Part shown: in pieces, positions 1-64,000 of the stretch | How positions within the stretch are numbered: position 1 is the stretch's first letter | Layout of the letters: each line of letters opens with the position of its first letter | Virus record (IMG/VR): IMGVR_UViG_3300025853_009406 | Coordinates: 1-64,000 of that record | Strand: one strand, 5' to 3' | From: a virus | Length of the DNA: 64,000 nucleotides | Notes under the pieces: generated by a model | Told to the model about the DNA's origin: nothing | Seen by the model: the letters and a program-made list of their open reading frames with translations, nothing else | Database searches by the model: none | Position numbers and translations under genes: made by a program

Positions 1-517
1 TAGCATCTTCGCCAGCAATAGTAATGGTGTTATCAGTTACTGTGGTGTCAATACCTTCACCACCAGTAAACGTAAGAGTATCAGTGAGAAGAGAAACTGA
101 GTCATTAGTTCCACTATCTGCACCGACTGTCAGAGATGCAACAGCATCAATGAATGAAAGATTACCTGATCCATCTGTTGCCAGAACCTGAGATGCAGAT
201 CCATCAGTTGCTGGAAGTGTGAGATCCAGATCAGATGCCATTGTAGCAGGAGCAATCAGACGAACTTTGTTAGTTCCGTTATCTGCATCCTCATAAAAAT
301 TAACAGCACCTGGACCAGCAGTCGTTGCTCTAGAAAGGATCTGAAGACTTGCTAAGAATGTTTCAGCATTGGCAATAGATGTTCCAGCACCTGTACCATT
401 GGCACCGCTATCGCCGACATATAGTGATTTATCAGATAAATCTAATACTGGTTCTCCCTCATAAAAAATACTTCCAGGGACTCCTGTACCTCTTTTGAGT
501 TGTAATCTATTTGCCAT
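1..517 (-). CDS. Tail-fibre-like virion protein, 3' end cut by window
   Basis: The reading frame opens at the ATG at 515-517 (MANRLQLKRGTGVPG) and is still open at base 1, so only the first 172 codons are here. The segment LTLPATDGSASQVLATDGSG is the kind of linker seen in cyanophage tail-fibre and virion structural proteins; the rest is rich in Gly, Ser, Thr and Asp, as in beta-structured fibres. A perfect late promoter lies 34 bases upstream, so it is probably a late virion gene that does not depend on read-through. Exact role (fibre, collar or decoration) cannot be told from this part. Confidence 0.7.
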   Translation of the reverse strand, partial: MANRLQLKRGTGVPGSIFYEGEPVLDLSDKSLYVGDSGANGTGAGTSIANAETFLASLQILSRATTAGPGAVNFYEDADNGTNKVRLIAPATMASDLDLTLPATDGSASQVLATDGSGNLSFIDAVASLTVGADSGTNDSVSLLTDTLTFTGGEGIDTTVTDNTITIAGEDA

Positions 518-550
518 GGTAAAATAGTCTCTTATAAATTATGTCTATCT

Positions 551-558
551 TATTTATA
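551..558 (-). promoter_or_regulatory. T4-type late promoter TATAAATA
   Basis: Minus strand reads TATAAATA, the full T4-like late consensus, 34 bases before the ATG of the truncated structural gene at 517. Confidence 0.7.
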
Positions 559-559
559 C

Positions 560-2245
560 CTAGTTATAAGTTCCATAGTCGTCCATATTAGGATCTGGGT
601 TAGCATCCGCATTAATGCCCATCGTAGATGGTGAAATAAATACAAACTTTTCTGAAGATGCATTGTAAGCGATCATGTCTCCATCAGCCAATCCAGTTTC
701 ATCAACATCAAATAGACCCGTCAATTTTCCAGTAAAGTCTCCCGATCCACCAACAACAGTAGTAAACTCAAACTTACGAATAGCATGATTATATTTTAGA
801 TATTTACCATCGTATGCTTCTGGATTAGATGAAATGCCAACAATATCATCCAAATATTTCAGTTGCGTTTCACCGCCACCTCCTAGTGTAGATATTTGTT
901 GTTGAATCCTATTGATAAAAGTTCTGTAATGATCTTGCAGTTGCTTGAATGTTACGAACTCTTGGTTTAATGGAGTTAATGGATCACTATTTTTTGTCTC
1001 AGGAGGTTCAGCAAGCTCTTCATTTAGTGCCTCTTCTTGAGACTTATTAAAGTACTCAAAAATTTCTTCTAAGTTTTTAATCTTTTCATTTAATATTTCA
1101 TTATTTTTTTGATAATCATCTTGAAGTTTTTCAATCTGTTTTCCATCAGTTATTTTAATCAAAGAAACTTTTTTAAATAAATCATTAACATCAGATTGTA
1201 ATGTACGGATTTCATCATCATAGTATTTTACTTCAGGCATAACCTGAGGTTTTGGAATAGACTCTTTGATTTCTTTTAGTTTGAAATCTAAAGATTTTAT
1301 TTCATCGTCATAGTATTTGGGTTCGGGTAAATCTAAAAGAGAAGATTTAAGATGACCAATCTTTTCTAACAACGACTTTATATCAGAATCATAGTACTTT
1401 ACCTGAGGTAAAGTATCAATACTTTTCTTTAGATTTTCTATCTGGTTTTCAATGAGTTCGATCTCACCATCATAGTATCTTACTTCAGGTACTACAGGTA
1501 TAGATTTTTTAACAGAATCAACTTTATCTTCAAGATAGGTTATATCATCATCATAATATTTTATTTCAGGTACTACAGGAATACATTTATTAACTTCTTC
1601 AATCTTTTCTTCAATCTTAGTTAGTTGATAATCATAATACTTTACTTCTGGTAGATTTTCTACTTGACTCCTAACATCTTTTATACTGTTTAATAACTCA
1701 TCAATCTGATCATCATAATATTTTACTTCTGGAACCTCTGGAATAGATTTTTTTACTTCTATAATAATATTTTTAAGTTCTTTTAAATCATTATCATATC
1801 TAATAGGTTCTGGAACTTCTGGGATTTCTTTTCTAATATTTTCAATAGTTTCTTTTAAGTCACAAATATTTGTGTAGATATAAGTTGCATCAAACTTTTC
1901 TTCTTCATCAATTTCTTTTTTAAAGTTATCAATAGTTCTTTTTAAAAACTTTATTTCTTTACCATACTTTTTATCAGAATCAATACGTTCTTTTAAGTAA
2001 TCTACATCACTGAGAAGCAGATTAAACTTTTCATCAAAATCTTCTTCTTGTGTTTCTTCTACATTTACAGTCTCTTGTATATTTTCTTCGACTATATTTT
2101 GTTCGCCAAATAATGTTCTAGGACTTACTATCCTCTTAGACATCTGTTTGTCTCTAAGAGATTGTTCTTCTATTATTTTTTGTCTTTCCAATCTATCTAA
2201 AAGATCCTGCCCTTTTTGTTCGAATAATTCTTTTGGTGACTTCAT
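560..2245 (-). CDS. Segmented coiled-coil virion protein with YYD repeats
   Basis: 561 residues from the ATG at 2245, which follows GTGAGAAAA; an in-frame GTG lies three codons earlier. The N-terminal 70 residues are basic (PKELFEQKGQDLLDRL). Residues of about 75-390 are a long helical region of roughly 30-residue units, each opening with a proline-rich cap and (K/R)YYD; I count eight, the first degenerate. Between caps the pattern is heptad-like (Leu/Ile/Lys/Glu), suggesting a rod of short coiled coils joined by hinges. The last 100 residues contain YLDDIVGI and GKYLKYNHAIRKFEF, similar to the repeated motif in the 43542-44108 protein. The family is not recognised; a structural role is inferred from composition and position. 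Confidence 0.65.
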   Translation of the reverse strand: MKSPKELFEQKGQDLLDRLERQKIIEEQSLRDKQMSKRIVSPRTLFGEQNIVEENIQETVNVEETQEEDFDEKFNLLLSDVDYLKERIDSDKKYGKEIKFLKRTIDNFKKEIDEEEKFDATYIYTNICDLKETIENIRKEIPEVPEPIRYDNDLKELKNIIIEVKKSIPEVPEVKYYDDQIDELLNSIKDVRSQVENLPEVKYYDYQLTKIEEKIEEVNKCIPVVPEIKYYDDDITYLEDKVDSVKKSIPVVPEVRYYDGEIELIENQIENLKKSIDTLPQVKYYDSDIKSLLEKIGHLKSSLLDLPEPKYYDDEIKSLDFKLKEIKESIPKPQVMPEVKYYDDEIRTLQSDVNDLFKKVSLIKITDGKQIEKLQDDYQKNNEILNEKIKNLEEIFEYFNKSQEEALNEELAEPPETKNSDPLTPLNQEFVTFKQLQDHYRTFINRIQQQISTLGGGGETQLKYLDDIVGISSNPEAYDGKYLKYNHAIRKFEFTTVVGGSGDFTGKLTGLFDVDETGLADGDMIAYNASSEKFVFISPSTMGINADANPDPNMDDYGTYN

Positions 2246-2264
2246 TTTTCTCACAGGTTTTTAA

Positions 2265-2507
2265 TCAAAAGGGAATTACACCACCAGTTTTGTTAGGAAC
2301 CTCTGGTATTTCAGGCATTTCTGGGAGTGCTGCATCAATAATACCAGGCAGTGCTTCTGTAATTGCTTTTGTAACTTGCTCTGTTGCTTGCTTACGAATG
2401 TCTTCAATCATTGCATCCTTATTTGCATAAAGATAGTATCCACCACCAACTACTGAGAGTGATACAAGTCCTGAAAGAAGTGCGATTGTGTTAATGACTT
2501 TTTGCAT
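2265..2507 (-). CDS. Small single-span membrane protein
   Basis: 80 residues. One hydrophobic segment near the N-terminus (about residues 7-27, ALLSGLVSLSVVGGGYYLY) is followed by an amphipathic charged stretch and a proline-rich tail (PEMPEIPEVP). AGGA lies 7 bases before the ATG, and the start overlaps the upstream stop as TAATG, so it is translationally coupled. The tail suggests an inner-membrane anchor with a soluble C-terminus. No function assigned; it sits in a run of small membrane genes below the lysozyme and may belong to a lysis module. Confidence 0.6.
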   Translation of the reverse strand: MQKVINTIALLSGLVSLSVVGGGYYLYANKDAMIEDIRKQATEQVTKAITEALPGIIDAALPEMPEIPEVPNKTGGVIPF

Positions 2508-2749
2508 TACTTTTTCCTGTAAAATTTCTTTTCCATTACAGAACGAAAATCATAATATCTTTGTCTACACTTATACCACTTCAGTTCTTTTATAATAGAG
2601 GGAGATTTCCAGATAGTGAGCAATAATCCAGATGTACTTAAAATTAAGATTAAATGTAATGTGCCAAAATCACCTAAACATCCCTCAATAGGACCCATTC
2701 TAACATAACCATTACATTCTTGCTGCTGGATAATATTTTGCCCCATCAT
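2507..2749 (-). CDS. Small membrane protein with basic tail
   Basis: 80 residues with a double-ATG start. A 25-residue hydrophobic stretch (about 30-50, LHLILILSTSGLLLTIW) is followed by a strongly basic C-terminal third ending EKKFYRKK, which by the positive-inside rule would be cytoplasmic. Two Cys residues (12 and 24) lie in the N-terminal part that would face the periplasm. Stop and next start overlap. Function unknown; it resembles the small membrane proteins that cluster near lysis genes in T4-like cyanophages, but no homology could be tested. Confidence 0.55.
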   Translation of the reverse strand: MMGQNIIQQQECNGYVRMGPIEGCLGDFGTLHLILILSTSGLLLTIWKSPSIIKELKWYKCRQRYYDFRSVMEKKFYRKK

Positions 2750-2752
2750 AAT

Positions 2753-2851
2753 TTATTCTACTAAAGTTCCATGCTGTCTGCGAATTTCTCTTAACTGCTC
2801 AAAATCTTTCACCTTTGTACCACCATCGACTACTCTATCTATGCTGATCAC
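2753..2851 (-). CDS. Possible short GTG-started peptide
   Basis: A 32-residue frame starting at a GTG (2849-2851) inside the last codons of the 66-residue gene upstream, ending just before the next gene. The product (DFEQLREIRRQHGTLVE at its end) is charged and helix-prone. It fills the only gap in this gene run, which is the main reason to list it. It could equally be a frameshifted continuation of the upstream membrane protein or non-coding. Confidence 0.3.
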   Translation of the reverse strand: MISIDRVVDGGTKVKDFEQLREIRRQHGTLVE

Positions 2852-3035
2852 TCGGAAGTTGTAACAACTCTTCCGACTCGGTGGTGTCATCACCCCCATC
2901 TTCTAACTCCTGATATGCTAATGACATTAATGTATATATGTAATAACCTACTCCAAACAACAATATCAATAATGATATAATAACACTCCAAGTAGGATTA
3001 TTAATATCAGATAGAGGACGAAGTAGTAAGTTCAT
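2835..3035 (-). CDS. Small single-span membrane protein
   Basis: 66 residues, ATG at 3033-3035. Residues of about 15-37 (WSVIISLLILLFGVGYYIY) form one membrane span; the tail is very acidic (ELEDGGDDTTESEE). It lies 3 bases after the stop of the two-span protein and overlaps the short GTG frame downstream. Size and topology fit an accessory lysis or membrane-remodelling protein, but nothing specific is recognisable. Confidence 0.6.
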   Translation of the reverse strand: MNLLLRPLSDINNPTWSVIISLLILLFGVGYYIYTLMSLAYQELEDGGDDTTESEELLQLPSDQHR

Positions 3036-3037
3036 TT

Positions 3038-3364
3038 TTATTTAGCACTTTCTTCTTCTTTTTTCCTAGAAGTTTCTACTGATTTGTTGTTACCATTACC
3101 ATTACCATTACCATTAGACTTAGATGGAGTCACTCCAAAAGTAGCTAAAGTTCCAGTAAAAACACTAGCGATAAAAGTTGGATCAATTTTTTGCTGTGGT
3201 ATACCTGGAATAGAAACATAGTTAAGTGTTAATATAGCACCAGTCCATCCTAAAACAACAAGTCGCACTAGACTTGATATACCTTCTTCTCTCCAATCAA
3301 AATCATGATCATCTTCACCATCTTTTCTTTTTTTGGGAAGCATGGACTTTAATAGTGATTTCAT
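3038..3364 (-). CDS. Two-span membrane protein, holin candidate
   Basis: 108 residues. A basic N-terminus (KSMLPKKRKDGEDD) precedes two hydrophobic segments at about residues 29-52 and 60-80, and the C-terminus is a low-complexity hydrophilic tail with a GNGNGNGN run and charged end. Small size, two spans and a charged C-terminus are usual for holins, and the gene lies just downstream of two exported proteins, one with a lysozyme domain. That context makes holin the leading inference, without sequence proof. The alternative is a conserved cyanophage membrane protein of other function. Confidence 0.55.
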   Translation of the reverse strand: MKSLLKSMLPKKRKDGEDDHDFDWREEGISSLVRLVVLGWTGAILTLNYVSIPGIPQQKIDPTFIASVFTGTLATFGVTPSKSNGNGNGNGNNKSVETSRKKEEESAK

Positions 3365-3370
3365 ATCTAT

Positions 3371-4039
3371 TTATTTAATAAAGCCATTCTCTTTTAACCA
3401 CTTATTAGTAAGTGGTGTTGGTTTATAATCAGTCCACATAGTGCCAGCAGCGCATGATTCAAGTGCTTTCATTGTCATGCCTTCGGTTCTACCTGCCCAC
3501 GATGCTTCTGCCTCCCAGGGAACAGAGTGTTTAGGATAAGTTTTCTCTGTCATATTACGCCAAATCTTAGGCACATCCTCTTCTGGTTTGATGATAGCAA
3601 TCATATTATTCTCAATGCTACCTGCCATACAGTCTTGTGCTGCGTGCCATCCTTCATGGCGCATGACTGACATAAGTGTTGATTGTCGATGCATAAAAGC
3701 ATCATTCAGAAAAAAGTTATTAGAAACTGTATGATAAACACCACGATGCCCAACTGGAAAATATTTTTGATCTGCTAAAAAAACCATAACTCCGATCTTA
3801 TCAAGGGATAGAAGCATTTGGTTAATCTCATGCCCAATAGCAGAATAAATAGAATCAGGATAAGCAGATTTAATATCTTCGATACTTCGGATTCGTCTAA
3901 CATTGTCGGTGCATTCTTGTAGTAACATGCAACCCATGGAACCCATAGTATTGAATTCTTTAAACCCATTTTCTTTTGCTAATGCTGCTTGAGATGTTGC
4001 TGCTAATCCCGCTAAAAGAATAGAGAATACTTTATTCAT
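3371..4039 (-). CDS. Exported HEXXH zinc-metallopeptidase-like protein
   Basis: 222 residues. Residues 1-21 look like a Sec signal peptide (KVFSILLAGLAATSQAALA), so the mature protein should reach the periplasm. HEGWH at residues 128-132 fits the HEXXH zinc-binding, catalytic-Glu motif, and PWEAEASWAG at 174-183 offers a Glu third ligand about 45-50 residues on, as in gluzincins. Several Cys (37, 43, 137, 196) could form disulfides. It lies between the lysozyme and the holin candidate with a late promoter upstream. Substrate is unknown: cell-wall peptide, envelope protein or virion maturation are possible. HEXXH alone is a short motif, so activity is unproven. Confidence 0.6.
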   Translation of the reverse strand: MNKVFSILLAGLAATSQAALAKENGFKEFNTMGSMGCMLLQECTDNVRRIRSIEDIKSAYPDSIYSAIGHEINQMLLSLDKIGVMVFLADQKYFPVGHRGVYHTVSNNFFLNDAFMHRQSTLMSVMRHEGWHAAQDCMAGSIENNMIAIIKPEEDVPKIWRNMTEKTYPKHSVPWEAEASWAGRTEGMTMKALESCAAGTMWTDYKPTPLTNKWLKENGFIK

Positions 4040-4060
4040 AGTGATAAAATCATTTATTAG

Positions 4061-4068
4061 TATTTATC
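4061..4068 (-). promoter_or_regulatory. Late promoter GATAAATA
   Basis: Minus strand GATAAATA, 22 bases before the ATG at 4039, overlapping the last codon of the lysozyme gene. It fits the NATAAATA late consensus. Confidence 0.5.
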
Positions 4069-4672
4069 ACACATAAATCATCTTTTTAGTATAATCGTAG
4101 GCGTATTGCTCACGATACCCTTTAATACCCCATCCTAACCAATAGTAGGCAGGAACCATGTACTGAGAGACAGTTTGCCCACTGCCCTCAAACTCGGGCA
4201 GGTGACGTTGAAAGACTGATTCGTTAATCATATAGCGAGTCTGCCCTTCAAGACTGCTCGGGTCGCAGTCATACTTATTACAGAACTTTCCAAGGTTATT
4301 ATAACGATTTATGCTGGTCCATTGAATCAGTCCGTAACCACCGCTATAACAACGGTCGTAAGGAACTCTAGCCCCTCCCTCGCATATATTGGGAATGAAC
4401 TTGCTTTCCTGTTTAATGTTACCCATGATCGTTGCAAGAGCATTACGATCTGAGATCTTGGTGTGTTCTTGGAGTTGTTCGAGGACATACTGTTCGTTGG
4501 GGGAGCAAGTGGGGCAAGTCCAAGTCTTGTTGTCCACCTCAAGAGCGATTGCCTTGTCTTTGTTGACGCTGACATCAACAGTGGGGGGAGCGTCAATCTG
4601 ACTGATGCTCGGGTAAGCACCAGCAGAACTCGTAAGTCCCAAACTCAAAAATATTAGAACTCGTTTTAACAT
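4067..4672 (-). CDS. Exported tail-lysozyme-type muralytic enzyme
   Basis: 201 residues. Signal peptide at 1-19 (KRVLIFLSLGLTSSAGA), a short Cys-containing linker (CPTC at 53-56), then a domain of about 65-195 resembling the phage tail lysozyme family: GNIKQESKF at 84-92 supplies the likely catalytic Glu89 and GGYGLIQWTS at 111-120 is the family's glycine-rich substrate strand. It should cut glycan strands of peptidoglycan. The signal peptide suggests export and use as an endolysin or periplasmic enzyme. Base composition of 4120-4600 is visibly more GC-rich than its neighbours, hinting at transfer. A terminator hairpin ends directly before its start codon. Confidence 0.75.
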   Translation of the reverse strand: MLKRVLIFLSLGLTSSAGAYPSISQIDAPPTVDVSVNKDKAIALEVDNKTWTCPTCSPNEQYVLEQLQEHTKISDRNALATIMGNIKQESKFIPNICEGGARVPYDRCYSGGYGLIQWTSINRYNNLGKFCNKYDCDPSSLEGQTRYMINESVFQRHLPEFEGSGQTVSQYMVPAYYWLGWGIKGYREQYAYDYTKKMIYV

Positions 4673-4702
4673 ATAAAAAAATAGGAGACCATTGGGTCTC
4701 CT
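4673..4702 (-). terminator. Intrinsic terminator ending the redox operon
   Basis: An 8-bp perfect stem (AGGAGACC / GGTCTCCT, loop of 4) at 4683-4702 is followed on the minus strand by A, seven T and AT, then the ATG of the lysozyme gene. It would end transcripts arriving from the hli-ferredoxin operon. Confidence 0.75.
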
Positions 4703-4703
4703 T

Positions 4704-4732
4704 ATAGTAACGTATTTTATTTAGGTTGTCAA
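4704..4732 (-). promoter_or_regulatory. Sigma70-like promoter before lysozyme gene
   Basis: TTGACA (4727-4732), 17-base spacer, TACTAT (4704-4709, 4 of 6). Transcription would start inside the terminator hairpin, so the gene's mRNA would carry only part of it. CTAAATA within the spacer may act as a weak late element. Confidence 0.45.
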
Positions 4733-4854
4733 GGGGTGTAGACAGAAGCAGGAACCATCATTCCTCCTTGATGATCATCGTCATCGTCAATATCTTCCGA
4801 AAATACAGCATGAATTATAAAAGCACCCAACATAAAGGTTGCTAATAACATCAT
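4729..4854 (-). CDS. 41-residue small membrane protein
   Basis: Starts MMLLATFMLGAFIIHAVF, one hydrophobic segment, then an Asp/His-rich stretch (EDIDDDDDHQGGMM) that might bind metal. GGAG lies 7 bases before the double ATG, a good ribosome site, which is why this short frame is called. It is the last gene of the redox operon before the terminator. The family is not recognised; the size resembles small photosystem-associated polypeptides but no match is claimed. Confidence 0.55.
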   Translation of the reverse strand: MMLLATFMLGAFIIHAVFSEDIDDDDDHQGGMMVPASVYTP

Positions 4855-4874
4855 TTTATTTCTCCATATATTAC

Positions 4875-4912
4875 GCAACTACTTTTAATTATTTATAAAA
4901 ATAAGTAGTTGC
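4875..4912. promoter_or_regulatory. Inverted repeat enclosing a late promoter
   Basis: A perfect 10-bp inverted repeat (GCAACTACTT at 4875-4884, AAGTAGTTGC at 4903-4912) with an 18-base loop. The loop carries TATAAATA on the minus strand (4890-4897), 36 bases before the 41-residue gene. It is the only content of the 67-base gap between these genes. Confidence 0.5.
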
Positions 4913-4921
4913 TTATTAAAT

Positions 4922-5041
4922 CTACCAAATACCAGGAATTAAATCTCCGGTAAGGGTATAAGTTCCGACAGCAATCACGAAACCGAGCATTGCCAGACGG
5001 GAGTTGAGGATCTCTGCCTCAGGGGTGAATCCGAATTTCAT
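4922..5041 (-). CDS. hli: High-light-inducible protein, short form
   Basis: 39 residues, ATG at 5039-5041. The single helix AEILNSRLAMLGFVIAVG matches the chlorophyll a/b-binding (Hli/Scp) motif: Glu10 and Asn13 with Arg15 in the helix are the chlorophyll-binding pattern, followed by LAMLGF. Hli proteins sit in the thylakoid membrane and protect photosystem assembly and repair under strong light; cyanophages carry them to keep host photosynthesis running. It overlaps the upstream 49-residue gene by ATGA and belongs to the operon started at 6087-6116. Confidence 0.88.
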   Translation of the reverse strand: MKFGFTPEAEILNSRLAMLGFVIAVGTYTLTGDLIPGIW

Positions 5042-5187
5042 TGGTTTTTCTCCAGTGTAGTGTTTGTGATGATGATCTTTTGACCATCGTGAGTAAATTG
5101 TAACTCATCGTCAGGATGCCATAGAAGTTCTTCATACATGTCATCCAGCTTTTGCATATCTTCGCGTAGTTGATTGGGGTTAGGCAT
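5038..5187 (-). CDS. 49-residue hypothetical protein
   Basis: Soluble and acidic, beginning MPNPNQLREDMQKLDDMY, then a tryptophan-containing loop and a short beta-like end (DGQKIIITNTTLEKN). It overlaps the thioredoxin stop upstream and the hli start downstream (ATGA), so it is part of the same coupled operon; tight packing on both sides supports that it is real. No family recognised. Confidence 0.6.
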   Translation of the reverse strand: MPNPNQLREDMQKLDDMYEELLWHPDDELQFTHDGQKIIITNTTLEKNQ

Positions 5188-5470
5188 ATTTTTCTACAGC
5201 AGATCTAATGTTTTGCGTGATTCCCATACCCCCAACATATTGTACAAGTTTATTACCTTCACTGTCAGTAATAACTAATACAGGTGTTGCAGTCACACCA
5301 TATTTTTTAACAAGATCTAGATTTTCTTGTGGAATAGGAATATCAGTAAAATCTTCCAAATCAATTTTTTCAATCATACTAGTATCTACTTTAATGTTAT
5401 TAAAGTATTTCTCAACTAAAGCACAAGGTCCGCAAGATTTTTTGGAAAAAAGATAAAACTTGTTCATCAT
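5180..5470 (-). CDS. Thioredoxin-like redox protein (CGPC)
   Basis: 96 residues. Catalytic CGPC at 13-16 sits after the first beta strand (KFYLFSKKS), and ATPVLV at 61-66 supplies the cis-proline (Pro63), both features of the thioredoxin fold; VQYVGGM near the C-terminus closes it. Length suits a short thioredoxin or glutaredoxin-like protein. It would reduce disulfides in the host cytoplasm, perhaps with the ferredoxin encoded just upstream (stop and start share bases). A classical thioredoxin is about 105 residues with WCGPC; here Trp is replaced by Ser. Confidence 0.82.
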   Translation of the reverse strand: MMNKFYLFSKKSCGPCALVEKYFNNIKVDTSMIEKIDLEDFTDIPIPQENLDLVKKYGVTATPVLVITDSEGNKLVQYVGGMGITQNIRSAVEKYA

Positions 5471-5760
5471 TAAATATTTTCTTCCTGTTCAGTCAGAACG
5501 GTAACATCACTAGTGGGATATGCAACACAGAGAAGTGTAAATCCTTGCTCTAGTTGTTCATCATCAAGAAAAGTTTGGTCACTATTATCTACAGAACCAG
5601 AGATAACTTTACCAGCACAGGCAGAACAAGCACCAGCACGGCAGGAAGAAGGAAGGTCTACACCTGCTTCTTCAGCAGCATCAAGGATGTACTGATCATC
5701 TTCACATTGAATAACACTTTCGGTGCCATCAGGTGTACGAAGAGTAATATTAAAATCCAT
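5470..5760 (-). CDS. petF: Plant-type [2Fe-2S] ferredoxin
   Basis: 96 residues, the normal length for PetF. Cluster ligands are Cys40, Cys45 and Cys48 in CRAGACSAC plus Cys78 in TLLCVAYP, with SSC and the acidic N-terminal half typical of the family. It carries electrons from photosystem I to acceptors. In this genome the obvious partners are heme oxygenase (47703-48398) and PcyA (7297-8001), both ferredoxin-dependent. It overlaps the small upstream gene (TAATG); an extra promoter-like element at 5824-5852 could give separate expression. Confidence 0.93.
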
Positions 5761-5846
5761 TAGTAAGTTTCGGATAGTTTTTCTACAGAGTATGCCAACA
5801 ATACAAAGAAGGCAATGCTAGTTATTGTAAACAAAATTGAAGTCAT
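5760..5846 (-). CDS. 28-residue single-span peptide
   Basis: [19 protein letters not shown] followed by SVEKLSETY: one membrane helix and a short polar tail, much like small photosystem or cytochrome b6f subunits in size, though I do not recognise which, if any. The stop overlaps the ferredoxin start as TAATG. A promoter-like element lies across its first codons, so it may instead be leader sequence. Confidence 0.45.
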
Positions 5847-5852
5847 TGTCAA
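5824..5852 (-). promoter_or_regulatory. Internal sigma70-like promoter for ferredoxin
   Basis: TTGACA (5847-5852), 17-base spacer, TACAAT (5824-5829, 5 of 6). It lies between the first hli gene and petF and overlaps the 28-residue frame. Confidence 0.5.
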
Positions 5853-5855
5853 TAT

Positions 5856-6059
5856 TCAAAAGATACCGAAGAAGAACTTACCATTAATGGCATATGCAAC
5901 GAATCCCATAATGAGACCCATCATAGCCCAGCGTCCATTATACATCTCCTTCTGTTGCCAGGGAGAGGAAAGACCCTTCTTATTGTAGTTTTCAACTACC
6001 ATTTGAGGTTCGACAGCCCACATATTTTGTTGACCGTGCTCGTTAGTTGTAACAGTCAT
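5856..6059 (-). CDS. hli: High-light-inducible protein
   Basis: 67 residues. The helix EMYNGRWAMMGLIMGFVAY (about 39-56) contains the chlorophyll-binding E..NGR.AM.G motif of Hli/Scp proteins, preceded by a 35-residue soluble N-terminus and PWQQKE, as in full-length cyanobacterial and cyanophage Hli. It is the first gene after the perfect sigma70 promoter at 6087-6116 and is probably made early and strongly. Role: photoprotection in the thylakoid. Confidence 0.93.
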   Translation of the reverse strand: MTVTTNEHGQQNMWAVEPQMVVENYNKKGLSSPWQQKEMYNGRWAMMGLIMGFVAYAINGKFFFGIF

Positions 6060-6086
6060 GATACGTTTTGTAATGAATCTTTACAT

Positions 6087-6116
6087 ATTATATAGTAAGA
6101 AGGGGGGCGTTGTCAA
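6087..6116 (-). promoter_or_regulatory. Perfect sigma70 promoter of the hli-ferredoxin operon
   Basis: TTGACA (6111-6116), 18-base spacer, TATAAT (6087-6092): 12 of 12 consensus bases. It heads the gene run from 6059 to the terminator at 4673-4702. Confidence 0.8.
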
Positions 6117-6124
6117 TCCCCCCC
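6102..6124 (-). terminator. G/C hairpin overlapping the promoter
   Basis: GGGGGG and a run of seven C form a stem of at least 6 bp around a loop that contains the -35 box. The following bases (TTCTTACTAT) are only moderately T-rich, so this is a weak terminator or a regulatory hairpin. Confidence 0.4.
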
Positions 6125-6136
6125 GTCTCATTATTA

Positions 6137-6325
6137 TCAGTAATCACTTACATAACTGGCACATATGTCCTTGTTCTTCTTACAGAACTGACGAACATAG
6201 GAGTCAGCATCTTGTTCCATAGTATGGTGAGCATGGTTATGAACGATACCCACCGCAATAAAAAATCCAACCAGTAACAAGTTAATCTGTGTTACTGGAT
6301 GGAAGATTACCTTTAAGTATTTCAT
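6137..6325 (-). CDS. 62-residue membrane protein with His/Cys tail
   Basis: One membrane span at about residues 13-29 (INLLLVGFFIAVGIV) leads into a histidine cluster (HNHAHHTME) and a tail with Cys48 and Cys55. The HxHxxH arrangement and paired cysteines could bind a metal, on whichever side the tail faces. It stands alone between two hairpins (6102-6124 and 6333-6348). No family recognised. Confidence 0.55.
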   Translation of the reverse strand: MKYLKVIFHPVTQINLLLVGFFIAVGIVHNHAHHTMEQDADSYVRQFCKKNKDICASYVSDY

Positions 6326-6332
6326 GGTTTAA

Positions 6333-6348
6333 GGGGACCGAAGTCCCC
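6333..6348 (-). terminator. Hairpin with UUCG loop after porin-like gene
   Basis: GGGGAC-TTCG-GTCCCC on the minus strand: 6-bp stem closed by a C(UUCG)G tetraloop, 11 bases after the porin-like stop. The T-tract is short (TT), so termination may be partial or the hairpin may protect the mRNA 3' end. Confidence 0.55.
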
Positions 6349-6358
6349 CTAGGAAGGA

Positions 6359-6730
6359 TCAGAAGCTGTACGTCACACCTGCCTTAGCACCGTATCCACG
6401 GTCGATGTCGCTATCGCCGGAACCAACGAACGAGACTTCACCATAGAAACCAAGTTGCTCGGTAGCAGCGAAACCAAGACCTGCCTTACCAGAAGGAACA
6501 GTGTCAGCATCACCACCGTCAGGAGTCACTAGGGTAGCACCACCTTGGACGTAGTAGGAAGTACGCTCGCCAAGAGCACCTTCGTAACCGATGTGGAGAT
6601 CAGTCGCGGCACCATTATAGTCCGAACCGGTCCAACCAGCATTGGTTTCGACGTTTACATAAGGACCAGCGACAGCAGCGCCAGCGAACAGGGGAGCAGC
6701 AGCAAGGGCTGCGAAAGCGGATTTGATCAT
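6359..6730 (-). CDS. Exported porin-like beta-barrel protein
   Basis: 123 residues from the ATG at 6730, chosen because GAGGT lies just upstream and the product then opens with a signal peptide (MIKSAFAALAAAPLFAGAAVA). The mature part alternates aromatic and polar residues in beta strands with Gly/Asp turns and ends GAKAGVTYSF; a final Phe is the outer-membrane insertion signal of porins. It would form a small barrel in the host outer membrane. The gene is markedly more GC-rich than its neighbours, and has its own sigma70 promoter and late element, so it may be a recent host acquisition made throughout infection. Function (channel, exclusion of other phages, receptor masking) is unknown. Confidence 0.65.
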   Translation of the reverse strand: MIKSAFAALAAAPLFAGAAVAGPYVNVETNAGWTGSDYNGAATDLHIGYEGALGERTSYYVQGGATLVTPDGGDADTVPSGKAGLGFAATEQLGFYGEVSFVGSGDSDIDRGYGAKAGVTYSF

Positions 6731-6838
6731 GTTTATACCTCTTAGATTTTTGCTTGTGGAATGGTTACCCACAGATGACAAAAGACTCGACGTGCCTTCG
6801 TTTGTTACAGTTCGTGAAGCAAGTGCTCTACGAATGTT

Positions 6839-6872
6839 TATTTATAATACTTGATATTTTGAACCTTGTCAA
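6839..6872 (-). promoter_or_regulatory. Dual early and late promoter for porin-like gene
   Basis: TTGACA (6867-6872), 17-base spacer, TATTAT (6844-6849), overlapping a full late box TATAAATA (6839-6846). A leader of about 105 bases then runs to the ATG at 6730. Confidence 0.65.
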
Positions 6873-6877
6873 CCCCC

Positions 6878-7297
6878 TTACAGGATCCCAAAAGGAAGGT
6901 TGCTGAGTCCTTTAAGAGCAGATCCACCTGAAGTGGGTGGTCTCATTGGCAAGTTTGCTTTCTCTCTCTTTTCAGCTTTAAGTTCTAGCTCATAGATTCT
7001 TTCTTCCATAACTTCAATAGAAGCATGTAGATTTGTTAGATACTCAATCAAGTCTTCCTTATTTTCTACAACTTGTTTAATATCTTCTCTAAGTTCTTTT
7101 TCCTTTTTCTCAACATCAAGTTGATCTGGATCTAAAGCTCCACTTTTTGCCATGTAGTAGTCGGCAATCTCTTGACTATTATCAAGATCAATACCTTCTA
7201 ACTTGGGCGAAACTTCTTCATTTTCTTGTTCTGGATATTCATCCTCAGCATATTTAATACTGTGGATTACTTCAGTGCGTCTTGGTTCTTCTGTCAT
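6878..7297 (-). CDS. Acidic coiled-coil protein
   Basis: 139 residues. A disordered acidic N-terminus (EYPEQENEEVSPKLEG), then a helical heptad region of about 60-115 (KKEKELREDIKQVVENKEDL), then a Pro/Gly tail. It overlaps the pcyA stop (TGATG), so it is translated from the same mRNA as the bilin reductase. It is the last gene of the transcript that begins at 16616-16644, unless internal stops occur. Family not recognised; a scaffold or virion role is only a guess. Confidence 0.55.
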   Translation of the reverse strand: MTEEPRRTEVIHSIKYAEDEYPEQENEEVSPKLEGIDLDNSQEIADYYMAKSGALDPDQLDVEKKEKELREDIKQVVENKEDLIEYLTNLHASIEVMEERIYELELKAEKREKANLPMRPPTSGGSALKGLSNLPFGIL

Positions 7298-8001
7298 CAG
7301 ATCTCTGGGTAATCAAACAACATTTCTTTGATGTATTTATCGGCAAACTCTTCACCAAAAATACTCCTCAATACAGCTCTGGTCTTAGTATTTTGCCTCT
7401 GCTTATCACAATAATACTTATGACCTTCGTAGTTTTCTTTAATATTTTCTGAAATAGGTTTAGTATTATATGCAATAGCACAATGATAGTTTAAATATGT
7501 GAATGCAGTATTAATAAACTTCTGATATTCATCCTCGTTTGGACTCACAAAAACGCAGTACTCAGAAAATACATCTCCCCAGTCAGGCATCTTTTTATCT
7601 TTTTCAAACTCTGTATCGAGGATGTTTAAGATTTCATATTGCTGTGGCAAAGACCTGTCTGGTCTAATAGAGCTAATATCTACGATTGCTGCACCAACTG
7701 CTTTTTCTGATGCAACAATATCTGCACCATAAATGGGAATATCATATTGATATCTTGGGTACATATTAGTGTGAAGAATATCAAGACCCGATTTCATTTG
7801 AGCGACTTCCAAATGAATCTTTCTAAACTTTTCAGTCTCCCACACATAGTTTTCAACATAAACTTCTTCTTCGTCACCAGAAGACATCTCAATGAGTTTA
7901 AACTCATCAGCAATCTCTACTTCTTGAAGATCAAAATTCTCTTGCCAACTATCCAGAATAGAATCTGCTAGTCCTTGAATAAGTGGATGTAAGTCTCTCA
8001 T
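7297..8001 (-). CDS. pcyA: Phycocyanobilin:ferredoxin oxidoreductase PcyA
   Basis: 234 residues, near the 240-250 of cyanobacterial PcyA. It reduces biliverdin to phycocyanobilin in four electron steps from ferredoxin. Recognisable blocks: FRKIHLEVA with Glu65, GLDILHTNMYP with His77, YGADIVAS with Asp94 (the three catalytic residues of PcyA: Glu76, His88 and Asp105 in Synechocystis), then DRSLPQQY, WGDVFSEYCVF and the C-terminal CDKQRQNTKTRAVL. These PcyA signatures favour PcyA over the phage enzyme PebS. With ho1 and petF elsewhere in the window, the phage encodes heme to phycocyanobilin. It overlaps both neighbours by 1-4 bases. Confidence 0.92.
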   Translation of the reverse strand: MRDLHPLIQGLADSILDSWQENFDLQEVEIADEFKLIEMSSGDEEEVYVENYVWETEKFRKIHLEVAQMKSGLDILHTNMYPRYQYDIPIYGADIVASEKAVGAAIVDISSIRPDRSLPQQYEILNILDTEFEKDKKMPDWGDVFSEYCVFVSPNEDEYQKFINTAFTYLNYHCAIAYNTKPISENIKENYEGHKYYCDKQRQNTKTRAVLRSIFGEEFADKYIKEMLFDYPEI

Positions 8002-8423
8002 AATAGTCCCATATACTTTTCAGGTGGTGTACTGAGAACATAAAGTTCTCTTACTTTTGGAAGTTCTTCCTTAGTCAAATCAATACCATTGTCCCAAACA
8101 TATCCCATTAAAAACATTTGTTTATTTATCGAATGATCAAACTGTTCTGTGTAGATATTGCCCCACATATAGTCATCATGATAGTCAGTAACCTCTACAT
8201 ATAATGTTCCAACTAAATCATCTTTTATGAAATGACGAAGTTTATTCATAGCATTATATGCATAAAACTTTGTCTCTCGATCAGTAGACTTTGGGTCTGG
8301 AGAATCTATTCCAGACAAATATATAACTTTCTTGAGATAGACTCCCATACCCAAATCTATAACTGCTTCAAATGAAGATCCATCAAATACCTCAAGAACT
8401 CTGCTTATTTGGTATTTGTACAT
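7998..8423 (-). CDS. SNase-like (staphylococcal nuclease fold) protein
   Basis: 141 residues. VFDGSSFEAVIDLGMGVYL and VIYLSGIDSPDP resemble the barrel strands of staphylococcal nuclease (V.DGDT.. and .RL.GIDAPE), and a later helix-strand stretch continues the fold. The usual catalytic Arg before L.GID is Tyr here and the first Asp/Thr pair is changed, so activity may be lost or altered. It sits between pcyA and the glycan genes with overlapping ends. It could be a nucleic-acid-binding domain rather than a nuclease. Confidence 0.55.
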   Translation of the reverse strand: MYKYQISRVLEVFDGSSFEAVIDLGMGVYLKKVIYLSGIDSPDPKSTDRETKFYAYNAMNKLRHFIKDDLVGTLYVEVTDYHDDYMWGNIYTEQFDHSINKQMFLMGYVWDNGIDLTKEELPKVRELYVLSTPPEKYMGLL

Positions 8424-8431
8424 TTAAGTTT

Positions 8432-11413
8432 TTAATCGGTAAACATATACTTAACAACATTAACGGTTTTATCTGATACAGTCTTCATCTCATTAACTAC
8501 TTCTGGATCGATGAGATCAGGATGATACCACCAATCCTCAAAAGGACTGTTATCGTTTGGAGAAACATTAGCGACTAACATTTCATATCCCATTAACTTA
8601 AGATATCTCCTAGACTTATCACGATAAGATCTAGTCATATCAACATAATGATCATGTTCATATGTAATAATACTAAACCTATACTTCTCGAATGGCATTG
8701 CTAACAAGCATTCAAAAGTAGTCCTAGAGGGTTCAACATCTAGTTGAAGATAATCAAAATCAGTTCCTTTATCAAAGTTATCAAGCAACTTCAAATAATC
8801 GATAGTTGTTGCATCTTTGCAAATGATCTGATTTTTGCGCTCTCTTGAAAACTGAGCGCACAAATCAGGAAGAATCTCAATAGAAATACCATCCCATTCA
8901 TATTTAGTCTCAAGAAGAGCAGTGTTATTTTGATAGAAAGGTTGCTGAGCACCTATTTCAAGATAAAGTCCATTAGTTTTACCTTGAGTTGCAGCAAGAA
9001 TAAACATGTCCTGGAATGCTTGAGAATGATTTTTTTCAATCGTTTCTGATCCAGGGAACTTAAACCTCAATCTATCATGCTTTCTCTTCTGATACTTAAT
9101 CACTTCATCTGGGATATGTCCAGATCCCATTCTCATTAGATTGTTAGCAACCATGTCATAGTGGCGATCATCCATTTCATAGTTGTTCTTCATGTCTTGA
9201 AGAAGCGTTCTGGACTCATCACCTTTACCCCACCACCAAGCAGCAAGTTGCTTCTCAAAAAGAAGACCATACTTACCAGGATATTCCACATCAGTCTTCA
9301 ATGGTTTACAATCAAAATCACAGAAGTCTATTGCCCATTGAGAAAAGATATAGCAATCTTGCCACCATTGACGTTTCTCAGCAAACCTCGCTAGAAGGTA
9401 ATACGCTTCAGGTCTTTTAGGACGAATACAAAGTGCTTGCTGAAGAAGTCCTTTTGCTGTTTGATCTCTCGTCCCTTGCCTGTCATAGGCATTGGAAGCA
9501 TGGATCAATGCTTCATAAGCAAGATCAAGATCATCTGTACGCTCAGCACATCTCAGGAAGAATGATAGTGCTGGAGCATTATGTCTGTAATGCTCGTACC
9601 ACATACCAATGTTAAAGTTCTTCACTGGGTTCTCAGTATCTAATGCATACTCTAAAAGTAAATCATTTAGATTTGCATTAGAAGCATCCGTCAATAATAG
9701 ATCTTTCTTTACAACAAACTCAGAAGCAACTCTTAATTCTTCTTCTACTTGTTGCTCTTTAACTTCAAATGATTTTCCCATAAGTTCCTCAACTGTTCTA
9801 TTAGAACCATTATCTTTCCACCAGTTTATAACATAGTCGTGGGTATAATAGTGATTACGTTTCTGACCATATTTTACATCTCCATCTCCACCTTCAAAGG
9901 TAGAAGTAAAACGAACATCCTCTACAAACATTGAAATAGTATAAACTTTTCCAGCATTGGTATAAAGAATATTTTCAATAAGTGGTTGAACTCCATTATC
10001 TAGTTGAAGATGATATGTGCCGTCAACGATATAAGTATCTATAATATATTTTGCATAGTCTCTTTTAATAATATATGCAGTAACTGACCAATCATCCCAG
10101 TACCTGTCTCGGATTTTAATATCTTCAAAATCACCACGAATAGGAAGCATTTGAACACATCCCCAATCTTCTGGAAGTGCATCAACAAACTGTTTCCAAG
10201 TGAAGTTCCAGTAATCAACAGTATCAAGACTCAGATCATCTTCACAAAAGAAACCATACTCTTCCTCAGTTTCATAATACCAGTTTAAAATAGATTTTAA
10301 ATGGGAAACACAACACCCTTTCGTACCATCATTTAATGTGTGAACATACTCACCCGTAACTACATCATCACACTCTGCAAATCTTTTTGAGATCAATGGT
10401 CTAATGTTTGTAACTCCATGATCTTTGAGAGATTGATCAAGTTTCTTACGTCGTTCTACACTTTCTTCTAAACTAACATAAGAAACACTACTTAGTTCTA
10501 ATAACTTTTTCATTTTTTCTTTTCTAGTAGCAACATAGTTTTGGTCATCAATGTTCATCACATCCCATTCATATATCCTATCAATATAATAGTAATCTAA
10601 ATCAGAAAATCTTTTCTCATTTTCTTCTACATTCATTTTTGCTAGAAGATATTCAAGATTCCAACGATCAGAGTCACTTGTATCAGGATTAGCAATCTTT
10701 CTTTTTACATTTTCAATATTGCTATCGTCAGAATCTTCACCATACCCCTCAAAGTTTTCGTATCTTTTCTTATCTGGATGTGGCAAATGAATAATATTAT
10801 AGTTTTGAGTTAGTTTTTTGCACTCTAGACCCATCATAGTAAGTCTTTTAGTCATTTGATCATCTTCATAGGCATAATACTTACCCATGCGTTCATCATA
10901 TCCACCAACTTTCCAAAAGTTTTCTCTAGTCACAAAACATAGTCCAGTCAAATATTTAAACAAAGGACTATAGGTATGAGAATATTTCATCAACTCCCCA
11001 ACATCCATGTTATGGAAGTTAATCGCATATCCTTTTAGATTCCCATCCCAATACTCATGATTACACACATAATCATCTTGTCCACATAGGAAAGAGTTTT
11101 CATCAACTTTATAAAACTGAAAAAAATCAAAGTAAGGATTAATAATATAATCAGTATCTACTTTAATAATATAATCTCCAGTAGCAATACTGGCAGCAAG
11201 ATTTAATGGTTGAGGTTGGTTAAAATACTTTTCATCATTGACTCGTATAACTTTTATTCTTTTATCCAGTTTTGTAAGATGACTGATTGGTTCATCAGAA
11301 CTCCAATCAACCACAATAATCTCTTTTATTTCATAAAAAGATAACCAAGAGTTTAAAGAAACTCTCAGTGCATTATAGCGATTTTTACATGCACAAATTA
11401 AAGAAACATTCAT
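8432..11413 (-). CDS. Four-module GT2-GT25-TPR-methyltransferase
   Basis: 993 residues from the ATG at 11413 (ATGA overlap with the upstream stop); an upstream in-frame TTG would add four. Module positions below are numbered from that TTG. About 5-220: GT-A glycosyltransferase family 2 with KVDTDY at 88-93 and WKVGGYDERMG at 171-181. About 310-545: GT25 (LPS glycosyltransferase) with CCVSHLKSI at 371-379 and CEDD at 394-397. About 600-765: TPR-like helical repeats. About 800-970: FkbM-type methyltransferase with YLEIGA at 821-826. The product would extend and methylate a surface or virion glycan. Fusion of two transferases with a methyltransferase in one chain is unusual. Confidence 0.78.
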   Translation of the reverse strand: MNVSLICACKNRYNALRVSLNSWLSFYEIKEIIVVDWSSDEPISHLTKLDKRIKVIRVNDEKYFNQPQPLNLAASIATGDYIIKVDTDYIINPYFDFFQFYKVDENSFLCGQDDYVCNHEYWDGNLKGYAINFHNMDVGELMKYSHTYSPLFKYLTGLCFVTRENFWKVGGYDERMGKYYAYEDDQMTKRLTMMGLECKKLTQNYNIIHLPHPDKKRYENFEGYGEDSDDSNIENVKRKIANPDTSDSDRWNLEYLLAKMNVEENEKRFSDLDYYYIDRIYEWDVMNIDDQNYVATRKEKMKKLLELSSVSYVSLEESVERRKKLDQSLKDHGVTNIRPLISKRFAECDDVVTGEYVHTLNDGTKGCCVSHLKSILNWYYETEEEYGFFCEDDLSLDTVDYWNFTWKQFVDALPEDWGCVQMLPIRGDFEDIKIRDRYWDDWSVTAYIIKRDYAKYIIDTYIVDGTYHLQLDNGVQPLIENILYTNAGKVYTISMFVEDVRFTSTFEGGDGDVKYGQKRNHYYTHDYVINWWKDNGSNRTVEELMGKSFEVKEQQVEEELRVASEFVVKKDLLLTDASNANLNDLLLEYALDTENPVKNFNIGMWYEHYRHNAPALSFFLRCAERTDDLDLAYEALIHASNAYDRQGTRDQTAKGLLQQALCIRPKRPEAYYLLARFAEKRQWWQDCYIFSQWAIDFCDFDCKPLKTDVEYPGKYGLLFEKQLAAWWWGKGDESRTLLQDMKNNYEMDDRHYDMVANNLMRMGSGHIPDEVIKYQKRKHDRLRFKFPGSETIEKNHSQAFQDMFILAATQGKTNGLYLEIGAQQPFYQNNTALLETKYEWDGISIEILPDLCAQFSRERKNQIICKDATTIDYLKLLDNFDKGTDFDYLQLDVEPSRTTFECLLAMPFEKYRFSIITYEHDHYVDMTRSYRDKSRRYLKLMGYEMLVANVSPNDNSPFEDWWYHPDLIDPEVVNEMKTVSDKTVNVVKYMFTD

Positions 11414-12246
11414 ATTGAAATCCAATGTGGTAATCTTAATCCATCAGAATCGATGTAATCGCAGTATGGCAAAAACCACTGCTTAGGTGAAATAGTTTTT
11501 TTACTTTTTGCTAACCAAGAACCCCACCAACTAAAAGAGCTGTTGGCAATAATATGATAATCACATTTAGACATTAAGCACATATCAACATAAGTGTTAT
11601 TAGTTTTTATTATAATAAACCTATCGTCTTGGAATATTTTTTGCTCTTTACACCACTCAGTATCGTCAGAAAATACTAGAACTGGTAAAGATTTGTCGAA
11701 AAAACTTAATGCTTCCTCATAATAATTTATATCCAAACTATTGAGGACATGTGAGTTAACGTAGTCAGTCCTCCTTACATGCATCGAGATTACTTCAGTA
11801 TCAGAAAACATCTGAGAAAAATACTGTTCTGATATATCAAAATATTTTTTTCTGAATACAAACTTGTTTCTTAGTTTATCTTCGACATGAGAAAAATATT
11901 TATGATTTTGAAAAAAACCTAAGATACTTTTATTGTCATGATTAGTATTTAAAAACTCTTGATCAAAATGTGTTGATAAGAACTTTGCATTCTCTTCTTC
12001 TGAAGGAATGTAAATAACATGCCCATCAACCACAACATTAGAATTTAGTTTATTTGGACAATGAAACTCTTTATTATAAAATGAAAATATTTTTGTGTCA
12101 ATATCAAAGCATTCATAGAGTTGTATATTTTTTCTTGCTAAAGCATAATCTAAACCATATTTATCTGCTATGCCTACCAAGGCAGAGTATTGGAACATTT
12201 GATTTCCAAGTCTTCCAATAAATCCTATATGTGGAAATGTAATCAT
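11410..12246 (-). CDS. GT11 alpha-1,2-fucosyltransferase
   Basis: 278 residues. GRLGNQMFQYSA at 11-22, HVRRTDYV at 156-163 (HxRRxD, the GDP-fucose site) and NSSFSWWGSWLA near 235-246 are the three signature blocks of CAZy family 11. It should transfer fucose from GDP-L-fucose to a terminal galactose or related acceptor. GDP-fucose could come from gmd and the epimerase-reductase at 57015-58950. Coupled to both neighbours by 4-base overlaps. A second, divergent GT11 is at 53073-53861. Confidence 0.88.
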   Translation of the reverse strand: MITFPHIGFIGRLGNQMFQYSALVGIADKYGLDYALARKNIQLYECFDIDTKIFSFYNKEFHCPNKLNSNVVVDGHVIYIPSEEENAKFLSTHFDQEFLNTNHDNKSILGFFQNHKYFSHVEDKLRNKFVFRKKYFDISEQYFSQMFSDTEVISMHVRRTDYVNSHVLNSLDINYYEEALSFFDKSLPVLVFSDDTEWCKEQKIFQDDRFIIIKTNNTYVDMCLMSKCDYHIIANSSFSWWGSWLAKSKKTISPKQWFLPYCDYIDSDGLRLPHWISI

Positions 12247-12989
12247 AGTTCCAATATCTTATGCATATATTCTCTAGTCAGTTTCATATTATAATCCAAC
12301 TCTTGTACAAAATAGTTTCCTGGTCTTATTCTGTGATGATGATAAAACCCATCAACGATAGTGAATGTGTTTTTATATCTCAACCAACAATAAGAAAATA
12401 GTAAAACATCAGCACCTTTTGGGTCTTTAAACTTTTTACCTCCTCTCCTTAAACTTTGAACAGCACTTTTTTGAGAATCAATATAGCTATTTTTATTTAC
12501 AATAAAGTTACCAGTATTTAATAACCAATCAATATAGTTAGTGCTTTCTTGAATATTTTTCTTTGCTACTGAAAGATCTATAAAGTTATCTCTATAGTCA
12601 AAGTTAACAATATTTCCACCAGTCATATGAAGTTGTTTCACATGATAACACGTATCTTCTTTTGAAAAATCTATATTTCTTACGACATCCAATACTGATT
12701 TATCAAACCAGTTATCGCTATCTATAAGATAAACCCAATCATTTTTACATTTTGATACGGCAAGATATTTATTAATATATGCTTTTTCATTTTTAGAACC
12801 ACGATACAACTTTATTTTATTAGTATCAATATTTGAAATCGTTTCAATAAGATTATAATATTCTACTTCAGAAGATTTATCATCGTGAATAATAATCTCA
12901 GATATAATATCGCTATCAATGGCAGGTTTAATACAATCCCAAAGATATTGAGAACTATTATAAGTTGGTATTGCTAATGATATTGTCAT
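12243..12989 (-). CDS. Family 2 glycosyltransferase
   Basis: 248 residues from the ATG at 12989. SLAIPTYNSSQYLWDCI opens a GT-A fold; EIIIHDDKSS holds the first acidic pair and VYLIDSDNWFD the DxD metal site. The C-terminal half is less conserved and carries HHHRIRPGNYF. It transfers a sugar from a nucleotide donor to a growing glycan on the cytoplasmic side. Donor not predictable. Same operon as the GT11 and FkbM genes. Confidence 0.82.
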   Translation of the reverse strand: MTISLAIPTYNSSQYLWDCIKPAIDSDIISEIIIHDDKSSEVEYYNLIETISNIDTNKIKLYRGSKNEKAYINKYLAVSKCKNDWVYLIDSDNWFDKSVLDVVRNIDFSKEDTCYHVKQLHMTGGNIVNFDYRDNFIDLSVAKKNIQESTNYIDWLLNTGNFIVNKNSYIDSQKSAVQSLRRGGKKFKDPKGADVLLFSYCWLRYKNTFTIVDGFYHHHRIRPGNYFVQELDYNMKLTREYMHKILEL

Positions 12990-12990
12990 T

Positions 12991-13644
12991 TTAAACAAAG
13001 ATTGTGTTTATATGATCACGATATACTTCAGTATATCCCACACTGTTTATGTATTCCCTCAACTTTCGACATGACGTTATCAGTTTTATATTATCTTGAA
13101 AATAAGAATGATCATCAACAAGTTCAATGATCATCATCTTTGGTTTCCACAAATCAAGTCTAAAAGAGTTAAAAACATCTTCCTCTCTTCCTTCAACATC
13201 AACAACTAACAAATCAAAGTTTTTAGGAACATCTGCCATTTGCATATAAGTATCCAATCTTACTTGTTTACATTCTGATTCTGTAAACTGAGGATAACCA
13301 AATAGATGCATTGAAGAAACAATATCAGCTTGTTCTTTATCTAAAGTTGAGACTATTCCAGAACAATAAACTGGTTTATATCCAACTTCTGTTCCAATAG
13401 CATAGTTAGATACTTTAATCTTTTTGTTATTTTTGTGCCTGTTAACACACTGATTAAAGTGCTCTTTTACAGGTTCAATATAAAACCCTTTCCATCCAGC
13501 ATCAGCAAGACAAGATGTGTTGGATACAGATTCACCATCAAAAGCACCAACTTCTACAAAGGTTCCTTTTTTTGATCCAAAATATTTTAGATAAATCTGA
13601 TCAAGATCAGGTATCTGACAAGTAGGAGATAAGTTATAGATCAT
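12991..13644 (-). CDS. FkbM-family methyltransferase
   Basis: 217 residues. GTFVEVGAFDGESVSNT is the SAM-binding first motif; GWKGFYIEPV is the acidic strand-2 motif (Glu), and FDLLVVDVEGREEDV the motif near the active site. This is one of four FkbM-like domains in this operon (also the end of the 993-residue protein, 13634-14290 and 14906-15526). Likely O-methylates sugars of the glycan assembled here. Confidence 0.82.
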   Translation of the reverse strand: MIYNLSPTCQIPDLDQIYLKYFGSKKGTFVEVGAFDGESVSNTSCLADAGWKGFYIEPVKEHFNQCVNRHKNNKKIKVSNYAIGTEVGYKPVYCSGIVSTLDKEQADIVSSMHLFGYPQFTESECKQVRLDTYMQMADVPKNFDLLVVDVEGREEDVFNSFRLDLWKPKMMIIELVDDHSYFQDNIKLITSCRKLREYINSVGYTEVYRDHINTIFV

Positions 13645-14290
13645 AATACTCTTTATGTGTCCACAGTTGTTCTCTACCAGAAGTTAAAACTTCTTCGTAA
13701 CCACAATATTTTAACGATCTTGCGACTTCATGTGCAGGGGGAATATTTTTATCTGGAAGTCCATACTCAAACTGAACATATTTAATATTATGTCTCATTA
13801 AAAGATCTTTAGCTCCTTGAATGATTTTTAACTCAGCACCTTCGGCATCTATTTTTAAATAATCAATATGATCTAAAGATAGTTCTTTACATAAAGTATC
13901 AAGTGTTTTGCATTCTACTTTTTCGGTATGTAATGATTCTCCCAAAAAATCATCTTGCATATAAAAACTTGATAAGACGTGACGATCTCCAGGATAAAAA
14001 ATAAACTCATGTCCATTTTTATTTGAAAGAGCAAGTTTTATTAACTCAACCCTTTCATCATCTCTCCATCTATTTTCAAACTCTTGCCAATGCAAAGGTT
14101 CTACAGCATAGCATTTAGCGTCTTGAAATCTATCTAGAAATAATAAAGTAAAATCATCATTCCAGTTTTCAATCCATACTGCATTATCTTCTTCTACAAT
14201 TTTATTAATGTTACATCCAATATCAAATACAATAGGATTAGATGGAAGATATGGAACTGTTTCAATACATTTACGATAATCAAAACTCAT
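13634..14290 (-). CDS. FkbM-family methyltransferase
   Basis: 218 residues. NPIVFDIGCNINK gives the SAM loop, CYAVEPLHW the second motif, and HIDYLKIDAEGAELKIIQGA the classical FkbM C-terminal block. Overlaps the downstream methyltransferase by 11 bases. The insertion VWIENWNDDFTLLFLDRFQD between motifs one and two is longer than usual. Role: methylation of a sugar hydroxyl, inferred from family and context. Confidence 0.82.
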   Translation of the reverse strand: MSFDYRKCIETVPYLPSNPIVFDIGCNINKIVEEDNAVWIENWNDDFTLLFLDRFQDAKCYAVEPLHWQEFENRWRDDERVELIKLALSNKNGHEFIFYPGDRHVLSSFYMQDDFLGESLHTEKVECKTLDTLCKELSLDHIDYLKIDAEGAELKIIQGAKDLLMRHNIKYVQFEYGLPDKNIPPAHEVARSLKYCGYEEVLTSGREQLWTHKEYYDL

Positions 14291-14291
14291 A

Positions 14292-14909
14292 TCACATAAA
14301 TGCTCCTTTCTTTACATACCAAATGTGAACTGGACCATCAATACCAACAAGTTGATCTTCATCATAATGATTTTTTAGGAAGGAAGTAATATTTCCAAAT
14401 GAAGGGTGATTCCAATCATGACCCATGATATATCCACCATCACGAACTTTTGTTTCCCAATACTTTAGATCATTTTCAAGATCAAAATGATCGCCGTCAA
14501 TAAAAATAAAATCTAAACTTTCATTCTTAAACTTCTTTGCTGCTGCTTCAGATGTCATACGAGCAATTTTTCCTCTAGTTCCATACGGCTTAAGCATAGC
14601 AACAACGTGCTGATATAAACCCTCAAAGGATACAAAGTCATTTTTTATATTTACATCACCAACATTCCACCTTTTTTCAGAATAAGTATCTACTCCCCAA
14701 AGTTTAGTCAGTTTTGTTTCTTCGAGAAGAAGTTTCATATTAGATCCAAAAGCAACTCCAATCTCAACACCTGTTGAAATATCATCACTTCTTTCATTAA
14801 TAAAATCTTTTAACCATTGATGGGATTCATCCCAATACTGATGATACTTGTAAAGGTTTTCTAGATTAATATCTACTGTAGTAGTCGTAGTTGTTGCCAT
14901 TGTAATCAT
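14292..14909 (-). CDS. Class I SAM methyltransferase (macrocin-type)
   Basis: 205 residues. STGVEIGVAFGSNMKLLLE is the SAM loop, LWGVDTYS motif two, and LDFIFIDGDHFDLENDLK with GGYIMGHDW the metal-binding Asp pattern of the Methyltransf_24/macrocin O-methyltransferase group. The start may be the ATG at 14909 (ATGA overlap) or that at 14900 (MATTTTTTVD); AGGAG sits 2 or 11 bases away respectively. Probably acts on a sugar or small carrier-linked substrate in the same pathway as its FkbM neighbours. Confidence 0.78.
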   Translation of the reverse strand: MITMATTTTTTVDINLENLYKYHQYWDESHQWLKDFINERSDDISTGVEIGVAFGSNMKLLLEETKLTKLWGVDTYSEKRWNVGDVNIKNDFVSFEGLYQHVVAMLKPYGTRGKIARMTSEAAAKKFKNESLDFIFIDGDHFDLENDLKYWETKVRDGGYIMGHDWNHPSFGNITSFLKNHYDEDQLVGIDGPVHIWYVKKGAFM

Positions 14910-15526
14910 TTCTCCTGTTTTGTATAAAGGGCATCACCCCAATCATGATCTTGCCACCAGTTAGTTTCAGTTCTTTCAAATGAATACTGTAACAAAAACT
15001 TATCGATGTCTTCTATATATGCGTTGTTCTCATATATCTCTGCACGATTAACTTCACAGTAAACATAATCAATATGATTTAAAGTGTTTTTAGCACCTTT
15101 TAGAACCTCAAGTTCATATCCCTGTACATCCATATTTAAAAAGTTATACTTTGTAAAGTTATAATCATCTAATAACTTTACTTCAATAGTTTCAGTTTCA
15201 TTAAATGTAATGTCTGGATATAAATTGAGATGTTCTTTAGGTTTGAGAATAGAACTACTCTCACACATATTACTGCTTAGATACATATCAACTGTTTTAT
15301 GTTCACTACCTAAAGCAACTTGATACCCTAAAATATTTGCATCGTAGTTTGCTGCATGTTTAGCAACAATATCAAAGTTTCTTTCTACTGGTTCAAACAA
15401 GACAATATTTTTAATTCCATTATTGATATATAAAGGAATCTCTTCTCCATGATGAGCCCCTACGTGAATAACTCCATTAATATTCATATCATACTTTGTA
15501 GTAATATTATTAAATGTTAGAATCAT
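14906..15526 (-). CDS. FkbM-family methyltransferase
   Basis: 206 residues. GVIHVGAHHGEEIPLY is the SAM motif, NIVLFEPVERNFDIV motif two, and YNFLNMDVQGYELEVLKGA the FkbM block. Ends WWQDHDWGDALY, an aromatic-rich tail also common in this family. Coupled to the upstream propeller gene and the downstream methyltransferase by ATGA overlaps. Sugar O-methylation is the likely role. Confidence 0.85.
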   Translation of the reverse strand: MILTFNNITTKYDMNINGVIHVGAHHGEEIPLYINNGIKNIVLFEPVERNFDIVAKHAANYDANILGYQVALGSEHKTVDMYLSSNMCESSSILKPKEHLNLYPDITFNETETIEVKLLDDYNFTKYNFLNMDVQGYELEVLKGAKNTLNHIDYVYCEVNRAEIYENNAYIEDIDKFLLQYSFERTETNWWQDHDWGDALYTKQEK

Positions 15527-16539
15527 GTTTCACTATAGATAAACTTTTTGACATAATCAATATTCACTCTTAAAAGATAAGCAGAGTTATCTTGGAATCC
15601 AAATGTAATCAAATAATCATCACCATATTCACACATACCAACAGCAAACTCAATCTCTGCTTCCATAAAAGAAAACTGTTTAGACACTGTTTCAATCTGC
15701 CAGTTCTTATCCCAAACAATAAATCTATGTCTATAGATACCATCTTTACGATCTTGTTCACTTTTGGTTAAGTATGTTTCATGGCAAAGTGTAATATGTT
15801 TACCGTCACCAAAAGGAAGAACCTGAGATCCTCCTCTTAGATCAATACAACCAATATCTTTCCAATCAGTAATAACTACTGTCTCAGTTGTATTGGTTTC
15901 AATATCATATCTTACAACTTCTGTGCCATTAGTCCACTTAACAAAATGCCATGGCATATCAACAATAGGCATCCAGTTCTTTTCACAATAAGATTGCCTA
16001 TTACCTGGTGTAGGAATACGATATTGAGCAATCTCTTTCACATAATCAGGACCAATCTCAATCTCAGATAGTTCCATTCTACCAGTACCAACAGTGTCTA
16101 GATCTCTTCTGACACCACACATAAAAAGTCTTCCATCCCAACGGAAAATCCTGGAATCTTCAAGACCTACAAAATCCCAAAGCTCTTTATCGGGGAAGTC
16201 TGATGTATCAATATGTCTTTGCCATACTGGATTCATATTAGAATCATACTCACACAGAATATTCTTTGTGCGAAGCTTCCAATCATTTTCTGGATGAATA
16301 TAAACTAAAGGACCCCATGGATGTTCATAGGTCTTCTTCTCAGAATGATATAATGTATAGTTAATATTTCTTAGATTTACTAGAATCTTATCCCCATCCA
16401 AATAAATCGAAGGATTTGTTAGAGAAGGTCCTTTAAGAATAGAAGAATCTGTTACCAGTGGATGAATACTACCTCCATTCTCAATACACTCTTTCACAAA
16501 ATTCATACTATGTGATGATTCATGCAATGGTCTGTTCAT
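15523..16539 (-). CDS. GH130-like five-bladed propeller protein
   Basis: 338 residues. GPSLTNPSIYLDGDKILVNL, then FVGLEDSRIFRWDGRLFM (GLEDSR at 125-130), resemble mannoside phosphorylases and hydrolases of CAZy family 130, whose motif is GxEDPR. Repeated strand-turn units (RHRFIVWDKNWQIE) fit a beta-propeller. The substitution of Pro by Ser in EDPR and lack of other tested residues leave phosphorolysis uncertain; a sugar-binding or transfer role is possible. First gene after the perfect promoter at 16616-16644, so probably made early. Confidence 0.6.
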   Translation of the reverse strand: MNRPLHESSHSMNFVKECIENGGSIHPLVTDSSILKGPSLTNPSIYLDGDKILVNLRNINYTLYHSEKKTYEHPWGPLVYIHPENDWKLRTKNILCEYDSNMNPVWQRHIDTSDFPDKELWDFVGLEDSRIFRWDGRLFMCGVRRDLDTVGTGRMELSEIEIGPDYVKEIAQYRIPTPGNRQSYCEKNWMPIVDMPWHFVKWTNGTEVVRYDIETNTTETVVITDWKDIGCIDLRGGSQVLPFGDGKHITLCHETYLTKSEQDRKDGIYRHRFIVWDKNWQIETVSKQFSFMEAEIEFAVGMCEYGDDYLITFGFQDNSAYLLRVNIDYVKKFIYSET

Positions 16540-16615
16540 ATTATTTCAATAATAACAAAGTATCTATAAGATTTTTAAAGGTCTTAAATTAATCCCAATC
16601 AAACCTGACAAAGGT

Positions 16616-16644
16616 ATTATATCAATATCTGATTACTATGTCAA
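16616..16644 (-). promoter_or_regulatory. Perfect sigma70 promoter of the first glycan operon
   Basis: TTGACA (16639-16644), 17-base spacer, TATAAT (16616-16621): full consensus with optimal spacing, 77 bases before the first gene. The rest of the 149-base gap is AT-rich leader without a gene. Confidence 0.82.
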
Positions 16645-16664
16645 TATCAAAAGAAAATAAGATT

Positions 16665-16694
16665 AAGTGAAGTGTCTAAATTAACACTTTACTT
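16665..16694 (-). terminator. Terminator of the giant fibre gene
   Basis: An 11-bp stem with one G.U pair (16665-16675 with 16684-16694, loop of 8), overlapping the stop codon of the fibre gene and followed on the minus strand by AATCTTATTTTCTTTT. It separates the late virion block from the early glycan block. Confidence 0.65.
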
Positions 16695-19600
16695 ATTTTC
16701 AAGATTACTAACTCTATTCTCCAATACTTTTATGTAATTGTGGTCTTCAACAAGAGCATTAATTAGGAATGGAATTAATCCAGAATAATTTACAGTTTTA
16801 TTATTTCCATTATTATTAACTAGTTCTGGAATAATGTTTTCCAATTCTTGTGCTATAACACCATAACTTACATTTCCATTATCTTTCCAAGTAAATCTTA
16901 TTGATGAAATTTTTTCTAATTTGTCAATACTATTACTCAGATAACTGATATTTTCTTTTAACTGTATATCGGATGTAGAATTAAAATCAGTTGCTGACAG
17001 TTGACCAGTACTTGGATTGAATTGGAGTTTTGTTGAAGAAACATATTCTGTTGATACTGTCCCAGAAGTCTGGTTTACAAACGTAGGATATCTTGTGGCA
17101 TTTGTTGTTGTGTCATTAGTAATTGAAATTTCAGTTCCCGATTTACCTTGAACACCCTGAGATGATTGTGTACCTTGAACGCCTTGAGTACCTTGGAGAC
17201 CCTGGTTTCCTTGAACACCTTGATTACTTAAACCTTGGAGACCCTGATTACCTTGGAGACCTTGAGTACCTTGAGTTGCTTGTGTACCTTGAGTACCTTG
17301 GCGTCCTTGTAATCCCTGGTTACCCTGGTTACCTTGGTTACCCTGGTTACCTTGGCGGCCTTGTGTACCTTGAGTTGCTTGTGTACCTTGAGTACCTTGG
17401 TTACCTTGGTTACCTTGGTTACCTTGAGTTGCTTGTGTACCTTGGTTACCCTGAACGCCTTGGTTACTTCTACCTTGGTTACCTTGGTTACCTTGAGTTG
17501 CTTGTGTACCTTGGTTACCCTGAACGCCTTGGTTACTTCTACCTTGGTTTCCTTGATTACCTTGATTACCTTGGCGTCCTTGGTTACCTTGAAGACCTTG
17601 GTTTCCTTGGTTTCCTTGGTTACCCTGAGTTCCTTGGTTACCCTGGTTACCCTGGCGTCCCTGACGACCCTGGTTTCCTTGGTTGCCCTGTAGACCTTGG
17701 TTTCCTTGATTACCTTGATTACCTTGGCGTCCTTGGTTACCTTGAAGACCTTGGTTACCTTGATTACCTTGATTGCCTTGATTACCTTGATTACCTTGGC
17801 GTCCTTGGTTACCTTGAAGACCTTGGTTACCTTGATTACCTTGATTGCCTTGATTACCTTGGTTACCTTGGCGTCCTTGGTTACCTTGGAGACCTTGATT
17901 ACCCTGATTACCTTGGTTACCCTGGTTACCTTGATTACCTTGGTTACCCTGGTTGCCTTGGTTGCCTTGAAGACCTTGGACACCAGATCTTGTAAATGCT
18001 AATGTTACTTCTTCACTTACTGATGGCGAAGCACCTGCAAGATAGTTGACTGGAATGGTATAGTAAGAACCATTATCAGTTATATTTCCATCAACTTCAA
18101 AAATAACAACAGTATTATCTGAAGATAGAGCTGAGATTATGTAAATATAACCCCTGTTTAATCCACCAGTTAATGTAGTATCATCCCAACTTGCAATCCA
18201 TCCCGATTGATTATTGCTTAAAGCGTCAATATCATTAACTGTAATAGAAGTTACAGAAGATGCTGTGGCATTATTAAATCTAATCTGACCAGAAGATGGT
18301 GCTCCAGTTCCTCCATATGCATAAGGAACTCCACCACGGTTACCGATGTTACCCTGGTTACCCTGGTTACCTTGGTTACCTTGGTTACCTTGGTTACCTT
18401 GGTTACCTTGAAGACCTTGGTTACCTTGATTACCTTGATTTCCTTGGTTTCCTTGGTTACCCTGGTTACCCTGTAGACCTTGGTTTCCTTGGTTGCCCTG
18501 ATTACCTTGATTACCCTGGTTTCCTTGGAGACCTTGATTACCCTGGTTACCTTGGAGACCTTGATTACCTTGGTTTCCTTGGAGACCTTGATTACCTTGG
18601 TTTCCTTGATTGCCTTGGAGACCTTGGTTTCCTTGATTGCCTTGGAGACCTTGATTACCTTGGTTACCTTGGTTACCTTGAAGACCTTGGACACCAGATC
18701 TTGTGAATGCTAAAGTAACTTCTTCACTTACTGATGGTGTAGATCCACTAATGGGATTAACTGGGATAGTATAATATGTACCATTATTTGTTGCAGAACC
18801 ATCAACTTCAAAAATATTAACGGTATTATCGGATGAAAGTGCCGAAATAACGTAAATATAACCTCTATTTAATCCACCAGTTAACGCTGTATCATCCCAA
18901 CTTGCAATCCAGTTTGATTGATCATTACTTAACTGATCAATATCATGGACTTGAATCGCAGTGATGCTAGCAAATGTAGAGTTATTATATCTGATCTGTC
19001 CACTAGAAGGAGCTCCAGTTCCACTATAAGTATAAGGAACTCCACCACGGTTACCAATATTACCTTGGTTACCTTGGAGACCCTGGTTTCCTTGGTTACC
19101 TTGGTTTCCTTGATTACCTTGATTTCCTTGGTTACCCTGTAGACCTTGGTTACCTTGGTTGCCCTGATTTCCTTGGTTTCCTTGGTTGCCCTGATTTCCT
19201 TGATTACCTTGAAGACCCTGAAGTCCTTGATTACCTTGATTACCTTGGTTACCCTGATTACCTTGGTTACCTTGATTACCTTGAAGACCCTGAAGTCCTT
19301 GGTTACCTTGGTTACCCTGTAGACCTTGATTGCCCTGGTTGCCTTGGTTTCCTTGATTACCTTGATTTCCTTGGTTACCTTGGAGACCTTGGTTACCTTG
19401 ATTACCCTGGTTGCCTTGGTTTCCTTGATTGCCTTGGTTTCCTTGGTTTCCTTGGAGACCCTGAACACCCTGAACACCAGATCTTGTAAATGTTAAAGTA
19501 ACTTCTTCACTTGCAGTAGGAGTACTACCAGATAAGTAGTTGACAGGAATAGAATAATATGAACCGTTATCAGTTATATTTCCATCAACTTCAAGGATTG

Positions 19601-22600
19601 TTACAGTATTGTCAGAAGATAGTGCAGAAATAATATAAATGTAACCTCTATTCAGACCACCATTTAATGTAGTATCATCCCAACTTGTAATCCAGTTTGA
19701 TTGATTGTTACCAAGATCATCAATATCGTTAACATAAACTACTGTAGGATTGGATCCATTGTTGAATCTAATCTCACCAGATGTTCCCGATGATGTTCCC
19801 GTACCAGCATAGGTATAAGGAACTCCACCACGGTTACCAATGTTTCCTTGTAGACCTTGGTTGCCCTGATTACCTTGGTTACCCTGGTTGCCCTGGTTTC
19901 CTTGATTACCTTGGCGTCCTTGGTTACCCTGTAGACCTTGGTTGCCCTGATTACCTTGGTTACCTTGATTACCTTGGCGTCCTTGGTTACCTTGGCGTCC
20001 TTGGTTACCCTGTAGACCTTGGTTGCCCTGGTTGCCCTGGTTACCTTGATTGCCCTGGTTGCCTTGATTACCTTGGCGTCCTTGGTTGCCCTGTAGACCT
20101 TGGTTTCCTTGGTTGCCCTGGTTTCCTTGGTTTCCTTGGTTGCCCTGGTTTCCTTGGTTACCTTGCAGACCCTGGACACCTTGAACACCAGATCTTGTGA
20201 ACGCTAAGGTAAGTTCTGTTCCATTTGAGGGAACAGTACCACTAATAGGATTGACTGGGATGGTCCAATATGTTCCATTATTTGTCGCAGTACCATCAAC
20301 TTCAAAGATATTAACCGTATTTGCATCAGATGAAGCGGAGATTAGATAGATATAACCCCTATTCAATCCGCCAGTTAATGCTGTATCATCCCAACTTGAA
20401 ATCCAGTTAGTTTGGTCATTACTTAACTGGTCAATATCATGAATTCTAAGTTGAGTAATAGAACTAAAAGTTGAACTGTTATAAGTGACTGTACCTGATC
20501 CAGGAACTCCTCCAGTCGATCCTTGGAAGTCATAAGGAACTCCACCACGGTTACCAATGTTTCCTTGCAGACCCTGAACACCTTGGTTACCTTGGTTTCC
20601 TTGGTTACCCTGGTTTCCTTGGTTACCCTGGTTTCCTTGGTTACCTTGAAGACCTTGGTTACCAACTGGTTGAATAACAACAAATACTCTGTCACCATCG
20701 GTAAATGTACCAGTCTGTGCAATCTTTGTGACAGTAAAGTATCTCCAAGTACCTTGATCATTTCTATAAGATTCAACGGAGAAGACAATATAATCTAAGT
20801 TATTTGCTTCTCTTTGAACTGTAATAACCGATCTTGGGCTGTTATTTGAATAGTCAATAGAAGAAAGAATACCCTGCACATCAGTAGTTTCAATATCAAT
20901 CTCACTGATTCTAAACTGTGTAAAGTTTGCTGTTGGTGCAGCGTTAAATCCAATATGACCATTTCCAGGATTAGTATTAGCCGTTGACGAGTTATATTCA
21001 AATACAGAACCTAGGGATCTTGCTGCAGAAATACCTTGTAAACCTTGGAGACCTTGGTTACCCTGATTACCCTGGTTGCCTTGGTTACCCTGGTTTCCTT
21101 GGTTACCCTGATTCCCTTGTAAACCCTGGTTGCCCTGGTTACCTTGGTTTCCTTGGTTACCCTGGTTTCCTTGGTTACCCTGATTCCCTTGTAAACCCTG
21201 GTTGCCCTGGTTACCTTGGTTGCCTTGATTACCTTGGCGTCCTTGGTTGCCCTGTAGACCTTGGTTTCCTTGGTTGCCCTGGTTGCCTTGATTTCCTTGG
21301 TTGCCTTGGTTACCCTGATTACCTTGATTGCCTTGTAGACCTTGTATTCCAGAAGCAACAAAGTTTACTGAAAGTTCTTCATTATTTGCTGGTAATGAAC
21401 CAGATACATGACTGACTGGAATCTTATAATATCCAGAAGCAACTGTTACTGCACCAGTAATCTGGAATACATCAACAGTTGTTTCATTACTATCAGATGA
21501 TGTTAGATATAAGTAACCTCTAACAAGACCTGGGTTGACCTGAGTATCATCCCAAGTGTTATACCATCCTGTCTGATTGTTTCCTAAACCATCTAGGTTA
21601 TCGATAAAGATCTGTGTTACAGATCCAATAGTGCCATTATTATATCTTATAGTTCCATTTCCAGGATCAAAATCTCCAGTTGCTGTAGAGAAGACATATG
21701 GAGTTCCACCGCGACTACCATAGTTACCTTGTAGACCTTGGTTACCCTGGTTTCCTTGGTTGCCTTGGTTTCCTTGCAGACCTTGGTTACCTTGATTACC
21801 TTGATTACCCTGGTTGCCTTGATTACCTTGTAGACCTTGATTACCCTGGTTACCCTGGTTTCCTTGGCGTCCTTGGTTGCCCTGTAAACCTTGAAGACCT
21901 TGAAGACCCTGGTTTCCTTGATTACCCTGGTTTCCTTGGTTTCCTTGGTTTCCTTGGTTACCTTGTAGACCCTGTAGACCTTGGTTTCCCTGGGGTTGAA
22001 TGCTAAAGAAACAATCTTCAAGGTTATTAAATGTTCCGTTAGAGATTAAAATCTCAACAGTATATTGTCTCCAAGTACCTTGATCAATTCTATCTGATTT
22101 AATAACACCAACAACATAAACAGATGCATCTCCAATCTTTTGGATTGCAAAGGTAGATTTAAGTTCATTGTCGGAATAATCTAATAGATTTAATACTGCA
22201 CTTTGATCTACTCCAACAGTATCAAACTCACTGATCGCAAGAGTAGTTGCACTTGTAAATGTAGTATTATTTAATCTAAAATTTCCACTACCAGGATTTG
22301 CGATTGTTGTATTATTGCTGTATCTTACGTTACTTCCTAACGTTCTTGCTGCAGCAACACCCTGCAATCCTTGTAGACCTTGGTTTCCTTGGTTGCCCTG
22401 GTTGCCTTGATTGCCCTGGTTGCCTTGGTTGCCTTGGTTACCTTGCAGACCTTGGTTACCCTGGTTGCCTTGATTTCCTTGATTTCCTTGGTTACCTTGC
22501 AGACCTTGGTTACCCTGGTTGCCCTGGTTACCTTGATTTCCTTGGTTGCCTTGGTTACCTTGGTTACCTTGTAGACCTTGGTTGCCTTGATTGCCTTGTA

Positions 22601-25600
22601 GACCTTGGTTACCCTGGTTGCCCTGGTTACCTTGATTTCCTTGGTTGCCTTGTAGACCTTGGTTGCCTTGGTTGCCTTGATTACCCTGGTTTCCTTGGTT
22701 ACCTTGTAGACCTTGGTTGCCTTGGAGACCCTGAACACCCTGAATGCCTGTCTTAGTGAAGAAAACAGTTACCTCTTGTCCATTTGAAGGCAGAGTACCT
22801 GTCAGATAGTTGACAGGGATAGTGTGATAAGTGGTATTATCTGTTACTGCACCATCTACTTCAAATACTGCACTGACATTAGTTGATGAATCTGCAGAAG
22901 TAATATAAATGAATCCTCTATTGAGGCCAGGGTCCATTGTTGTATCATCCCAAGTTTCATACCATGCAGTCTGATCAATACCAAACTCATCAGTATCATC
23001 AAAATACATGCTTGTGACACTTGCAATACTTGAAGCATTAAATCTAAGTCTTCCTTGACCACCAGATCCAGCAGTGGTAGTGGTATCAAAGAGATAAGGA
23101 ATACCACCACGATCTCCAAGCATACCTTGTAGACCCTGTAGACCTTGGTTACCTTGGTTTCCTTGATTACCCTGGTTGCCCTGGTTGCCTTGGTTGCCTT
23201 GATTACCTTGTAGACCTTGGTTACCTTGATTGCCCTGATTACCTTGATTGCCCTGGTTTCCTTGGTTGCCCTGGTTTCCTTGCAGACCTTGATTGCCTTG
23301 ATTTCCTTGGTTTCCTTGGCGTCCTTGGTTGCCTTGTAGACCTTGAAGACCTTGAAGACCTTGGAGACCTTGGTTACCCTGATTACCTTGGTTTCCCTGG
23401 TTTCCTTGGTTTCCTTGATTACCCTGATTACCTTGTAAACCTTGGCGTCCTTGGTTACCCTGTAGACCTTGATTGCCCTGGTTACCTTGATTGCCCTGGT
23501 TTCCTTGGTTACCTTGATTTCCTTGGTTACCCTGTAGACCTTGATTACCTTGGTTACCTTGGTTGCCCTGGTTTCCTTGATTGCCCTGGTTACCTTGGTT
23601 TCCTTGGTTACCCTGAACACCCTGAACACCTGTTTTGGTGAAGAATATAGTTAACTCTTGATTATTTGTTGGTAGAACACCTGTCAAATAAGTAACTGGA
23701 ACTGTATAATATGCTCCATTATCAACTACAGAATCATCTACAAAAAATACGGCAGATACATTAGATGATGCATCAGCAGAAGTTATATAAACGTAACCTC
23801 TATTAAGACCTGAGTTAACAATCGTATCGTCCCAAGTGTCATACCAAGCAGTTTGATCTACACCAAATAAGTCGGTATCATCAATATAAAGTTGAGTTAC
23901 TGATCCAATAGTAGAGTTGTTGAATCTAAGTCTTCCTTGACCACCAGAATTTGCTGTAGTTGTTGTGTCAAAGAGATAAGGAATACCACCACGATCTCCA
24001 AGCATACCCTGGTTACCCTGGTTTCCTTGGTTACCCTGGTTTCCTTGGTTACCTTGCAGACCCTGGTTGCCTTGATTACCTTGATTACCCTGGTTACCTT
24101 GATTGCCCTGGTTTCCTTGATTGCCTTGTAGACCTTGGTTACCCTGGTTTCCTTGGTTGCCCTGGTTGCCTTGATTTCCCTGTAGACCTTGATTGCCTTG
24201 ATTACCCTGGTTTCCTTGGTTGCCCTGGTTGCCTTGATTTCCCTGTAGACCTTGATTGCCTTGATTACCCTGGTTTCCTTGGTTACCTTGATTTCCTTGG
24301 TTGCCCTGGTTACCTTGTAAACCTTGTAGTCCTTGATTGCCCTGGTTTCCTTGGTTACCTTGATTTCCTTGGTTGCCCTGGTTACCTTGGTTACCTTGTA
24401 AACCTTGGAGACCTTGGTTTCCTTGGTTGCCCTGGTTTCCTTGGTTGCCTTGAGTACCTTGAATACCTGCTAAACCAAAACTAATAAAGATCTCATCATT
24501 ATTACTAAATCCAGATCCAACTGAAACAGAATCAGTTAAATCTAAAGTACTCCATCCATTAACACCAGCAGACTCTAGAGTAACTCCACCAAGTCTAAAA
24601 ATATAGAAGTTATTTGAATTTGTTTGGGACTGGATTTTAATAAATCCTTTGTTACCTGGTGATCCATATGCATTAACAAAACTATAAAAGTCACTTAAAT
24701 CTGAACCATTTTGATCTGCGTGGTCCAGATACATTTCTGTAGAGTTTTCAATAGTAGTATTATCAAATCTAAAGTATCCGCTTCCAGGATCTCCTGATGT
24801 AGTGCTTGTTGAATAGAAGTATTCAAAAGTATCTCCAGAACTTACACCATCTGGACCCTGAAGACCCTGTAAACCTTGAAGACCTTGGACACCAGATCTT
24901 GTAAAGTTAAATACTAATTTTTCAGAGTTGGTTGGTAAAGATCCAGATACATATGCAACAGGAACTCTGTAATATCCAGTTTCTGCTGTAACTGCTCCTA
25001 CAACATTAAAGACATTTACGTTGGTTCCAGTAACATCTGCAGATGTTATTACAAGATTACCACGACTTAAACCTGCATTTAGTTGAGTATCATCCCAAAC
25101 ATCATACCAAACGGTCTGATCATTACCTAAGTCATCTAAGTTATCAATATAAATTTCAGTTACAGATCCAATGGTTGCGTTGTTATATCTAAAGATACCA
25201 TTGCCAGGATCCGCATTAGTTGTAGTTGTAGAGAAGATATAGGGAACTCCACCACGGTTACCAATGTTTCCTTGTAGACCTTGTAATCCTTGATTGCCCT
25301 GATTACCTTGGTTACCTTGATTACCTTGGTTGCCTTGATTACCTTGGAGACCCTGGTTGCCCTGGTTACCTTGATTGCCCTGGTTGCCTTGATTACCTTG
25401 GCGTCCTTGGTTGCCCTGTAGACCTTGGTTTCCCTGGTTACCTTGGTTACCTTGGTTTCCTTGGTTGCCCTGTAAACCTTGGAGACCTTGTAATCCTTGA
25501 TTGCCCTGATTACCTTGGTTGCCCTGGTTTCCTTGGTTGCCCTGGTTTCCTTGCAGACCTTGATTGCCTTGATTTCCTTGGTTTCCTTGGTTACCCTGAT

Positions 25601-28600
25601 TACCTTGATTACCCTGAAGACCTTGTAAACCTTGTACACCTTGTGGACCAATCAGTGAGAATGATAAGAATACCGTATCATTTGCACTGAAGTTGCCAGA
25701 AGATGCATAGAATGATTCAATATCAAATGAGAACCATCCAGTAGCACCACCAGTTTGTAGTGTAGTATTACCAACAACAAACAGATGATACTGAGATGAA
25801 TCAACAGGATCTACAATCTTACATAGTGCCTGTCTTGTTGGAATGCCATATGCCGAAATATCAGCAAAGAAATCTGCTAGAGATGTTCCGCCTCCATCAC
25901 TATTTGAAACATACATCTCAGTAGCACTTGACTGAGTTGTAAAGTTATCAAATCTTAAGTTACCTGAACCTGGATTGGCAGATGCAGTTTGTGATGTAAA
26001 AGTATAAACATAAGTAGTTTCAGCATTTCTACCACTTAAACCTTGTAGACCTTGTAGACCTTGAGCACCACTCTGGGTAAAAAATGCTGTTAAATCTTGC
26101 CCGTTATTAGGTGCAGTACCAGTCAAATATTCAACAGGAACAGTATAATATGTTCCATTACTTGTCACTGCTCCATTGACGGAGAAGATCATACTAATAT
26201 TATTAACACTATCTGCAGAAGTTAGATAGATATAACCACGATTTTCTCCAACAGATACTTGGGTATCGTCCCAAGTATCATACCAAAGTGATTGATCAAT
26301 ACCGAATAAATCATTATCATTAAAATATAGAGCAGTAATATTTGATGGATTACTATTATTAAATCTTAAGTCTCCGTCTGATGTTGTACCAGCAGTAGTC
26401 GAAGTGTCAAAGTTATAAGGAATACCACCACGATCTCCAAGCATACCTTGCAAACCTTGGAGACCTTGGTTGCCCTGGTTTCCTTGATTACCTTGGTTGC
26501 CCTGGTTACCTTGGTTTCCTTGGTTACCTTGGAGTCCTTGTAATCCCTGGTTGCCTTGATTACCCTGATTACCTTGGTTACCCTGGTTACCCTGATTACC
26601 TTGAGTGCCTTGGTTACCTTGGAGTCCTTGTAATCCCTGGTTACCCTGATTACCTTGGTTACCCTGATTACCTTGGTTACCTTGGAGTCCTTGATTACCT
26701 TGGTTGCCCTGAACACCTTGAGTACCACTCTTAGTGAATAGAACTGTTATTTCTTGACCATTTGAGGGAATATCTCCACTTACATAAGTAACAGGTACAG
26801 TCCAGTAGGTAGTATTATCAGTTACAGCACCATCAACATAGAATATTGAGGTTACATTACCACCAGAATCTGCTGATGTTACATAAATATAACCACGATT
26901 TAAACCACTATTAAGAATAGTGTCATCAAAAGTATCATACCAACCAGTTTGATCTGATCCAAATGAATCAGTATCATCAAAATAGATTTCTGTAATGCTT
27001 GCAGCAGTTGCATTATTGTATCTTAGTGACCCTTGTCCGCTAGTACCTGCTGCGGTAGTAGAATCAAAGTCATAACGAACACCGCCACGATCTCCAAGCT
27101 TACCTTGCAAACCTTGGAGACCTTGATTGCCTTGATTTCCTTGGTTACCTTGGAGACCTTGGTTACCTTGATTACCCTGGTTGCCTTGGTTTCCTTGATT
27201 TCCCTGGAGACCTTGATTACCCTGGTTACCTTGGTTACCTTGGTTACCCTGGTTGCCTTGGTTACCTTGGTTACCTTGAACACCTTGAATACCTGTTCTG
27301 GTATGGAACAGGGTTAAGATGTCTCCATTAGATGGTAAAGTACCAGTTACATACTCTACAGCAATCTTATAATATCCAGATGCTACTTGATTAGCACCAT
27401 TAATTCTAAAAATATTTACTGTAGTTCCAGATAAAATATCTGCAGAGATAAAGTATAAGTATCCCCTATCTGGATTCTCAGTATCATCCCAAACATCATA
27501 CCAGTTAGTTTGGTTGTTACCTAAATCATCTTCATTATCAATATAGATTTCTGTTACTGCGCTGATTGAAGAGTTGTTATATGCAAAGTTTCCTAATCCT
27601 GGATCAGCATCGGTAGTTGATGAAACATACTGGAATCTAATACCACCACGGTCACCAATACCACCTTGCAGACCTTGAAGACCCTGAGAACCTACACCTT
27701 GGAGACCTTGGTTGCCCTGGTTGCCCTGGTTGCCTTGGTTACCTTGTAAACCTTGATCTCCAACACCCTGTAGACCTTGATTACCCTGTAAACCTTGGAG
27801 ACCTTGATTGCCTTGATTACCCTGGTTACCTTGGTTTCCTTGGCGTCCTTGGTTACCCTGTAGTCCCTGGTTACCTTGGTTACCTTGATTACCTTGATTA
27901 CCTTGATTACCTTGGCGTCCTTGATTACCTTGATTTCCCTGACGACCTTGTGTTCCCTGAACACCCTGAATAGATACATCAGTGATAGTTGCTTTCTTTA
28001 AGTTACCAGCACTCGTATCATATAAGAGTAAATAATCAGATCCTTGAATGTCACCAGTTAACTGAGGCCTATCAAAAATAAGATTTGGATTGACATTTCT
28101 TAGATTAGAATCAGTGACTCCAGTTCCAAGAGAGGTTGAATCTACTACAACATTACCGCCAATCTTATAAGCTTCTGTAGCAGGAATATTTACATTTGCA
28201 TTGATACCAATAGATTCGGTTGCATATTCCCAGACAATAGTTTTCTCAATACTGGTTGAACCGATACCAATACCAGCGCCATCAAGTAAAACTTCACTAC
28301 TAACACTTTTTGCAATAGCAACTTTGAAGTCGGGAATATCAAGTGTACCACTACTAATTGTAATAGTTTCACCGTCAACAACTAGGTTACCCTTAATCCT
28401 AACAAGACCTGTATTATCACCAACTCCTGCTGGGTCAATAAGAATAGTTCCTGGACCAGTAATAGAGTTACTGGTAACTATGATTGCTTGTCCCTCTTCA
28501 CCTAACTCAAGAGAAGATGCACTGACAATACCTGCAACATATAAGTCTTGATTATTAAAGAATCTTAGGTTATCATTACCTACAGGTAGATTAGAAGCAT

Positions 28601-29936
28601 TTTTGTATATGATTTGATCAACATCACCTTCTACTGGACCTGCAACACCTTGCAAACCCTGTAGACCTTGTAAACCTTGGTTACCTTGTAGACCCTGTAA
28701 ACCCTGGTTGCCTTGTAAACCTTGTAAACCTTGGTTACCTTGTAGACCCTGCATACCTTGCAGGGCAGCACTTAAGATAGTATCTTTCTTAAGTTGACCA
28801 TCATCCTGATCATAAAATAAGATATAATCTTCAGGAGCTGCTTGTGTTTGTATTCTATCTGAGATTGCACCTGGGTTAAAACTAGTTAAGTTTGATGCTG
28901 TAACACCAGATCCTAGTGTTGTAGCACTAAGAACTTCGTCGATATCAACATAATATTTTCCTCCGGCGGATGATACTCCTATATTTGCATTTGACTGCCA
29001 TGCATCAATATCATATTCATAAAGAAGAGCTCTTCTGATGCTTGTTGAACCAATACCAATAAAATTACCATCAAGATTCTGTAGATCAGTTTCCCTAGCA
29101 TTAAAGATAATAGATTCAGTAGTTAAAATAACGTCATCATTAAAGAAACTAATGCCATCACTGTTAAATCCAATAGGTGTTCCTTTAATAGACAAGTCAC
29201 CTTCAATATATACCAAACCATCTGAGAATGGTGCGATAGTAATAGAAGCAGGACCAGTAATCCTTGTTTGAGTAATACTTAGTGATGAAGTAGTATCAAA
29301 TCCAGTATAAAATGCATCTGCAGTTAGAATACCAGAAACTACGTTTTCAAATGATGGACTAGATCCAGAGGTAACTACACCAAAGTCGCCAATGTAGCGA
29401 TAGGCAACAATGTAAATATTACTTGAAGTTACTCCACTCGGAACAACTGATCCATTAAAGTTTAGGATGCCCGATGAATAATCAAAAAACCAAGTATCGT
29501 TTGATCCTGCACCAGCAGCAGATAGCTGCACCCCACCAGATGCAGGATCCCCTCTATAAACTTTAACAATGTAATCTGGACCAAAGCTAGGATCAATCCA
29601 GTTATTAACAGTACTTGAACTATTATTTCCGTATATTGATCTTGCAATAAATGCTCTATTACCACTAACAGTAGGGTCTACTGTCATTCTAAGGGCACTA
29701 CTAGTGCCATACACCTGTACAACAGGACCAGATGATGAAGGCGGTGTAGAAGGAATAAGACTAGATTCTGCCCAAATAGTATCTGCGCGTGTTACTATAG
29801 GGGAGGGTATAGCTTCTGCGAAAGGAGCTTTTTTAGTACCTGATAAAGTAGAATCCTCAGCTATACCAGTTTTGGATGCGGTATAACCTATCTTTTTTAA
29901 TAGAAAATCTAGCTTTTGTTCTTGAGATGCTGCCAC
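16689..29936 (-). CDS. Giant collagen-like tail fibre with S74 chaperone end
   Basis: 4,415 residues. The start is a GTG: alignment with the 208-residue paralogue (44468-45094) supports it. Residues 1 to about 200 are the shared base domain (KIGYTASKTGIAEDSTLSGT), followed by two beta-rich segments, then Gly-X-Y collagen-like stretches built mostly of GNQ and GLQ triplets. Fifteen modules of about 110-130 residues interrupt them: mostly the GGxPY...WYDTWDD...RGY type, with four or so of a second type. The last 100 residues (TSDIQLKENISYL, YGVIAQELENIIPELV) are an S74-type intramolecular chaperone with the Ser-Asp cut site. It should trimerise into a very long fibre and self-cleave. Host-binding role is inferred. 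Late gene, reading on from 29957-32086. Confidence 0.85.
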   Translation of the reverse strand: MAASQEQKLDFLLKKIGYTASKTGIAEDSTLSGTKKAPFAEAIPSPIVTRADTIWAESSLIPSTPPSSSGPVVQVYGTSSALRMTVDPTVSGNRAFIARSIYGNNSSSTVNNWIDPSFGPDYIVKVYRGDPASGGVQLSAAGAGSNDTWFFDYSSGILNFNGSVVPSGVTSSNIYIVAYRYIGDFGVVTSGSSPSFENVVSGILTADAFYTGFDTTSSLSITQTRITGPASITIAPFSDGLVYIEGDLSIKGTPIGFNSDGISFFNDDVILTTESIIFNARETDLQNLDGNFIGIGSTSIRRALLYEYDIDAWQSNANIGVSSAGGKYYVDIDEVLSATTLGSGVTASNLTSFNPGAISDRIQTQAAPEDYILFYDQDDGQLKKDTILSAALQGMQGLQGNQGLQGLQGNQGLQGLQGNQGLQGLQGLQGVAGPVEGDVDQIIYKNASNLPVGNDNLRFFNNQDLYVAGIVSASSLELGEEGQAIIVTSNSITGPGTILIDPAGVGDNTGLVRIKGNLVVDGETITISSGTLDIPDFKVAIAKSVSSEVLLDGAGIGIGSTSIEKTIVWEYATESIGINANVNIPATEAYKIGGNVVVDSTSLGTGVTDSNLRNVNPNLIFDRPQLTGDIQGSDYLLLYDTSAGNLKKATITDVSIQGVQGTQGRQGNQGNQGRQGNQGNQGNQGNQGNQGLQGNQGRQGNQGNQGNQGNQGLQGLQGNQGLQGVGDQGLQGNQGNQGNQGNQGLQGVGSQGLQGLQGGIGDRGGIRFQYVSSTTDADPGLGNFAYNNSSISAVTEIYIDNEDDLGNNQTNWYDVWDDTENPDRGYLYFISADILSGTTVNIFRINGANQVASGYYKIAVEYVTGTLPSNGDILTLFHTRTGIQGVQGNQGNQGNQGNQGNQGNQGNQGLQGNQGNQGNQGNQGNQGLQGNQGNQGNQGLQGLQGKLGDRGGVRYDFDSTTAAGTSGQGSLRYNNATAASITEIYFDDTDSFGSDQTGWYDTFDDTILNSGLNRGYIYVTSADSGGNVTSIFYVDGAVTDNTTYWTVPVTYVSGDIPSNGQEITVLFTKSGTQGVQGNQGNQGLQGNQGNQGNQGNQGNQGLQGLQGNQGTQGNQGNQGNQGNQGNQGNQGLQGLQGNQGNQGNQGNQGNQGNQGNQGLQGLQGMLGDRGGIPYNFDTSTTAGTTSDGDLRFNNSNPSNITALYFNDNDLFGIDQSLWYDTWDDTQVSVGENRGYIYLTSADSVNNISMIFSVNGAVTSNGTYYTVPVEYLTGTAPNNGQDLTAFFTQSGAQGLQGLQGLSGRNAETTYVYTFTSQTASANPGSGNLRFDNFTTQSSATEMYVSNSDGGGTSLADFFADISAYGIPTRQALCKIVDPVDSSQYHLFVVGNTTLQTGGATGWFSFDIESFYASSGNFSANDTVFLSFSLIGPQGVQGLQGLQGNQGNQGNQGNQGNQGNQGLQGNQGNQGNQGNQGNQGNQGLQGLQGLQGNQGNQGNQGNQGNQGLQGNQGRQGNQGNQGNQGNQGNQGLQGNQGNQGNQGNQGNQGNQGLQGLQGNIGNRGGVPYIFSTTTTNADPGNGIFRYNNATIGSVTEIYIDNLDDLGNDQTVWYDVWDDTQLNAGLSRGNLVITSADVTGTNVNVFNVVGAVTAETGYYRVPVAYVSGSLPTNSEKLVFNFTRSGVQGLQGLQGLQGPDGVSSGDTFEYFYSTSTTSGDPGSGYFRFDNTTIENSTEMYLDHADQNGSDLSDFYSFVNAYGSPGNKGFIKIQSQTNSNNFYIFRLGGVTLESAGVNGWSTLDLTDSVSVGSGFSNNDEIFISFGLAGIQGTQGNQGNQGNQGNQGLQGLQGNQGNQGNQGNQGNQGNQGNQGLQGLQGNQGNQGNQGNQGNQGNQGNQGLQGNQGNQGNQGNQGNQGNQGLQGNQGNQGNQGNQGNQGLQGNQGNQGNQGNQGNQGNQGNQGLQGNQGNQGNQGNQGNQGMLGDRGGIPYLFDTTTTANSGGQGRLRFNNSTIGSVTQLYIDDTDLFGVDQTAWYDTWDDTIVNSGLNRGYVYITSADASSNVSAVFFVDDSVVDNGAYYTVPVTYLTGVLPTNNQELTIFFTKTGVQGVQGNQGNQGNQGNQGNQGNQGNQGNQGLQGNQGNQGNQGNQGNQGNQGNQGLQGNQGRQGLQGNQGNQGNQGNQGNQGNQGNQGLQGLQGLQGLQGNQGRQGNQGNQGNQGLQGNQGNQGNQGNQGNQGNQGNQGLQGNQGNQGNQGNQGNQGNQGNQGLQGLQGMLGDRGGIPYLFDTTTTAGSGGQGRLRFNASSIASVTSMYFDDTDEFGIDQTAWYETWDDTTMDPGLNRGFIYITSADSSTNVSAVFEVDGAVTDNTTYHTIPVNYLTGTLPSNGQEVTVFFTKTGIQGVQGLQGNQGLQGNQGNQGNQGNQGNQGLQGNQGNQGNQGNQGNQGLQGNQGNQGLQGNQGNQGNQGNQGNQGNQGNQGLQGNQGNQGNQGNQGNQGLQGNQGNQGNQGNQGNQGNQGNQGLQGLQGVAAARTLGSNVRYSNNTTIANPGSGNFRLNNTTFTSATTLAISEFDTVGVDQSAVLNLLDYSDNELKSTFAIQKIGDASVYVVGVIKSDRIDQGTWRQYTVEILISNGTFNNLEDCFFSIQPQGNQGLQGLQGNQGNQGNQGNQGNQGNQGLQGLQGLQGNQGRQGNQGNQGNQGLQGNQGNQGNQGNQGNQGLQGNQGNQGNQGNQGLQGNYGSRGGTPYVFSTATGDFDPGNGTIRYNNGTIGSVTQIFIDNLDGLGNNQTGWYNTWDDTQVNPGLVRGYLYLTSSDSNETTVDVFQITGAVTVASGYYKIPVSHVSGSLPANNEELSVNFVASGIQGLQGNQGNQGNQGNQGNQGNQGNQGNQGLQGNQGRQGNQGNQGNQGNQGLQGNQGNQGNQGNQGNQGNQGNQGLQGNQGNQGNQGNQGNQGNQGNQGLQGLQGISAARSLGSVFEYNSSTANTNPGNGHIGFNAAPTANFTQFRISEIDIETTDVQGILSSIDYSNNSPRSVITVQREANNLDYIVFSVESYRNDQGTWRYFTVTKIAQTGTFTDGDRVFVVIQPVGNQGLQGNQGNQGNQGNQGNQGNQGNQGVQGLQGNIGNRGGVPYDFQGSTGGVPGSGTVTYNSSTFSSITQLRIHDIDQLSNDQTNWISSWDDTALTGGLNRGYIYLISASSDANTVNIFEVDGTATNNGTYWTIPVNPISGTVPSNGTELTLAFTRSGVQGVQGLQGNQGNQGNQGNQGNQGNQGNQGLQGNQGRQGNQGNQGNQGNQGNQGNQGLQGNQGRQGNQGRQGNQGNQGNQGNQGLQGNQGRQGNQGNQGNQGNQGNQGNQGLQGNIGNRGGVPYTYAGTGTSSGTSGEIRFNNGSNPTVVYVNDIDDLGNNQSNWITSWDDTTLNGGLNRGYIYIISALSSDNTVTILEVDGNITDNGSYYSIPVNYLSGSTPTASEEVTLTFTRSGVQGVQGLQGNQGNQGNQGNQGNQGNQGNQGLQGNQGNQGNQGNQGNQGNQGLQGNQGNQGLQGLQGNQGNQGNQGNQGNQGNQGLQGLQGNQGNQGNQGNQGNQGNQGNQGLQGNQGNQGNQGNQGNQGNQGLQGNQGNIGNRGGVPYTYSGTGAPSSGQIRYNNSTFASITAIQVHDIDQLSNDQSNWIASWDDTALTGGLNRGYIYVISALSSDNTVNIFEVDGSATNNGTYYTIPVNPISGSTPSVSEEVTLAFTRSGVQGLQGNQGNQGNQGLQGNQGNQGLQGNQGNQGNQGLQGNQGNQGLQGNQGNQGLQGNQGNQGNQGNQGNQGLQGNQGNQGNQGNQGNQGNQGLQGNQGNQGNQGNQGNQGNQGNIGNRGGVPYAYGGTGAPSSGQIRFNNATASSVTSITVNDIDALSNNQSGWIASWDDTTLTGGLNRGYIYIISALSSDNTVVIFEVDGNITDNGSYYTIPVNYLAGASPSVSEEVTLAFTRSGVQGLQGNQGNQGNQGNQGNQGNQGNQGNQGLQGNQGRQGNQGNQGNQGNQGNQGLQGNQGRQGNQGNQGNQGNQGNQGLQGNQGRQGNQGNQGNQGLQGNQGNQGRQGRQGNQGNQGTQGNQGNQGNQGLQGNQGRQGNQGNQGNQGRSNQGVQGNQGTQATQGNQGNQGRSNQGVQGNQGTQATQGNQGNQGNQGTQGTQATQGTQGRQGNQGNQGNQGNQGLQGRQGTQGTQATQGTQGLQGNQGLQGLSNQGVQGNQGLQGTQGVQGTQSSQGVQGKSGTEISITNDTTTNATRYPTFVNQTSGTVSTEYVSSTKLQFNPSTGQLSATDFNSTSDIQLKENISYLSNSIDKLEKISSIRFTWKDNGNVSYGVIAQELENIIPELVNNNGNNKTVNYSGLIPFLINALVEDHNYIKVLENRVSNLENK
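17130..28770 (-). repeat. 9-bp coding repeats of the collagen-like arm
   Basis: Hundreds of 9-base units on the minus strand encode Gly-Asn-Gln or Gly-Leu-Gln. Codons vary (GGT, GGC, GGA; CAA, CAG), so units differ by synonymous changes while the protein repeat stays strict. The blocks are broken by the 15 non-collagen modules. Confidence 0.9.
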
Positions 29937-29956
29937 AGATCTTACTTTCCCTTAAC

Positions 29957-32086
29957 TTATGTAGACGTGAATGACATGGTAGTTATTGACTGCCCAGAGT
30001 TCAATCTCCAACGAATCAAAATGCGATTATTCGAATCATTAGATGAAGATTCTGTACCAAATACGCAAGTAAATGTTCCACTATTACCATTCATCGCTCC
30101 ACCTGAAGAACATCCTGGTTCTGCTGATGTTGGCACACCAGCACCTCTGTATGCTTGGAACATATCTGCCCAACCATTTGTTCCTGACAAAGATGATGTC
30201 CAAGTAGAGTTGTTTGGCATACAAACCCAACAACCAGCATAAGAACCAGTTACGACAATTTTAAACTCAGATACCTGAGATCTAATAAAATCCATTTGAA
30301 AATACTGTGCCCCAGTTCTACCAGAAGAATAATCTGGTCCTGCTGGTAACCAAGATCCATTTGAATAATCAGTTACATCATGACGCAGTACAGCACCTCT
30401 AACGATAGATTCATATGTAGCAGCAGTGTTAGATGCTGTAAATGTTGTAAAGACTGGTGATGGATTATCACCAGTAGAACCTGCATTTACTCTTTTAGCG
30501 TTACCAGAACCAGTTCCTAAAGAACTCACTAAGATGTTATCCTCATCAATTTTATTAGTTCTTGCAGTTGTTCCCATCATATTAACTGCCTGAGTTATAG
30601 TTGCTCTGACAGAATTTGATCCATAAGGAGTAGTTGCAGTATAGTTAGAGAACCTTGTCGTATCAGTATTAACAGTTTGATGGAGATCTCTGGGTGTCTG
30701 AGAAACTAAGCAGGTTACACCAGTACCTACACCATAATTCTGGACTGGTGGATTCGTCCCACCATCAAAATCTGTATAACTCTTAGTACCTCCATTTTGG
30801 AATCCTGTGGTTTGACCACCAGATGCCAAGAAAGTGTTCTGAGTGTACATATCACCACTAGCATTCTCACAAGTTATTACATAAGTGAATGCATTGCTAG
30901 AAGATTGTGTGTAATGTGGTACACCTGAAGAATAATTTAAGGTTGGTGAAGGTGGTGTTACTGGAGTAGTAGCACTTAATACAGGTGCAGAGACTGTACT
31001 TGGATCTTCATACCAAAAAGCGCGTTGAGTTTTATATCCAAACTGCTGAATATATCCTCTATTAAACCCATTTGGAGATGTGGCATTAATCAATCTAGCA
31101 TCATAAACTTCATAAAACTCTGAGTTAATACCAGGATTTCTAGTTGAGAAAAACGCATCCTTATCATTTGAAATCTGTAACGCACCGTAAATGCCGTCAT
31201 TTGATCCAGTTGTCAGAGTAACTACTCCAACAGAACCATCATTTATATACCCCGTTACAGTCCCTGCATCACCAGGACCATACTCTGTAATGTAGTTTGA
31301 AGTTACTGAGTTAGTGATGTTCCTATTATATTGTGTACCTGCTGATGGAGTTAACTCTCCACTAGTACTATTTGTTGGCGCAAAACCAGCACATAATCTA
31401 CCAACACCTGTCAATCCAGTCATAGTAAATACTACGTTTGAAATAGTATCGGGTGGTTTTGGTACTAGTTTTCCTAAAATAAAGTTGATTTCATTAACAG
31501 AATCTTTTGTATAATCTGCAGTCTCAATGCCAACTGCTCCTGGAAGGAATCCTCCGTTAGGAGTTCCAATGACTTGATCACCATAAAACTCTGAAGCTGT
31601 TATAAATCCAGTTACTTTTACGTCATCAATAATAGATAATCTATGATCTGGTAAGGGAAAAGATGTTCCAATACCTACACTATTTGTAGAAGGAGAAAAA
31701 ACAAATAAAGGATCAACAGATAATGATGTAATAATACCAGAAGTTGCTGTTAAAAACCCAACATACCTAGCATCATTACCAGTGGGATCTGCTAGTTTAT
31801 TTGATAAAACATTAGATAATGTGGATCCATCACCATAATATTCCGTTGCAGTAATAAATCCAGATACTATGGCATCACCATCAACGGTGATATCATTAGA
31901 TACATTAATATCTGAGGCAGTTAGTGCCCCAGATACTAAAACATCTCCTGTAACGGTTAGATCTGCGGATGCATATGTTGTACCAATGCCAACCCTACCA
32001 GTTACCTCAAGTACAGTAGAGTTTTCGGTATAAGAAGATATACCGACGCTAAGATTCCTTTTACGTTCGCTTAAAAACTTTGGCAT
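29957..32086 (-). CDS. Fibre-associated virion protein, paralogue of 45107-47125
   Basis: 709 residues. N-terminal RKRNLSVGISSYTENSTVLEV and GRVGIGT begin a string of short beta repeats (VTGDVLVSGALTASDINVSND). From about residue 200 (NFILGKLVPKPPDTI) it aligns by eye along its whole length with the 672-residue protein at 45107-47125, including RLCAGF, ITEYGPGD, SSRNPGI-like and WVCMPNNSTW, ending in a beta-rich domain. It lies directly upstream of the giant fibre gene, as its paralogue lies upstream of the short fibre-base gene. Probably a fibre or baseplate-attached receptor protein; enzymatic activity not evident. Confidence 0.75.
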   Translation of the reverse strand: MPKFLSERKRNLSVGISSYTENSTVLEVTGRVGIGTTYASADLTVTGDVLVSGALTASDINVSNDITVDGDAIVSGFITATEYYGDGSTLSNVLSNKLADPTGNDARYVGFLTATSGIITSLSVDPLFVFSPSTNSVGIGTSFPLPDHRLSIIDDVKVTGFITASEFYGDQVIGTPNGGFLPGAVGIETADYTKDSVNEINFILGKLVPKPPDTISNVVFTMTGLTGVGRLCAGFAPTNSTSGELTPSAGTQYNRNITNSVTSNYITEYGPGDAGTVTGYINDGSVGVVTLTTGSNDGIYGALQISNDKDAFFSTRNPGINSEFYEVYDARLINATSPNGFNRGYIQQFGYKTQRAFWYEDPSTVSAPVLSATTPVTPPSPTLNYSSGVPHYTQSSSNAFTYVITCENASGDMYTQNTFLASGGQTTGFQNGGTKSYTDFDGGTNPPVQNYGVGTGVTCLVSQTPRDLHQTVNTDTTRFSNYTATTPYGSNSVRATITQAVNMMGTTARTNKIDEDNILVSSLGTGSGNAKRVNAGSTGDNPSPVFTTFTASNTAATYESIVRGAVLRHDVTDYSNGSWLPAGPDYSSGRTGAQYFQMDFIRSQVSEFKIVVTGSYAGCWVCMPNNSTWTSSLSGTNGWADMFQAYRGAGVPTSAEPGCSSGGAMNGNSGTFTCVFGTESSSNDSNNRILIRWRLNSGQSITTMSFTST

Positions 32087-32106
32087 TAGTCAACCTATAC
32101 ATTTGT

Positions 32107-32155
32107 GGTATATACCGCAGATCCAGTTATATAACTGAATATAATAATATTTATT
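32107..32155 (-). promoter_or_regulatory. Late promoter AATAAATA and two palindromes
   Basis: AATAAATA (32148-32155) lies 62 bases before the 709-residue gene. Between them are perfect palindromes GGTATATACC (32107-32116) and CAGTTATATAACTG (32124-32137). Confidence 0.45.
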
Positions 32156-32442
32156 CAATTAAATATTTCTTCATTATCCAAAATACTTTCTTCTTCGTCT
32201 TGTTTTGCTAACGTTACTTTAGTTTTTCTGGAGGTTCTTTTCTTCAGTTTTTCTTGTTCTTTAGTAATATCTCCAATAGTTTCGTTGAGATTTTCTACCA
32301 TAGAACTAAGAGTTGCTACCTTAGCTTCCAATGAGATGTTTTCATTAAACAACTTAAAAGTTTTTTGTTGATATACTGAGATTAAAGTTTTATAGTCATC
32401 CTCAGAGATATACTGAAACTCATCTTCTTTATTTCTAGACAT
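32155..32442 (-). CDS. Small coiled-coil protein
   Basis: 95 residues from the ATG at 32442; an in-frame GTG upstream falls within the terminator hairpin and is unlikely. Residues of about 28-72 form a heptad helix (LEAKVATLSSMVENLNETIG) followed by a basic segment (KKRTSRKTKV) and an acidic tail. It sits among virion genes and may be a fibre or scaffold accessory. There is no clear ribosome site; the U-tract of the terminator directly abuts the start. Confidence 0.6.
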   Translation of the reverse strand: MSRNKEDEFQYISEDDYKTLISVYQQKTFKLFNENISLEAKVATLSSMVENLNETIGDITKEQEKLKKRTSRKTKVTLAKQDEEESILDNEEIFN

Positions 32443-32471
32443 AAAAAAATAGGTGTAATAATACACCTATT
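32443..32471 (-). terminator. Terminator abutting a start codon
   Basis: 10-bp perfect stem (32448-32471, loop ATAA or its complement) followed on the minus strand by a T run of seven that runs straight into the ATG of the 95-residue gene. A CATAAATA late box (32468-32475) overlaps the upstream arm. Confidence 0.7.
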
Positions 32472-32475
32472 TATG
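32468..32475 (-). promoter_or_regulatory. Late promoter CATAAATA
   Basis: Overlaps the first arm of the terminator hairpin. A transcript from it would begin within the hairpin and so escape termination. Confidence 0.45.
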
Positions 32476-32502
32476 TGGATTTGATTATATTATTTTTTTA
32501 AA

Positions 32503-32844
32503 TCAGTTTAGGGTCTCAAGAACTGAAACGATAAACTTGACATCACTACTTGTACTTCCTTCAACCTTGAGGGAATCTCCCTGCTCCATAACTAGTTTTC
32601 CTGCTAATAGATTGACAGCATCATTTGCTGGGATTGGAAACTCACGGAATAGTTCGGTTGTTACCGCAATACCAGATTTGGTTCTTACATGAGAAACGCT
32701 AATATCTTGACTAGATGCTCCCACGTTTGATGCTTGTGCCAGGAGGAGTACTCCCGTGTAACCCACGGGAGCAGTATAAATTCCTACTGGTTCTGTTGAG
32801 ACAACATTAGTGATTGTCTTGAATACGTTAAGGGCTAATGCCAT
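32503..32844 (-). CDS. Small beta-rich virion protein
   Basis: 113 residues, beginning MALALNVFKTITNVVST, then alternating hydrophobic strands (GYTGVLLLAQASNVGASSQD, LKVEGSTSSDVKFIVSVLE). Composition and the lack of charged helices suggest a small beta-sandwich, as in neck or decoration proteins. It lies 3 bases after the 3,349-residue gene and just before a terminator, so it ends that late transcript. Family not named with confidence. Confidence 0.6.
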   Translation of the reverse strand: MALALNVFKTITNVVSTEPVGIYTAPVGYTGVLLLAQASNVGASSQDISVSHVRTKSGIAVTTELFREFPIPANDAVNLLAGKLVMEQGDSLKVEGSTSSDVKFIVSVLETLN

Positions 32845-32847
32845 GGA

Positions 32848-35800
32848 TTACTCTCCTCCGAGTGCTAGAATGAATGGGGTTAGGGTTGAGAACAACGACT
32901 TGGAATATGCCGTTCCAGAGATAGTACCAGTATTCTGGTTAATGATTAGTCCGTCACCAATCTTGAAGTTACCTGACTGATCAGTACTGGTGAATACGAC
33001 CAGACCACCATTCAGATTCACAGTTTCATTTTCAGCAATAGTAACGCCACCATTCTGAGGAAGTGCAGCTTTTACATCGATACCAGAACCAATGTATTCA
33101 AATGCATGAGATGATGCGAGAACTCTACTTTGCTTGTAGAACTCAACTTCCATTCCAGCGGTTACTTCATATGGAACCTGTGCGTCAAGGGTGATTGTTG
33201 AGATTCCTGCAGAAGGATATGTTGCCTTATTAACTGTGTAGTAACTTGGATACATATCAATCACGATTCTTGCAGGTGTTCCTCCACCTATAGGAGCACC
33301 GATTGTAACGGTTGGAGGAACAATGAATCCTCTACCGCTAGAAACAACTTCAACTCCAGTTACCTGACCATTCTCGACTGTTGCGATTGCCTGTGCAGGT
33401 ACGCCCCAAGCAGTTGTTGGATTACCAATAGTAACTTCTGGAGTACTGGTATAACCAGAACCTTTAGTTGTTACTCTAATCTTGTCAACCTGATAGTATA
33501 ACTTATCAAACACAGTTACTTGACCGTCGAATGGTCTCTGTGGATTAATCTGTACTGTACCACCAGAAGTATAGAAGTGTGGGAATGGACCTTTACCTAC
33601 GTTAGCGGTAAAGTCTGTTGAAGTTGTAGCAACCGAGCATGTGGTTGGTTGACCCTTAACGATTGCGTCAGTTGCGATACCAATGAGGTTATCAATAGTA
33701 TCTTGAACATTTTGGCAAGCGTCTGGATCGTTATTGGAGTTAAGAACAGGATCAGGAGCGAGCTTGAAGTTCTTGCTATTTAGTTGATTATTGATAGCAA
33801 GTTGCATATAGTCAGCAGATGCACGGAAAGCAGTTACGGTTTCAACTTCTTCACCGATTAGTGCATCAGAGAGTGGCTTGCCAGTCTCTTGATCGAAGTA
33901 GTAGTTGGTTGCACTAATGATATTTTTATTAGTGAAGTTAAGAAGATCATTCTTAACTGCATCAACGATGTAACCAATGTCTCTTCTGCACTTAGTCTCT
34001 TGATCTAGGAGTCTACCTGCATTAGGTAAGAAGTTATCTAGTTCAGTTAGAGTACCGATTCCGATTACAGTTGTAACGATTCCGATTCTATTGTCAACTA
34101 CGTCCTGAACATCTTGACAGGTTTCAGGATTACCCGATCTTGTATAAGTGATTACTGGACCAACACCGTAGTTTGCACCACCGAAGGATAGAGTTAGATC
34201 CTTAGTATAGAGTTGGTTAGTTAGAGCACCCTTCATGTAATCACCTGCCTTACCGAAAGCAGTTACAGATTCAGATCTTTCACCATACAGACCTGGAGTT
34301 AGTGGTTGACCAGTTCCAGTGAAGTATTGCTTAGTGAAGTCTCTTGAATAAGTATTACCTCCGAGGAATACGTCAGTTGAAACAGCGTCAACTAGGTATC
34401 CAATGTCTCTTGCACACTTATAACCACCTGGGGAAGAAGTAGTTCCGAGACCAACGAAGTCATCTGCATCAGTTCCATAACCAACTGTCTGACCAAACTC
34501 GCCTGGTTGTAAGTAGAAATAACCATTGTTGATACCGTATGTTCCATCATAAAGTGCTGCAGTGTTACCTGCGGCAACTACGACTGTTACAATACCAACT
34601 AGGTTTTCAATGTTTGCCTGAACATCTGCACAGGTTTCACCATTACCCGAAGCATTATACTGGATATTACCACCAGCACCATTGTAAGATGCAGGACCGA
34701 AGGTTAAAGTTAGATCCTTAGAATATAGTTGGTTAGTTACTGCTCGCTTCATGAGAGGTTCAGCAGCTTCAAATGCGGTTAGTGAAGGTGCGAGTTCACC
34801 GTCTAGTCCGCCTCTGATTACTGATCCATCAGCGTAGTAGTATTGCTCAGAGAATCCTCTGGAATATCTATTACCACCAGTAAACACGTCAGTTGATACT
34901 GCATCAACTAAGAATCCAAGGTCTCTAGCACACTTGTAACCGCCAGGGTTCTCAGTGGTTCCGATACCAGTTCCTCTGTCGAAGATTCCAGTATCATAAG
35001 TTAGAGCGCCGAATGAAGCAGTGCTTCCAGCACCAAGAGAAACAGTTACAATACCAACCAGAGTATCAATGTTATCCTGAACATCTAAGCAGGAATTCTC
35101 GTTTCCAGACTGTAGAACAGGGATAGAGGAACCGATACCATAGTACTGAGGACCAGATGAAATACCAAGATCCTTAGTATAGAGTTGGTTAGTGATTGCA
35201 TCCTTCATCCACTCACCGCCACCCATTAAACCAACGATTGTTGGAGCAACTTCATTTCCATCAATGTGAATAGCACCAGACTGGTTGAAGTATTGCTTGG
35301 TAAACTCTTGTGAGTATCTGTTACCAGAAGTGAATACGTCGGTTGCGACGGCATCAACAAAGAATCCAACGTCTCTTGCACACTTATAACCACCTGGAGT
35401 GTTAGTTGTACCAACACCAACTGATTGATCAAATAGACCAGTGTTGAGTGGGAATGTAATAGAAGCAGTGCTTCCAGCACCAAGAGAAGATGTTACGATT
35501 CCAGCGAGAGTATCAATGGTATCTTGAATATCCTGACATGCAGTTGAAGAAGTGTTAGCAACGTCTGAACCCTCATTTCCTGCATTATATGTTGGGTTAC
35601 CAACTGAGATTGTTAGATCAGAGTATGTAGCGCCAACTAAAGAGTTAGTAATTGCATTGAGCATGTACCCTCTTGCTTGATCAAAGACATAGAGTGACTC
35701 ATCCATCTCACCCTGTAGACCATTAGAGATTAGTGAACCATTTTCAAAATATTGGAAGGTGAACTCAGAAGCATAAGTATTACCACCAGTTAGTACATCA

Positions 35801-38800
35801 AGAGCAACTGCATCAATGAAGAATCCAGTATCTCTCTTACACTTCTCTTCAACTGAAGCGAAGTTGAATGAACTGAATAGTGGGTTATTGACTGCATCGG
35901 TGAACGCTGCGCCAACGATTACCTCCTTATTGAGTTGAATCATTCTGTAAGCATCATAATATCTTGATCTTCCGTTAGACTGTGCGTCACCTGGGAAGTA
36001 GAATGCATCATAAGCATCATAACCTTGAGCAATAGAACCGATAGATCTATCGATAACTTCTTGCTTGTTCTGTTGGATTAGACGATATGAATCGAAGTAT
36101 CTGTACTGCTCATCATCTCTCTCATCAAATCCAGTGTTAAGAGTTGGGAGTTGTGAAGTGGTTCCTAGACCAACTGCAACAGTTGCAATACCAACTAGGT
36201 TCTCGATTAGGTCTTGAACATCTGCACAAGATGATGCGCTTCTGTTATCATTAGTGACGTAATCGGGAGAAATAGTTAGGTCTTGAGCATTGAGTTGGTT
36301 AGTTACTGCTCCTCTTGCGAGATCGCCAAGTGCAGTGAATGCGGTAACTGACTCAGACTCTTCACCGAGTAGACCATCAGAGATTGGATTACCATTACCA
36401 TCGAAGTATGATAGAGCGAATCCAACAACATTATCGTTAGAACCTGCCCATACATCCTCTGCGAGTGCGGAGTGTAGATAACCAAGATCTCTAGCACACT
36501 TAAATCCGCCTGGGGATGCTACAGTACCAACACCCGACTGGTTAAAGTAACCAACATTTAATGTTGGAAGACTATTGGTTGATCCAAATCCTACTGCAGT
36601 GGTAACCACTCCAACTAGGTTTTCAATGTTTGCTTGGACATCAACACAAGCTTCAGCATTACCAGAAGGTAGTACAGGGATGGAAGAACCAGCGCCTGCA
36701 TAAATCGCTTTACCTGGTGAGATTGTTAGATCTTTGACGTTGAGTTGGTTAGTGATTGCCTTTCTTGCATAGAATCCTGCGTAATCGAAGGAAACAACAC
36801 TTGGAGACTCTTCGCCAGTCAGACTTGCTGTTGGTGAACCTGCCCCATCAAAGTAGAATAGAGTGAAATCTCTTGTGTAGCTATTACCACCTGTAAATAC
36901 ATCAGTTGCAACGGCATCAACAAGGTAACCAATATCTCTTGCACACTTAGTACCACCAGGAGATAGAGTACCGAAGTCTTCCATCTGGAGTGATAACTTG
37001 GTGAATGGATCAGTGTTGACTACAAAGTTACCAGTATTGAGAGCATCGCCAGAAGGTAGTTGTGTAGTGGTTCCGAGACCAACTGCAACTGTTACGATAC
37101 CAACTAAGTTCTCAATAGCAGACTGAACATCAATACAAGCATTAGCATTACCAGAGATTAACACAGGTAGTTTAGTATCATCGGTACCGTATCTAGCAGT
37201 ACCAGAAGAAATGCCAACATCCTTAGAGTTAAGTTGGTTGGTAACTGCCTTCTTCATGAAGGTCTCTGCAGAATCAAATGCTACAAGTGATTGTGCTTCT
37301 TCACCAACCAGACCATTGCTGATTGGAAGTCCAGCGCCATCAAAGTATTGAAGAACGAACTCTCTAGAATAGCTGTTGCCTCCAGTAAATACGTCGGTTG
37401 AAACTGCATCAACTAAGAATCCAATATCTCTAGCACACTTGAATCCACCTGGGGATGAAGTAGTACCAATACCAGATTGTGAGAAGTAACCATCGTTGAT
37501 TGATGTAGGAACGTCTGCGAATGTTGCGGTTGTACCAATAGAAACAACTGCAGTAACAACTCCAACGAGAGTATCAATGTTATCCTGAACATCAATACAT
37601 GCTGCTGCATTACCCGAAGGAAGAACTGCAATATCTCCACCAGCACCACCATAAGTAGCAGCACCAGAAGAAATGCCAACATCCTTTCTATAAAGTTGGT
37701 TGGTGATTGCGTCCTTCATGAACTCACCAGCAGCAATGAATGCAGTGTTTGAAGGAGCTTCTTCGCCTAGTAGACCTGTCTTAATCCATCCACGATAGGT
37801 TGGTTCATATGACTTGACAGAATCGATTGTTGTTCTTACGAATGTATGTGCAGACTGTGGAAGATGCTTGATTGCTCCAGCGATTGCACTTACAAATGTA
37901 TGTGCTGTTTGTGGTTCATGTCTAATAGCATTACACTCAGCACGTACAAATGTGTGTACAGAACCTGATGCAGAACCAGCATTTCCAACATTAACTGTGA
38001 ATGTACCAGTCTGCCTCTCAAGACCGTTTGCAGATGCACTTACAAATGTGTGAGTTCCAGTGTAGTCAGCAGCACCAATATTAATCTTGAAGGTGTTATC
38101 AGTCTTCTCACTGATCTGTAACCAGCGACCTGATGGATAATCATATCCAGCGCGTGGATATGACTTAGATACTGTGTTACCATCTAGTTCGCAAGTGAAG
38201 GTTAGTGAACCATCATCAAGTTTAATATAATCTTCATTAGCAAATCCATGAGAAGCAACTGTTAGAACAACATCTCCAGTTGCAGGGTCATAAGTTGCTG
38301 CAGTTACAGTATGAGTGGAAACGCCAACTTCATTGATCGCAGTTGCGATACCTGAGATTGGATTGCCTGCTGCAGGATATGCATGTTCAGTAGCATTTCC
38401 ATCCTGGTCACAAGTGAAGATCATTGACTCATCTTCAATAATGACTGCACGACCAACGCCAAGACCATGCTGACCAACAGTAACAGTTAGATCACCAGTT
38501 GCTGCATTATAAGTAGCAGCAGTTGGATCAAAGTACTTGTTAGGACCAGACTTACCTACATTAACGGTTAGAGAATCATCTGTAACACCAGTAATCTTGA
38601 TTGATCTACCTGCGTATGGATCGATTCCTGGACGTGGATATGTCTTCTGTGCTTGATTATTATCAAATGCACAAGTGAAGGTGAAAGAGTTGTCCTCGAT
38701 GATAACACCCTCTCCAACACTCAGTGAGTGCTCACCAACAGTAACGGTGAAGTCACCAGTTGCAGGATCATATGTTGCTGCAGTTGGGTTGAATGACCAG

Positions 38801-41800
38801 TCAGTACCAGAAGCACCAACATTAACAGTCACTGATGTTGCACTAGTTCCAGTAATCGTTAGAGGAGAGTTATATGCAACTTGACCTTTTGCTGGTAGAG
38901 AGTGCTCACTCTTATTGCCATCCATTGCACAAGTGAAAGTGAAGCTTTCCTTGTCTAGGAAGATAACATCAGATGTTTGTAGTGGGTGATCTGCACCAAC
39001 AATCATCGTGAAGTCGCCAGTTGCAGGATTATAAGTTGCAGAAGTTGGTGTCCAACCTGCTGCCTCTTGGAAGTTATTTTGTAGATAACCAATAGCGTAG
39101 GAGTTACCTCCAGTAAATACGTCAGTTGAAACAGCGTCAACTAAGAATCCAAGATCTCTAGCACACTTAAGTCCACCAGGAGAATAGGAGCTAATACCAA
39201 GTGCCTGGTTAAACTCACCTACGTCTAGAGTTCCTTGACTTGTAGGTAGTTCTGAAGTTGTACCGATACCTACAGCGTAAGTAACAATTCCGACTAGTGC
39301 ATCAATACTATCCTGAACATCTAGACATGCATTTGCATTACCAGATCTTAGAACCTCAATGTTAGGACCGCCACCTCCGAAGTATGCTTTACCCGAAGAA
39401 ATGCCAACATCCTTATTGAAGAGTTGGTTAGTTACTGCATCCTTCATGTATTCGCCAGCAGATTCAAATGCGACGACTGAAGGACCTTCTTCACCTAGAA
39501 GACCATTAATGATTGGAGCAGCATTATCAAAATACTGCAATGCAAATCCATCTGCATAGTAGTTACCAGCAGTGAATAGGTCAGTTGAAATAGAATCGAT
39601 GAAGAAACCAAGGTCTCTTGCACACTTATAACCACCTGGTGATGAAGTAGTACCAACACCAACAGACTGGTTGAAGTAACCATAGTTGATAGTTGCCGTT
39701 ACATCAGATGCAGTTGCAGTGGTTCCTAGACCAACAACTGAAGTAACGATACCGATTAGGTTATCAATGTTGTTCTGAACGTCAATACATGAAGCTTCGT
39801 TACCAGATCTTAGAACAGCAATATCACCTCCACCACCACCATAAGAAGCAGGACCAGATGAAATACCAAGATCCTTAGTATAGAGTTGGTTAGTGATTGC
39901 GTCCTTCATGAACTCACCAGCTCCGATGAATCCATATAGAGACTGTAGTTCTTCTTCGTATAGACCCTCACTGATTGGATTACCAGTTCCATCATCGAAG
40001 TACTCAAGGATAAACTCTCTAGAATAGAGGTTACCGCCAGTAAATACGTCAGTTGAAACTGAATCGATTAGGAATCCGATGTCTCTAGCACACTTGAATC
40101 CTCCTGGAGTTGCAGTGGTTCCGATACCTGCTTGGTTGAAGATACCGAGATTTCTTGTACCAGCGAAGGAGGTTGTATTTGCCTCAGTAATAGCATCAGT
40201 TACGATTGTAACTAGGTTTTCAATGTTTGTTTGTACGTTAGCACAAGCACCAGTATCAGTATTTGAAGATGCTAGAGGATCAGTTGTAATACCAACATCA
40301 GTATAGGTTAGGTTGTTAGCAATAGCTAACTTCATTCTGTCTCTTGCTTCATTGAAAGCGTAGATGGATTGAACCTCTTCGCCACCAATACCATTATCAT
40401 AGATAGCATCATTCTCAAAATATTGTAGAGTAAAGTCTTGAGAATATGCGTTACCACCAGTTAGAATGTCAAGAGAAATGGCATCAATAAAGTAACCAAG
40501 GTCTCTCTTACACTTAGTTTCAGTGCTAAGGATACCAGGATACTGAGTTCTTGTAGCATTCCAAGAACCATTAATAATCTCATCTTTGTTTTTCTGGATC
40601 AGACGATATGAATCATAGTATCTGGAACGTGCATTTGTCTCTTCATCACCAGGGAATACCCAATCAGTTGGATAAAGATCATAGTTAACAGTGATGTTAC
40701 CAATAGATCTATCAATAATTTCTCTTCTGTTCTGTTGGATTAGACGATATGAATCGAAGAATCTTGATCTTTCATTAGTTTGAAGATCGTTAGGGAAGTA
40801 GAAATCAGGATAACTGATAGAGATAGATGCTAGTGACTTATCAATAATCTCCTGTCTATTCTGTTGGATTAGACGATATGAATCATAGTATCTGGATCTT
40901 GCTGTAGTTTGAGAATCGCCTGGGAAATAAAAGTCTGGATGCTCTAATGAAATAGCAGCAAGTGACTTATCAATAACTTCTTGTCTGTTCTGCTGGATTA
41001 GGCGATATGAATCGAAATATCTTGAGCGAGCATTGGTCTCAAGATCTCCAGGGAAGTAGAATTGATCATACTTAGTTGCAATAGAAGCAAGTGACTTATC
41101 AATAATCTCTTGCTTGTTCTCATTGATTAAACGATATGCATCATAGAATCTTGATCTTGCATTGGTCTCTGTATCGCCAGGGAAGAAGAAATCGTCATAG
41201 TTGTCATAATCTAATGAGATAGAAGCAAGGGACTTATCAACAATTTCTTGCTTGTTCTGAAGGATTAGACGATAAGAATCATAGAATCTAGATCTATCAG
41301 TCGTCTCTGCATCATCAGGGAAGTAGAAATCTGGGTGATATAGACCGATAGTCGCAAGAGACTTATCAATGATTTCATCTTTATTTGAGTTAATAAGATT
41401 AAATGAATCTTTAAATCTGTTTCTTGAAGTATCTGGGAAGTAGAAATCTGGGTGGCCAATAGCAATCTGTGCTAGCGACTTATCAATAACTTCCTGTCTG
41501 TTCTTCTGGATCAGACGATATGAATCAAAGAATCTTGATCTTGCGTTTGTCTGATTATCATTAGGGAAATAGAAATCAGGATGCTCAACAGCAATCTCTG
41601 CAAGTGATCTATCAATGATCTCTTGCTTATTATGTTGGATTAGACGATATGAATCAAAGAATCTTGATCTTGAGTTAGTCTCTTCTTCGCCTGGGAATAC
41701 AAAATCAGGATGCTTATAAGAGATAGAAGCAAGTGCCTTGTCAAGAATCTCAGTTTTGTTTGCTTCGATTGACTCGCTAGCATCACTATATCTACCAGGA

Positions 41801-42897
41801 GCAACAGACTTAACTTCAAAAATAGTACCGTAGTTACCTGTTGGATATAGAAGTGTCTCCTGACCACCGTCTGAAGTGCAAGTAAATCCTAAACCTGCAA
41901 TGGTAACACCCATACCAACACTTAGTTCGTGTTGTCTGTCGAGTGTGAATGAAGTAACTCCTGTTACATGATCATAAACAGCATCAACAACATTCATTAC
42001 AGGGGCGTTTGCATCAATCTTAATCTCAAAAGTAGATGCATCTACACCTGCATTTGATGTTACGACACCAACATATTTGAGAGGTCCGACGCCATCAGCG
42101 ACAAGACCGAAGTTGCCGAATGATGAGTTAGAGTTGGTAAGGTCGCAAGCACCACCTGACTGGCAGAGGATTGCGGTATCTGAACAGATGGTGAACATGG
42201 ACACCAACTGAGCGAATGCTTCGTTGAAGATTTTAGCACCTAAACCACCTGGGTTAATCTGGGTATAGGAGTCAAGAACCATGGACTTAATAGGTCCAAT
42301 GGCATACTTACCATCAATGTTTAGACCAATAGTGCCTGGAATGAAGTTTGTACAGTTCTGAATATATGGCGATTGGTCAATATAAGGAACAACTTCTGGG
42401 TTAAATGTAACGATTGCGCCATCGGATTTTTGTGCTGGTCCAATGAATGACATCTCTGCGATGTAGCATCCATTGTCTAACCAGAACAAGTCTCCTTGAT
42501 TTTTTGGTGTAACCGTAACTTCACGAAGTGAGTCGCCAACGACTGACACATTGTCGGGAAGTACGATTGGGTTATCTTCTAGATAAACTCCAGCACTAAT
42601 TTTAATAACAGTTCCTGGGACAGACTCTGCGACGGCAGCTTTAATGGTTCTTTTTGCGTCTCCGAGTTTCTTACCTGTGTTGTTGTCGTTACCATCTTGT
42701 GTTACATATAGGACATTAATAACGGTCGCACCAGCACCAACTCTTACAATGTCTGTTCCAATACCTGGCCTATTTCTGGCCATGTAAAGTTCGCCATCAT
42801 TAGTATTAATGGCCATTTCTCCTAGAGGGAGATCAGAGACTGTAGGTTTTTTGTTAGGTACTGAAGACCTTTTGAATCTAATTTTAGGACTTGCCAT
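32848..42897 (-). CDS. Giant 3,349-residue repeat virion protein
   Basis: N-terminus (KIRFKRSSVPNKKPTVSDLP, GEMAINTNDGELYMARN) is typical of cyanophage fibre-like proteins. About 75-290 looks like a parallel beta-helix (SAGVYLEDNPIVLPDNVSVV). About 380-730 holds nine copies of a 40-residue unit (DSYRLIQ.N.QEIIDKSLA...HPDFYFPGD.ETNARSR), and two more lie near 2190-2280. Twelve copies of a roughly 170-200-residue module begin KCARD.GF..DAVSTDVFTGGN and end in CIDVQ..I..LVGIVT. A separate block of about four beta units (ATYDPATGDFTVTVG) is inserted near 1300-1560. No enzyme motif seen. Likely a long tail or whisker fibre; a late box lies 36 bases upstream. Confidence 0.75.
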   Translation of the reverse strand: MASPKIRFKRSSVPNKKPTVSDLPLGEMAINTNDGELYMARNRPGIGTDIVRVGAGATVINVLYVTQDGNDNNTGKKLGDAKRTIKAAVAESVPGTVIKISAGVYLEDNPIVLPDNVSVVGDSLREVTVTPKNQGDLFWLDNGCYIAEMSFIGPAQKSDGAIVTFNPEVVPYIDQSPYIQNCTNFIPGTIGLNIDGKYAIGPIKSMVLDSYTQINPGGLGAKIFNEAFAQLVSMFTICSDTAILCQSGGACDLTNSNSSFGNFGLVADGVGPLKYVGVVTSNAGVDASTFEIKIDANAPVMNVVDAVYDHVTGVTSFTLDRQHELSVGMGVTIAGLGFTCTSDGGQETLLYPTGNYGTIFEVKSVAPGRYSDASESIEANKTEILDKALASISYKHPDFVFPGEEETNSRSRFFDSYRLIQHNKQEIIDRSLAEIAVEHPDFYFPNDNQTNARSRFFDSYRLIQKNRQEVIDKSLAQIAIGHPDFYFPDTSRNRFKDSFNLINSNKDEIIDKSLATIGLYHPDFYFPDDAETTDRSRFYDSYRLILQNKQEIVDKSLASISLDYDNYDDFFFPGDTETNARSRFYDAYRLINENKQEIIDKSLASIATKYDQFYFPGDLETNARSRYFDSYRLIQQNRQEVIDKSLAAISLEHPDFYFPGDSQTTARSRYYDSYRLIQQNRQEIIDKSLASISISYPDFYFPNDLQTNERSRFFDSYRLIQQNRREIIDRSIGNITVNYDLYPTDWVFPGDEETNARSRYYDSYRLIQKNKDEIINGSWNATRTQYPGILSTETKCKRDLGYFIDAISLDILTGGNAYSQDFTLQYFENDAIYDNGIGGEEVQSIYAFNEARDRMKLAIANNLTYTDVGITTDPLASSNTDTGACANVQTNIENLVTIVTDAITEANTTSFAGTRNLGIFNQAGIGTTATPGGFKCARDIGFLIDSVSTDVFTGGNLYSREFILEYFDDGTGNPISEGLYEEELQSLYGFIGAGEFMKDAITNQLYTKDLGISSGPASYGGGGGDIAVLRSGNEASCIDVQNNIDNLIGIVTSVVGLGTTATASDVTATINYGYFNQSVGVGTTSSPGGYKCARDLGFFIDSISTDLFTAGNYYADGFALQYFDNAAPIINGLLGEEGPSVVAFESAGEYMKDAVTNQLFNKDVGISSGKAYFGGGGPNIEVLRSGNANACLDVQDSIDALVGIVTYAVGIGTTSELPTSQGTLDVGEFNQALGISSYSPGGLKCARDLGFLVDAVSTDVFTGGNSYAIGYLQNNFQEAAGWTPTSATYNPATGDFTMIVGADHPLQTSDVIFLDKESFTFTCAMDGNKSEHSLPAKGQVAYNSPLTITGTSATSVTVNVGASGTDWSFNPTAATYDPATGDFTVTVGEHSLSVGEGVIIEDNSFTFTCAFDNNQAQKTYPRPGIDPYAGRSIKITGVTDDSLTVNVGKSGPNKYFDPTAATYNAATGDLTVTVGQHGLGVGRAVIIEDESMIFTCDQDGNATEHAYPAAGNPISGIATAINEVGVSTHTVTAATYDPATGDVVLTVASHGFANEDYIKLDDGSLTFTCELDGNTVSKSYPRAGYDYPSGRWLQISEKTDNTFKINIGAADYTGTHTFVSASANGLERQTGTFTVNVGNAGSASGSVHTFVRAECNAIRHEPQTAHTFVSAIAGAIKHLPQSAHTFVRTTIDSVKSYEPTYRGWIKTGLLGEEAPSNTAFIAAGEFMKDAITNQLYRKDVGISSGAATYGGAGGDIAVLPSGNAAACIDVQDNIDTLVGVVTAVVSIGTTATFADVPTSINDGYFSQSGIGTTSSPGGFKCARDIGFLVDAVSTDVFTGGNSYSREFVLQYFDGAGLPISNGLVGEEAQSLVAFDSAETFMKKAVTNQLNSKDVGISSGTARYGTDDTKLPVLISGNANACIDVQSAIENLVGIVTVAVGLGTTTQLPSGDALNTGNFVVNTDPFTKLSLQMEDFGTLSPGGTKCARDIGYLVDAVATDVFTGGNSYTRDFTLFYFDGAGSPTASLTGEESPSVVSFDYAGFYARKAITNQLNVKDLTISPGKAIYAGAGSSIPVLPSGNAEACVDVQANIENLVGVVTTAVGFGSTNSLPTLNVGYFNQSGVGTVASPGGFKCARDLGYLHSALAEDVWAGSNDNVVGFALSYFDGNGNPISDGLLGEESESVTAFTALGDLARGAVTNQLNAQDLTISPDYVTNDNRSASSCADVQDLIENLVGIATVAVGLGTTSQLPTLNTGFDERDDEQYRYFDSYRLIQQNKQEVIDRSIGSIAQGYDAYDAFYFPGDAQSNGRSRYYDAYRMIQLNKEVIVGAAFTDAVNNPLFSSFNFASVEEKCKRDTGFFIDAVALDVLTGGNTYASEFTFQYFENGSLISNGLQGEMDESLYVFDQARGYMLNAITNSLVGATYSDLTISVGNPTYNAGNEGSDVANTSSTACQDIQDTIDTLAGIVTSSLGAGSTASITFPLNTGLFDQSVGVGTTNTPGGYKCARDVGFFVDAVATDVFTSGNRYSQEFTKQYFNQSGAIHIDGNEVAPTIVGLMGGGEWMKDAITNQLYTKDLGISSGPQYYGIGSSIPVLQSGNENSCLDVQDNIDTLVGIVTVSLGAGSTASFGALTYDTGIFDRGTGIGTTENPGGYKCARDLGFLVDAVSTDVFTGGNRYSRGFSEQYYYADGSVIRGGLDGELAPSLTAFEAAEPLMKRAVTNQLYSKDLTLTFGPASYNGAGGNIQYNASGNGETCADVQANIENLVGIVTVVVAAGNTAALYDGTYGINNGYFYLQPGEFGQTVGYGTDADDFVGLGTTSSPGGYKCARDIGYLVDAVSTDVFLGGNTYSRDFTKQYFTGTGQPLTPGLYGERSESVTAFGKAGDYMKGALTNQLYTKDLTLSFGGANYGVGPVITYTRSGNPETCQDVQDVVDNRIGIVTTVIGIGTLTELDNFLPNAGRLLDQETKCRRDIGYIVDAVKNDLLNFTNKNIISATNYYFDQETGKPLSDALIGEEVETVTAFRASADYMQLAINNQLNSKNFKLAPDPVLNSNNDPDACQNVQDTIDNLIGIATDAIVKGQPTTCSVATTSTDFTANVGKGPFPHFYTSGGTVQINPQRPFDGQVTVFDKLYYQVDKIRVTTKGSGYTSTPEVTIGNPTTAWGVPAQAIATVENGQVTGVEVVSSGRGFIVPPTVTIGAPIGGGTPARIVIDMYPSYYTVNKATYPSAGISTITLDAQVPYEVTAGMEVEFYKQSRVLASSHAFEYIGSGIDVKAALPQNGGVTIAENETVNLNGGLVVFTSTDQSGNFKIGDGLIINQNTGTISGTAYSKSLFSTLTPFILALGGE
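40560..41770 (-). repeat. Tandem units coding DSYRLIQ repeats
   Basis: Nine consecutive repeats of about 120-135 bases in the 3,349-residue gene; the DNA around each GATTAGACGATATGAATC-type block is nearly identical on the plus strand, so this stretch can recombine or confuse assembly. Confidence 0.8.
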
Positions 42898-42932
42898 TAA
42901 CCCATCCAGAAAAATTTTCGGTACTTTTACTT

Positions 42933-42940
42933 TATTTATG
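42933..42940 (-). promoter_or_regulatory. Late promoter CATAAATA
   Basis: 36 bases before the ATG of the 3,349-residue gene; the clearest late element in the structural block. Confidence 0.6.
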
Positions 42941-42979
42941 AAATATCTTTATTAAGTTACATTACAATATTATAAATCT

Positions 42980-43492
42980 TTAAAGTCCGTAGAGTCCACA
43001 ATCAACAGTAATATTCTCCATCAATCTCTCACCATCTTCACAGGTGATGACTTGAGACTGACCAGCGCAATCATTCAACCATAGTGCTCCAATTTCAAGA
43101 GCAGCATATGCTTCTGCAAGAACACTATTACTATTTAATATAGCTCTCTGAGCAAACTTCATTCTATCATCATCATTATCATAATACATTGCTGCTTTCT
43201 CTGAAGAGTTAGTAGCAGTATCAAAATAGTTCAGAACAACGCCAACATCATTACCCAAATCTTGAGTTGGAGGAACTAACTCTCCAGTAGCCTCATCTAA
43301 TATTAAACCAAGTTCGATTAAAGGATCTCTGAGCGTGAAAGTTTCAGAATCTACAAGGAATCTTCCACCATCAATAAGCAAATCACCAGTAATATTGGCA
43401 TTACCAATAACTGTTAGTACAGTTTCAAAGTCAGTGTATCCCTGAACACCAAGTGTTAACTCCCTTTGAGTAGGACTTAAATATTTTGTCAT
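42980..43492 (-). CDS. Virion protein with shared fibre N-terminal motif
   Basis: 170 residues. The start TKYLSPTQRELTLGVQGYTD and TVLTVIGNANITGDLLIDGG parallels the first 60 residues of both the 709- and 672-residue fibre proteins (KFLSERKRNLSVGISSYTE; KYLSQLNRTLRVGIPSYTD). The middle (DVGVVLNYFDTATNSSEKAA) matches a capsid- or fibre-type domain often seen in cyanophage structural genes; the C-terminus carries four Cys. The common N-terminus could be a docking tag for one virion site. Confidence 0.65.
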   Translation of the reverse strand: MTKYLSPTQRELTLGVQGYTDFETVLTVIGNANITGDLLIDGGRFLVDSETFTLRDPLIELGLILDEATGELVPPTQDLGNDVGVVLNYFDTATNSSEKAAMYYDNDDDRMKFAQRAILNSNSVLAEAYAALEIGALWLNDCAGQSQVITCEDGERLMENITVDCGLYGL

Positions 43493-43541
43493 TTAGAAAT
43501 AACCCTTCTTAACCGTAAAGTTATTTAGTGAAATAATGTAC

Positions 43542-44108
43542 TTAATATTCCCCACCATCAAAATCGATACGGTTATCAAGATCTGTGTCAAGTTGATCAA
43601 TAAAGACTTCTGGTAGACCTGGATTCTCGGGTTCTTCAACAGCAGCAGAAAGAACGTTGTCTGGGTTTTCCGCTCTCCACTTATCGAGTAGTTCATTATA
43701 CATGAGAGTGTATCTATCTTTAGCATCATCGACATCAGTATCGACAAGATCGGATAGACGAAGACCACTAAGTTTATCAAGGATAGCTTGCAGAAGCTCG
43801 TTAGATGAGTCTAGTTGTAAGTTAGATCTTAAGTATGCTAAGAAATCTTCAGGTAATCCTGGTTGAGTAGTTTCAGTTAAAGCAGCAGCACTAAAAATCT
43901 CATCGGGGTTAACTGATTCATATTTTTCAGTATTCTCATTAAACATTAACACATATTTATCCAATGTGTTGTCTATGTCAACATCCTGAAGATCGGAAAG
44001 TTTCCTTGCCATTACTATTCCTGATTTAGTAACTACTTTAATATTTCCTAATGGGAGTTTACTTTTTACATTAAATAGTTTTTTTCTTACTCTGACTTTG
44101 ATTGTCAT
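43542..44108 (-). CDS. Virion protein with duplicated KYxLMxNE motif
   Basis: 188 residues. Two copies of one unit: LSDLQDVDIDNTLDKYVLMF...NPDEIFSAA (about 37-75) and LSDLVDTDVDDAKDRYTLMY...NPDNVLSAA (about 115-155), joined by a short helical stretch. The same idea (LDDI...GKYLKYN) occurs at the end of the 560-2245 protein. The N-terminus is basic. Likely a structural or fibre-adaptor protein. It overlaps the upstream 110-residue gene by ATGA. Confidence 0.65.
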   Translation of the reverse strand: MTIKVRVRKKLFNVKSKLPLGNIKVVTKSGIVMARKLSDLQDVDIDNTLDKYVLMFNENTEKYESVNPDEIFSAAALTETTQPGLPEDFLAYLRSNLQLDSSNELLQAILDKLSGLRLSDLVDTDVDDAKDRYTLMYNELLDKWRAENPDNVLSAAVEEPENPGLPEVFIDQLDTDLDNRIDFDGGEY

Positions 44109-44437
44109 ATGGTAGTATCCTCGACAATTATTGTTCCAGTTACAACTCTAGTGACAAAATCTAACTCACTATTTTGAATAAACACATCAAAATAGTTTCT
44201 TCCAGAGCTCAACTCCGTTGTCATGGATCTCCCCATGGAGATATTTACCTCTGCATCTGCTGTAGTAATACCAACAACAAAACTATGCGACTTAGTTGCT
44301 GTTGGATGTTTTTTGATCTTTGCAAATGCAGTAGTATATAGCAAGTTGAGCATGTCGCCGTCATCACCAGTTAGATAGAATGATGCTTCAAAATCTGCAC
44401 CTTTTTCTATTGTTAGGTTAACAACAGATGCACTCAT
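44105..44437 (-). CDS. Small beta-sandwich-like virion protein
   Basis: 110 residues. Begins VVNLTIEKGADFEASFYLTG, with regularly spaced beta strands throughout and the end TRVVTGTIIVEDTTI. It looks like a small immunoglobulin-like or baseplate/fibre connector, widespread in cyanophage structural blocks, but the family name is uncertain. Between two paralogue groups in the late operon; late element AATAAATA 24 bases upstream. Confidence 0.6.
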   Translation of the reverse strand: MSASVVNLTIEKGADFEASFYLTGDDGDMLNLLYTTAFAKIKKHPTATKSHSFVVGITTADAEVNISMGRSMTTELSSGRNYFDVFIQNSELDFVTRVVTGTIIVEDTTI

Positions 44438-44461
44438 TTTCTTATACCTTTACCGTAATTC

Positions 44462-44469
44462 TATTTATT
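44462..44469 (-). promoter_or_regulatory. Late promoter AATAAATA
   Basis: 24 bases before the 110-residue gene and overlapping the stop codon of the 208-residue gene. Confidence 0.45.
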
Positions 44470-45094
44470 AAAAAGCACCGCCATCAAAATCTGTGATTGC
44501 TCCTACTGTTCCAACATACCTCCATCCTTTAATATAAACACTTGCGCCGCCAGTAACTAAAGTTGGTACATTTGTTCCCGCAAAGTTTAATATCCCAGAT
44601 GAGTAATCAAAAAACCATTCATCATTATTACCGCTACCTCCAGCAGAAAGTTTCGTCCCCCCAGATGCTGGATTTCCTGCATAAACTTCTACAATATAAT
44701 CTGACCCAAACTGAGTATCAATCCAGTTAGTTACATTGGCAGAAGTATTTACTCCAACTATCTCTCTGGCAATAAAGCTTCTTCTACCACCAACAGTGTT
44801 ATCCTCTGTCATTGGATAAGCATTGGATGTTCCATATGTTTCAATCAAAGTATATGATGGATATCCTTCTCCAGGAACAATGATCAAATCTCCTGTCGGT
44901 GGAGTTGATGGTATCCTAGCAGACTCAAACCAAAGACCGTTGTTTGGTATTATTATGGGTGATGGTATTGGTTCCGCAAACGGAGCTTTTTTAGTCCCCG
45001 AAAGAGTGGAATCCTCAGCAATACCAGTTTTACTTGATGAATATCCTAACTTCTTTAGAAGAAAGTCAACCTTTTGCTGTTGAGATAATGCCAT
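44468..45094 (-). CDS. Fibre-base protein, paralogue of giant fibre N-terminus
   Basis: 208 residues. QKVDFLLKKLGYSSSKTGIA and EDSTLSGTKKAPFAEPIPSP match the first 200 residues of the 4,415-residue fibre nearly line for line, through NWIDTQFGSDYIVEVYAGNP and DEWFFDYSSGILNFAGTNVP, and it stops where the giant protein goes on into its shaft. It is therefore the base domain alone. Its upstream neighbour is the paralogue of the gene upstream of the giant fibre. It could cap, compete with or replace the long fibre at the same attachment site. Confidence 0.75.
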   Translation of the reverse strand: MALSQQQKVDFLLKKLGYSSSKTGIAEDSTLSGTKKAPFAEPIPSPIIIPNNGLWFESARIPSTPPTGDLIIVPGEGYPSYTLIETYGTSNAYPMTEDNTVGGRRSFIAREIVGVNTSANVTNWIDTQFGSDYIVEVYAGNPASGGTKLSAGGSGNNDEWFFDYSSGILNFAGTNVPTLVTGGASVYIKGWRYVGTVGAITDFDGGAF

Positions 45095-45106
45095 TAGATC
45101 CTAGTA

Positions 45107-47125
45107 TTAAGTATTGCGGAATGACAATGTGTTAATCTGATCTCCAGAATCCAATCTGATTCTTATGAGTATTCTATTAAAAGCATCATTAGACGATGAC
45201 TCAGTACCAAATACGCATGTAAAAGTTCCTGTCCCTCCAGTCATATTTCCTGCAAAAGCGCATCCAGGAAGGGCGCTATTAGGAATACCAGAACCTCTAT
45301 ATGCTTCGAACATATCTGCCCAACCATTGGTTCCAGATAGGGATGTATTCCATTGGGTATTGTTTGGCATACAAACCCAAAATCCACCATAAGATCCATT
45401 GATTGAAATCAAAAACTCTGAAACGTTTGTTCTAAACATTTCAAGTTGAATGTATTGAGCTCCAGTCCTACCAGAAGAATAATCTGGTCCTACTGGAAGA
45501 TATCCAGTAGAATAGTTTGTTTGATCGTGTCTTAAATCACCACCAACAACAACAGCTTCATAAGTTGCTATTGGGTTTGATGCAACCCAAGAAGTAGTAA
45601 CAGGTGTTGGATTATCTCCAGAAGAACCAGCATTAACTCTTCTAGCATTTCCAGATCCCGTTCCTAAAGTTTGAATGAGAATATTATCTTCATCTATCAC
45701 ATCAGTTCTAGCAGTTGTACCCATGATATTTACATTCTCAGTTATAGTTGCACGAACACTATTTGATCCATATGGAGTGGTTGCAGTATAGTTTGAGAAT
45801 TTCTGAGTGTTGGTGGTTACAGTGACATGAGAATTTCTAGGAACTTGAGACAATGTACATGTAACTCCAACACCAACACCAAAGTTTCTTACTGGTGGAT
45901 TAACACCGTCAGTAAAATCTGGATATGATTTATTTCCCCCATTTTGAAATCCAGTAGTTTGACCAGAAGAAGTCAAGAATGTATTTGTAGAATACATATC
46001 TCCAGTTGCATTCTGACAAACAATCTCATATACAAAAGCATTATTTGTTGCTTGTGTATAATGAGGAATACCCGAAGAATAGTTTAGTGTTGGTGATGCA
46101 GGTGTTACTGGAGTAGTTGCTGCCAAAACAGGAGCAGGTACTACACTAGGATCTTCATAATATAAGTATTTTTGAGATTCATATATGATAGTTCCAACTT
46201 GATGTTTAATATAACCCATATTAAATCCATCAGGTGATGAAGCATTTAATATTCTTGAGTCGTATACCTCATAAAAGTTTGATGTAATACCAGGATTTCT
46301 AGATGATAAAAATGCGTCTTTATCATTTGCAATCTCCAATGATGTGTAAACACCATTATCACTGTTAATATCATTAGAGATACTATTATCAGGATTGATA
46401 ACATCATTTGTTATCATCATCCTAGTTCCTTTAGGATCAAAGTTTATCATAGCAGAAACATCACCATCATCACCAGGACCATACTCAGTCAACCAGGTTG
46501 ATGTAACACTGTTGCTAGTATTTCTTGGATATTGTGTTCCTGCTACTGGAGAAAATACCCCAACAGTATTATTAGTAAAAGAAAATCCTGAGCACAATCT
46601 ACCAACATTAAGTCCAACTATACTAAAAGAAGCGTCAAGAATAGTTGCTGGTGGTTTTGGAACTAGTTTTCCTAGAATAAAGTTAATATCATTAATAGAG
46701 TTTTTTGTAAACTGAGTTTCATCTATTTCAATAGCGCCAGGTTTAAATCCACCAGCAGGTTCACCAAATCTTAAAGGACCATTATATTCACCAGCAGAAA
46801 CAGCATTACTTATATCAACGGTTCCTCTGAATAGTGAAGGACCATTAACATCAAAATCTGTAGTAGGTTCACTATCAGTATTTCCAATAGCAACCTTACC
46901 CCTAAAACTACTTATTCCAGTTGCAAACGTATCTTTTGGTTTTAATGTAGTATCAACACTCAAAACGCCAGAGACTAAACCGTCTCCAACGACATGAAAA
47001 TCTGATCTGGCAATATCAGTTTTAACTCCAACATTGCCAGTAACTTGTAGTGCTGTAGTGTTGTCAGTATATGATGGTATACCAACCCTAAGTGTTCTGT
47101 TAAGTTGACTTAAATACTTTGCCAT
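45107..47125 (-). CDS. Fibre-associated virion protein, paralogue of 29957-32086
   Basis: 672 residues. N-terminus LNRTLRVGIPSYTDNTTALQ and short beta repeats, then the long shared part from NFILGKLVPKPPATI with NNTVGVFSPVAGTQYPRN, TEYGPGDDGDV, SSRNPGITSNFYEVYDS and FWVCMPNNTQW. The 709-residue protein has the same order. The N-terminal repeat region differs most between the two, the C-terminal 450 residues least. Virion role inferred from the duplicated late-block context. Confidence 0.72.
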   Translation of the reverse strand: MAKYLSQLNRTLRVGIPSYTDNTTALQVTGNVGVKTDIARSDFHVVGDGLVSGVLSVDTTLKPKDTFATGISSFRGKVAIGNTDSEPTTDFDVNGPSLFRGTVDISNAVSAGEYNGPLRFGEPAGGFKPGAIEIDETQFTKNSINDINFILGKLVPKPPATILDASFSIVGLNVGRLCSGFSFTNNTVGVFSPVAGTQYPRNTSNSVTSTWLTEYGPGDDGDVSAMINFDPKGTRMMITNDVINPDNSISNDINSDNGVYTSLEIANDKDAFLSSRNPGITSNFYEVYDSRILNASSPDGFNMGYIKHQVGTIIYESQKYLYYEDPSVVPAPVLAATTPVTPASPTLNYSSGIPHYTQATNNAFVYEIVCQNATGDMYSTNTFLTSSGQTTGFQNGGNKSYPDFTDGVNPPVRNFGVGVGVTCTLSQVPRNSHVTVTTNTQKFSNYTATTPYGSNSVRATITENVNIMGTTARTDVIDEDNILIQTLGTGSGNARRVNAGSSGDNPTPVTTSWVASNPIATYEAVVVGGDLRHDQTNYSTGYLPVGPDYSSGRTGAQYIQLEMFRTNVSEFLISINGSYGGFWVCMPNNTQWNTSLSGTNGWADMFEAYRGSGIPNSALPGCAFAGNMTGGTGTFTCVFGTESSSNDAFNRILIRIRLDSGDQINTLSFRNT

Positions 47126-47160
47126 TTATTCGTTTACTAAAATGCAATGACAAAAAGATT

Positions 47161-47189
47161 ATTATAGTTATATGTTTTTATTTAGTCAA
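47161..47189 (-). promoter_or_regulatory. Near-perfect sigma70 promoter
   Basis: TTGACT (47184-47189), 17-base spacer, TATAAT (47161-47166), 11 of 12 bases. The -35 overlaps the last codons of cpeT. It would read into the virion block at 47125; CTAAATA in the spacer may add a late function. Confidence 0.6.
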
Positions 47190-47706
47190 TTTGTTTGTCG
47201 AACTCAAACATCCCATACTCTGATCCCCATACCATTTTTTTAGTTACAGGATCATATCCCCTATCAATAACTCTATAAGTATTTTTTCTCAATTCAGACA
47301 TGGTAAATAAGAACGATTCTTTACCATTTTTATTTACCATACATTCACACCCCATGATCATACCATAATAAACACCATTCTGTTTAGTAAAAATACAATC
47401 ACAGTTCTCATTCTTTTCTAAATCATCTTCAGTGATTTTATCTATATCAGTGAAATATAAAAATCTTTTACCATCCTTCACTTTATAACTACTAACTATT
47501 AGTTTATCTTCATACTGATTTATCTCCAGAACAAACTGTCTATAAGGAGGTTGTTTGCGAACAGAATATTTCTGTTCTCCATAAATCATATTATTACTTA
47601 ATAACTCATGACGTAAACTAATCTGAGAATATTGTGAAGGGTATGAAAATGCTTGTTTTCGATTATGAAAAGATCCAAGTAACCATTCTGTAAACTCCTC
47701 AATCAT
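47182..47706 (-). CDS. cpeT: CpeT/CpcT-like bilin lyase family protein
   Basis: 174 residues. WLLGSFHNRKQAFSYPSQYS, YGEQKYSVRKQPPYRQFVLE, MIMGCECMVNK and RGYDPVTKKMVWGSEYGMFE are the conserved blocks of the CpeT/CpcT family (T-type bilin lyases of phycobiliproteins). Cellular family members attach or carry phycobilins; the phage form may bind the product without attaching it. It overlaps ho1 by 4 bases, so pigment synthesis and handling are co-translated. Length is slightly short of cellular CpcT (about 195-200). Confidence 0.85.
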   Translation of the reverse strand: MIEEFTEWLLGSFHNRKQAFSYPSQYSQISLRHELLSNNMIYGEQKYSVRKQPPYRQFVLEINQYEDKLIVSSYKVKDGKRFLYFTDIDKITEDDLEKNENCDCIFTKQNGVYYGMIMGCECMVNKNGKESFLFTMSELRKNTYRVIDRGYDPVTKKMVWGSEYGMFEFDKQID

Positions 47707-48398
47707 TCAGTACTACCTCTTCTTTGATGACGTATTAATGTAGAAAATAATACCTTACCAATAGCAGATATTAGATTACCTTCAATTTCATTAAAGACAT
47801 TCATATTTAGTTTGAATGCTAGATTAGCTTCTTTGATAATCTCATCGATTTCATTTTGATCGAAAGGAAGAGTATCTAATACATCTCTATAATCTCCCTT
47901 AAAAACTTTTTCATCTTTAATATCTTTAAAAATATAAAAGTTCATCCCAACATCAGGAACTTTTAAAGCAGATTGAGCAATATTTTTCAATACTTGTCCA
48001 CCAGAAAGATCGCCAATATACCTAGTATAATGATGTGCAATCAATAAGTCTTGATTTTCATTAGATACCTCTTTAATCCTGGCAACATATTCTTTGCAAG
48101 ATTTTGTTTGAGTAATCCTTTCTTTCCAATCATATCCTAGATAATATTCTAAATCTTTTTCTAAAGATTTTTTTCTGAAGAGTTGTGGAAAATAAATGTT
48201 TGACACAATCATATCATCTTTGTGTCTTTCAAACTCTTCTTCCATCGCGGAATAGATATGGTACAAGTCTGATAGTAATCTTACATAAGATTTCTTTTCA
48301 ACCACACCTTTGAGAAAACAGGTAATGAAACCTGTATTCTCTGCCATAGTGTGAGATTTTTTAGTACCTTCTCTTATTTGTTGTGATAGGTTAGACAT
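47703..48398 (-). CDS. ho1: Heme oxygenase HO1
   Basis: 231 residues, close to cyanobacterial HO1 (about 240). TKKSHTMAEN carries the proximal heme ligand His16; YTRYIGDLSGGQVLK at 124-138 is the distal helix with the flexible glycines. It opens heme to biliverdin, CO and iron using ferredoxin electrons. Product feeds PcyA (7297-8001). Located between a glycosyltransferase and cpeT, all overlapping or within 6 bases, so it rides on the glycan transcript. Confidence 0.93.
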   Translation of the reverse strand: MSNLSQQIREGTKKSHTMAENTGFITCFLKGVVEKKSYVRLLSDLYHIYSAMEEEFERHKDDMIVSNIYFPQLFRKKSLEKDLEYYLGYDWKERITQTKSCKEYVARIKEVSNENQDLLIAHHYTRYIGDLSGGQVLKNIAQSALKVPDVGMNFYIFKDIKDEKVFKGDYRDVLDTLPFDQNEIDEIIKEANLAFKLNMNVFNEIEGNLISAIGKVLFSTLIRHQRRGSTE

Positions 48399-48403
48399 AA
48401 GCT

Positions 48404-50173
48404 CTACTTGGTATTAGAATCCGACACCTTTCCAAGATATGGATCATAATCAGTAATCATGTTTACATCAATATCTGATCCGTTCGCTTTCCAGAAGTTT
48501 AAAACTCCTCGATAAGAAGCTTTATGGAATTTATCAACATGATCTGGGTGGATTGTCGATCCTAGGTCTGTTTTATAAAGTAAAAGTGGAGTGGCGTAAG
48601 TCGCACCAGAGTTGTAGATTAGATCATCTGCAACAGGTCTTGGTTTAACACCATTGTCAAGTTTATATTTAGCGCCTCTCACATGATTTTTTATGATTTT
48701 TTCTGCATGATGCCTTGTAATGACATAACATGCGGTTGAAAAATCATTAACAAACCTGTTATGTACGGGAACTACGATATTACCAGTACAAATAATAGCT
48801 AGTTGTAAAACATCCCAAGAGTAAGGTGCTTTAGCAATAAAGTCTTGCCAAGTAAAGTTCCAATAGAGAACAGTCTCTAAACTACAATCATCTTCCATGA
48901 TGACTGCATAAGGAGAATCTGATGTTTCATACCAATGTTTGATTGCTTTAATATGAGAAGTAACACATCCAATCTCACCTGATGACATCATCGGAGGATA
49001 AGTTCCTTTGATAATATCACTTAGATCATCTTCTCTACCATCGTATGCAGAGATACGCTCATAGTTTTCAATTTCCCAATACTTAAACTGATCTTCCATC
49101 CACTTACGACGCTCAGGTTGACCATCTAGATTTAGATAATAGATAGGACCAAAGTTTTTAAGTTTGTAAGCTGCTTTGTTTTTTTCTGAGAAATCAAAAT
49201 CCAACTCCATTTTTTCCTCTTCTTTAGGAACATAAGATTCAATAAGTTTTTCCATGAAGGGAATGTGATATTTCTCTAGAGTATTTTTCCACTCAAACTG
49301 TTTTGCATACTCTAGGATTTCTTGACGATTAGCGACTGAATACTCTCTGTTCTTGATGATTTCGGATTCAACATATTCAATGTCGTTGATTTTATCTTCA
49401 GGGATTACAGTAATAAATCCTCTATCAATATCAAGATTTGCTTTACCCCATTCGCTAACAACAACACCTAGTCCTGCAGCGAATGCTTCCATACACACTA
49501 ATGGATGAGCTTCTCCATCAGAAAGAAGAACTAGATTTCCATATTCAGTCAACTCATCATATAGAGTTTCTTTAGTCCATTCCCCAAGATAGTTTTTGTT
49601 AATATCAAACTTTTTATCATCAACAATACCAGCATAATAAAGAGAACTAATAGACTGGAATAGATGCTGTCGTTTCCGATAGTCTACCTTTGCGACATAA
49701 ATGCTTTTATCACTTTGTTTTGGTTCTTCAGTTACTCTAAAGTTTTTCGAGTTTACGCCATTAGGAGTAACGAATACTTGATCTTCTGGAATATTATTAT
49801 TGACGTATACTTCTTTAATGCCTTCAGAAAGAGCAAATACATTTGGTTTGTAAACCTTGAATGCATCTAGTACAGCTCGATAACCGCCAATCTTTTCTGG
49901 TTGCTCAAGATATGCATAATGTGTTGTAATCGCTGTCGGATATTTAAGATGGGGATATAGTCCGACCATATTGTCAAACTCGATATGAACAAAATCTGGA
50001 TTAAACTCATCAATCTGCTTAATCGCATCAGATCCATTTGTAGTATTGACAATCTGAACTTCATGTCCAAGTTCTTCATAGCAACACTTCATGTCCCAAA
50101 TAAGAATTTCTACAGCACCCCACCCTTTAGGTGGAATAGGCATCACGCCAGGACCTACGATTGATACTTTCAT
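48404..50173 (-). CDS. GT4-GT25 two-domain glycosyltransferase
   Basis: 589 residues. About 1-325: GT-B family 4 transferase with PPKGWGAVEILIWDM at the start, FVTPNGVN, and LSDGEAHPLVCMEAFAAGLG (donor-binding EAFAxG). About 340-575: GT25 domain with YYLNLDGQPERRKWME, EIGCVTSHIKAIKHW and MEDDCSLE. The same GT25 type is the second module of the 993-residue protein. Two successive sugar additions by one chain are likely. It starts where a gmd remnant ends (ATGA overlap). Confidence 0.8.
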   Translation of the reverse strand: MKVSIVGPGVMPIPPKGWGAVEILIWDMKCCYEELGHEVQIVNTTNGSDAIKQIDEFNPDFVHIEFDNMVGLYPHLKYPTAITTHYAYLEQPEKIGGYRAVLDAFKVYKPNVFALSEGIKEVYVNNNIPEDQVFVTPNGVNSKNFRVTEEPKQSDKSIYVAKVDYRKRQHLFQSISSLYYAGIVDDKKFDINKNYLGEWTKETLYDELTEYGNLVLLSDGEAHPLVCMEAFAAGLGVVVSEWGKANLDIDRGFITVIPEDKINDIEYVESEIIKNREYSVANRQEILEYAKQFEWKNTLEKYHIPFMEKLIESYVPKEEEKMELDFDFSEKNKAAYKLKNFGPIYYLNLDGQPERRKWMEDQFKYWEIENYERISAYDGREDDLSDIIKGTYPPMMSSGEIGCVTSHIKAIKHWYETSDSPYAVIMEDDCSLETVLYWNFTWQDFIAKAPYSWDVLQLAIICTGNIVVPVHNRFVNDFSTACYVITRHHAEKIIKNHVRGAKYKLDNGVKPRPVADDLIYNSGATYATPLLLYKTDLGSTIHPDHVDKFHKASYRGVLNFWKANGSDIDVNMITDYDPYLGKVSDSNTK

Positions 50174-50292
50174 TCTACTTCTCCCATGTCATAGTCACAC
50201 ATTTCCTTTACAAGATCTTCAAAAGAATATTTTGGATCCCAGTTTAGAGTTTTTTTGGCAAAACTGGGATCTCCAACAAGAGTATTTATCTC
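50170..50292 (-). pseudogene. 3' fragment of a second gmd gene
   Basis: The minus strand reads about 40 codons, NTLVGDPSFAKKTLNWDPKY then SFEDLVKEMCDYDMGEVE and a stop, matching the C-terminus of GDP-mannose 4,6-dehydratase (in this window [17 protein letters not shown]...[10 protein letters not shown]). There is no start codon; upstream the frame is closed by a stop inside the next gene. It looks like the stump left when 50286-51098 or more was inserted or the body deleted. Confidence 0.75.
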
Positions 50293-51098
50293 TTAGATAA
50301 CTCCTGAATAAACTCGTAGTCTCTATGCTTTCCAGCATGATTTTCAAAGGCAATAAACATATCTGGATTATTTTTATAAACATATGCCATAGCACTTTGC
50401 TCATTGTTGATTAGATTGTTAGCGATCATTTTGTTTTGAAGGACATCATCTACAAGATCACAGAACTTACTCATGACTTCTGCTCCTCCACACCAAAGAC
50501 CTCCCATTACCCACGTTCTACCATCCCACAAATCTTCTAAGGTATATGATTTAGCATTAACCAAATCTCCATAGTAAGACATGAAGGTTTGTATTATAAC
50601 ATGGTCTTTGCAATCTAGCAATGTTTCCATGGCAGTCTGTGATGGATACTCCAAATCCATGCCAAAGAAAAATCTAGATAGACCAGCATCCATCCACATA
50701 AAAAGTTCAGTATTAAAGGGATTGTCGGAAATAATCCGATTTACCCATCGAAACTTAGAATAGATAACTGAGTTATAAAGAGCTAGTTTACATTCTACTC
50801 TGTTGGGAGCTTGAACTTTTTCCTTAAAGTTATCAGAGTTTAAAATACCATCAATCTTCTCAGTTAAATGATAGTAAGGAATATCTTCCAATGCTTGGGT
50901 GATTATCTTTGTAGGCAACCCTTCCCTACATTTTTCTACAAATGAAACAAGAGACTCTTCTACAAAGATTACCATCGGTCTGGTAACTTTTAGAGTTTCT
51001 TCAAACCAAGAAAGATATTCTTGAAACTTTCTACCATCTCCATCTTGTTCTCTATTGATATCATAAAGAGCAGTTACTATTGTGATAGAATCAGACAT
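50286..51098 (-). CDS. HtrL/YibB-like putative glycosyltransferase
   Basis: 270 residues. SITIVTALYDINRE opens a Rossmann-like fold; RVECKLALYNSVIYSKFRWV and LFMWMDAGLSRFF (a D-x-G/D-type acidic site) and WVMGGLWCGGAEVM resemble the HtrL_YibB/WlaTC family linked with LPS clusters. It probably transfers a sugar. Its 3' end runs into the stranded gmd fragment, suggesting it arrived by replacement. Confidence 0.6.
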   Translation of the reverse strand: MSDSITIVTALYDINREQDGDGRKFQEYLSWFEETLKVTRPMVIFVEESLVSFVEKCREGLPTKIITQALEDIPYYHLTEKIDGILNSDNFKEKVQAPNRVECKLALYNSVIYSKFRWVNRIISDNPFNTELFMWMDAGLSRFFFGMDLEYPSQTAMETLLDCKDHVIIQTFMSYYGDLVNAKSYTLEDLWDGRTWVMGGLWCGGAEVMSKFCDLVDDVLQNKMIANNLINNEQSAMAYVYKNNPDMFIAFENHAGKHRDYEFIQELSKR

Positions 51099-51807
51099 GA
51101 TATTTTGAATTATTTTTACTTAAATGAACAATCTTAGGTTCAAAATCACAGTATTGACCGAACATTTCTGGGTATGCAAACTGTGGTCCTAAGACATTTG
51201 TATTATCTCGGTTTTCTATAAGAAACTTATTAAGGTGACTTTCATCATGCCACTGAGCAATTACATCATTATCTAAATCTATTTGAACTCGACGATCGAG
51301 TTCACAAATAAGATTCATAATCTTTGAAGACTTTCCTCCCCATAAGCATCCTTGGAAATACACAGATAAATCATCATCCTCTGAAATGGCAGATGTAGAT
51401 TTTTTATTCGTCTCAAACGCACCAAACTTCTGATTATGTGGGGGCATCTTAAGAAAATGGCAAGGATGATGAACACCAAAGAAATCTTTAGTATCATCAA
51501 AGAACTCTTCTTCAGTTACAGTATCTACAACTAAAGCATCCGCATCAATAAAAACAAACCAATCTGTTTCTGAGATTACATCTTTTGCTTTTTGAATAAT
51601 CTCAAATCTTTTTAGTGTGATATAAGGCCATTCAATATGCTCATAGTCATAGGTATTAATATCTTCAGGAAAATCTCCATCACCATCAGTAAAAACTAAA
51701 AACTGTTTTTCGGTATTAGGCAAAAAATATTCATGAATATTTTCATAGTATCTGGGAAGAAAGTTTAAATACTTTCCTGTTCCAATAAAACAAATAGCAA
51801 CTTTCAT
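51091..51807 (-). CDS. GT6 (ABO / alpha-galactosyltransferase family) enzyme
   Basis: 238 residues. WPYITLKRFEII at 60-71, DWFVFIDADALV at 82-93 with a DAD metal site, YFQGCLWGGKS at 150-160 and AQWHDESHLNKFL at 184-196 match CAZy family 6, the histo-blood-group A/B and alpha-1,3-galactosyltransferase family. These transfer Gal or GalNAc in alpha-1,3 linkage to a fucosylated or plain Gal. It keeps DxD, as vertebrate enzymes do; many bacterial members have NxN. A marine cyanophage GT6 has been reported before (P-SSM2, from memory). GT11 genes nearby could make its fucosylated acceptor. Confidence 0.85.
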   Translation of the reverse strand: MKVAICFIGTGKYLNFLPRYYENIHEYFLPNTEKQFLVFTDGDGDFPEDINTYDYEHIEWPYITLKRFEIIQKAKDVISETDWFVFIDADALVVDTVTEEEFFDDTKDFFGVHHPCHFLKMPPHNQKFGAFETNKKSTSAISEDDDLSVYFQGCLWGGKSSKIMNLICELDRRVQIDLDNDVIAQWHDESHLNKFLIENRDNTNVLGPQFAYPEMFGQYCDFEPKIVHLSKNNSKYHV

Positions 51808-52433
51808 CGTTTTAAAAAATCATAGTTTACATGTTTACCTGCAATGTCAGAGAAGTCACTTCTTTGCCATGCCAAATGAGGTCTGAAAATATAAGTCCTT
51901 AAGTAAGATTGCAGTTTTGTATATATTACATCTAATGGTCCTTCCATCTTAGACACAAAATCAATAAGCAGATCATAGCAACTACTGTTTATTGCATATG
52001 CATGAGTAGCGTGAGCATTATAAACTTTATATACATGATCCGTTACTTTGATTGGCGGTCTATTCATGTATGGATAGCATAATGCATGAGTAGCACCAAG
52101 ATATAAAATATCCCATTCAGGAACTTCTTTTATATACTCTGAGAAAAGTTTATCAAAGTTTGAACAAAACTCAACATCATCTTCTAAGATCAAAACATTT
52201 GACACATTATCTTCTTTACACTTTTTTAAAATGTTTAAATGTGAAAGAAGACACCCTACTTCTCCATGACTCATTTTTCCAACACGATCATGTTTAGTGC
52301 CATCTACGGCTTCATACCTTTCAACATTAATATTATATTGAGAGAATACTTCTTTACAAATATCCCATCGTTCTGGTCTTCGTTCTAGATTGACACAATA
52401 GATTTTTTCAAAGCAGTCATTAAGAGTTTTCAT
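51804..52433 (-). CDS. GT25 LPS-type glycosyltransferase
   Basis: 209 residues, single domain. KIYCVNLERRPERWDICKE, HGEVGCLLSHLNILKKC and VLILEDDVEF (EDD metal site) define family 25. C-terminus AWQRSDFSDIAGK is also family-like. Likely adds a hexose to the glycan. 4-base overlap with the GT6 gene and 14 bases with the sulfotransferase. Confidence 0.85.
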   Translation of the reverse strand: MKTLNDCFEKIYCVNLERRPERWDICKEVFSQYNINVERYEAVDGTKHDRVGKMSHGEVGCLLSHLNILKKCKEDNVSNVLILEDDVEFCSNFDKLFSEYIKEVPEWDILYLGATHALCYPYMNRPPIKVTDHVYKVYNAHATHAYAINSSCYDLLIDFVSKMEGPLDVIYTKLQSYLRTYIFRPHLAWQRSDFSDIAGKHVNYDFLKR

Positions 52434-53076
52434 CGTATCTTGTTAAATATTTTCTAAAAATAGAAGATCCTGCATTAAATTTTACTGCTTGAGTAAACAA
52501 ATCTTTTTGCCCACGATCATGGGCACTAATGTTATTATAGATTCTAATATATCCCTTCTTTGATTTGCTGTTTAACTCTTCAATATTATCCAAGTATCTT
52601 TGCCAATTTGGACGCTCTACAATATCATTACTGTCTAGTATTTTTTTAATACAGTCTGGTTGCAACTCAAGATTAATCAGATCTTCATAGTAAATAAAAG
52701 TTGCTTGATTTTTGCTCCAGTCATAATAACGAAGAAGATTGCAATAATCTTTTATTTGATCATTTAAAGATCTAGATGATCCTCTCTTTGAATGAGAAAC
52801 AATAGCATCATAATAATCTCTAATAATAAGAGTTACTTTTGAATCTTTGATAAGTTCTTTTTCATTGAGTGTTGGATCTACCAAATGAAACTTCCTAAGA
52901 ATCGGAGGATTCTTAGGTTTAACTTCTAGGTTTCCACCAACCAGATAGTCGATTGCACTATCTGGAATGTCTTCATTAAAATCAACAACAACCCTTTCGG
53001 TAATGTATTCAATCAAAAACCTCAATAAAGTATTACCACTTCTAGGGTAAGATATTAAACAGTTTGGTTCACTCAT
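52420..53076 (-). CDS. Sulfotransferase (PAPS-dependent)
   Basis: 218 residues from the ATG at 53076, which overlaps the upstream stop. SYPRSGNTLLRFLIEY near the N-terminus is the 5'-phosphosulfate-binding loop, and VTLIIRDYYDAIVSHSKRG the 3'-phosphate site; FIYYEDLI follows as usual. It would sulfate a sugar or lipid using host PAPS. In a run of sugar transferases, glycan sulfation is most likely. Sulfated phage-encoded glycans are little known. Confidence 0.78.
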   Translation of the reverse strand: MSEPNCLISYPRSGNTLLRFLIEYITERVVVDFNEDIPDSAIDYLVGGNLEVKPKNPPILRKFHLVDPTLNEKELIKDSKVTLIIRDYYDAIVSHSKRGSSRSLNDQIKDYCNLLRYYDWSKNQATFIYYEDLINLELQPDCIKKILDSNDIVERPNWQRYLDNIEELNSKSKKGYIRIYNNISAHDRGQKDLFTQAVKFNAGSSIFRKYLTRYDENS

Positions 53077-53861
53077 AACACAATCCAATCACTACAATAT
53101 ATATCCTTAGTTTCAAGGTGTGCATTATTTGGACCAAACCATTCCTTAGGAGCAACAATAGTTTTTGCCTCCGATATATAAGCTCCCCACCAACTAAAAG
53201 TACTACTAGCAGTAATGATATATTGACACTTTGTCATCAGACATAGGTCAAGATATGCATCATCAGTTTCAGAAACTAAGAACCTATCAGAAGAAAAAAT
53301 AGATTGCTTTTTGCACCATGCAGGATCATCAGAAAAGATTAGAACCTCACAATCTCCAGGAATCTGATTCAAAGCTAGTTGAAAATAGTTTTCATTCTGA
53401 GAGTTATGACTCGGATTATTTACATAATCAGTTCTTCTAATGTGAATAGCGGCAACGTTTTCACTAAAAGAATCTCTTACTTCAGTTGCAACAGATTCAT
53501 ATTCCGATTTAAATTTAAAATCTTTTTTGATTTCATCTTTAATATGATCAAACCATTTAGCACTTTGAAAGAAACCAAATAAGTTTACGTTTCCTTCTGG
53601 TAGATTTTCAAATAACTCTGGATCAAATCCAAACCCTTTCTCCTGAACAGTAGGAAAATCAGAGATACCACGTTGGCAAACAATGTCAAAGCAATCGTCA
53701 ATATTACTTCTAAGTTTTGTATAATAATGTTTACCAAATACCTCAGTTGGAGGAATCATAAAATCCTTACCATGCTTTACAGCAATACCTTTAGTAGCTG
53801 CGTACTGGAACATTTGATTTCCCAAATGTCCATTATTACCAAGATGATTAAACGATATCAT
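53073..53861 (-). CDS. GT11 fucosyltransferase
   Basis: 262 residues. GHLGNQMFQYAA at 11-22, HIRRTDYVNN at 140-149 and ASSTFSWWGAY near 213-223 define family 11, as in the other copy (11410-12246), but the two differ enough that they are separate acquisitions or an old duplication. It probably adds alpha-1,2-fucose. Next to GT10, GT6 and sulfotransferase genes. Confidence 0.88.
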   Translation of the reverse strand: MISFNHLGNNGHLGNQMFQYAATKGIAVKHGKDFMIPPTEVFGKHYYTKLRSNIDDCFDIVCQRGISDFPTVQEKGFGFDPELFENLPEGNVNLFGFFQSAKWFDHIKDEIKKDFKFKSEYESVATEVRDSFSENVAAIHIRRTDYVNNPSHNSQNENYFQLALNQIPGDCEVLIFSDDPAWCKKQSIFSSDRFLVSETDDAYLDLCLMTKCQYIITASSTFSWWGAYISEAKTIVAPKEWFGPNNAHLETKDIYCSDWIVL

Positions 53862-54657
53862 AGTTTTCTAAAATAAAATCTTCTAGCACTCCAATCTTTT
53901 TAACACGCTCTAGATTATCTTCTATAGCATCCATTTTATCATAATAGATTTCTTCAGAAACTTCAAACTCCTCAGTGAGTTCAATAATACCTTCTGCATT
54001 AAAATACTCACTGATAGAAGGAGATCCCATATAGACTGGAATAGTTCCAGTTGCAAAACAATCTAAAATCTTTTCAGTATGATAGGAATCGTAGAATCCA
54101 TTCTCAATCGCCACTGAAAACATATAATCACAAAGTCCTTCTTCTTTCAAAGGGATTTCATTAAATCCTCTACCAAAAAGATCCACTTGATCACCAATCA
54201 TATCAACCCATTTTAGTCTGAGTTTATGTCCTGGTGTACTATTTTTATTTGATGTAATAAAAGATAGCATCTTTGTTTTTGGATATACTTGTGGATCTTT
54301 AATCCAAGTTCCATTTGGAGGACACCATTTAAATCTCTCATCAAGATCCAATAGTTCTTTATTGTGAGTGAAAATATATCTAAAAACTTCTAGATATTCT
54401 TTATAATCTCTTTTTACATCATTAACAATATCTGGAGTAACATACTTTGACTCTAGCAACCACCCATATTTAATACCTTTTACATTATCAGAGAATGCTT
54501 GTGTCATGCTCCGATCAACATAAAATGAAATCCCATTGCTATCATCAAAAACCCACTCTACAGTTTTTGCTTCTTTCCCATGAACAGAGTATCCTTTATT
54601 TCCATGAGTGAGATGGGTAAAAGAATCTCCAACCAAATTTAACTTAGTTTTACTCAT
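53848..54657 (-). CDS. GT10 alpha-1,3/1,4-fucosyltransferase
   Basis: 269 residues from the ATG at 54657 (overlap with the upstream stop). LSFITSNKNSTPG and YMFSVAIENGFYDSYHTEKI followed by DCFATGTIPVYMGSP (about 178-213) are the donor-site blocks of family 10 (xF(A/S)xExS...EK(I/L)..A...G.VPVxxG). It adds fucose to GlcNAc or Glc in Lewis-type structures. Two GT11 enzymes and this one all use GDP-fucose, which the window can make. Confidence 0.85.
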   Translation of the reverse strand: MSKTKLNLVGDSFTHLTHGNKGYSVHGKEAKTVEWVFDDSNGISFYVDRSMTQAFSDNVKGIKYGWLLESKYVTPDIVNDVKRDYKEYLEVFRYIFTHNKELLDLDERFKWCPPNGTWIKDPQVYPKTKMLSFITSNKNSTPGHKLRLKWVDMIGDQVDLFGRGFNEIPLKEEGLCDYMFSVAIENGFYDSYHTEKILDCFATGTIPVYMGSPSISEYFNAEGIIELTEEFEVSEEIYYDKMDAIEDNLERVKKIGVLEDFILENYDIV

Positions 54658-55003
54658 CAAATACACCCTTGTAAAGTTTAACACTATCTTCCCTGATAGG
54701 AGTTCCATTAACAATGGAATCTTCAACTAGAAGATTAATAGCTTGGACCAGTTTAGGTCTTTTTACTTTGAAGCAGATATCGATCTTTTTCTTTAGTTGA
54801 GCAATCTCTTCATCAGTTGTTGCTTCCTGAATGGCATCTTCTAACATCCAAGTTCTAATATGAAGAATAGCAAGTTTCTCCACAACTTCCCCAAGATTAT
54901 CTGTTGCAATATACTCAACATCAGGGATCTCTCTCTTGGAAAGAAATGTTTTAATAGTTTCTTGAAGACAATCTTCTAAAAGTGTTCCGAATGTAGTAAT
55001 CAT
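54650..55003 (-). CDS. DUF4254-like protein
   Basis: 117 residues from the ATG at 55003. The helical pattern LAILHIRTWMLEDAIQEATT, EEIAQLKKKIDICFKVKRPK and LVQAINLLVED resembles DUF4254 proteins found inside LPS gene clusters (LWH.ED.AR...IA.LKR.ID..NQ.R). Biochemical role of that family is not known to me. Overlaps GT10 by 8 bases. Confidence 0.5.
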   Translation of the reverse strand: MITTFGTLLEDCLQETIKTFLSKREIPDVEYIATDNLGEVVEKLAILHIRTWMLEDAIQEATTDEEIAQLKKKIDICFKVKRPKLVQAINLLVEDSIVNGTPIREDSVKLYKGVFDE

Positions 55004-55004
55004 T

Positions 55005-55871
55005 TTAGTACATAATAGGTTTTTTGATTTCAGTTTCAATCAAATCATATACAACATTTAAGTTGTGTTGATCTGTATTAACTTGCTTTGCTACTGAGTT
55101 GTCATACCAAATGCCTTCACTAGGATACTTAGAAAAACTAATATAAGTTTTTGTCTTATCCAAAAGATTTTTTTTAGTATGTGTGTAGCAATATGGACCA
55201 GATGCCCTTCCAATTATTATATCACATGATATTGAAATATATGATATTAGGAGAAGGTCGCAATCGATATTACCAGTTATCTGAGGAACTCTGATAATGC
55301 TTTCATGATTTATCTTTGTTTTATTAGTCATCAAGAAAGCAACCTTAGGATATTCTTTAGCAAGGCGCTCTATAACTGGATCAAAATCAAAGTTTTTAAT
55401 CTGACCAGACATGCAATCATTATTACATACCAAAACTATTTTGTCATAACAGGCTCTTATTGTACACAAATCATTGATTACATTATCTGGAACATATGGA
55501 TCCATATCAAAGAACTTTACTGTAGGCAAAAGATCTTCTTCATGATCATATTTAATGCCATAGTATTGAAAGATTTCATCTGCTAGAGGAACATATCCCC
55601 TAAAAGAACATGCATCTTTTTTAACAAACTTTGCTTTTTCTTTCCCAATCCAAGTGTTGATAAGATTTTCCTTATAGTTGTTTGCACCTCTTGGGATATG
55701 AATATTTGGGTTTGTGGGACCAGCATACAATCCTGGATAATCATTTAGAATTTTAGGATTCATTCTATGATAATACTTTACATCAAAATCATTTTTTAAA
55801 AACTGATCGATGATTATCCTAGAATAAAAAACATCACCATTATGAAAATCATTATAAAGTTTAATAGTCAT
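55005..55871 (-). CDS. Probable GT-B glycosyltransferase
   Basis: 288 residues. IKLYNDFHNGDVFYSRIIID, KIVLVCNNDCMSGQ and CDIIIGRASGPYCYT suggest a two-Rossmann GT-B protein of the GT9-like/heptosyltransferase type, the last block resembling a donor-binding loop. Assignment rests on pattern and on its position between a sugar-synthesis gene and other transferases. Donor unknown. Confidence 0.5.
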   Translation of the reverse strand: MTIKLYNDFHNGDVFYSRIIIDQFLKNDFDVKYYHRMNPKILNDYPGLYAGPTNPNIHIPRGANNYKENLINTWIGKEKAKFVKKDACSFRGYVPLADEIFQYYGIKYDHEEDLLPTVKFFDMDPYVPDNVINDLCTIRACYDKIVLVCNNDCMSGQIKNFDFDPVIERLAKEYPKVAFLMTNKTKINHESIIRVPQITGNIDCDLLLISYISISCDIIIGRASGPYCYTHTKKNLLDKTKTYISFSKYPSEGIWYDNSVAKQVNTDQHNLNVVYDLIETEIKKPIMY

Positions 55872-57028
55872 AATACTTCTAAAATATCAGATAAAAGTTG
55901 TAGATGATCTGGACCAACAAACTGACTGTTACCAATATAAATCCCATTTTCATGAATAAGATCTACATTTAAAGTACCTTCTTTGTTACTGCAGATTTCA
56001 TAGTTTAAGTATGGTTGTCGTAACAAGTTTCCACCAACAACTGGTCGATATTCAACTCCACGGTCAATAAGAAGATCAATAAGACGCTTCTTAACTTCAA
56101 CCGTTTTACAGATTAATGGAAAGCAAAAAGAACTATTTCCAAGGTTATGTGCAATGGGGTAAAGTTTAGAGCAGTTGTTTACAATATCAACATACTCATC
56201 ATAGTTTTCTCTCCTAATATCAATAATTGTATCAAGACGTTTTAGTTGAGAAGATCCAAGCACGGCACCTAACTCAGTATTCCTAAAGTTATACCCATCA
56301 GTTACAAACAAAAAAGACTTTTCAATCTCTGGGTTTTGTTTAGAATAATAGTCAAAATGATCAGATGCTCTAGCAAGACCATGCGTTCTTTTCATCTTCA
56401 TCAGATCATATAGCTCACTATTGTTAGTAGAAATCATTCCACCTTCAATGGTTGACATATGGTGTCCAAAGTAAAAACTGAACGTAGATCCTAGACTATT
56501 AGAACCAACTTTTTCTCCAAGTAGTTCACATCCATGAGATTCGCATACATCATCTAAAAAGATGGCGTCTGGAAAATAGGACTTATATACAGGAACATTG
56601 GCAGGAATACCAAGCAAGTGTGTTACAAAAACTAACTTAATATCTGGATGTTGTTCTTTAACATACTGCAAGGATTCTAAATCAAATCCATAATCTTCCA
56701 AACTAACGTCACAAAAAATAGGAGTAAGTCCAAGTTGAAAGATGGGATTAATATTTGTCACCCATGTACATGCTGGTAGCAAAACTTTATCTCCTCTCTT
56801 GAGTCCATAAAGTTCCATAACTGCAGCAATAAGAAGAAAGTTTGCCGTACTGCCAGAGGTTACATAAAGAGAATGTTTACAACCTAACCAGTTAGACCAC
56901 TCATCCTCAAACTTTTTTACTCTTTCTCCTTGAGTAAATCTATCTGACGTAAGAATAAACTTTGCTAATTTTAATCTGTCCATAAAAGACAGAGTATTTT
57001 TCATCAATGGCCAGTTATACCCTTTCAT
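55868..57028 (-). CDS. ColD-like PLP 3-dehydratase (DegT fold)
   Basis: 386 residues of the DegT/DnrJ/EryC1/StrS aminotransferase fold. TSGSTANFLL at 57-66 binds PLP phosphate and FLDDVCESHGCELLG holds the ring Asp. At the place of the PLP-binding Lys the sequence reads SFYFGHHMSTIEGG, with His189. His there is the mark of GDP-4-keto-6-deoxymannose 3-dehydratase ColD (His188), which removes the C3 hydroxyl instead of transaminating. With gmd upstream it would make a 3,6-dideoxy sugar such as colitose. If Lys-less but inactive, it could be a decoy. Confidence 0.75.
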   Translation of the reverse strand: MKGYNWPLMKNTLSFMDRLKLAKFILTSDRFTQGERVKKFEDEWSNWLGCKHSLYVTSGSTANFLLIAAVMELYGLKRGDKVLLPACTWVTNINPIFQLGLTPIFCDVSLEDYGFDLESLQYVKEQHPDIKLVFVTHLLGIPANVPVYKSYFPDAIFLDDVCESHGCELLGEKVGSNSLGSTFSFYFGHHMSTIEGGMISTNNSELYDLMKMKRTHGLARASDHFDYYSKQNPEIEKSFLFVTDGYNFRNTELGAVLGSSQLKRLDTIIDIRRENYDEYVDIVNNCSKLYPIAHNLGNSSFCFPLICKTVEVKKRLIDLLIDRGVEYRPVVGGNLLRQPYLNYEICSNKEGTLNVDLIHENGIYIGNSQFVGPDHLQLLSDILEVL

Positions 57029-57959
57029 ATGTGCTCCTATTCTTCAAGAACCAATCAATAGTAATCTTAAGACCATCTTCTAAATTTGTTTTAGCAGACC
57101 AGTTTAATGATTTCATTTTAGAAGTATCCAACGCTCTCCTCGGAGTTCCGTTGGGTTTTGACGTATCCCATGAGATAAGTCCTTCATAACCAACATACTT
57201 TGCAACGATTTCTGATAACTCCCTGATACTAACTTCCCGATCTGGTCCAATATTTATAATCTCTGGATCATCATAGTTATTCATCAAAAAGATAAGACCA
57301 TCTGCTAAATCATCAGAGAATAAAAACTCTCTAGTAGGACTACCATCACCAAAACAAGTTACAATAAGACTATTATTATCTTTTGCAGTGATAAACTTAT
57401 TAATAAAACTTGGAATAACATGACACTTTTCGATATTGAAGTTGTCATTGATTCCATATAGATTGTTTGGCATTACAGAAATAGTATCAAAACCATATTG
57501 CTCTGAATACTTTTTACACATAATGTAACCAGAGATTTTTGCCAGTGAATATGCAATGTTAGTCTCCTCTAAAGGAGAAGTCATTAAATATTCTTCTTTG
57601 ATTGGTACTGGAGCATGTTTAGGATAGATACATGCTGATCCAAGAAATGCAAGTTTTTTAGCTGCGTTTTGATATGCTGCATCTATAACATTTGTTTGGA
57701 TCTGTAGATTATCTCTAATAAAATCGGCAGGGATTGCTTTGTTATAACTAATACCACCTACTCTTGCAGCAGAAAGAAACACATACTCAGGTTTATGATA
57801 TTCAAAAAAGTCTTCTACATCAACTTGACGAGTAAGATCTACTTTTGATTTATCTGCTGTAATAATATTGGAATATCCTTGGTTTGTAAGTTGCCTGATT
57901 AGAGCAGATCCTACTAGACCTTTATGTCCTGCAACATAAATTTTCGAATCATGATTCAT
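57015..57959 (-). CDS. fcl: GDP-L-fucose synthase / ColC-type epimerase-reductase
   Basis: 314 residues. SDR fold: [13 protein letters not shown] (GxxGxxG), [15 protein letters not shown] (Ser108 and the GDP-fucose synthase hallmark), YSLAK (Tyr137, Lys141), [15 protein letters not shown]. It epimerises C3/C5 and reduces C4 of GDP-4-keto-6-deoxymannose to GDP-L-fucose. ColC, acting after ColD, is closely related, so the product could be GDP-colitose instead or as well. Three fucosyltransferases in the window favour fucose. Overlaps gmd and the ColD-like gene. Confidence 0.85.
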
Positions 57960-58950
57960 TTTGACACATCTCCATAACTAGATCACAAAAAGATACAGTT
58001 GGTTCCCAACCAAGTTGTTCTTTTGCTTTTGTTGGATCTCCCAAAAGAGTTTTTACTTCTGCTGGTCGATAATATTTTGGATTAACTGTAACAATGGTTT
58101 TTTTAGTCTTTTGATCCATACCAATCTCATCTTCACCACTACCATGCCACTCAATATCCATTCCAAAATAAGGAGCTGCTTTTTCTACAAACTCTCGAAC
58201 AGAATGCTGAACACCAGTAGCAATGACATAATCTTCAGGAGTTTCTTGCTGGAGCATCATCCACATTGCTTTACAATAGTCTCTGGCATGTCCCCAATCC
58301 CTCTTTGCATCTAGATTTCCAAGTTGCAGAAGAGTTTGCTTCCCTTCAGAGATTGCTTTTAGTCCTCGTACAATTTTACGAGTTACAAATGTCTCACCGC
58401 GTCGTGGAGATTCGTGATTAAAAAGAATACCACTACAGGCATACATTCCATATGACTCACGATAGTTCTTTACAATCCAATATCCATACAGTTTTGCAAC
58501 ACCATATGGAGAACGTGGATAAAAAGGTGTCGTTTCTGTTTGAGGAATCTCTTGCACCTTTCCATAGAGTTCGCTAGTAGATGCTTGGTAAATACGAATC
58601 TTATCTTCCATACCCAGAAGACGAACTGCCTCAAGGACTCTAAGAGTGCCCAGTCCATCAGTCTGTCCTGTGTACTCAGGCATCTCAAACGATACCTTGA
58701 CGTGACTCTGAGCGCCAAGATTATAGATTTCGTCTGGTTGAACTTGCTGAATAACCCCTACTAGGTTAGTAGAATCAGTCAAATCTCCATAATGAAGATT
58801 AAGTTTATCGTAAATATGATCAATACGATGTGTGTTGATCAAAGAAGCACGACGAACAATACCATGAACTTCATAACCTTTTTCAAGGAGAAGTTCTGCG
58901 AGGTATGAACCGTCTTGTCCCGTAATACCAGTGATTAAAGCTTTTTTCAT
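57949..58950 (-). CDS. gmd: GDP-mannose 4,6-dehydratase
   Basis: 333 residues. [20 protein letters not shown] binds NADP(H), [14 protein letters not shown] and [13 protein letters not shown] (Tyr149, Lys153) form the active site, and the end [17 protein letters not shown] is typical. It makes GDP-4-keto-6-deoxymannose, the branch point for GDP-fucose, GDP-colitose and perosamine. A 3' stump of another gmd remains at 50170-50292. 11-base overlap with fcl. Confidence 0.93.
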
Positions 58951-58953
58951 AAA

Positions 58954-59307
58954 TCAAACTCTTCCAAAATCATCTTCAAGTCTAACAATGTCATCCTCAT
59001 CGCAAGGATCACCAATCTGAACTTCAATAAGGGTTATTCCTGTTTCGCCTCCCGTAACTCTATGCACAGTAGTTCTTGGTACAAAAATAAAGTCTCCAAC
59101 TTTTACATCTCTTTCAGACTCACCCACAATAACTTTAGCATCTCCTTGAACAACTGTCCAGTATTCGTTTCTTAAGTTATGATACTGGAGAGAAAAACTT
59201 TTTCCAGGATCGACATAAAGTCTTTTACATTTATAGTTGGAGGTTTCGGAAAAAACTTCCTCATACCACCCCCAAGGTTTTTCAACTCTTTCCATGTACA
59301 TAAACAT
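58954..59307 (-). CDS. Mannose-6-phosphate isomerase type II-like cupin
   Basis: 117 residues from the ATG at 59307; ATGs at 59301 and 59295 are in frame. MERVEKPWGWYEEV, SLQYHNLRNEYWTVVQGDAK, VKVGDFIFVPRTTVHRV and LIEVQIGD are the blocks of the C-terminal isomerase cupin of ManC/PMI-II enzymes, with His/Gln/Glu metal ligands. It would interconvert Fru-6-P and Man-6-P and so feed GDP-mannose synthesis; the guanylyltransferase half is absent. First gene of the second glycan transcript, after a terminator. Confidence 0.8.
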   Translation of the reverse strand: MFMYMERVEKPWGWYEEVFSETSNYKCKRLYVDPGKSFSLQYHNLRNEYWTVVQGDAKVIVGESERDVKVGDFIFVPRTTVHRVTGGETGITLIEVQIGDPCDEDDIVRLEDDFGRV

Positions 59308-59330
59308 AGTGACTATGATATGTATACAAG

Positions 59331-59359
59331 AAAAAAGGAGGGTTATTACACCCCCCTTT
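59331..59359 (-). terminator. Intrinsic terminator upstream of glycan cluster
   Basis: 9-bp stem with one G.U pair (59334-59342 with 59351-59359, 8-base loop), followed on the minus strand by TTTTTT. It would stop transcripts from the 59725 gene. Confidence 0.7.
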
Positions 59360-59509
59360 GTAGGTCTTTTCATGCACGCCACTTGCTCTTTAGAGAAGCA
59401 AGAAACTCATATTAGGGTCATATGACTCCACCACACATTTTTGAGAGAAATGAGAAACTCCAGGGGTCAATGACCATCCCGACCAGGATTTTTATAGACT
59501 CTCCATGTC
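59360..59509. repeat. Non-coding gap with imperfect direct repeats
   Basis: No gene over 20 codons seen. On the minus strand two copies of about 50 bases share GTCAT(A)TGACCC then GAGTTTCT..TTCTCT.AA. Each copy has a small palindrome (GGTCATATGAC type). A start for the glycan transcript is not obvious here. Confidence 0.4.
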
Positions 59510-59725
59510 TTAGGCAACTTCAACAGTTTCAAGATCATTATAAAGATATTCCATTAAAATCTCATAATCATCAAGAGGATCTCCAGAGAAAACTACTCCA
59601 CTATTTCCATAAAAGCGTCGAACTTTTTTATAAAGTTTTGGATTTTTAACATCCAAAAAGATTTCTCCATTTGCAGCAGACCTAAGTGTATTGATGTCTT
59701 TTTTGAACTTTTCTGTAAGTGCCAT
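59510..59725 (-). CDS. 71-residue hypothetical protein
   Basis: Start taken at the ATG at 59725; the longer frame would begin within the promoter. LTEKFKKDINTLRSAANGEI and KLYKKVRRFYGNSGVVFSGD, then an acidic helix YEILMEYLYNDLE. Soluble, mixed helix and strand. It has its own perfect sigma70 promoter with a palindromic -35, so it is likely an early and possibly regulated gene. Not recognised. Confidence 0.6.
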   Translation of the reverse strand: MALTEKFKKDINTLRSAANGEIFLDVKNPKLYKKVRRFYGNSGVVFSGDPLDDYEILMEYLYNDLETVEVA

Positions 59726-59747
59726 TTTTTTGAGTGTTGACATTTAT

Positions 59748-59776
59748 ATTATAATGGTTTGACAGTTTACTGTCAA
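59748..59776 (-). promoter_or_regulatory. Perfect sigma70 promoter with palindromic -35
   Basis: TTGACA (59771-59776), 17-base spacer, TATAAT (59748-59753). The -35 and spacer form a perfect inverted repeat TTGACAGT-TT-ACTGTCAA (59759-59776), an operator-like site. Confidence 0.75.
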
Positions 59777-59800
59777 TAGGACATAAGTGGTTATGTCCAA

Positions 59801-59874
59801 TGCAGGTTAAGGGAATTGAACCCTTCTTAGCCGCTTTATGAGAACGGAGCATTCAACCAGATTGCTAAACCTGC
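59801..59874 (-). tRNA. tRNA-Met (CAU)
   Basis: 74 bases. Acceptor GCAGGTT pairs AACCTGC; T-arm AAGGG-TTCAATT-CCCTT; anticodon loop CTCATAA gives CAU. It could be elongator Met or an Ile tRNA needing lysidine; the genomic CCA is absent. Confidence 0.85.
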
Positions 59875-59897
59875 TCGTCTAGAAACTCTGCTAGAAG

Positions 59898-60089
59898 TCA
59901 AGATCCTTCTTGGTGATCTGTGTACAAGCGTATGAGTTCATCATCTGCTGGAACCATAACTGCAGTTTGCTCATTTTCTTCGTTTTTGATTCCTATATGC
60001 TCCCCATTCTCAACTCTTTCAATCAAAGTTTCCCAGTTATTTTGCCAATATTCCACTGTGTAAATTTCAATAGTTGTTGTATTTATCAT
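59898..60089 (-). CDS. Phd/YefM-like antitoxin, no toxin partner
   Basis: 63 residues. The pattern YTVEYWQNNWETLIERVENG, EHIGIKNEENEQ, then AVMVPADDELI resembles the DNA-binding half of Phd/YefM antitoxins (residues before and after a VExGE..I turn, ending AV.VP..D). Start is the ATG at 60089. No toxin gene of the Doc or YoeB type is seen on either side, so it may act as a repressor or as an anti-toxin against a host system. Confidence 0.55.
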   Translation of the reverse strand: MINTTTIEIYTVEYWQNNWETLIERVENGEHIGIKNEENEQTAVMVPADDELIRLYTDHQEGS

Positions 60090-60657
60090 ATGATTCAAAG
60101 AATATTTTTTTGTAATCAGAAATAAAATTATAGAATGCTTTTGAAGGTCTTTGAGATTTTAGATTAAATGTCAATGAAGTTGATATATGTTCTTTAGGAA
60201 TAACATTTTCCAACTCGTAAACTTTTAGATAATCTATAATAAACAAAGAACAGATTTCTGGATCTAAACTTTGCATGAATAATCTCTCAAGTCTTTCCGT
60301 AGATTCTTGACAGTTTTGAGGTATTTTATAATAGTTATCAGAAAAGTCTTTGGTTTCTATTCTATTGTTTTCTATGTGGTCTTCAATCGGGGATGTATTT
60401 TTTTCCAAATAATATCTGCAGAATCTTGTAAAGATATTTTCCATATAAACTGCATTATATTCTGCAACCTCATTGACATCTAGTTTAAAGTTCCAAGGCA
60501 TTCCACTGAAGCAACATACGATATGTGCAATATCATGTGTTGGAGTTGTTGGAGGAACCTCATCACTATGTAAAGTTAAAACTTGATTGTCAGAATAAAA
60601 AACTTTAAAGAGTGTATTTCCTTTATCCCAAGACCAAAAAATTTCTTTTACTTCCAT
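60067..60657 (-). CDS. Hypothetical protein, 196 residues
   Basis: Soluble. Begins VKEIFWSWDKGNTLFKVFYS, middle TPTHDIAHIVCCFSGMPWNF and YMENIFTRFCRYYLEKN, end KAFYNFISDYKKIFFESYDK. The THDIAH stretch, with histidines around an acidic residue, might bind metal, but no known motif is met. A promoter lies 62 bases upstream and the start codon may be paired with the mRNA 5' end. It overlaps the antitoxin-like gene by 23 bases. Confidence 0.6.
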   Translation of the reverse strand: MEVKEIFWSWDKGNTLFKVFYSDNQVLTLHSDEVPPTTPTHDIAHIVCCFSGMPWNFKLDVNEVAEYNAVYMENIFTRFCRYYLEKNTSPIEDHIENNRIETKDFSDNYYKIPQNCQESTERLERLFMQSLDPEICSLFIIDYLKVYELENVIPKEHISTSLTFNLKSQRPSKAFYNFISDYKKIFFESYDKYNNY

Positions 60658-60718
60658 CAGAATAATAAAGGGTAATCGGAATGACAGGATTGGAACGTCT
60701 CAAGTTCCTGATGTAGTA

Positions 60719-60747
60719 ATCATACTACTTTTTATGCCGTTTGTCAA
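60719..60747 (-). promoter_or_regulatory. Sigma70 promoter TTGACA-N17-TATGAT
   Basis: -35 at 60742-60747, -10 at 60719-60724 (5 of 6), overlapping the end of the 73-residue gene. It drives 60067-60657 and the antitoxin-like gene. Confidence 0.65.
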
Positions 60748-60946
60748 ATGGTTCCCAATGTTCCCATCCATATTTGTGAACTGCCCACATACCAAGGATA
60801 GGGACAAAGACGAGAGACGCTGAAAGAAATCCCATAGTCCATGGATTATTTAGTACCCATCGAGAAAAATGTGCTACTTCATGTATCATGGATTTTAAGG
60901 TATAAAACATGAAAGTAAAATTAAAGTTTCCATTACATACTCCCAT
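60725..60946 (-). CDS. 73-residue membrane protein
   Basis: ATG at 60944-60946 with AGGA 7 bases before it; overlaps the 40-residue gene upstream. SMIHEVAHFSRWVLNNPW, then a hydrophobic helix (MGFLSASLVFVPILGMWAV, about 38-56) and a basic tail EPFDKRHKK. An alternative start at 60910 would drop 12 residues. Last of a chain of small overlapping genes from 61498. Function unknown. Confidence 0.6.
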   Translation of the reverse strand: MGVCNGNFNFTFMFYTLKSMIHEVAHFSRWVLNNPWTMGFLSASLVFVPILGMWAVHKYGWEHWEPFDKRHKK

Positions 60947-61055
60947 TTCTAAATCCTACTATATACCCAAGTAGAAGTCCGCACATAAATGATACCCACA
61001 GGTATAGCACATGAGATGTAAATGCAATAAACTCCATCCATTCAGTATACGTCAT
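60933..61055 (-). CDS. 40-residue membrane protein
   Basis: MTYTEWMEFIAFTSHVLYLW followed by VSFMCGLLLGYIVGF: two close hydrophobic stretches or one long span, with a short polar end. Overlaps genes on both sides, which supports translation by coupling. Not recognised. Confidence 0.5.
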   Translation of the reverse strand: MTYTEWMEFIAFTSHVLYLWVSFMCGLLLGYIVGFRNGSM

Positions 61056-61152
61056 CATCCCCCTCGTAAAGTGGGCATGGTTCTTCGAATAACAATAGCA
61101 TTCGCATCTCTTTAACTTTTTCCTGCAACTTTTCGTAGTCTTCTTCAGTCAT
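61042..61152 (-). CDS. 36-residue acidic protein
   Basis: MTEEDYEKLQEKVKEMRMLL followed by LFEEPCPLYEGDDDVY: a short helix with heptad spacing and an acidic tail. Shares bases with neighbours at both ends (4 upstream, 14 downstream). Not recognised. Confidence 0.5.
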   Translation of the reverse strand: MTEEDYEKLQEKVKEMRMLLLFEEPCPLYEGDDDVY

Positions 61153-61352
61153 AATGTGATGTTCATCCATGAGAATACGGGTGGTATTACTCCAATAAGT
61201 CGAAGTAAACCCTCAGCAAAAAGTGCAAGAACAACCCAACCAACACACATACTAATAATCGAAGCATTCCGATTATGACGACGTATTGCAGCATCGATCA
61301 TCTCCTGGACTTCACTGCGACTTACATAATCATCATCAAAAGGACTCATCAT
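61149..61352 (-). CDS. 67-residue membrane protein
   Basis: Starts MMSPFDDDYVSRSEVQEMID, a soluble helix, then one membrane span (about 31-55, SIISMCVGWVVLALFAEGLL) and a short C-terminus. ATGA overlap with the 49-residue gene upstream. Function unknown; could anchor an early complex to the host membrane. Confidence 0.58.
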   Translation of the reverse strand: MMSPFDDDYVSRSEVQEMIDAAIRRHNRNASIISMCVGWVVLALFAEGLLRLIGVIPPVFSWMNITL

Positions 61353-61498
61353 TTCTCGTCCCCCAGATACTTTGCTGCTGGATCTTTTTTAGTCTTTACT
61401 ATAGCACAAGCTCTTTTGTAAAACATGTTGTCTGTATTCCCAGACTCTTCAAAAACAGCTTTGACCTTTACCCAGTTTTGATAAGTATGATCGTCCAT
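61349..61498 (-). CDS. 49-residue soluble protein
   Basis: MDDHTYQNWVKVKAVFEESG, then NTDNMFYKRACAIVKTKKDP. Mixed charge, one helix and perhaps a hairpin. First gene of the overlapping small-gene chain; no clear promoter box, but an AT-rich inverted repeat lies upstream. Not recognised. Confidence 0.52.
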   Translation of the reverse strand: MDDHTYQNWVKVKAVFEESGNTDNMFYKRACAIVKTKKDPAAKYLGDEK

Positions 61499-61642
61499 GT
61501 GTTTTTAGCTTATTTACTAGTTATGATATTATTCTAGTGACTAGTAAAAAACTTGCATGGTTTATATCGATACCGTAACACTGTTTAAGAAAATATTAAA
61601 TATTAAATATTAAATAAAAAGGAAGATCAGGGATTCGAAGTT
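61499..61642. promoter_or_regulatory. Non-coding gap with inverted repeat
   Basis: A 9-bp inverted repeat TTTACTAGT (61513-61521) / ACTAGTAAA (61540-61548) with 18-base loop lies just before the 49-residue gene. Further on, 61588-61613 carries tandem AATATTAA units. No gene seen. Confidence 0.4.
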
Positions 61643-61903
61643 TTAGCGGACTTCAAAGTCCAACTTACGAACATTGCGTTGTCTTCTTGCCTCTTGCCAG
61701 GCAATATCTTCAGGACTTAAAACATTATTTGATTGCTTTGACTTGTAAGTGTTTAACATAACTACCTGAGATAAGTCAACTGCAGAAATATTTTCATAAT
61801 CTCTAATGGTTGCCATATTTGGACAACCACAAGTAACAGTTTTTCCGACAACCCCTAAAAGTTCTTTAGAACATGACTTGCATCTTATTTTTACAGGATC
61901 CAT
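61643..61903 (-). CDS. Small zinc-ribbon-like protein
   Basis: 86 residues from the ATG at 61903. An open frame continues upstream to 62032 but there it is the antisense-like translation of tRNA-Ala, so the inner ATG is used. IRCKSCSKELLGVVGKTVTC with GCPNM supplies C-x2-C ... C-x-C, a zinc-ribbon pattern. The rest is helical and ends basic (EARRQRNVRKLDFEVR). Likely a small regulator or nucleic-acid-binding protein. Confidence 0.6.
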   Translation of the reverse strand: MDPVKIRCKSCSKELLGVVGKTVTCGCPNMATIRDYENISAVDLSQVVMLNTYKSKQSNNVLSPEDIAWQEARRQRNVRKLDFEVR

Positions 61904-61932
61904 AATATAACATGCTTTCTTATTATTTATAA

Positions 61933-62005
61933 TGGAGAATAGCGGACTCGAACCGCTGACAGCCTGCTTGCAAAGCAGATACTCTACCAACTGAGCTAAT
62001 TCCCC
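61933..62005 (-). tRNA. tRNA-Ala (UGC)
   Basis: 73 bases. Acceptor GGGGAAT/ATTCTCC, D-arm GCTCAGTTGGTAGAGT, anticodon arm TCTGC-TTTGCAA-GCAGG, T-arm AGCGG-TTCGAGT-CCGCT. All arms pair; one G.U in the acceptor. Confidence 0.9.
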
Positions 62006-62008
62006 TTG

Positions 62009-62062
62009 CCCGTTAGGTTGGACTCGAACCAACTACTGAATGTAAGGAACCAAAAGGTTCAG
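62009..62062 (-). pseudogene. tRNA 3'-half fragment
   Basis: A complete T-arm (GTTGG-TTCGAGT-CCAAC, 62017-62033) and a 3' acceptor strand CTAACGG are present, but no matching 5' strand, D-arm or anticodon arm. Upstream is only a GAACC-TTTT-GGTTC hairpin and then the end of tRNA-Gly. It fills the gap between the two intact tRNAs. Confidence 0.5.
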
Positions 62063-62133
62063 AGCGAAATACGGGATTCGAACCCGTGACACCAACTTGG
62101 AAGGATGGGATGTTACCACTACACCAATTTCGC
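62063..62133 (-). tRNA. tRNA-Gly (UCC)
   Basis: 71 bases. Acceptor GCGAAAT/ATTTCGC, anticodon loop CTTCCAA, T-arm ACGGG-TTCGAAT-CCCGT. The anticodon stem has one U.U mismatch. Confidence 0.88.
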
Positions 62134-62200
62134 ATTTGATGGAGTAAGTGTGATATATCTCATAAGGATATAACAGTGACTTACCCTCTATCACTTTTAT

Positions 62201-62229
62201 ATATTACACCAGTTCTTGGATATTGTCAA
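62201..62229 (-). promoter_or_regulatory. Sigma70-like promoter for tRNA-Gly/Ala
   Basis: TTGACA (62224-62229), 17-base spacer, TAATAT (62201-62206, 4 of 6), 68 bases before tRNA-Gly and overlapping the HNH stop. Confidence 0.5.
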
Positions 62230-62696
62230 GTCCAAAGGTTATGGTCATATTCCCAGTGGCAATTTGGACATAATGGCATTATGTTTTCCTTTGAGTTTAT
62301 AACACTAATCATAACTTCTTCACTAAAAGAAGATATTGGTTTTATGTGAGCAATTTCTATATGTTTATTATATCCACATTTAACACATTCGGTAAATCCA
62401 AGTTTTTTTCCAAATGCTCTTGCTCGTGTTCTTACCAAAGCAAATGCTGAGGACTTGTGATGTTTTTCATATATTGCTTCTTTAAGGGTCATATCTTTTA
62501 CTTCTCTATCTTTTAACCATATCAAATAGTGTTCTTTACAACGAGCACGATTTGCTGTTATTGCTTTTCCACAATCAATACATTTATGCTCTGGTTTTCT
62601 TTTAGGAACTTTTTTATTATTATAAGAAGCAGCACAACTTCTTCCACAAAATTTTGGATTTTTTGTTTCTACTTTACAAAACAAGCACTTATTCAT
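62226..62696 (-). CDS. HNH endonuclease
   Basis: 156 residues. Two N-terminal Cys pairs (CLFCKVETK, CGRSCAASY; CIDCGK) look like small zinc fingers. The C-terminal half is an HNH nuclease: CVKCGYNKHIEIAHIKPIS, then N in SKENIMPLCPNCH and the final H in WEYDHN. Free-standing HNH genes are homing elements that cut a target and spread themselves or a nearby intron. It lies 50 bases beyond the intron-split tRNA-Arg, with its own late box. Confidence 0.85.
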   Translation of the reverse strand: MNKCLFCKVETKNPKFCGRSCAASYNNKKVPKRKPEHKCIDCGKAITANRARCKEHYLIWLKDREVKDMTLKEAIYEKHHKSSAFALVRTRARAFGKKLGFTECVKCGYNKHIEIAHIKPISSFSEEVMISVINSKENIMPLCPNCHWEYDHNLWT

Positions 62697-62700
62697 AATG

Positions 62701-62739
62701 GAACCTTAAAGTTATTTTTATTTATAAACCTTAAGGTTC
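62701..62739. promoter_or_regulatory. Inverted repeat enclosing a late promoter
   Basis: GAACCTTAA (62701-62709) and TTAAGGTTC (62731-62739) form a 9-bp inverted repeat with a 21-base loop containing TATAAATA on the minus strand (62719-62726), 23 bases before the HNH gene. Confidence 0.5.
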
Positions 62740-62745
62740 AAAAAA

Positions 62746-63028
62746 CGTCTCAGGAGGGACTCGAACCCCCGACCAACTGCTTAGCTTACCACTACGGATT
62801 TCCCCGCCATTTCTGTTTGTGGTCTGGACTTTCTCTTTACCATATCCTAAAAGGACTTAGGCACTTCCCGTCAAGTCTCTACACCTTCATCTTACGATGC
62901 TTGGCTCGGGATTATCATAGTCTTAAGACTTTAGAGTTCCCCGAATTTGAGAAGTTACATTTATAAAGTTTCCCTTATAAAGCTCCTTTGTTAAAGGCAG
63001 ATGCTCTTTCCAACTGAGCTACTGAGAC
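62746..63028 (-). tRNA. tRNA-Arg (UCU) interrupted by a group I intron
   Basis: Exon 1 is 62994-63028 (35 nt: acceptor GTCTCAG, D-arm, 5' anticodon stem and CTT), exon 2 is 62746-62784 (39 nt: CTAA, GCAG, T-arm GGGGG-TTCGAGT-CCCTC, acceptor CTGAGAC). Joined, they give a 74-nt tRNA with loop CTTCTAA, anticodon UCU. Acceptor pairs 7 of 7. AGA is a common codon in AT-rich phage genes. Confidence 0.88.
62785..62993 (-). ncRNA. Group I intron in tRNA-Arg anticodon loop
   Basis: 209 nt between U34 and C35. It follows exon U and ends in G, as group I introns do. CUU at the exon end can pair with GAG of the guide (U.G at the splice site). Conserved blocks: CGGGGAAC (P), AATCCCGAGCCAAGC (Q), GTAGAGACTTGACGGG (R), AAGAGAAAGTCC (S); R GACTT pairs with S AAGTC to make P7. 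They match, from memory, the cyanobacterial tRNA-Leu(UAA) intron, where P7 is GACUC/GAGUC, a compensating change. No ORF inside. Confidence 0.88.
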
Positions 63029-63111
63029 AAGAGACCTCCCTGTTTGTGCATCGTTGAGAGGCATGGGAGGGGTGAGACTTATACGAAGTGTGGACCTTCG
63101 CTGCTCATAAG
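63029..63111 (-). ncRNA. Structured 5' leader of the tRNA-Arg transcript
   Basis: Two hairpins: 63078-63111 (CTTAT.CGAAG with CTTCG...ATAAG) and 63035-63070 (CCTCCC with GGGAGG, 24-base loop). They lie between the promoter and tRNA-Arg. No gene. The remaining bases to 63210 hold the promoter and nothing else seen. Confidence 0.4.
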
Positions 63112-63114
63112 ACA

Positions 63115-63143
63115 ATCATACCAGTTAAAGATTTGATTGTCAA
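63115..63143 (-). promoter_or_regulatory. Sigma70 promoter of tRNA-Arg
   Basis: TTGACA (63138-63143), 17-base spacer, TATGAT (63115-63120, 5 of 6). Confidence 0.65.
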
Positions 63144-63210
63144 GTGTTTTGAGGTCTTACTGGATTTATGAAGTGGCCAGTTTCTACACTAGTTAAAACC
63201 TCATTTTTAT

Positions 63211-63636
63211 TTATTCATCGCCCAAAACAAGATATGTCATTTCTTCTTGATCTGGAGGAATATTGATCCATTCATCAAACTCTTCTGCAATCGCTACTGC
63301 GTCAAACTGAGATTCAATATCACCTTCTGCAAGGTCATGGATTCTATTGATTGACCATTCACGAATAAGTTTTACTGGTTCAATCGTCTTTTCCATAATA
63401 ATCTTTTCTGAAGTATCTGCTGAGGATGTTACTATTGTAGTATGCTGGTTCTCCTGTGTCAAGGGATTCGGTGAGGACGTTGTTCTGGAAGAGTTGTTTT
63501 GTTTCTTCAAAGTTTGTTTTGCCTTTTGTTTTGTGGAGGGAGAGGATAGTCCGTCTGAATATCCCCTTGCCATATTTTTCCACATCTTCTTTAAGTTCTG
63601 GGCAAGATCCATAATAGTTTTTATAGGTGTTATCAT
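63211..63636 (-). CDS. Hypothetical protein, 141 residues
   Basis: Start uncertain: ATGs at 63636 and 63612 are in frame; the former leaves almost no leader after the late box at 63644-63651. N-terminal third helical and basic (AQNLKKMWKNMARGYSDGL), then a Ser/Thr/Gln/Asn-rich linker (about 45-85), then an acidic folded end (VKLIREWSINRIHDLAEGD, WINIPPDQEEMTYLVLGDE). Divergent from the plus-strand gene at the window edge. Not recognised. Confidence 0.5.
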   Translation of the reverse strand: MITPIKTIMDLAQNLKKMWKNMARGYSDGLSSPSTKQKAKQTLKKQNNSSRTTSSPNPLTQENQHTTIVTSSADTSEKIIMEKTIEPVKLIREWSINRIHDLAEGDIESQFDAVAIAEEFDEWINIPPDQEEMTYLVLGDE

Positions 63637-63643
63637 CTTAAGA

Positions 63644-63651
63644 TATTTATG
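63644..63651 (-). promoter_or_regulatory. Late promoter CATAAATA (minus)
   Basis: Upstream of the 141-residue gene, in a 70-base divergent AT-rich region. Confidence 0.45.
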
Positions 63652-63675
63652 GAATAAAGTCAAGAATATTTTCAG

Positions 63676-63683
63676 TATAAATA
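63676..63683 (+). promoter_or_regulatory. Late promoter TATAAATA (plus)
   Basis: Full late consensus on the plus strand, 23 bases before the ATG at 63707. Confidence 0.55.
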
Positions 63684-63706
63684 TTTTTATGGTAGAAAAT
63701 ATTTTT

Positions 63707-64000
63707 ATGACTTGGAAGTATAACAGTGAAGATTTTATAGAGTCCCCAAAGGGGATAGAAGGATTTGTTTATCTAATAACAAACTTAACCAATGATAGAA
63801 AATATATTGGAAAGAAATCTTTTTGGACAAGAAGAAAAGATAAAAAAACTGGTAGAAGAAAAACAAAAGAAAGTGATTGGAAAAATTATTTTGGTTCCTG
63901 CGATGAACTAAATGAAGATGTAAAACTTCTTGGTAAAGATATTTTTTTGAGGGAAATTCTTTATTTGTGCCCTCACAAAAAATCAATGTCTTACTATGAA
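63707..64000 (+). CDS. GIY-YIG-like nuclease, partial
   Basis: The only plus-strand gene, cut by the window end after 98 codons. ATG at 63707 (an in-frame ATG at 63689 is also possible). GFVYLITNLTNDRKYIGKKS has the spacing of the GIY-YIG motif (G-(F/I)-VY ... YIG), followed by a basic stretch (TRRKDKKTGRRKTKES) and WKNYFGSCDEL. GIY-YIG enzymes include homing endonucleases of T4-like phages. The catalytic Arg and Glu further on are partly out of view. Confidence 0.6.
   Translation, partial: MTWKYNSEDFIESPKGIEGFVYLITNLTNDRKYIGKKSFWTRRKDKKTGRRKTKESDWKNYFGSCDELNEDVKLLGKDIFLREILYLCPHKKSMSYYE

What the first reader, a model, noticed from the sequence alone, without database searches (positions are those of the whole stretch)
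62746..63028. Phage tRNA-Arg(UCU) split by a 209-nt self-splicing-type group I intron
Two tRNA halves with a perfect 7-bp acceptor flank a 209-nt insert at U34/C35 of the anticodon loop. The insert has P, Q, R and S blocks, a U.G splice pair and a terminal G, and its P7 helix (GACTT/AAGTC) differs from the cyanobacterial tRNA-Leu intron (GACUC/GAGUC) by a compensating change. It would have to splice before the tRNA works, so translation support depends on intron folding in the infected cell. It also hints at intron movement between host tRNA-Leu and phage tRNA-Arg.
Basis: partly seen in the sequence, partly recalled or inferred. Interest (0 to 1): 0.87.

Follow-up and report, generated by a model that had tools for sequence, protein, structure and literature searches.

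The report
Mobile ribozyme intron splitting phage tRNA
A virus of cyanobacteria carries an arginine tRNA gene whose anticodon is split by a ribozyme-type intron, and a DNA-cutting enzyme gene sits just behind it; the pair has moved together between related viruses, which is a known selfish-element strategy found here at a tRNA gene.

Summary
On the minus strand, tRNA-Arg(UCU) is split exactly between U34 and C35 by a 209-nt group I intron (Rfam 66.5 bits, cut-off 50; ARAGORN with introns allowed finds it). A cyanophage isolate holds the same tRNA without the intron (73/74 bases). Across 41 distinct phage introns the core helices covary strongly.

An HNH endonuclease gene lies 49 nt downstream, behind a hairpin with a T4-type late promoter in its loop. 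HNH and intron travel together: 27 of 29 intron-bearing contigs have it, against 0 of 115 intronless ones. In a sample chosen without regard to either, the split is 6/7 against 4/49. Two diverged phages share the 0.8-kb tRNA-intron-HNH unit at 99.9% with unlike flanks. Best explanation: an ORF-less intron mobilised by an outboard endonuclease ("collaborative homing", known from cyanophage psbA), here at a tRNA anticodon. Cleavage and splicing are inferred.

Side finding: an orphan abiF RNA sits 5 nt upstream; viral abiF RNAs favour this place beside tRNA-Arg(UCU).

The parts
62994..63028 (-). tRNA-Arg(UCU) 5' exon, 35 nt, ending CUGCCUU (U34)
   Evidence: ARAGORN with introns; joined exons fold as tRNA-Arg
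62785..62993 (-). 209-nt group I intron without ORF; P1 CUU/GAG with U34.G, GNRA-capped P2, P3, P4, P6, P7, P9, terminal G
   Evidence: RF00028 66.5 bits; covariation over 41 introns; no long frame
62873..62877 (-). P7 5' strand GACUU
   Evidence: sequence; P7 pairs 99.5% kept over 41 introns
62827..62831 (-). P7 3' strand AAGUC
   Evidence: same
62746..62784 (-). tRNA-Arg(UCU) 3' exon, 39 nt, starting C35
   Evidence: S-SZBM1 intronless gene matches
62701..62739 (-). 13-bp hairpin between tRNA and HNH, -14.7 kcal/mol, its 3' arm holding an AAGG ribosome-site-like sequence
   Evidence: hairpin kept with changed stems in the closer relatives
62719..62726 (-). TATAAATA, T4-type late promoter motif in the hairpin loop
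   Evidence: (T/C)ATAAATA at this place in 22 of 24 distinct HNH relatives
62226..62696 (-). free-standing HNH endonuclease, 156 aa, zinc-finger-like N-terminus and HNH triad H117-N138-H147
   Evidence: Pfam HNH_2 34.1 bits over cut-off 21 and HNH 22.6 over 21.4; triad and zinc cysteines invariant in 22 relatives
63034..63070 (-). abiF RNA motif, 5 nt upstream of the tRNA (neighbour, probably a separate function)
   Evidence: RF03085 53.8 bits over 37; no Abi_2 toxin gene in the record

Best explanation
A T4-like cyanophage tRNA-Arg(UCU) gene is occupied by an ORF-less group I intron that self-splices from the precursor. P1 pairs C32-U33-U34 with GAG, guanosine attacks after U34, and the exons join to restore UCU (inferred from anatomy). 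The intron moves as the passenger of the free-standing HNH gene 49 nt downstream. The HNH enzyme is proposed to cut intronless tRNA-Arg(UCU) genes at or near the anticodon, and repair from the donor copies intron and HNH together. The intron breaks the recognition site and so protects the donor. This is the collaborative homing logic shown for F-CphI and the psbA intron. HNH expression is probably held to late infection by the hairpin and late promoter. Shown here: intron, exons, covariation, empty sites, linkage, transfer of the whole unit. Inferred: splicing, cleavage, timing.
For: Intron; covariation score 0.407 against 0.149 +/- 0.007 shuffled, 26 of 46 pairs with two-sided changes. Linkage: HNH 45-55 nt downstream in 27 of 29 intron-bearing contigs, 0 of 115 intronless ones. 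In a sample ascertained by the abiF motif, intron+ 6 of 7 and intron- 4 of 49 have this HNH (Fisher p 4e-5, not corrected for kinship); the exception L494 has an HNH of another kind 49 nt downstream. Aim at tRNA-Arg: the tRNA nearest to HNH relatives is Arg(UCU) in 27 of 37 distinct loci, 8.7 expected, on either side of the HNH gene. Movement: L009 and L010 share the unit at 99.9% while flanks show 41% coverage at 78% (up) and 12% at 81% (down), identity ending near the HNH stop. Homing-cycle states: intact, degenerate and absent HNH. None of the 55 held loci with HNH of at least 80% identity keeps the uninterrupted CTGCCTTCTAAGCAG site.
Against: Neither splicing nor HNH cleavage is shown. A few intronless genomes carry the HNH (L166, L169, 92-93% identical), though beside a tRNA-Arg with another anticodon stem; L183 (69%) sits beside an intronless gene with a rather similar site. 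L018 has the intron and no HNH. Free-standing endonucleases can cut far from their gene, so the true site could be elsewhere in the tRNA cluster. The contigs are not independent: the 27 fall into about 13 distinct units. Most phage tRNA-Leu introns have no obvious neighbouring nuclease, so the arrangement is not needed for persistence.
Confidence: 0.77

Rival explanations
1. The intron is a mostly vertical, immobile tRNA intron; the HNH gene is an independent homing gene that settled beside tRNA-Arg by intronless homing and spreads with it by ordinary exchange of tRNA clusters, without help from the intron.
For: HNH relatives also sit beside intronless tRNA-Arg(UCU), upstream or downstream; most phage tRNA-Leu introns lack a neighbouring nuclease.
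Against: Strong intron-HNH linkage in a sample ascertained by neither; the slot behind the intron-bearing tRNA is taken by unrelated HNH kinds in L494, L053, L139 and L151; the shared unit ends at the HNH stop.
Confidence: 0.17
2. The intron came recently from the cyanobacterial host's tRNA-Leu(UAA) intron.
For: Same U34/35 position as tRNA-Leu(UAA) introns (own knowledge; also phage Leu introns).
Against: Nests among phage tRNA introns, 99/100 and 100/100 support; no viral contig with the GACUC core; P7 GACUU is near-universal in the phage set.
Confidence: 0.04
3. Degenerate insertion: the intron no longer splices and the tRNA is a pseudogene.
For: None direct; splicing was not tested.
Against: Core helices intact, compensatory changes throughout, exons intact, high AGA use.
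Confidence: 0.03

Closest known systems
F-CphI and the psbA group I intron of cyanophage S-PM2 (collaborative homing; PMC6083498)
   Same: Free-standing nuclease gene next to an intron-bearing gene in a T4-like cyanophage; intron expected to block self-cleavage
   Different: Target is a tRNA anticodon, not psbA; the nuclease is a zinc-finger-like HNH protein, not the Endo VII type; cleavage untested
Bacterial tRNA group I introns (tRNA-Leu UAA, tRNA-Arg CCU, tRNA-Ile CAU, tRNA-fMet)
   Same: Small ORF-less intron in the anticodon loop, short P1, U.G splice pair
   Different: In phage tRNA-Arg(UCU); separate sequence clade with P7 GACUU/AAGUC; linked nuclease. Bacterial tRNA-Arg(UCU) introns at the same place occur widely and lie mostly outside this clade
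T4 SegB in the tRNA cluster (PMC2988022, PMC13096335)
   Same: Free-standing homing endonuclease beside phage tRNA-Arg; hairpin over its ribosome site; late promoter predicted
   Different: GIY-YIG rather than HNH; no intron
I-TevI, MobE and other T4-type endonucleases controlled by hairpin and late promoter (PMC2988022)
   Same: Hairpin before the nuclease gene with the late promoter inside it
   Different: Here inferred from sequence conservation only

Membership tests
Group I intron (RF00028) | Match to the covariance model above the curated score | tested here: met
   66.5 bits against 50
Group I intron (RF00028) | Conserved core with P3, P4, P6, P7 supported by covariation | tested here: met
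   94.0% of cells paired, score 0.407 against 0.149 shuffled and at most 0.123 slid
Group I intron (RF00028) | U.G pair at the 5' splice site and terminal G | tested here: met
   P1 CUU/GAG, U.G in 39 of 40; terminal G in the window intron
Group I intron (RF00028) | Guanosine-dependent splicing | not testable with these tools
   needs in vitro transcription
Group I intron subgroup IC3 | Subgroup peripheral architecture | not tested
   no subgroup models available; the small tRNA-type form only suggests it
Cyanobacterial tRNA-Leu intron lineage | GACUC/GAGUC P7 and descent with tRNA-Leu introns | tested here: not met
   P7 GACUU/AAGUC; nests among phage introns; no GACUC core in viral contigs
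HNH endonuclease | HNH domain with catalytic triad and zinc knuckle | tested here: met
   Pfam HNH_2 34.1 and HNH 22.6 bits over cut-offs; H117, N138, H147 and C104/C107/C143/C146 invariant in 22 relatives
Collaborative homing pair | Endonuclease gene outside but next to the intron-bearing gene, co-inherited with it | tested here: met
Collaborative homing pair | Evidence of joint movement | tested here: met
   L009/L010 unit 99.9% with unlike flanks
Collaborative homing pair | Enzyme cuts the intronless allele at the insertion site and the intron blocks it | not testable with these tools
   only indirect: no held contig with HNH of at least 80% identity keeps the uninterrupted CTGCCTTCTAAGCAG site

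The most novel reading that the evidence does not exclude
The abiF RNA - tRNA-Arg(UCU) pair is a two-part anti-defence cassette: a decoy or antitoxin RNA against a host AbiF-type (Cas13-ancestor) RNase plus a replacement for the tRNA it destroys. Being valuable and widely kept, it has become the favoured docking site of intron-plus-nuclease selfish elements.
Probability: 0.18. Interest if true: 0.88.

Novelty: new variant of a known kind. Interest (0 to 1): 0.66.

Why it matters
Hausner et al. 2014 (PMC3984707) describe phage group I introns as mainly in protein genes, and the one worked case of collaborative homing that I found is psbA. This locus shows an intron splitting a phage anticodon, many relatives across phage tRNA isotypes, and a natural series of homing states (intron and nuclease both, either or neither). 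An unrelated HNH gene stands in the same slot in a sister phage. That makes the spread of mobile tRNA introns testable with cultured cyanophages: S-SZBM1 supplies the empty target.

Tried and rejected
A recalled Anabaena tRNA-Leu intron was used only as a yardstick in a quick tree; it fell on a long branch and is not used as evidence. A string search for it in papers found nothing. 2) Perfect intron-HNH linkage: rejected, as HNH also occurs beside intronless tRNA-Arg. 3) 'All HNH+ intronless genomes have diverged sites': holds only for the branch of at least 80-85% identity; L183 (69%) has GGCCTTCTAAGCC. 5) An upstream comparison was void (negative index) and was redone. 6) Sequence search of solved structures gave nothing useful; no structure was predicted. 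7) My first bracket string was unbalanced and was corrected.

Full report
CHECK OF THE OBSERVATION. The gene lies on the minus strand. Rfam finds a group I intron at 62803-63004 with 66.5 bits against a gathering score of 50. The joined 74-nt exons form a cloverleaf with a 7-bp acceptor and a single U27.U43 mismatch. Synechococcus phage S-SZBM1 holds the same tRNA without the intron, 73 of 74 bases alike. The record is a 116.7-kb IMG/VR contig with a T4-like gp23, so a partial T4-like phage genome. A cyanobacterial host is inferred from its nearest isolates, Synechococcus phages, and from a wcaG RNA.

IS IT A REAL GROUP I INTRON? Forty-one distinct introns from phage tRNA-Arg, Leu, Lys and Ser genes were aligned. 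RNAalifold gives 46 pairs, 28 of them with a two-sided change. A hand-drawn structure with P1, P2, P3, P4, P6, P7 (pseudoknot), part of P8, and P9 has 94.0% of cells paired and a covariation score of 0.407, against 0.149 +/- 0.007 for shuffles and at most 0.123 for slid partners. P1 is the 3-bp CUU/GAG helix with U34.G at the splice site. The intron has no long reading frame.

Forty-nine nucleotides downstream starts a 156-aa protein with Pfam HNH_2 and HNH domains above cut-off. H117, N138 and H147 and the zinc cysteines are invariant in 22 relatives. The gap holds a 13-bp hairpin of -14.7 kcal/mol whose loop contains TATAAATA and whose 3' arm covers an AAGG sequence before the ATG. The (T/C)ATAAATA motif is at this place in 22 of 24 distinct relatives; the hairpin is kept, with changed stems, in most but not all of them (it is absent from the L190-L198 group). 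In the window TATAAATA occurs seven times, as expected by chance, so the argument rests on the conserved position. This is the T4 design in which a hairpin hides the ribosome site on early transcripts and a late promoter inside it makes a translatable message (PMC2988022).

LINKAGE. Thirty viral contigs matched an intron-bearing tRNA-Arg pattern; in 29 ARAGORN confirms the intron, and 27 of these have the HNH 45-55 nt downstream, against none of 115 intronless tRNA-Arg(UCU) contigs. The 27 contigs collapse to about 13 distinct units. Because those sets were chosen by sequence, I made a neutral sample by scanning for the upstream abiF motif. Among distinct loci, intron-bearing genes have this HNH in 6 of 7 cases and intronless ones in 4 of 49 (Fisher p 4e-5, not corrected for kinship). 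The seventh intron-bearing gene, L494, has an HNH of another kind in the same slot, 49 nt downstream.

AIM. Starting from the HNH protein alone, the nearest tRNA is Arg(UCU) in 27 of 37 distinct loci where 8.7 are expected. The HNH lies 45-58 nt behind the tRNA in one group and 4-13 nt before it in another. No held locus with HNH of at least 80% identity contains the uninterrupted CTGCCTTCTAAGCAG site, as expected if that site would be cut. L166 and L169 have a 92-93% identical HNH without intron, beside a tRNA-Arg with a different anticodon stem.

MOVEMENT. L009 and L010 share the tRNA-intron-HNH unit with one mismatch in about 800 bases. Their upstream flanks align over 41% at 78%, and their downstream flanks over 12% at 81%. 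Identity falls to about 40% within about 100 bases after the HNH stop and fades over 200-400 bases upstream of the tRNA. L014 and L020 show the same at 98%. The states expected of a homing cycle are all present: both parts (window), intron with an HNH gutted by an internal deletion (L023, L027), intron alone with flank matching the S-SRM01 empty site (L018), HNH or HNH remnant without intron (L166, L216), and neither (S-SRM01).

GENERALITY. Nuclease genes lie directly behind tRNA-Lys introns (L053, L139) and a tRNA-Thr intron (L151); their Pfam HNH scores are just below cut-off. L024 has another nuclease-like ORF that I could not assign with Pfam. A longer tRNA-Arg intron in L011 carries an internal HNH-like frame. 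Most phage tRNA-Leu introns have no such neighbour.

ORIGIN. In an IQ-TREE of 90 introns the window's group is one clade (99/100). It lies inside a clade of 53 rows (100/100) that is phage apart from four bacterial tRNA-Arg introns (Aeromonas, Shewanella, Chitinophagaceae, Haematobacter). Bacillota, Omnitrophota and Acidobacteriota tRNA-Arg introns lie outside. Well-supported branches force at least three changes of the phage-Arg label, so introns have switched tRNA isotype among phages. The bootstrap had not fully settled. P7 is GACUU/AAGUC in nearly all 41 phage introns and no viral contig has the cyanobacterial-type core. The idea of recent exchange with host tRNA-Leu is therefore not supported; cyanobacterial introns themselves could not be included.

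MECHANISM. Most likely this is collaborative homing: the HNH enzyme opens intronless tRNA-Arg genes, repair copies intron and HNH together, and the intron shields the donor. Cyanophage S-PM2 provides the demonstrated precedent (F-CphI and psbA, PMC6083498), and T4 SegB the precedent for a nuclease beside tRNA-Arg (PMC2988022, PMC13096335). Splicing, cleavage and late expression are inferred. AGA makes up 60% of Arg codons in 34 window ORFs, so failure to splice should be costly if the host tRNA is limiting.

SIDE FINDING. An abiF RNA (53.8 bits, cut-off 37) ends 5 nt before the tRNA, with no Abi_2 toxin gene in the record. abiF motifs lie 3-9 nt upstream of a tRNA in 81 of 105 distinct viral loci. 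In 63 of them the tRNA is Arg(UCU), with 44 different sequences, whereas only 8 of 505 other tRNAs in those loci are Arg(UCU). An abiF sRNA was reported before in cyanophage S-CREM1 (PMC9964418), and abiF RNA is an antitoxin to AbiF in C. difficile (PMC12373285); I found no report of the tRNA-Arg link in the papers held.

Noticed in passing
window 63034-63070 (-); L004 3031-3067; 105 distinct viral loci: Orphan abiF RNA (RF03085) 5 nt upstream of tRNA-Arg(UCU). In viral contigs the motif lies 3-9 nt before a tRNA in 81 of 105 loci, 63 of them Arg(UCU). Possibly an antitoxin mimic released by tRNA processing.
   Followed up: partly
L494 12312-12571; L177 3491-3740; L053 3451-3721: Permuted tmRNA genes (cyano_tmRNA 121.6 bits in L494) on phage contigs, in L177 right behind the HNH gene.
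   Followed up: no
L179 and L180, 48 nt upstream of the HNH gene: tRNA-Arg-like gene with a 45-nt insert in the anticodon loop at nearly the same place; the insert resembles the 3' half of another tRNA. Perhaps a mis-repaired cut.
   Followed up: no
alignment A2: L190, L193, L198 against window HNH: HNH relatives look mosaic: near-identical catalytic halves joined to different zinc-finger-like N-termini, as if specificity modules were swapped.
   Followed up: no
L350-L437: tRNA-Arg(UCU) genes with introns at the same place in many bacteria (Bacillota, Omnitrophota, Gammaproteobacteria, Acidobacteriota and others), many ORF-less at 190-340 nt.
   Followed up: partly
plasmid hits H56-H75: About 1,266 plasmid records, mostly conjugative enterobacterial ones, carry a stretch about 74% alike to the intron core.
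   Followed up: no
L006 1418-1598 and 2127-2307: Deep-sea phage KT997847 has two group I introns next to its capsid-annotated ORFs, probably a capsid gene in pieces.
   Followed up: no
L011 2057-2737: A 606-nt intron in another phage's tRNA-Arg(UCU) with an internal HNH-like frame, a classical intron-encoded form.
   Followed up: no
L003 1443-1733 (LR756501): Unannotated tRNA-Leu(UAA) with a 205-nt group I intron in a 735-kb huge phage genome.
   Followed up: no
window 59368-59462 (-): wcaG RNA motif (RF01761, 53.9 bits) just before a mannose-6-phosphate-isomerase-type cupin gene.
   Followed up: no
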